Source: Bacillota bacterium (GTDB lineage: Bacteria > Bacillota > Bacilli > Alicyclobacillales > Alicyclobacillaceae). Taken from it: a stretch of 12,592 nucleotides of DNA. The notes beneath the pieces were generated by a model, which saw only the letters and a program-made list of their open reading frames with translations, ran no database searches and was not told the DNA's origin. The stretch spans positions 1-12,592 of the forward strand of contig JAKAXI010000024.1 in assembly GCA_021816665.1 (NCBI GenBank), read 5' to 3'. A program made the position numbers and the translations under genes. This document shows, piece by piece, positions 1 to 12,592 of the stretch (positions are counted from its first letter, which is position 1; each line of letters starts with the position of its first letter).

Positions 1-403
1 TCTAATTCGTGATGAGGTATTGCTTAAAGACGGGAAATTGACGGACGAGGAATTTGAGATCATTAAAACACATCCTGTAATCGGGGAATCAATACTGCAA
101 AAAATACAGCCTGGTTTTACGATGCAGCCTATTTTGCCGGGGGTGCGGTCTCACCATGAACGCTACGATGGCAGAGGTTATCCCGACGGTTTAAAAGGTG
201 GAGAAATTCCGTTGTTTGGACGGATTTTGGCTGTTGCAGATGCTTACGACGCGATGACATCAGACCGTCCATATCGTGCAGGCATGACTCAGACCAGGGC
301 CCTGTCCATTTTGGAAAGCGGAAGAGGAACTCAGTGGGACCCACAATTTGTTGACTCGTTTATTAGTGCGATGCAATCTGCGCTGGCAAAACAACAACCT
401 TAA
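1..403 (+). CDS. HD-GYP domain phosphodiesterase, C-terminal part (5' end outside window)
   Basis: The frame is open from base 2 and ends at TAA 401-403, giving 133 residues of a larger protein cut by the window edge. It reads IRDEVLLKDGKLTDEEF, then KTHPVIG, then HHERYDGRGYPDGLKG and ILAVADAYDAMTSDRPYR. These are the middle and C-terminal signatures of the HD-GYP family, including the HHE...GYP motif that gives the family its name. The HD dyad and any N-terminal sensor or receiver domain lie upstream and cannot be seen. HD-GYP proteins hydrolyse cyclic di-GMP, usually through a di- or tri-iron centre, and so lower this second messenger. The visible metal-binding His residues and the GYP motif look intact, so activity is plausible. 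A TTG at 20 is only an internal codon, because family similarity continues upstream of it. No clear terminator hairpin follows. Confidence 0.93.
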   Translation, partial: LIRDEVLLKDGKLTDEEFEIIKTHPVIGESILQKIQPGFTMQPILPGVRSHHERYDGRGYPDGLKGGEIPLFGRILAVADAYDAMTSDRPYRAGMTQTRALSILESGRGTQWDPQFVDSFISAMQSALAKQQP

Positions 404-565
404 AAGCCAAGCAAGTTTTCCTATTTGTGCGTGAATATCGGTTTGGCTGGAAGACGGATAGTGAGCATTTGGTTCACGGAGTGCGCGATATATATTGCAG
501 CTGCCAACTCCAATGGTCAGCGAATTCCCTCATCTCGCCCGAGACAAGGGTGGCATGCGTTGAAA

Positions 566-1138
566 CTAGAGCCCCGCCAGCCATATCGATTTCTCAATCC
601 ACTTGAAAAGGTTTCGATTTACGTTCTCTGGGTCCCAGAGATACATGGGGGCAATTTCATCGAGTAGTCCAACATCCCCCTCCAACCGATATTGCACAGA
701 TTGTTTCGGAATGATCTTCTCGGATTTCCAAAGGATTTCGAAAATGGAATCCAAAGAGGATAATTGAATGCTGTCCCCTTGTATTTTCCATTGAACTCGT
801 GAAAACGGGTTCGGACCTAAGAGCAATTCTCGTTCCCACCCGCAATATACGCCTGCCGCGTTCGCTGCCAACATAGGGCGGTTCTTGGTGAACCCATAAA
901 TTGCGGCAAAACGTGCCCAGGAGTACATAAATGTATAAACTCCAACGCCTATGGCAACGAAGTCAGTTTTATCGATGTGTTCACGTATGACTTGTTGTCT
1001 TTTGCGCGGAGGAATCTTTTGCAACGGCAAACTGACAATATCAATCTGCTTGATCGCCGGTGCCGAGAACGCCAGGGCAACTCTGGTCGTTGCAAATAGC
1101 CCTAACTCATCTTTGTCGTATAACGCTAGAAAAACCAA
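566..1138 (-). CDS. Hypothetical protein, 190 aa, TTG start
   Basis: I do not recognise this protein. The open frame runs to 1237, but I place the start at TTG 1138-1136. A strong ribosome binding site (AAGGAGGAG, 1152-1144) sits 5-7 bases before it, while the upstream ATG at 1237 has none. The first 33 residues of the longer frame are also low-complexity and unlike a structured N-terminus. The protein begins MVFLALYDKDELGLF and has a hydrophobic/aromatic central stretch (about residues 60-90, VAIGVGVYTFMYSWARFAAIYGF). It ends in a charged, Trp-containing tail. It has no signal peptide, no zinc-binding Cys pattern and no clear transmembrane helix. It stands alone between the HD-GYP gene and a pseudogene. 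The length, strong RBS and ordinary composition support a real gene; function is unknown. Confidence 0.6.
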   Translation of the reverse strand: MVFLALYDKDELGLFATTRVALAFSAPAIKQIDIVSLPLQKIPPRKRQQVIREHIDKTDFVAIGVGVYTFMYSWARFAAIYGFTKNRPMLAANAAGVYCGWERELLLGPNPFSRVQWKIQGDSIQLSSLDSIFEILWKSEKIIPKQSVQYRLEGDVGLLDEIAPMYLWDPENVNRNLFKWIEKSIWLAGL

Positions 1139-1355
1139 GACAACTCCTCCTTGGTACAAATGTATGCTCGTGTGGTCATTGTGGTGTGGGATTGATGACA
1201 GAGGGTTTGATGAGGCGGCAGTCCTCAGGAACGGCACTGGGCACTGGATTGTTCACGTAGCAACATAGTGGGCAAAGTTTCAAATGACAGTCGGAAAACC
1301 GCAGAATGAGTAATTCCATAAGTTTCTCTTGGTCAAATCGAGCTTCCAATATTTT

Positions 1356-1770
1356 TTAGCGGCGCGGATGTTGCTCGACGACTGTGCTGAGACGCCGGAC
1401 ACCGTCGACGAGGTTGTCGTGGCTCACGTAGCTGAAAGACAGTCGCAATTCGTCTTGCCCGCCGTAGCCGAGGACGTGGAAGTAAGATCCGGCTACATAT
1501 GAAACACCTGCAGCTAGGGCTCGCTCAAGCAGATCCCGCGCGTCTATCCCAGGTAGTGTGCCACGATGGCTTCCGTCATCGGATGTGTCAAGTCCTTCTT
1601 AAATCGGTCAAACACGGCGACGAGGTCCGGGTGACCGGTAACTCAACCGACGCGAAGTCCTGGAGCAATGACAGGCGGATAGTGTCAGGCGCTACCGACG
1701 GGATCCACAGGCGAGGTGCGGTGTAATTGAGCGACTGCTGAATAGACGGTGGAAAAACAAACTCTGGCAC
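1356..1770 (-). pseudogene. Decayed PLP-dependent aminotransferase (LysN/MocR-type fold), large internal deletion
   Basis: Reading the minus strand, the last about 70 codons encode a clean aminotransferase C-terminus: TLPGIDARDLLERALAAGV, then SYVAGSYF, LRLSFSYVS and VRRLSTVVEQHPRR before TAA (1358-1356). This matches fold-type I aminotransferases of the LysN/MocR group (…IDARDLLERALAAGVAYVPG…LRLNFSYVS…). Upstream, in two other frames, lie short pieces: one from a GTG at 1770 (after AAGGGGGAG, 1783-1775) reading APRLWIPSVAPDTIRLSLLQDF, and one reading HPDLVAVFDRFKKDLTHP and MTEAIVAHYLG. The second resembles the N-terminal substrate and cofactor region only loosely. The whole middle of the enzyme, including the Schiff-base lysine, is missing: about 415 bp remain of an expected 1.2 kb. 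Frame changes plus the missing core make this a non-functional remnant. The C-terminal assignment is firm; the N-terminal pieces are less certain. Confidence 0.72.
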
Positions 1771-1863
1771 GAAACTCCCCCTTGTCTCTTGTGTGGGCAT
1801 CGTTACAGTCGCGGCGCGCGCATGAACAGGCCGCCGACACGTGCGTGTGAGCGCCGGTGGACA

Positions 1864-2244
1864 CTACATGTTAGTCTCTTCTTCCACGTAGGTCTCGACT
1901 ACTAGGTCGTCAGTCTCTTGCGTCCGGACCTTGTGGATCACGACGGTTGGTTCAGGAAGAATCGTCTGCAGGTGCTGGGCCTCGTAGCGGACCAGTTTGC
2001 CGGCGTGTTCAATGATGCGGTTGGCAAGCTCCGCACGAACATCTGTGTCTGTAGTCTGTCGGAGTTCCTGGAGTCCGGCTACGACCGCTTGGCCGTGCAA
2101 CGAGATATCGCTTCGCAGTGTGCCAGCGCAGGTGCGACAGAGTGGGATGTGGTGGTGCATCACTTCACCGGGACGGCGTTCGCACCAAACGCATTTGAAC
2201 ATGGGTGGTAGCTTTCGCTTTGGCCAACGCAGGAAGTTCAGCAT
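1864..2244 (-). CDS. Small zinc-ribbon-like protein with two CxxC pairs, function unknown
   Basis: This 126-residue frame begins at ATG 2244 with a GGGGGTG ribosome binding site (2259-2253) eight bases upstream, and ends at TAG. After a short basic N-terminus it has CVWC (Cys18, Cys21) and CRTC (Cys36, Cys39), separated by a His-rich turn (MHHHIP). This arrangement is typical of a small treble-clef or zinc-ribbon knuckle. The rest is Leu/Glu-rich and probably helical (residues 48-95, HGQAVVAGLQELRQ through LANRIIEHAGKLV). An acidic, Val-rich tail (about 100-126) follows. I cannot assign a family. It is divergent from the threonine dehydratase gene, and the two share a 117-bp intergenic region. 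Clean start signals and the four ordered cysteines support a genuine gene. Confidence 0.68.
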   Translation of the reverse strand: MLNFLRWPKRKLPPMFKCVWCERRPGEVMHHHIPLCRTCAGTLRSDISLHGQAVVAGLQELRQTTDTDVRAELANRIIEHAGKLVRYEAQHLQTILPEPTVVIHKVRTQETDDLVVETYVEEETNM

Positions 2245-2322
2245 ACCTAGGACACCCCCATTGCTCCATTCTCCTCATACTATACCCTCGAAGTGGCGTC
2301 TGGTCGCCCCTATGCCTGTGTG

Positions 2323-2360
2323 TTATATTATTTGCTATATACAGACAGCTAGGAGAGGAG
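2323..2360 (+). promoter_or_regulatory. Possible extended -10 promoter and RBS of the threonine dehydratase gene
   Basis: TG-C-TATATA (2333-2341) resembles an extended -10 element, and an overlapping TATATT lies at 2324-2329. No convincing -35 hexamer stands at the proper distance. Transcription from this -10 would leave a leader of about 14 bases containing AGGAGAGGAG (2351-2360), the strong ribosome binding site that fixes the ATG at 2362. I see no T-box or other leader RNA in front of this gene. Confidence 0.3.
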
Positions 2361-2361
2361 C

Positions 2362-3663
2362 ATGTCCGGTATGCACAATGTGGACGCCTCGGAGCCGGCA
2401 TCTGGCGTACGAGGACTGGACATAGAAGACATCCGCCGCGCATTTCACACCGTGCAGGAAGTCACTGTCGATACCCCGCTCACGCGCAACGCCGTGCTCT
2501 CCGACCGCTACAACTGCAACGTGTATCTCAAACGGGAAGACCTTCAGCGCGTCCGCTCCTTCAAGATCCGAGGCGCTTACAACTTTCTGCGCAATTTGTC
2601 TGCCGATGAATTGATACGCGGAGTCGTCTGTGCGAGTGCAGGCAATCACGCGCAGGGAGTGGCCTACTCGTGCCGACAGCTTGAGGTGCACGGGTCGATT
2701 TTCATGCCGACCACAACGCCGCGTCAGAAAGTCTCTCAGGTGAAACTGTTCGGTGGGTCTTTTGTCGACGTCCACCTGATCGGCGACACCTTCGACGATG
2801 CGTACGCGGCAGCCATTGCCTACTGCAACGAGAATCAGCGCATTTTTGTGCACCCGTTCAATGACCCGCTGATCGCGGCCGGACAAGGGACGGTAGGCAT
2901 CGAAATGATCAATCAGATGGACGCGATGAAGACACCGGTCGACTTTGTGTTCATGAGCATCGGTGGGGGTGGACTGATTTCTGGTGTCGGCAGTTACGTC
3001 AAGGCGGTCAGCCCTTACACGAAAGTAATAGGTGCGGAACCTGCAGGGGCTCCGTCGATGAAACGATCGTTCGAAGCAGGCAAGGTAGTTGCTCTCGAGG
3101 AGATCGACAAGTTTGTGGACGGTGCAGCCGTCAAGCAAGTTGGACAGCTCACGTACGAGGTCTGCAGAGAAGTCGTGGATGATATCGTGATTGTACCGGA
3201 AGGGAAGACCTGCACCACCATTCTCGAACTGTACAACGAGAACGCCATTGTGGCAGAACCAGCTGGCGCCATGCCGATCGCAGCGCTCGACTTTTACCGC
3301 GAAGAGATCGCTGGGAAAAACGTAGTCTGCGTCATCAGTGGTGGGAACAACGACATTGACCGGATGCAGGAGATCAAAGAGCGGTCACTGATCTACGAAG
3401 GGCTGATGCACTACTTTCTCATCCAATTTCCGCAGCGCGCAGGCGCCCTGCGCGAGTTCATTGATCTTGTGGTTGGCCCTGATGACGATATCACGCGCTT
3501 TGAATACATTAAAAAGAACAACAAGGAAAACGGCCCCGCACTCGTAGGCATTGAGTTAAAGCAGCGCGAGGACTACGCGCCGCTGATGGATCGCATGCGG
3601 ACGCACGGGATCTCGTATATGGAAATCAATCGCGATCCGGCCCTCTTCCAACTTCTCATTTAG
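2362..3663 (+). CDS. ilvA: Threonine dehydratase (threonine ammonia-lyase), biosynthetic type
   Basis: This 433-residue PLP enzyme converts L-threonine to 2-oxobutyrate and ammonia, the first committed step of isoleucine synthesis in the cytosol. Family signatures are in order: the PLP lysine in SFKIRGAYNF (Lys68), SAGNHAQGVA (92-101), the phosphate-cradling SIGGGGLISG (199-208), and VISGGNND near residue 325 closing the catalytic domain. Residues about 344-430 (GLMHYFLIQFPQRAGALREF onward) form one C-terminal ACT-like regulatory domain, where isoleucine and valine act in related enzymes. Length fits the short Firmicutes IlvA type of about 420 residues. The ATG at 2362 is set by AGGAGAGGAG just upstream. 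The next gene begins four bases after the stop, implying co-transcription with the AlaR/AlaT-like pair. A catabolic role cannot be excluded, but the regulatory domain favours biosynthesis. Confidence 0.95.
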   Translation: MSGMHNVDASEPASGVRGLDIEDIRRAFHTVQEVTVDTPLTRNAVLSDRYNCNVYLKREDLQRVRSFKIRGAYNFLRNLSADELIRGVVCASAGNHAQGVAYSCRQLEVHGSIFMPTTTPRQKVSQVKLFGGSFVDVHLIGDTFDDAYAAAIAYCNENQRIFVHPFNDPLIAAGQGTVGIEMINQMDAMKTPVDFVFMSIGGGGLISGVGSYVKAVSPYTKVIGAEPAGAPSMKRSFEAGKVVALEEIDKFVDGAAVKQVGQLTYEVCREVVDDIVIVPEGKTCTTILELYNENAIVAEPAGAMPIAALDFYREEIAGKNVVCVISGGNNDIDRMQEIKERSLIYEGLMHYFLIQFPQRAGALREFIDLVVGPDDDITRFEYIKKNNKENGPALVGIELKQREDYAPLMDRMRTHGISYMEINRDPALFQLLI

Positions 3664-3667
3664 GGTC

Positions 3668-4189
3668 ATGAAAAAAGAGGCAGGTGTAGCCCCCGTGAAA
3701 GATGTGAAAGAACTCGAGCTGTTGCGGCTCCTCGCAATGGATTCGCGACTGTCCACGCAGACGCTGGCAACACTGGTTGGCACCTCGCAAGAAGAGGTGG
3801 AACAAGCGGTCCGGGAGCTCGAACAGAAGCACGTCATCCTGCGCTATTCGACGGTGATTGACTGGGAGAAAGTTGCTACTCCACGGGTAACGGCCGTGAT
3901 CGAAGTGAAAGTCATTCCGCAGCGGGAGGTCGGCTTTGACGCCATCGCGGAGCGAATTTATCGGTTCCCGGAGGTGCGGTCGGTGTTCTTGATGTCTGGC
4001 GGCAACGACTTGCAGGTGACCGTGGAAGGAAGCGACCTACAAGCCATCTCTCGTTTCGTGTCCGAAAAGCTCGCTACGATTGAAAACGTCCACTCGACGA
4101 CGACCCACTTTATGCTGAAAAAGTACAAGGAAGCTGGCGTTATCTTCGACGATCACGAAGATGACCGCCGCCTCGTGGTTGCGCCATGA
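3668..4189 (+). CDS. alaR: Lrp/AsnC family transcriptional regulator, AlaR-like
   Basis: This 173-residue DNA-binding protein has the two-part Lrp/AsnC layout. An N-terminal winged helix-turn-helix covers about residues 14-62 (ELELLRLLAMDSRLSTQTLA, LVGTSQEEVEQAVRELEQ). A C-terminal RAM ligand-binding domain covers about 72-150 (VTAVIEVKVIP, FPEVRSVFLMSGGNDLQVTV). Such regulators form octamers or dimers that sense amino acids. Its stop overlaps the start of an AlaT-like aminotransferase by four bases, the same pairing as Bacillus subtilis AlaR (YugG) with AlaT (YugH), where the regulator governs alanine synthesis. Hence the symbol, given by similarity and context. The ATG at 3668 has only a weak ribosome binding site and may rely on coupling to the upstream gene. 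A GTG about nine codons later (MKDVKELELL) is a credible alternative start. The C-terminal tail (DDHEDDRR) is charged and probably flexible. Confidence 0.88.
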   Translation: MKKEAGVAPVKDVKELELLRLLAMDSRLSTQTLATLVGTSQEEVEQAVRELEQKHVILRYSTVIDWEKVATPRVTAVIEVKVIPQREVGFDAIAERIYRFPEVRSVFLMSGGNDLQVTVEGSDLQAISRFVSEKLATIENVHSTTTHFMLKKYKEAGVIFDDHEDDRRLVVAP

Positions 4190-5358
4190 CGATTGGAGCC
4201 CGGAGTCATCGACTGTCTCCCGTTGTAGACGCCATTCCACCTTCTGGAATCCGGCGCTTTTTTGACTTAGCGAATCAAATGGAGAATGTCATCTCCCTCG
4301 GTGTTGGCGAACCGGACTTCGTGACACCGTGGCACATTCGGGAAGCTTCTCTGTACGCACTTGAACGCGGGTTTACGACCTACACATCAAACCGTGGTCT
4401 GCCTGAACTGTGTGAGGCGATCACCGCGTACCTTGAGGACTTCGAACTGCACTACGACCCGGCCGAGGAGGTGCTTGTGACTGTCGGCGGCAGCGAGGCT
4501 ATCGACTTGGCGCTGCGGGCACTCGTATGCCCTGGGGACGAGGTTCTCATCCCGGGCCCTACTTATGTATCCTATCGCCCTTGTGCACTCCTCGCAGGAG
4601 CGACGGTGGTCGACGTGCCTACCTACCCGGAAGATAACTTTCGGTTGACAGCCGAAGCACTTGAAGCCTGCGTCACGTCTGCCAGTAAAGTGTTGGTCTT
4701 GTGCTATCCGAACAACCCGACAGGTGCCATCATGACATCTGATGACTTGGCTGCAATCGCCGAAGTGGCGATTGCTCATGACCTGTTCGTGATCTCGGAT
4801 GAAATCTACGCTGAGTTGACGTACGGTTCCCAGCACGCCAGCATCGCTGCACTGCCAGGGATGAAAGAACGAACGATTGTCGTCAGCGGCCTGTCAAAGG
4901 CGTTCGCTATGACGGGGTGGCGCATTGGCTATGCAGCGGGGCCAGAAGACGTAATCAGCGCGATGCTAAAAGTGCACCAGTACACATCGCTGTGCGCACC
5001 GAGCATGGGGCAGATGGCGGCTCTTGAGGCACTTACGCACGGTAAAGAGGAAAAGGACCGAATGGTCGCCAGCTACGACCGTCGTAGGAGACTGATTGTC
5101 GACGGGTTCAATCAAATGGGTTTGACTTGCCACTCACCGCAAGGCGCTTTCTACGCGTTTCCGGATATCCGGAACACCGGTATGAGTTCGCAAGACTTTT
5201 GCGAAGCGCTGCTGCGTGAAACCCAAGTTGCCGTGGTGCCTGGAGACGTATTTGGGGCAACGGGTGAGGGCTTTATCCGCTGTTCGTACGCTACGTCAGT
5301 CCAGCAAATTGAAGCTGCCCTTGAGCGGATCGCAAAGTTTGTTGACCGCCTGTGGTAA
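4186..5358 (+). CDS. alaT: Class I/II PLP aminotransferase, AlaT-like (alanine transaminase)
   Basis: This 390-residue fold-type I aminotransferase shows all key elements: LGVGEPDFVTPWHIREA (38-54), YPNNPTG (174-180), SDEIYAELTYG (204-214), and the Schiff-base lysine Lys238 in SGLSKAFAMTGWRIGY. A late GFIRCSYATS supplies the carboxylate-binding arginine. Its start region (IPPSGIRRFFDLAN) and end region (AVVPGDVFGATGEGFIRCSY) closely follow, from memory, Bacillus subtilis AlaT (YugH), which transaminates pyruvate and glutamate to alanine and 2-oxoglutarate. The ATG overlaps the regulator's stop (ATGA, 4186-4189) and has no clear ribosome binding site, so translation is probably coupled. Position after IlvA and an Lrp-type sensor fits a small amino-acid operon. 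Substrate range cannot be read from sequence alone, and other 2-oxo acids are possible. Confidence 0.93.
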   Translation: MTIGARSHRLSPVVDAIPPSGIRRFFDLANQMENVISLGVGEPDFVTPWHIREASLYALERGFTTYTSNRGLPELCEAITAYLEDFELHYDPAEEVLVTVGGSEAIDLALRALVCPGDEVLIPGPTYVSYRPCALLAGATVVDVPTYPEDNFRLTAEALEACVTSASKVLVLCYPNNPTGAIMTSDDLAAIAEVAIAHDLFVISDEIYAELTYGSQHASIAALPGMKERTIVVSGLSKAFAMTGWRIGYAAGPEDVISAMLKVHQYTSLCAPSMGQMAALEALTHGKEEKDRMVASYDRRRRLIVDGFNQMGLTCHSPQGAFYAFPDIRNTGMSSQDFCEALLRETQVAVVPGDVFGATGEGFIRCSYATSVQQIEAALERIAKFVDRLW

Positions 5359-5476
5359 GGTAAGGAGACGGTGTCTCTAACTGTGAGGCGACAGTTGCGA
5401 GCATCGTGTCGAAATCGGCGATGGGGCTGTCACGACTGTACCCTGCCGTGTAAATTTAGCAGACAGGAGGGGTACC

Positions 5477-5950
5477 GTGGACCCTAGGGATTTTCGCAAC
5501 ATCGCTGGGACGTTTGCGACTGGCGTGACCATTGTAACCATAACATCAACGAGTGGAAAACCGACCGGTATGACGGTCAACTCCTTTACTTCGGTTTCGC
5601 TTGATCCACCACTTGTGTTAATCACGGTCGGAGACCACGCGAGCATGTACGAAGAGTTCAAACATGTGAGCGCCTTTGCTGTAAACATCCTGAGTGAGCA
5701 GCAAGAGGAATTGTCTCGTACATTCGCATCCAAGGGAGCGGACCGTTTCGCAGGGGTGCCCTATACCCAAGGTGTGTCTGGCAGTCCGATCTTGCCCGAT
5801 GTGCTGGGGTACTTTGACTGTGAAGTATACGACCGACATCAGGCAGGTGACCATCTAATCATTGTCGGCCGAGTCGTGGATGGACGGGTTTCTGATGGAA
5901 ACCCACTGTTGTTTGTCCGCGGGCAGTACAAGACAGTGCATGAGGAGTAA
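5477..5950 (+). CDS. Flavin reductase domain protein (FMN-binding split barrel)
   Basis: The 157-residue protein begins at GTG 5477, preceded by a strong ribosome binding site (AGGAGGGG about seven bases upstream). It has the flavin reductase/HpaC-like signature: DFRNIAGTFATGVTIVT near the N-terminus, GMTVNSFTSVSLDPPLVLI (about 33-51), FAVNILSEQQEELSRTFA (about 66-83), and a C-terminal HLIIVGRVVDG with PLLFVRGQY. Family members bind FMN or FAD and use NAD(P)H to supply reduced flavin to a partner monooxygenase. No monooxygenase lies nearby, so its partner is unknown. It follows the aminotransferase by 118 bp on the same strand; that gap shows no clear promoter, so it may be read through or transcribed separately. 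Length and motifs look complete. Confidence 0.9.
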   Translation: MDPRDFRNIAGTFATGVTIVTITSTSGKPTGMTVNSFTSVSLDPPLVLITVGDHASMYEEFKHVSAFAVNILSEQQEELSRTFASKGADRFAGVPYTQGVSGSPILPDVLGYFDCEVYDRHQAGDHLIIVGRVVDGRVSDGNPLLFVRGQYKTVHEE

Positions 5951-5952
5951 AT

Positions 5953-5982
5953 AGCAGGGCTGTCCACACGGACAGCCCTGCT
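5953..5982. terminator. Perfect 13-bp hairpin between convergent genes, possible bidirectional terminator
   Basis: AGCAGGGCTGTCC (5953-5965) and its exact reverse complement (5970-5982) flank a four-base loop, ACAC. It begins three bases after the flavin reductase stop and lies between that gene and the convergent DoxX-like gene. Neither strand has a proper U-tract after the stem, so it may be a weak terminator or a transcript-end stabiliser. Confidence 0.62.
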
Positions 5983-6018
5983 CCACGTGTTATCCATAAA
6001 GCCCCATCGACCACCTCA

Positions 6019-6639
6019 TTACATTTTTGCAGATGACCCAGAGTCGCCAGGCGTCTTGAAGTGGCTGTCCGAGCCGTTGTTCTTTGACTTGCGGCTGACT
6101 CGACGAACGCTCAGCAAGTTTCCACCGCGGCGGAATCGCAAGTAGCCGTCAATGCCGATTAGGTTGCCGTAGGTAGGCAGGTACAGGTACACAATGTCGG
6201 TCACCATGTAACCAAAGTTGTTTGCGGCACCAGCAGTCGCGTACAGGAAGTTCAGGAACAGCGCAGCGACCATGCTTGCGATAAACCCGAATCCAAAGAA
6301 CACGAATAGCCCGATGACGATTTCAAACAGAATAACAAGGAAGTCCAAGAAACCGCCGAGGTTTAAGAAAATGTGGTTTGTGACCCAAATTAACAAATTG
6401 TCGAGATGTAATGGGTCCATGCCGTGAGAGTGCTGAACGGATGAAACCATGCCTTTCAAGAGACCCCCGCTGTTAAACTTGCCGTCGGACAGCCAGTGTT
6501 CGACCGTCAACTTATCCCACCCAGCCTTGAACCAATCCCATCCAACAAGCAGTCGGGCCAGTGTAAATACGATGACCACAAATGCGTTCCATGGGCTGCG
6601 CTTGAACTCCGTCGAAATTGCGTCGAGATAAGAGCTCAT
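6019..6639 (-). CDS. DoxX/DoxD-like integral membrane protein
   Basis: I choose ATG 6639 because GAGGAGG (6654-6648) lies eight bases before it, giving 206 residues. A longer frame from GTG 6768 has a ribosome binding site only one base from the codon and adds 43 poorly conserved-looking residues. The protein has a first hydrophobic helix followed by ARLLVGWDWFKAGWDKL, typical of the DoxX-like group (arginine, then a Gly/Trp-rich turn with a KL pair). An amphipathic segment follows, then about three more hydrophobic helices (LIWVTNHIFLNLGGF onward, LVILFEIVIGLFVFF, FIASMVAALFLNFLY). The C-terminal tail is Arg/Lys/Ser-rich, probably cytoplasmic. DoxX-like proteins include the thiosulfate:quinone oxidoreductase subunit of Acidianus and many redox-linked proteins of unclear role. 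I infer membrane location; the electron donor is unknown. Confidence 0.8.
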   Translation of the reverse strand: MSSYLDAISTEFKRSPWNAFVVIVFTLARLLVGWDWFKAGWDKLTVEHWLSDGKFNSGGLLKGMVSSVQHSHGMDPLHLDNLLIWVTNHIFLNLGGFLDFLVILFEIVIGLFVFFGFGFIASMVAALFLNFLYATAGAANNFGYMVTDIVYLYLPTYGNLIGIDGYLRFRRGGNLLSVRRVSRKSKNNGSDSHFKTPGDSGSSAKM

Positions 6640-6965
6640 AGCATTGACCTCCTCAAGTACCGATTCGTAAAACTGGGTACGAGTGCGACAGAGAATCACG
6701 CCACTAAATTGTTTGGACCGGTCTGTTGAGGTAACGTACTCTTGATGAGTCGCGAGTTTTCGTCTCACGCTCCTTTGTCCGGTTTGGCAGGGAACCAGCC
6801 CTTGTTACGGTTTCATTATCGTGTGTTTACTGAAACGGCTACAGAGCAAATAGGATAATTGTGGTTGCGAACTGAGCTAGTCTGACAATGCTGAACTAGG
6901 TATTCCTCATATCGGCCATGGCGAGTAGTCCATCGAATAAAACTTACGAATTGGGCCAACAACCG
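6640..6965. other. Divergent intergenic region between DoxX-like gene and T-box promoter
   Basis: No gene is supported in these 326 bases. They should hold the promoter of the DoxX-like gene, but I see no convincing pair of hexamers on the minus strand. A 6-bp inverted repeat GTTTCA/TGAAAC (6810-6815 and 6831-6836) could be an operator. Three short strings here (AAACGGCT 6833-6840, GTGGTTG 6861-6867, CGAACTGAGCT 6868-6878) recur in the same order inside the T-box Stem I; see findings. Confidence 0.5.
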
Positions 6966-6995
6966 TTGACATCCGAGCTGAGGTCCGCGTAACAT
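6966..6995 (+). promoter_or_regulatory. Sigma-A-type promoter of the T-box/DAHP synthase transcript
   Basis: A perfect -35 TTGACA (6966-6971) and a -10 TAACAT (6990-6995, four of six consensus bases) are separated by 18 bases. The implied transcription start is near 7002, about 15 bases before the first base-paired nucleotide of T-box Stem I, as expected for such leaders. Confidence 0.75.
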
Positions 6996-7245
6996 GATAC
7001 CAATTCAATACAAAAACGGCTTTGATGAAGAGAGTACGGATTCGGATCAGTCCAGAGAGTCGGTGGTTGGTGCAAACCGAACTGAGCTGAATTTCGGAAG
7101 TTCACTTCTGAGCCGCAGGGTGAAGCTCCTTTGACATCACGTCTACGAGTGAGTTGTAGCCTGAGCCGGAAATGTCCCAACGTTTCCGTTATCACAACGA
7201 AGTGAAAGGCTGCGTGCCTTTTCATGAGGGTGGTACCGCGAGAAT

Positions 7246-7273
7246 GCCTCGTCCCTTTTCGGACGAGGCTTTT
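7246..7273 (+). terminator. First T-box terminator
   Basis: GCCTCGTCC (7246-7254) pairs perfectly with GGACGAGGC (7261-7269) around loop CTTTTC, followed by TTTT (7270-7273). The competing antiterminator pairs GAGG (7226-7229) with CCTC (7247-7250), so the two structures are mutually exclusive. Confidence 0.92.
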
Positions 7274-7335
7274 CATGTTGGTGAGCCCTCGTCAACTGCG
7301 GCGCACGCCTTTACCTAGGGTGGTACCACGAGATT

Positions 7336-7369
7336 CCCTCGTCCCTAACCGGACGGGGGTTTTCTATTT
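7336..7369 (+). terminator. Second T-box terminator
   Basis: CCCTCGTCC (7336-7344) pairs with GGACGGGGG (7351-7359, one G-U pair) around loop CTAACC, followed by TTTTCTATTT (7360-7369). The second antiterminator would pair AGGG (7317-7320) with CCCT (7336-7339). The DAHP synthase ribosome binding site starts only six bases after the T-rich tract. Confidence 0.92.
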
Positions 7370-7391
7370 CAATCAGAGGAGGAATCGTTTC

Positions 7392-8249
7392 ATGTCAAAG
7401 CAAGTTGCGAACAAACCGTACAAACTAGTCAACCGTTCGGCTCATCCAGAATCCACTGTTGTGCGGGTCGGCAAGCATTTTGTCGGCGACGGTTCCCCCA
7501 CGGTCATTGCAGGTCCTTGCTCGGTGGAGAGCCGAGAACAAATCCTGGATATTGCAGAACAGCTTAAACAGTGCGGTGCACACATGCTGAGAGGCGGCGC
7601 GTACAAACCGCGCACCTCTCCGTACGCCTTCCAGGGACTCGGCATAGAGGGTTTAGAGTACCTGGCGCAAGCCAGAGAGGCGACAGGGCTTCCGATCGTA
7701 TCGGAAGTCATGGACACAGGCAGCTTACCGGCAGCATGCGAGTACATCGACGCGATTCAAATTGGGGCCAGGAACATGCAGAACTATCCACTGCTGCGGG
7801 CGGTTGGAAAGACGACAAAGCCGGTGCTCTTAAAACGGGGATTGTCGGCCACCATTGAGGAGTGGTTGATGGCGGCGGAATACATCTTGAACGAGGGTAA
7901 CTCGAACGTGATCCTCTGTGAGCGGGGGATTCGCACATTCGAGACGGCCACTCGAAACACCTTGGATCTCAATGCTGTACCTGTGGTTAAAGACCTGACG
8001 CACTTGCCTATTATCGTAGACCCAAGTCACGGTGTGGGGATTGCACGTTATGTTCCAGCCATGAGCATGGCTGCGCTCGCGGCAGGTGCCGATGGTTTAA
8101 TCCTTGAAGTTCACCAGACACCCGAAACAGCGTTGTCCGATGGCCAACAGAGCCTCACGCCACTTCAGTTTCACCAGCTGATGAAAAGAGTTGAACACTA
8201 CGCGGCGTTTCAGGATAGTTTCGACACGGAGGCGTCCTTGTACGGCTGA
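7392..8249 (+). CDS. aroF: 3-deoxy-7-phosphoheptulonate (DAHP) synthase, class I-beta, lacking the ACT-like regulatory domain
   Basis: This cytosolic enzyme condenses phosphoenolpyruvate and erythrose 4-phosphate to DAHP, the first shikimate pathway step. The 285 residues show IAGPCSVES (39-47), [19 protein letters not shown] (66-84), [10 protein letters not shown] (122-131), KPVLLKRG (143-150), [11 protein letters not shown] (174-184) and VDPSHGVG (209-216). Probable metal ligands are Cys43, His213, Glu239 and Asp250. These four match, at a constant offset of 59, the ligands I recall for the Thermotoga maritima enzyme, whose first about 64 residues are a feedback ACT-like domain. That domain is absent here. 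The ATG is fixed by AGAGGAGGA (7375-7383), and the sequence upstream is the T-box, not hidden coding. No chorismate mutase domain is fused at either end. Control is therefore expected mainly at transcription, through the phenylalanine T-box. Confidence 0.95.
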
Positions 8250-8268
8250 ATTGCCGACAGCGGACTGG

Positions 8269-8297
8269 AGGCGCGGCGGTGTGACGACGCTGCGCCT
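8269..8297 (+). terminator. GC-rich hairpin after DAHP synthase, weak terminator candidate
   Basis: AGGCGCGGCG (8269-8278) pairs with CGCTGCGCCT (8288-8297), with one G-U pair and a nine-base loop. It lies 19 bases past the DAHP synthase stop. No U-tract follows, so intrinsic termination is doubtful, but the stem is strong. Confidence 0.4.
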
Positions 8298-8321
8298 GAC
8301 AAGTGCCGTCTTCAGTTCTGC

Positions 8322-8350
8322 TTGATTCACAGGTTCGCTCCCTATATGGT
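8322..8350 (+). promoter_or_regulatory. Candidate promoter for the SDR gene pair
   Basis: TTGATT (8322-8327) and TATGGT (8345-8350) each match four of six sigma-A consensus bases at the ideal 17-base spacing. The predicted transcript would begin near 8357, leaving about 110 bases of leader that contain the inverted repeat described next. Confidence 0.42.
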
Positions 8351-8392
8351 TAACTAATGTGTGTCTCTTTGCATGATATCACCGCCTCTTTC

Positions 8393-8435
8393 CACTTTGC
8401 ATGGTCGATCGCAGGTGGGGAACCATTTCAAAGTG
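8393..8435 (+). promoter_or_regulatory. Inverted repeat in the leader of the first SDR gene
   Basis: CACTTTG-C-ATGG (8393-8404) can pair with CCAT-TT-CAAAGTG (8423-8435), eleven pairs with a small internal loop. The 18-base loop contains AGGTGGGG. It could be an operator for a dimeric repressor or an RNA hairpin in the 5' leader. It does not cover the ribosome binding site at 8453-8461. Confidence 0.35.
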
Positions 8436-8468
8436 CACGCAACATCTGGTGTAAGAAGGGGACTACAA

Positions 8469-9209
8469 ATGGTTTCAAACAAGGTCGTGGTCATAACGGG
8501 CGCGAGCAGCGGCATTGGACAAGCGGCAGCGGTTCGGCTGGCACAGGGTGGGGCAAAAGTCGTGCTGTCTGCGCGCAGAGCCGAGCGGTTGAAAGAAACG
8601 GTAGAGCAAATTACAAAGGCAGGCGGGACTGCGAGCTTTTTTCCTGCTGACGTCGCTGACAAAAACGAGGTTCAGGCTCTGGCAGACTATGCGGTTGACG
8701 CCTATGGGCGAATCGACGTCTGGGTCAATAACGCAGGACTGATGCCGCTCTCCTATTTGAACAAACGCAAGTTGGACGAGTGGGACCGCATGGTCGATGT
8801 GAACATCAAGGGCGTGCTGTACGGGATCGCGGCGGCTATCCCCGTCATGGAACGGCAACACAGTGGGCATATCATCAACGTGTCATCTGTGGCGGGTCAT
8901 CGCGTGGGCATGGCCGGCGCCGTCTACAGTGGAACTAAGTTTGCGGTGCGCGCCATCACGGAAGGACTGCGCATGGAACTCTCTCCGTCAACGAACATTC
9001 GCGCCACCATCATCTCACCAGGTATGGTGGAAACAGAATTAACTTCGACGATTACGGACGAGGACGCGCTGACGGCATTGAGGTCCCGCTCTACAGATCA
9101 AGCGTTGACGGGAGAAGACATCGCAAATGCCATCTTCTACGCCGTTGACCAACCGGAGCGAGTCGCTGTCAACGAAATTCTGATTCGGCCGACATCGCAA
9201 CCATCTTGA
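8469..9209 (+). CDS. SDR family NAD(P)-dependent oxidoreductase
   Basis: I start at ATG 8469 because AAGAAGGGG (8453-8461) lies seven bases upstream and the Rossmann fold begins at once; the frame upstream to 8361 is leader. The 246-residue classical short-chain dehydrogenase has TGASSGIG (10-17) for cofactor binding and NNAG (87-90). The catalytic set is Asn112, a Ser in NVSSVAG (near 139-140), Tyr153 and Lys157 in YSGTK. ARR (35-37) after the second strand suggests NADP(H) preference. The C-terminal substrate loop (SPGMVETELTSTITD) is ordinary. This is the YdfG/clavaldehyde-dehydrogenase-like SDR group, which reduces or oxidises varied carbonyl and hydroxyl substrates, so the substrate cannot be named. 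A second SDR gene follows after 26 bases and is probably co-transcribed. Confidence 0.93.
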   Translation: MVSNKVVVITGASSGIGQAAAVRLAQGGAKVVLSARRAERLKETVEQITKAGGTASFFPADVADKNEVQALADYAVDAYGRIDVWVNNAGLMPLSYLNKRKLDEWDRMVDVNIKGVLYGIAAAIPVMERQHSGHIINVSSVAGHRVGMAGAVYSGTKFAVRAITEGLRMELSPSTNIRATIISPGMVETELTSTITDEDALTALRSRSTDQALTGEDIANAIFYAVDQPERVAVNEILIRPTSQPS

Positions 9210-9235
9210 AAAATTATCCATGTAGGTGATGGAAA

Positions 9236-9955
9236 ATGAGTCTGCAAGGAAGAGTGGCGTTAGTTACTGGGGCAGGGAAGGGAATTGGCAAGGCGACTGC
9301 ACTCCGCCTGGCGTCAGAAGGTGTGCATGTTGGGTTGTTGGCGCGCAGTGAGTCCGACCTGAAGGCGGCTGCCGACGCGATTTCGCAGTCGGCGGGGGTG
9401 AGAGTGGCGCATGTGACTGCAGATATTTCGGACCGCGTGAGTGTGGAAAAGGCAATTGCTGAGCTGACCGGAACCTTAGGCCCGATTGACCTGCTCATCA
9501 ACAACGCTGGGACGGCGCAGTTCGGGACAGTCAGCGACATGGACCCAGAGGAATGGGAACGGATCGTCAAAGTGAATTTGTTTGGCACGTACTACGTCAC
9601 CCGGGCTGTGTTGCCAGACATGATGCAGCGGAACACTGGTGCGATTATCAATGTCAGTTCGACCTCTGGCCAGAGAGGCGCCGCGACAACCTCTGCCTAC
9701 TCCGCCTCAAAGTTCGGCATCATGGGGTTCACAGAGTCGCTGATGCAGGAGGCGAGACGACATAACATTCGCGTCACGGCACTCACACCGAGCACTGTGA
9801 ACACAGAAATGGCGTCTACCATTGGACTGAAAATCGGACCCGAGGACCGCATGCTACAACCTGAGGACGTGGCAGAACTGATTACGTCTATTTTGAAGCT
9901 GCCGGAACGCGTCTTCGTCAACCTAGCGGGAATTTGGACGACGAATCCGCAGTAA
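9236..9955 (+). CDS. SDR family oxidoreductase, FabG-like (annotated 3-ketoacyl-ACP reductase type)
   Basis: The 239-residue protein begins MSLQGRVALVTGAGKGIGKA, with TGAGKGIG (11-18) for NAD(P) binding and NNAG (89-92). The catalytic residues are Asn114, Ser141/142 in NVSSTSGQRGA, Tyr155 and Lys159 in YSASK. It ends LPERVFVNLAGIWTTNPQ, a tail I recall from Bacillus proteins annotated as 3-ketoacyl-ACP reductase. LLAR (34-37) after the second strand hints at NADP(H). The ATG at 9236 has a modest ribosome binding site (TAGGTGATGG) and follows the first SDR stop by 26 bases, suggesting one transcript. The two SDRs share the family fold but differ through the middle, so they are probably old paralogues, not a fresh duplication. 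It is not in a fatty-acid synthesis cluster, so a housekeeping FabG role is doubtful. Confidence 0.92.
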   Translation: MSLQGRVALVTGAGKGIGKATALRLASEGVHVGLLARSESDLKAAADAISQSAGVRVAHVTADISDRVSVEKAIAELTGTLGPIDLLINNAGTAQFGTVSDMDPEEWERIVKVNLFGTYYVTRAVLPDMMQRNTGAIINVSSTSGQRGAATTSAYSASKFGIMGFTESLMQEARRHNIRVTALTPSTVNTEMASTIGLKIGPEDRMLQPEDVAELITSILKLPERVFVNLAGIWTTNPQ

Positions 9956-9989
9956 GGACTCGGGTCCTAGACTCGCCAAAGCACGCGTA

Positions 9990-10230
9990 CCCGTGGCTTG
10001 TGCTTGTCTCCGACAGTTGTCGCCGCCACGAGGGATCGGGATCATGGAGTGGACGAACAATGGGCACCACAACCCACTAGTCAGAGGGCGGCGGCTCCGT
10101 GGGTTCTGGCAGGATCTCTAGCTGCTTGTCTGGAACGAGGGTGGAGTGTCTTCCACAATGAGTTGCACAACTCGCTCTGGATAAGCCTCAGCGATCAGAT
10201 AAGACACTGCCAGTAAATGCAGTGGCCGAG
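9990..10230 (-). pseudogene. Decayed alpha/beta hydrolase remnant
   Basis: Minus-strand translation of this 241-bp stretch gives broken pieces of one alpha/beta hydrolase. One frame reads AVSYLIAEAYPERVVQLIVEDTPPSF (about 10120-10200), the helix and strand that normally follow the nucleophile elbow, then hits TAG. Just upstream in another frame is GHC, a possible relic of the GHSxGG elbow. Downstream, after another in-frame stop, comes VVVPIVRPLHDPDPSWRRQLSE (about 10000-10075), which resembles the cap-to-core segment (…VVVPIVRPLNDPDPAWW…LSEIT) of such hydrolases. The N-terminal third, the catalytic Ser motif and the C-terminal Asp/His region are missing or scrambled. Frameshifts, stops and the short length mark it as non-functional. 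It lies on the same strand as, and just 3' of, the thioesterase gene, so it may once have been in that operon. Boundaries are approximate. Confidence 0.7.
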
Positions 10231-10233
10231 CAC

Positions 10234-10671
10234 TCACTCCCATCCCTCGAGCGCGGCGCGCAGGTCGGTTGGCAGGGGGACGCCCTGTCCAGTTGCGGGA
10301 TCCATCGTCACAGACACAATCTGCCCCTTCGCGCAGAGAACCCCTCCCGTTCCGCCGGCGCTCTCGCCCTTGCCGTTTTTGTACTTCACGACGTCAAACT
10401 CGAAGGTCATCGACTTCTCGCCGACCTTGGTCACGCTACAGGTGACTGTGCCGCTGTCTCCGAGTTGCAGCGGCCGCAAGTAGTTGCATTCGACGTGTAC
10501 GCGCGGGAATGCAATTCCCTTTGGCGCTGGCTCGTTGTGGGGATAACCGAGGCGGGCAAGCAACTGGTGCTCGGCTTCTTCGAAGTAACGGAAGATGTTC
10601 GGGTAGTAAATCAGGCCCGCTGCGTCGACGTGGCGCCAGGCGACGGTAAACGGGACGGTGTGTGAGACCAT
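10234..10671 (-). CDS. Acyl-CoA thioesterase, hotdog fold (4HBT/YbgC-like)
   Basis: I place the start at ATG 10671, with AAAGGA (10686-10681) nine bases upstream. The frame stays open to 10788 but that extension is Arg/Cys-rich and unlike a hotdog N-terminus. The 145 residues begin MVSHTVPFTVAWRHVDAAGLIYYP; Asp16 in the HVDAAGLIYYPNIFRYFEEAEH segment is the expected catalytic Asp of 4-hydroxybenzoyl-CoA thioesterase-like enzymes. The central helix (FRYFEEAEHQLLARLG) and the following strands (VHVECNYLRPLQLGDSGTVTCSV, MTFEFDVVKYKNG) complete the fold. These proteins hydrolyse acyl-CoA thioesters in the cytosol, usually as tetramers. The acyl group here is unknown. It is followed by a decayed hydrolase and preceded by a truncated pyruvate carboxylase on the same strand. 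Confidence 0.9.
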   Translation of the reverse strand: MVSHTVPFTVAWRHVDAAGLIYYPNIFRYFEEAEHQLLARLGYPHNEPAPKGIAFPRVHVECNYLRPLQLGDSGTVTCSVTKVGEKSMTFEFDVVKYKNGKGESAGGTGGVLCAKGQIVSVTMDPATGQGVPLPTDLRAALEGWE

Positions 10672-10733
10672 CGGTGTGAGTCCTTTCCGCATGGAATGAG
10701 GGCAGAAATTAACCCCTGGATTAACCACAGACC

Positions 10734-10755
10734 CTTGACCACAGACCCGGTCAAG
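10734..10755. promoter_or_regulatory. Inverted repeat upstream of the thioesterase gene, possible operator
   Basis: CTTGACC (10734-10740) and GGTCAAG (10749-10755) are perfect inverted 7-bp arms with an 8-base spacer. A direct repeat CCACAGACCC (10725-10734 and 10739-10748) overlaps it. The position, about 63 bases before the thioesterase ATG, suits a repressor site, but no regulator gene is nearby. Confidence 0.35.
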
Positions 10756-10816
10756 CCGAGCGACAGACATTCTCACGTCTCGACGCACAGCCTGCCGGGG
10801 CTACCTTGACCGATTA

Positions 10817-12166
10817 CTATTCGAGTACGAACAGCAAGTCGCCCGGTTCAACGCGTTCGCCCGCCTTACACAGGACTTCTTTGACGACGCCGTCGGTCGG
10901 GGACTGAATCTGCATCTCCATCTTCATCGCTTCCGTCACAGCGAGCAAGCTGTTCTTTTCGACCGCGTCACCGGGTTGGACGAGGACCGAGATCACGTTG
11001 CCTGGCATGCTCGCCCCGACTTCCTTCGGGTCACCGCTCGTCTTGCGCCGTGAGTCGGCGGCGCGGGGGGCGGCGCGATCGAGAATCTCAACCTCGCGCG
11101 GCTGACCGTTCAGCTCGAAGAACACGGTGCGCTTGCCGTCCGGTTGCAGGTCGCCAATCGACAAGAGCTTGACGATGAGTGTCTTGCCCTCTTCAATCGG
11201 CACGGCAATTTCTTCGCCAGAGCGCATGCCGTAAAAGAAAGTCAGGGTATCGAGCGGCGTCAGGTTGCCATATTCCGCGCGGTGTTGAACCAAGTCGATC
11301 GTCACCTGTGGGTACATCAGGTACGACATCACCTGTTCGTTAGTCGGCGCGTGGCCGAGCAGCTCTTGCAGGCGGTCGGTCTCCGCGGCAATGTCCACCG
11401 GAGGCAGCAGTTCGCCTGGACGAACTGTGAGCGGCTTGCGGTCGCGCAATACCGCTTTCTGCAGGGCCTCTGGGAAGCCACCTGGGGGCTGGCCCATGTA
11501 GCCCATGAAGTAGTCGATCACGGAACCTGGGAAGTCGAGGTCGGCTGCGCGCTCGATTAACGTCTCTGCGTTCAGTCCGTTTTGCACCATGAACAGCGCG
11601 AAGTCACCGACCATCTTCGAAGACGGCGTCACTTTTACGATGTCGCCGAGCAGTTGGTTCACTTGTGCGTACGCCCGTTTGACGTCGTCAAACTTGTCGC
11701 CGATGCCAAGTGCGATGGCCTGCTCGCGCAGGTTAGTGTACTGACCGCCTGGCATCTCGTGCTGGTAGACTTCCGTTGACGGCACAGTCAGTCCACTTTC
11801 AAAGCGGCTGTAGTAGCGGCGAACGGTCGTCCAGTAGTCCGCGAGCACTTGCAGGTCTGTGAGCTTGTCGGGTACGGCGCGGTCCGTAAACTGCAGGGAC
11901 GCAACGAGCGAGTTCCAACTCGGCTGCGACGTGGTGCCGGCGACAGAGCTAATCGCGACGTCAGCGATGTCGACGCCAGCCTCTGCCGCCATCATCAGCG
12001 TGGAGAGGCCGTTGCCGCTCGTGTCGTGGGTGTGGAGGTGAATCGGGACGGACACATGGTCGCGTAGTGCCTTCACCAACTCGGCGGCTGCGTACGGCTT
12101 GAGCAGGCCCGCCATATCTTTGATCGCGAGGACCTGCGCGCCTGCTTGCTCGAGCGTCTGCGCCAT
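10817..12166 (-). CDS. pyc: Pyruvate carboxylase, C-terminal fragment (half of carboxyltransferase domain plus biotin carrier domain)
   Basis: About 449 residues match the C-terminal part of pyruvate carboxylase, which carboxylates pyruvate to oxaloacetate in the cytosol. From the junction it reads MAQTLEQAGAQVLAIKDMAG, then PIHLHTHDTSGNG, KVTPSSKMVGD and PGGFPEALQKAVL. The biotin carrier domain follows, with biotinylated Lys415 of the fragment in TEAMKMEMQ, and the end is GDLLFVLE. The carbamylated lysine in IKDMAG and the metal-binding His-x-His are present. The biotin carboxylase domain and the first half of the carboxyltransferase barrel, roughly 700 residues, are absent. ATG 12166 is simply the first codon that still matches and is internal in intact homologues; the frame beyond it (to 12487) is antisense to a helicase and not pyruvate carboxylase. 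As assembled, this cannot encode a working enzyme. Confidence 0.92.
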   Translation of the reverse strand: MAQTLEQAGAQVLAIKDMAGLLKPYAAAELVKALRDHVSVPIHLHTHDTSGNGLSTLMMAAEAGVDIADVAISSVAGTTSQPSWNSLVASLQFTDRAVPDKLTDLQVLADYWTTVRRYYSRFESGLTVPSTEVYQHEMPGGQYTNLREQAIALGIGDKFDDVKRAYAQVNQLLGDIVKVTPSSKMVGDFALFMVQNGLNAETLIERAADLDFPGSVIDYFMGYMGQPPGGFPEALQKAVLRDRKPLTVRPGELLPPVDIAAETDRLQELLGHAPTNEQVMSYLMYPQVTIDLVQHRAEYGNLTPLDTLTFFYGMRSGEEIAVPIEEGKTLIVKLLSIGDLQPDGKRTVFFELNGQPREVEILDRAAPRAADSRRKTSGDPKEVGASMPGNVISVLVQPGDAVEKNSLLAVTEAMKMEMQIQSPTDGVVKEVLCKAGERVEPGDLLFVLE

Positions 12167-12592
12167 CCCGAGGCCGAGGCGGCGCTCTCGGGGACCGGTC
12201 TGAACGCGACGCTGAGGCCGTATCAAGTCATTGGCGCCCAGTGGCTCGCGCTGCTCACCGGGCTCGGTCTCGGGGCCTGCCTCGCCGATGACATGGGACT
12301 CGGCAAGACGGTCCAGGTGATTGCGCTCCTGGTGCACGTGCACGGCCGTCCGGGCCGCCGCGCCGCCGCCGGCTCCCCGGACGCCTCGGACGGCCCCAGC
12401 CTCATCGTGGCGCCCGCCTCCCTGATCGCCAACTGGAAAAGTGAGCTCGAGCGATTCGCGCCGCGCCTGAAGGTGTTCGTGGCGCATCCCTCCGAGACGG
12501 ACATTGATCTGAACGACGCCGCGGCGCTCGAGGCGGCGCTCGGCGGGGTCGATGTGGTGCTCTGCACTTATGGCGTCGTCACCCGCTCCGCC
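12167..12592 (+). CDS. SNF2/SWI2-family DEAD-like helicase, internal fragment (open at both ends)
   Basis: This plus-strand frame runs to the window end without a stop. It reads LNATLRPYQVIGAQWLALL, then LGACLADDMGLGKTVQVIAL (Walker A/motif I, Gly-Leu-Gly-Lys-Thr), and LIVAPASLIANWKSELERFAP (motif Ia region). It ends near VVLCTYGVVTRSA, just after the strand that precedes the DEAH box. This is the start of the SNF2 ATPase core, which translocates on double-stranded DNA. Residues upstream of about 12167 in this frame are antisense to pyruvate carboxylase, so the helicase N-terminus is missing and no start codon is supported. Base composition is strikingly GC-rich, with GCC/GCG/CTC codons unlike the genes to the left. 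It is a genuine coding fragment, but its link to the rest of the window is suspect. Confidence 0.88.

Follow-up and report, generated by a model that had tools for sequence, protein, structure and literature searches.

The leader of the DAHP synthase gene in the window (the whole stretch of DNA that was analyzed, 12,592 nucleotides from a genome of the Alicyclobacillaceae) raises the question of how a T-box with a single Stem I can serve two antiterminator/terminator tails, the second of which comes without a complete Stem III. DAHP synthase is the first enzyme of aromatic amino acid synthesis. The features of the locus, with coordinates in the window, are as follows.

6966..6995, + strand: promoter-like site (TTGACA, 18 bases, TAACAT), predicted, 10 of 12 by consensus scan
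7013..7259, + strand: complete Phe T-box leader, from Stem I to the first antiterminator (RF00230, 111.8 bits, model positions 1-219)
7101..7103, + strand: specifier UUC (Phe), from the context GGAAG-UUC-AC and the Rfam alignment; fits the anticodon GAA of the sister-genome tRNA-Phe
7200..7204, + strand: purine string AAGUG (RRRxG motif) 5' of Stem III, by sequence
7205..7210, + strand: Stem III 5' strand AAAGGC, a single copy, common to both tails in the proposed model
7211..7215, + strand: Stem III loop UGCGU, which can pair with linker 7301-7305; proposed toehold
7216..7221, + strand: Stem III 3' strand of tail 1, GCCUUU
7227..7255, + strand: antiterminator 1, with GGG/CCC, bulge UGGUACC, and helix A2 GCGAG/CUCGU
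7246..7273, + strand: terminator 1 and short U run (hairpin 7246-7269)
7274..7316, + strand: linker of 43 bases, without a Stem I
7301..7312, + strand: putative second Stem III 3' strand, GCCUUU at 7307-7312 plus the loop-pairing bases 7301-7305
7317..7345, + strand: antiterminator 2, with bulge UGGUACC and helix A2 ACGAG/CUCGU, A-U replacing G-U
7336..7363, + strand: terminator 2 and short U run (hairpin 7336-7359)
7392..8249, + strand: DAHP synthase gene, 285 amino acids (NCBIfam NF006421, 453.6 bits; TIGR01361, 399.9 bits)

One Stem I and two tails

The initial annotation had described a repeat of the T-box core at an exact 90-base offset, and this was borne out. Positions 7227-7255 and 7317-7345 are identical at 26 of 29 bases, with differences at bases 12, 18, and 20. 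Two hundred dinucleotide shuffles of 7003-7369 gave 29-base self-matches of 21 identities at most, and a chance repeat was therefore rejected. Each copy holds a T-box and then a terminator, also as annotated, with terminator-like hairpins and a T run at 7246-7269 and 7336-7359. The region of terminator 1 (7225-7274) folds at -23.0 kcal/mol, a stability that 0 of 200 shuffles equaled, and the U runs of both terminators are short, with four U each. Each of the cores folds into helix A1 (GGG/CCC) and helix A2, with UGGUACC as the bulge. By sequence, antiterminator and terminator are mutually exclusive in both tails because strands 7248-7255 and 7338-7345 belong to both structures.

Rfam model RF00230 gave one T-box above its gathering cut-off of 93, at 7013-7259 (111.8 bits), with UUC at 7101-7103, in agreement with the single Stem I and TTC specifier that had been annotated. 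Positions 7262-7400 matched only the antiterminator part of the model (positions 186-216) at 24.7 bits, below the cut-off. Because the match there covers only model positions 186-216, no second Stem I, Stem II, or complete Stem III was seen in 7262-7400 with this covariance model. The search for a second Stem I had been named in advance as the check on the single-Stem I reading, and it found none, either there or in the 43 bases that, as annotated, separate the first terminator (T run included) from the second T-box. A complete second T-box, and thus a complete tandem, was rejected since RF00230 found no second Stem I with a specifier. The covariance match and the two terminators together establish a leader with one Stem I, a Phe specifier, and two antiterminator/terminator tails in series, rather than a complete tandem T-box.

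The specifier UUC agrees with the pathway of the downstream gene and with the tRNA-Phe of a sister species, Alicyclobacillus sp. ALC3, which has the anticodon GAA and whose ACCA end pairs with the UGGU of the bulge in both tails. One search of the genome of the window itself, an assembly that is 72.6% complete, gave no tRNA-Phe match, and the hits of another search there are candidates. Between the window and ALC3, antiterminator 2 (7316-7344) and terminator 2 (7336-7364) are identical at 29 of 29 positions each, antiterminator 1 at 27 of 29, and terminator 1 at 28 of 29. Upstream of the T-box and in the same direction (2362-5358) are ilvA (threonine ammonia-lyase), an open reading frame of 173 amino acids, and an aminotransferase gene.

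The G-to-A change at the twelfth base of the second T-box is present as described, and it gives helix A2 of tail 2 an A-U pair at its foot where tail 1 has G-U. Among the 29 loci introduced below, A occurs at this base in 2 of the 29 first tails and 3 of the 29 second tails, with U opposite it in these five. The change was therefore rejected as a sign of decay, A at base 12 being found in 5 of 58 tails and always facing U. Passages of PMC7583486 assign to the G-U pair at this place chiefly the rejection of amino acids on the tRNA 3'-OH. The A at base 12 removes that pair, and therefore tail 2 may discriminate somewhat differently, although such changes occur in either tail.

The duplicated tail in other genomes

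Vitreschak et al. are said to have described, in 2008, a class of T-boxes with duplicated terminator-antiterminator elements. The initial annotation called duplication of the terminal module less usual. That judgment has to be qualified: the element is of a known kind and is frequent in the family, but it is rare among the genomes sampled from the rest of the class. Two T-box cores 72 to 102 bases apart (start to start) were found at 21 places in 18 of 41 Alicyclobacillaceae genomes. Longer spacings added 5 of the 41 (one of these already counted) plus 1 of the 41, and shorter spacings gave 0 of 41, for a total of 23 of 41 family genomes with duplicated tails at the spacings searched. In an even sample of the class, searched only at spacings of 72 to 102, 13 of 398 genomes matched, 12 of 30 inside the family and 1 of 368 outside it; the outside genome was the sole one with a double tail among 23 genomes of its own family. 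Genomes were also reached from 47 of 80 DAHP synthase loci, and 1 of the 47 had a double tail. That double tail, reached from Alicyclobacillus ferrooxydans, has the same coordinates as both matches of genome G019 in the family search. Eleven stretches of viral contigs fit the double T-box pattern, and none was a T-box by inspection. The genome of the window has five other T-box matches, with a second core in none of their loci.

Twenty-nine loci were studied: the 21 with spacings of 72 to 102, the 5 and 1 with longer spacings, L138 from the class sample, and the DAHP synthase locus L016, with a spacing of 218. A complete T-box was confirmed by the covariance model in 10 loci and the window, with the specifier motif relied on elsewhere. 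Read by motif, the specifier is UUC in 20 of 29 and UAC in 9 of 29, which is Phe or Tyr in all 29. The downstream gene encodes DAHP synthase in 19 loci (assigned with family models for L129, L133, and the window and for the others by matches or from the reading frame by eye), chorismate mutase in 8 (6 of them checked), an HMGL-like protein in L132, and a sodium symporter in L138.

Several loci have features of their own. L138, from another family of the class, has a duplicated-tail Phe T-box with a sodium:neurotransmitter symporter gene, and the shared-strand pairing considered below can form there too. A complete T-box precedes the T-box bearing the extra tail in L010 to L013 and L015. There is also a further T-box upstream of the extra-tail T-box in L117, L119, L127, L135, L136, and L124 (DAHP synthase); both specifiers in these six loci, read by motif, are Tyr, and Phe in L124. 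The DAHP synthase leader of L133 (also L017 and L038) has the bulge UGGC in tail 1 and UGGU in tail 2 with a single UUC, so that different discriminator bases would suit its two tails. Rfam matches to BsrG of 33.2 and 43.3 bits, below the gathering threshold of 55, lie close to the DAHP synthase T-boxes of L010 and L012 (about 3087-3377, + strand).

Predicted pairing of the linker with the Stem III 5' strand

It had been annotated that each copy can form its own antiterminator. This is correct in that both cores are intact, and it needs amendment in that tail 2 is without a complete Stem III and seems to make use of the 5' strand from the Stem III of tail 1. By sequence inspection, the purine string is also a single copy in the window, with none ahead of the second tail. 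Judged from its complementarity to the sole 5' strand (7205-7210), the linker segment 7307-7312 is a predicted second Stem III 3' strand, and linker bases 7301-7305 could form pairs with the loop of Stem III (7211-7215). For the 5' strand, the calculated duplex energy is -15.7 kcal/mol with the linker strand versus -9.0 kcal/mol with the tail 1 strand.

Folds of the window leader were computed with a model that takes the RNA alone, without tRNA, tertiary contacts, or kinetics. When terminator 1 and antiterminator 2 were both imposed, the form with the shared strand came out 4.4 kcal/mol lower in energy than the form with the first Stem III (-63.9 versus -59.5 kcal/mol). Folded without constraints up to the end of antiterminator 2, the leader had the helix of the 5' strand with the linker (Stem III') and helix A2 present and helix A1 absent. 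Once terminator 2 was made, the two Stem III forms were equal in energy (-78.7 and -78.5 kcal/mol). An alternative for the linker is a self-fold of -9.7 kcal/mol (last 40 bases). In 8 of the 29 loci, namely, the window (7274-7300), L118, L119, L120, L126, L132, L133, and L137, the first T-box core (GGGUGG) has a complement in the 5' part of the linker, at a shuffle fraction of at most 0.025. This complementarity hints that, once readthrough has occurred, tail 1 may be sequestered by that part of the linker, which would help to retire it.

The complementarity of linker and 5' strand goes beyond swapped and shuffled controls. Linkers were swapped between loci with 24 representatives of the 29, and the 5' strand plus loop was paired with the last 22 linker bases. 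The native mean was -12.1 kcal/mol versus -9.1 kcal/mol for permuted linkers (z = -6.5), a value that 0 of 100,000 permutations reached, in a test whose results the relatedness of the loci inflates. Three other 22-base control segments gave z values of -1.8, -0.65, and -0.87, the first of these, segment -44 to -22, being a weak trend. When the test was divided by part, the native value was reached by 0 of 20,000 permutations for the 5' strand alone and 158 of 20,000 for the loop alone, and the linker part from -22 to -12 alone had no enrichment (2393 of 20,000). Compared with shuffles of its own linker, p was below 0.05 in just 13 of 24 loci. Relative to a copy of the tail 1 strand, the native duplex was more stable in 15 of 24 loci and less stable in the other 9. 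Among 21 hand-picked pairs of loci, the native combination was favored in 17, the swap was favored in 3, and 1 was level.

In partition-function calculations with helix A1 of antiterminator 2 imposed, the probability of linker pairing exceeded 0.5 in 27 of 29 loci, where shuffles lead to an expectation of 2.5 of 29 (100 shuffles per locus). The two exceptions were L124 (0.46) and L118, in which the linker has its own AAGUG and Stem III. When instead helix A1 of antiterminator 1 was imposed on the transcript before the linker, the first Stem III exceeded 0.5 in 26 of 29. An exact copy of the tail 1 strand placed in the linker still swapped in 25 of 29 loci. Because such exact-copy linkers swap, folding alone would also be compatible with a passive copy, and the case for selection rests on the swap permutation, part of the covariation, the diverged cells, and the loop pairing.

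Covariation was evaluated in an alignment of 23 of the 29 loci (L016, L122, and L138 to L141 left out) that was not fitted to the structure. The swapped helix, that is, the 5' strand with the linker, had 74.6% paired cells versus 68.4% when shuffled (reached by 1 of 500 shuffles), and its covariation score was reached by 8 of 500; both measures were lower at every slide of the strands. The number of cells changed on both sides was reached by 13 of 500 shuffles, and it was 16, versus 16 and 17 at slides of -1 and +1. Pairs with both partners changed (96 of 500) and pair types (239 of 500), the two counts described as least inflated by relatedness, were ordinary compared with shuffles of the 23 loci. 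Covariation support for the swapped helix is thus mixed, because it is these least inflated measures that are ordinary. In the same alignment the ordinary Stem III was above shuffles on none of the five measures.

Sites at which the linker has diverged from tail 1 offer a separate view. Linker and tail 1 carry different bases in 55 cells, and in 32 of these the linker base pairs with the 5' strand, where 18 were expected; 14 of the 32 pair only in the linker, and another 17 cells pair only in tail 1. Permutation of whole linkers over those same columns reached the native value in 6 of 5000 trials. For example, GAGAGG in L128 pairs with CCUCUC of the linker, and with its own strand it needs G-U there. 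The comparison of L125 with L137 shows an A-U pair replaced by G-C at a site that the ordinary hairpin leaves in its loop.

How the second tail might read tRNA

We lean slightly toward the reading that the leader is a Phe-specific transcriptional T-box of the duplicated-tail kind in which both tails are built on one Stem III 5' strand and a single tRNA is relayed between them. Stem I would bind tRNA-Phe through UUC and keep it. An uncharged tRNA would have its ACCA end held by Stem III together with antiterminator 1, and the polymerase would pass terminator 1. The emerging linker would then gain a toehold by pairing with the loop of Stem III and displace the first 3' strand, generating Stem III', while tail 1 would collapse into terminator 1, by then harmless inside the new Stem III' loop. 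This exchange would bring Stem I, its bound tRNA, and the one purine string up to antiterminator 2, which would test the same tRNA again before terminator 2. The outcome would be a lower leak and fewer errors, with two serial charging checks for DAHP synthase. AND-like control by terminators in series, which the initial annotation had raised, is plausible from this arrangement. The annotation had also allowed for either the same tRNA or two tRNAs, and a shared Stem III strand would favor a single one. Formation of Stem III' in the cell, the use of one tRNA by both tails, and the effect on expression are what we infer from the anatomy of the locus and the pairing across loci. Stabilized by tRNA, antiterminator 1 may resist invasion while transcription proceeds, which would count against the handoff.

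It is also conceivable, though we consider it unlikely, that each tail works alone, with antiterminator 2 taking the end of the same tRNA or a second one without a Stem III and the linker strand being a leftover of the duplication. The intact and conserved core, bulge, and terminator of the second tail would be expected of such independent tails, as would the swapping of exact-copy linkers in 25 of 29 models and the counts of doubly changed pairs and pair types, which do not exceed those of shuffles. A leftover would not be expected to pair in a locus-specific manner (0 of 100,000) and into the loop (158 of 20,000), or to keep pairing at 32 of 55 diverged cells when 18 were expected. Furthermore, in the passages of PMC7583486 that concern it, Stem III, with the purine string (RRRxG motif) on its 5' side, is reported to be indispensable, and an antiterminator that had no Stem III showed no appreciable binding of tRNA.

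If the second tail were mainly an extra terminator that cuts leak, with little response to tRNA, the short U runs of four would provide it with a task, because each window terminator may leak for that reason. However, all 29 loci retain the tail 2 bulge and antiterminator strands (the core as set by the search pattern, the 3' strand as found in each), and these parts are identical in the sister species. Conservation of these parts counts against a fail-safe because a plain terminator would not need them, and we regard this function as improbable. The prospect that the second tail is a remnant of a complete tandem T-box that lost its second Stem I and has no special function is very slight. Complete T-box pairs do precede the same gene in relatives (L010 to L013 and L015), but there the tail-only module comes after the second of the two complete T-boxes, to which it is an addition, and the presence of duplicated tails in 23 of 41 genomes together with the identity in the sister species argues against decay.

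The relay of one tRNA over a shared Stem III strand can be placed among known systems. Like transcriptional T-boxes of RF00230, the leader has Stem I with a specifier, a Stem II region, Stem III, a bulge, an antiterminator/terminator, and an amino acid gene downstream; unlike them, it has a second antiterminator/terminator whose own Stem III part is only a 3' strand. Complete tandem T-boxes such as those of L010 to L013 and L015 also place at least two tails before one gene, the same gene as here, but each has a Stem I, whereas the window has one. Partially tandem, or duplicated-tail, T-boxes likewise have one Stem I and two tails; in the papers searched, no account of them was found that includes the shared Stem III 5' strand or the proposed strand exchange. 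Partially tandem T-boxes are a known kind, and a 2020 review, in its passages on them, calls their mode of action unknown. In the strand-exchange riboswitches of group 3, as passages of PMC10907184 present them, a later strand displaces an earlier one and changes the state, as proposed here; unlike those, the exchange in the window would move a bound tRNA between output modules. No description of a shared Stem III strand was found in the open literature, a scope outside which most subscription papers lie, and the shared strand is absent from the relevant passages of PMC7583486, PMC12452182, PMC2494555, PMC2965389, PMC7778990, PMC9481103, PMC10907184, and PMC11477304. Therefore, the element is of a known kind, with the shared strand a variant not found in print.

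A shared Stem III strand would provide a concrete, testable answer to how partially tandem T-boxes work, and it would explain how a tail without a complete Stem III could still read tRNA. Whether the answer extends to duplicated-tail T-boxes as a whole is more tentative, and our confidence falls somewhat short of even that they are double-check devices in which the linker and the loop toehold rebuild the discriminator and one tRNA is inspected twice. If they are, then these leaders would perform a serial check of tRNA charging with RNA alone, a form of proofreading by strand exchange, and would offer a design for steeper tRNA-responsive switches.
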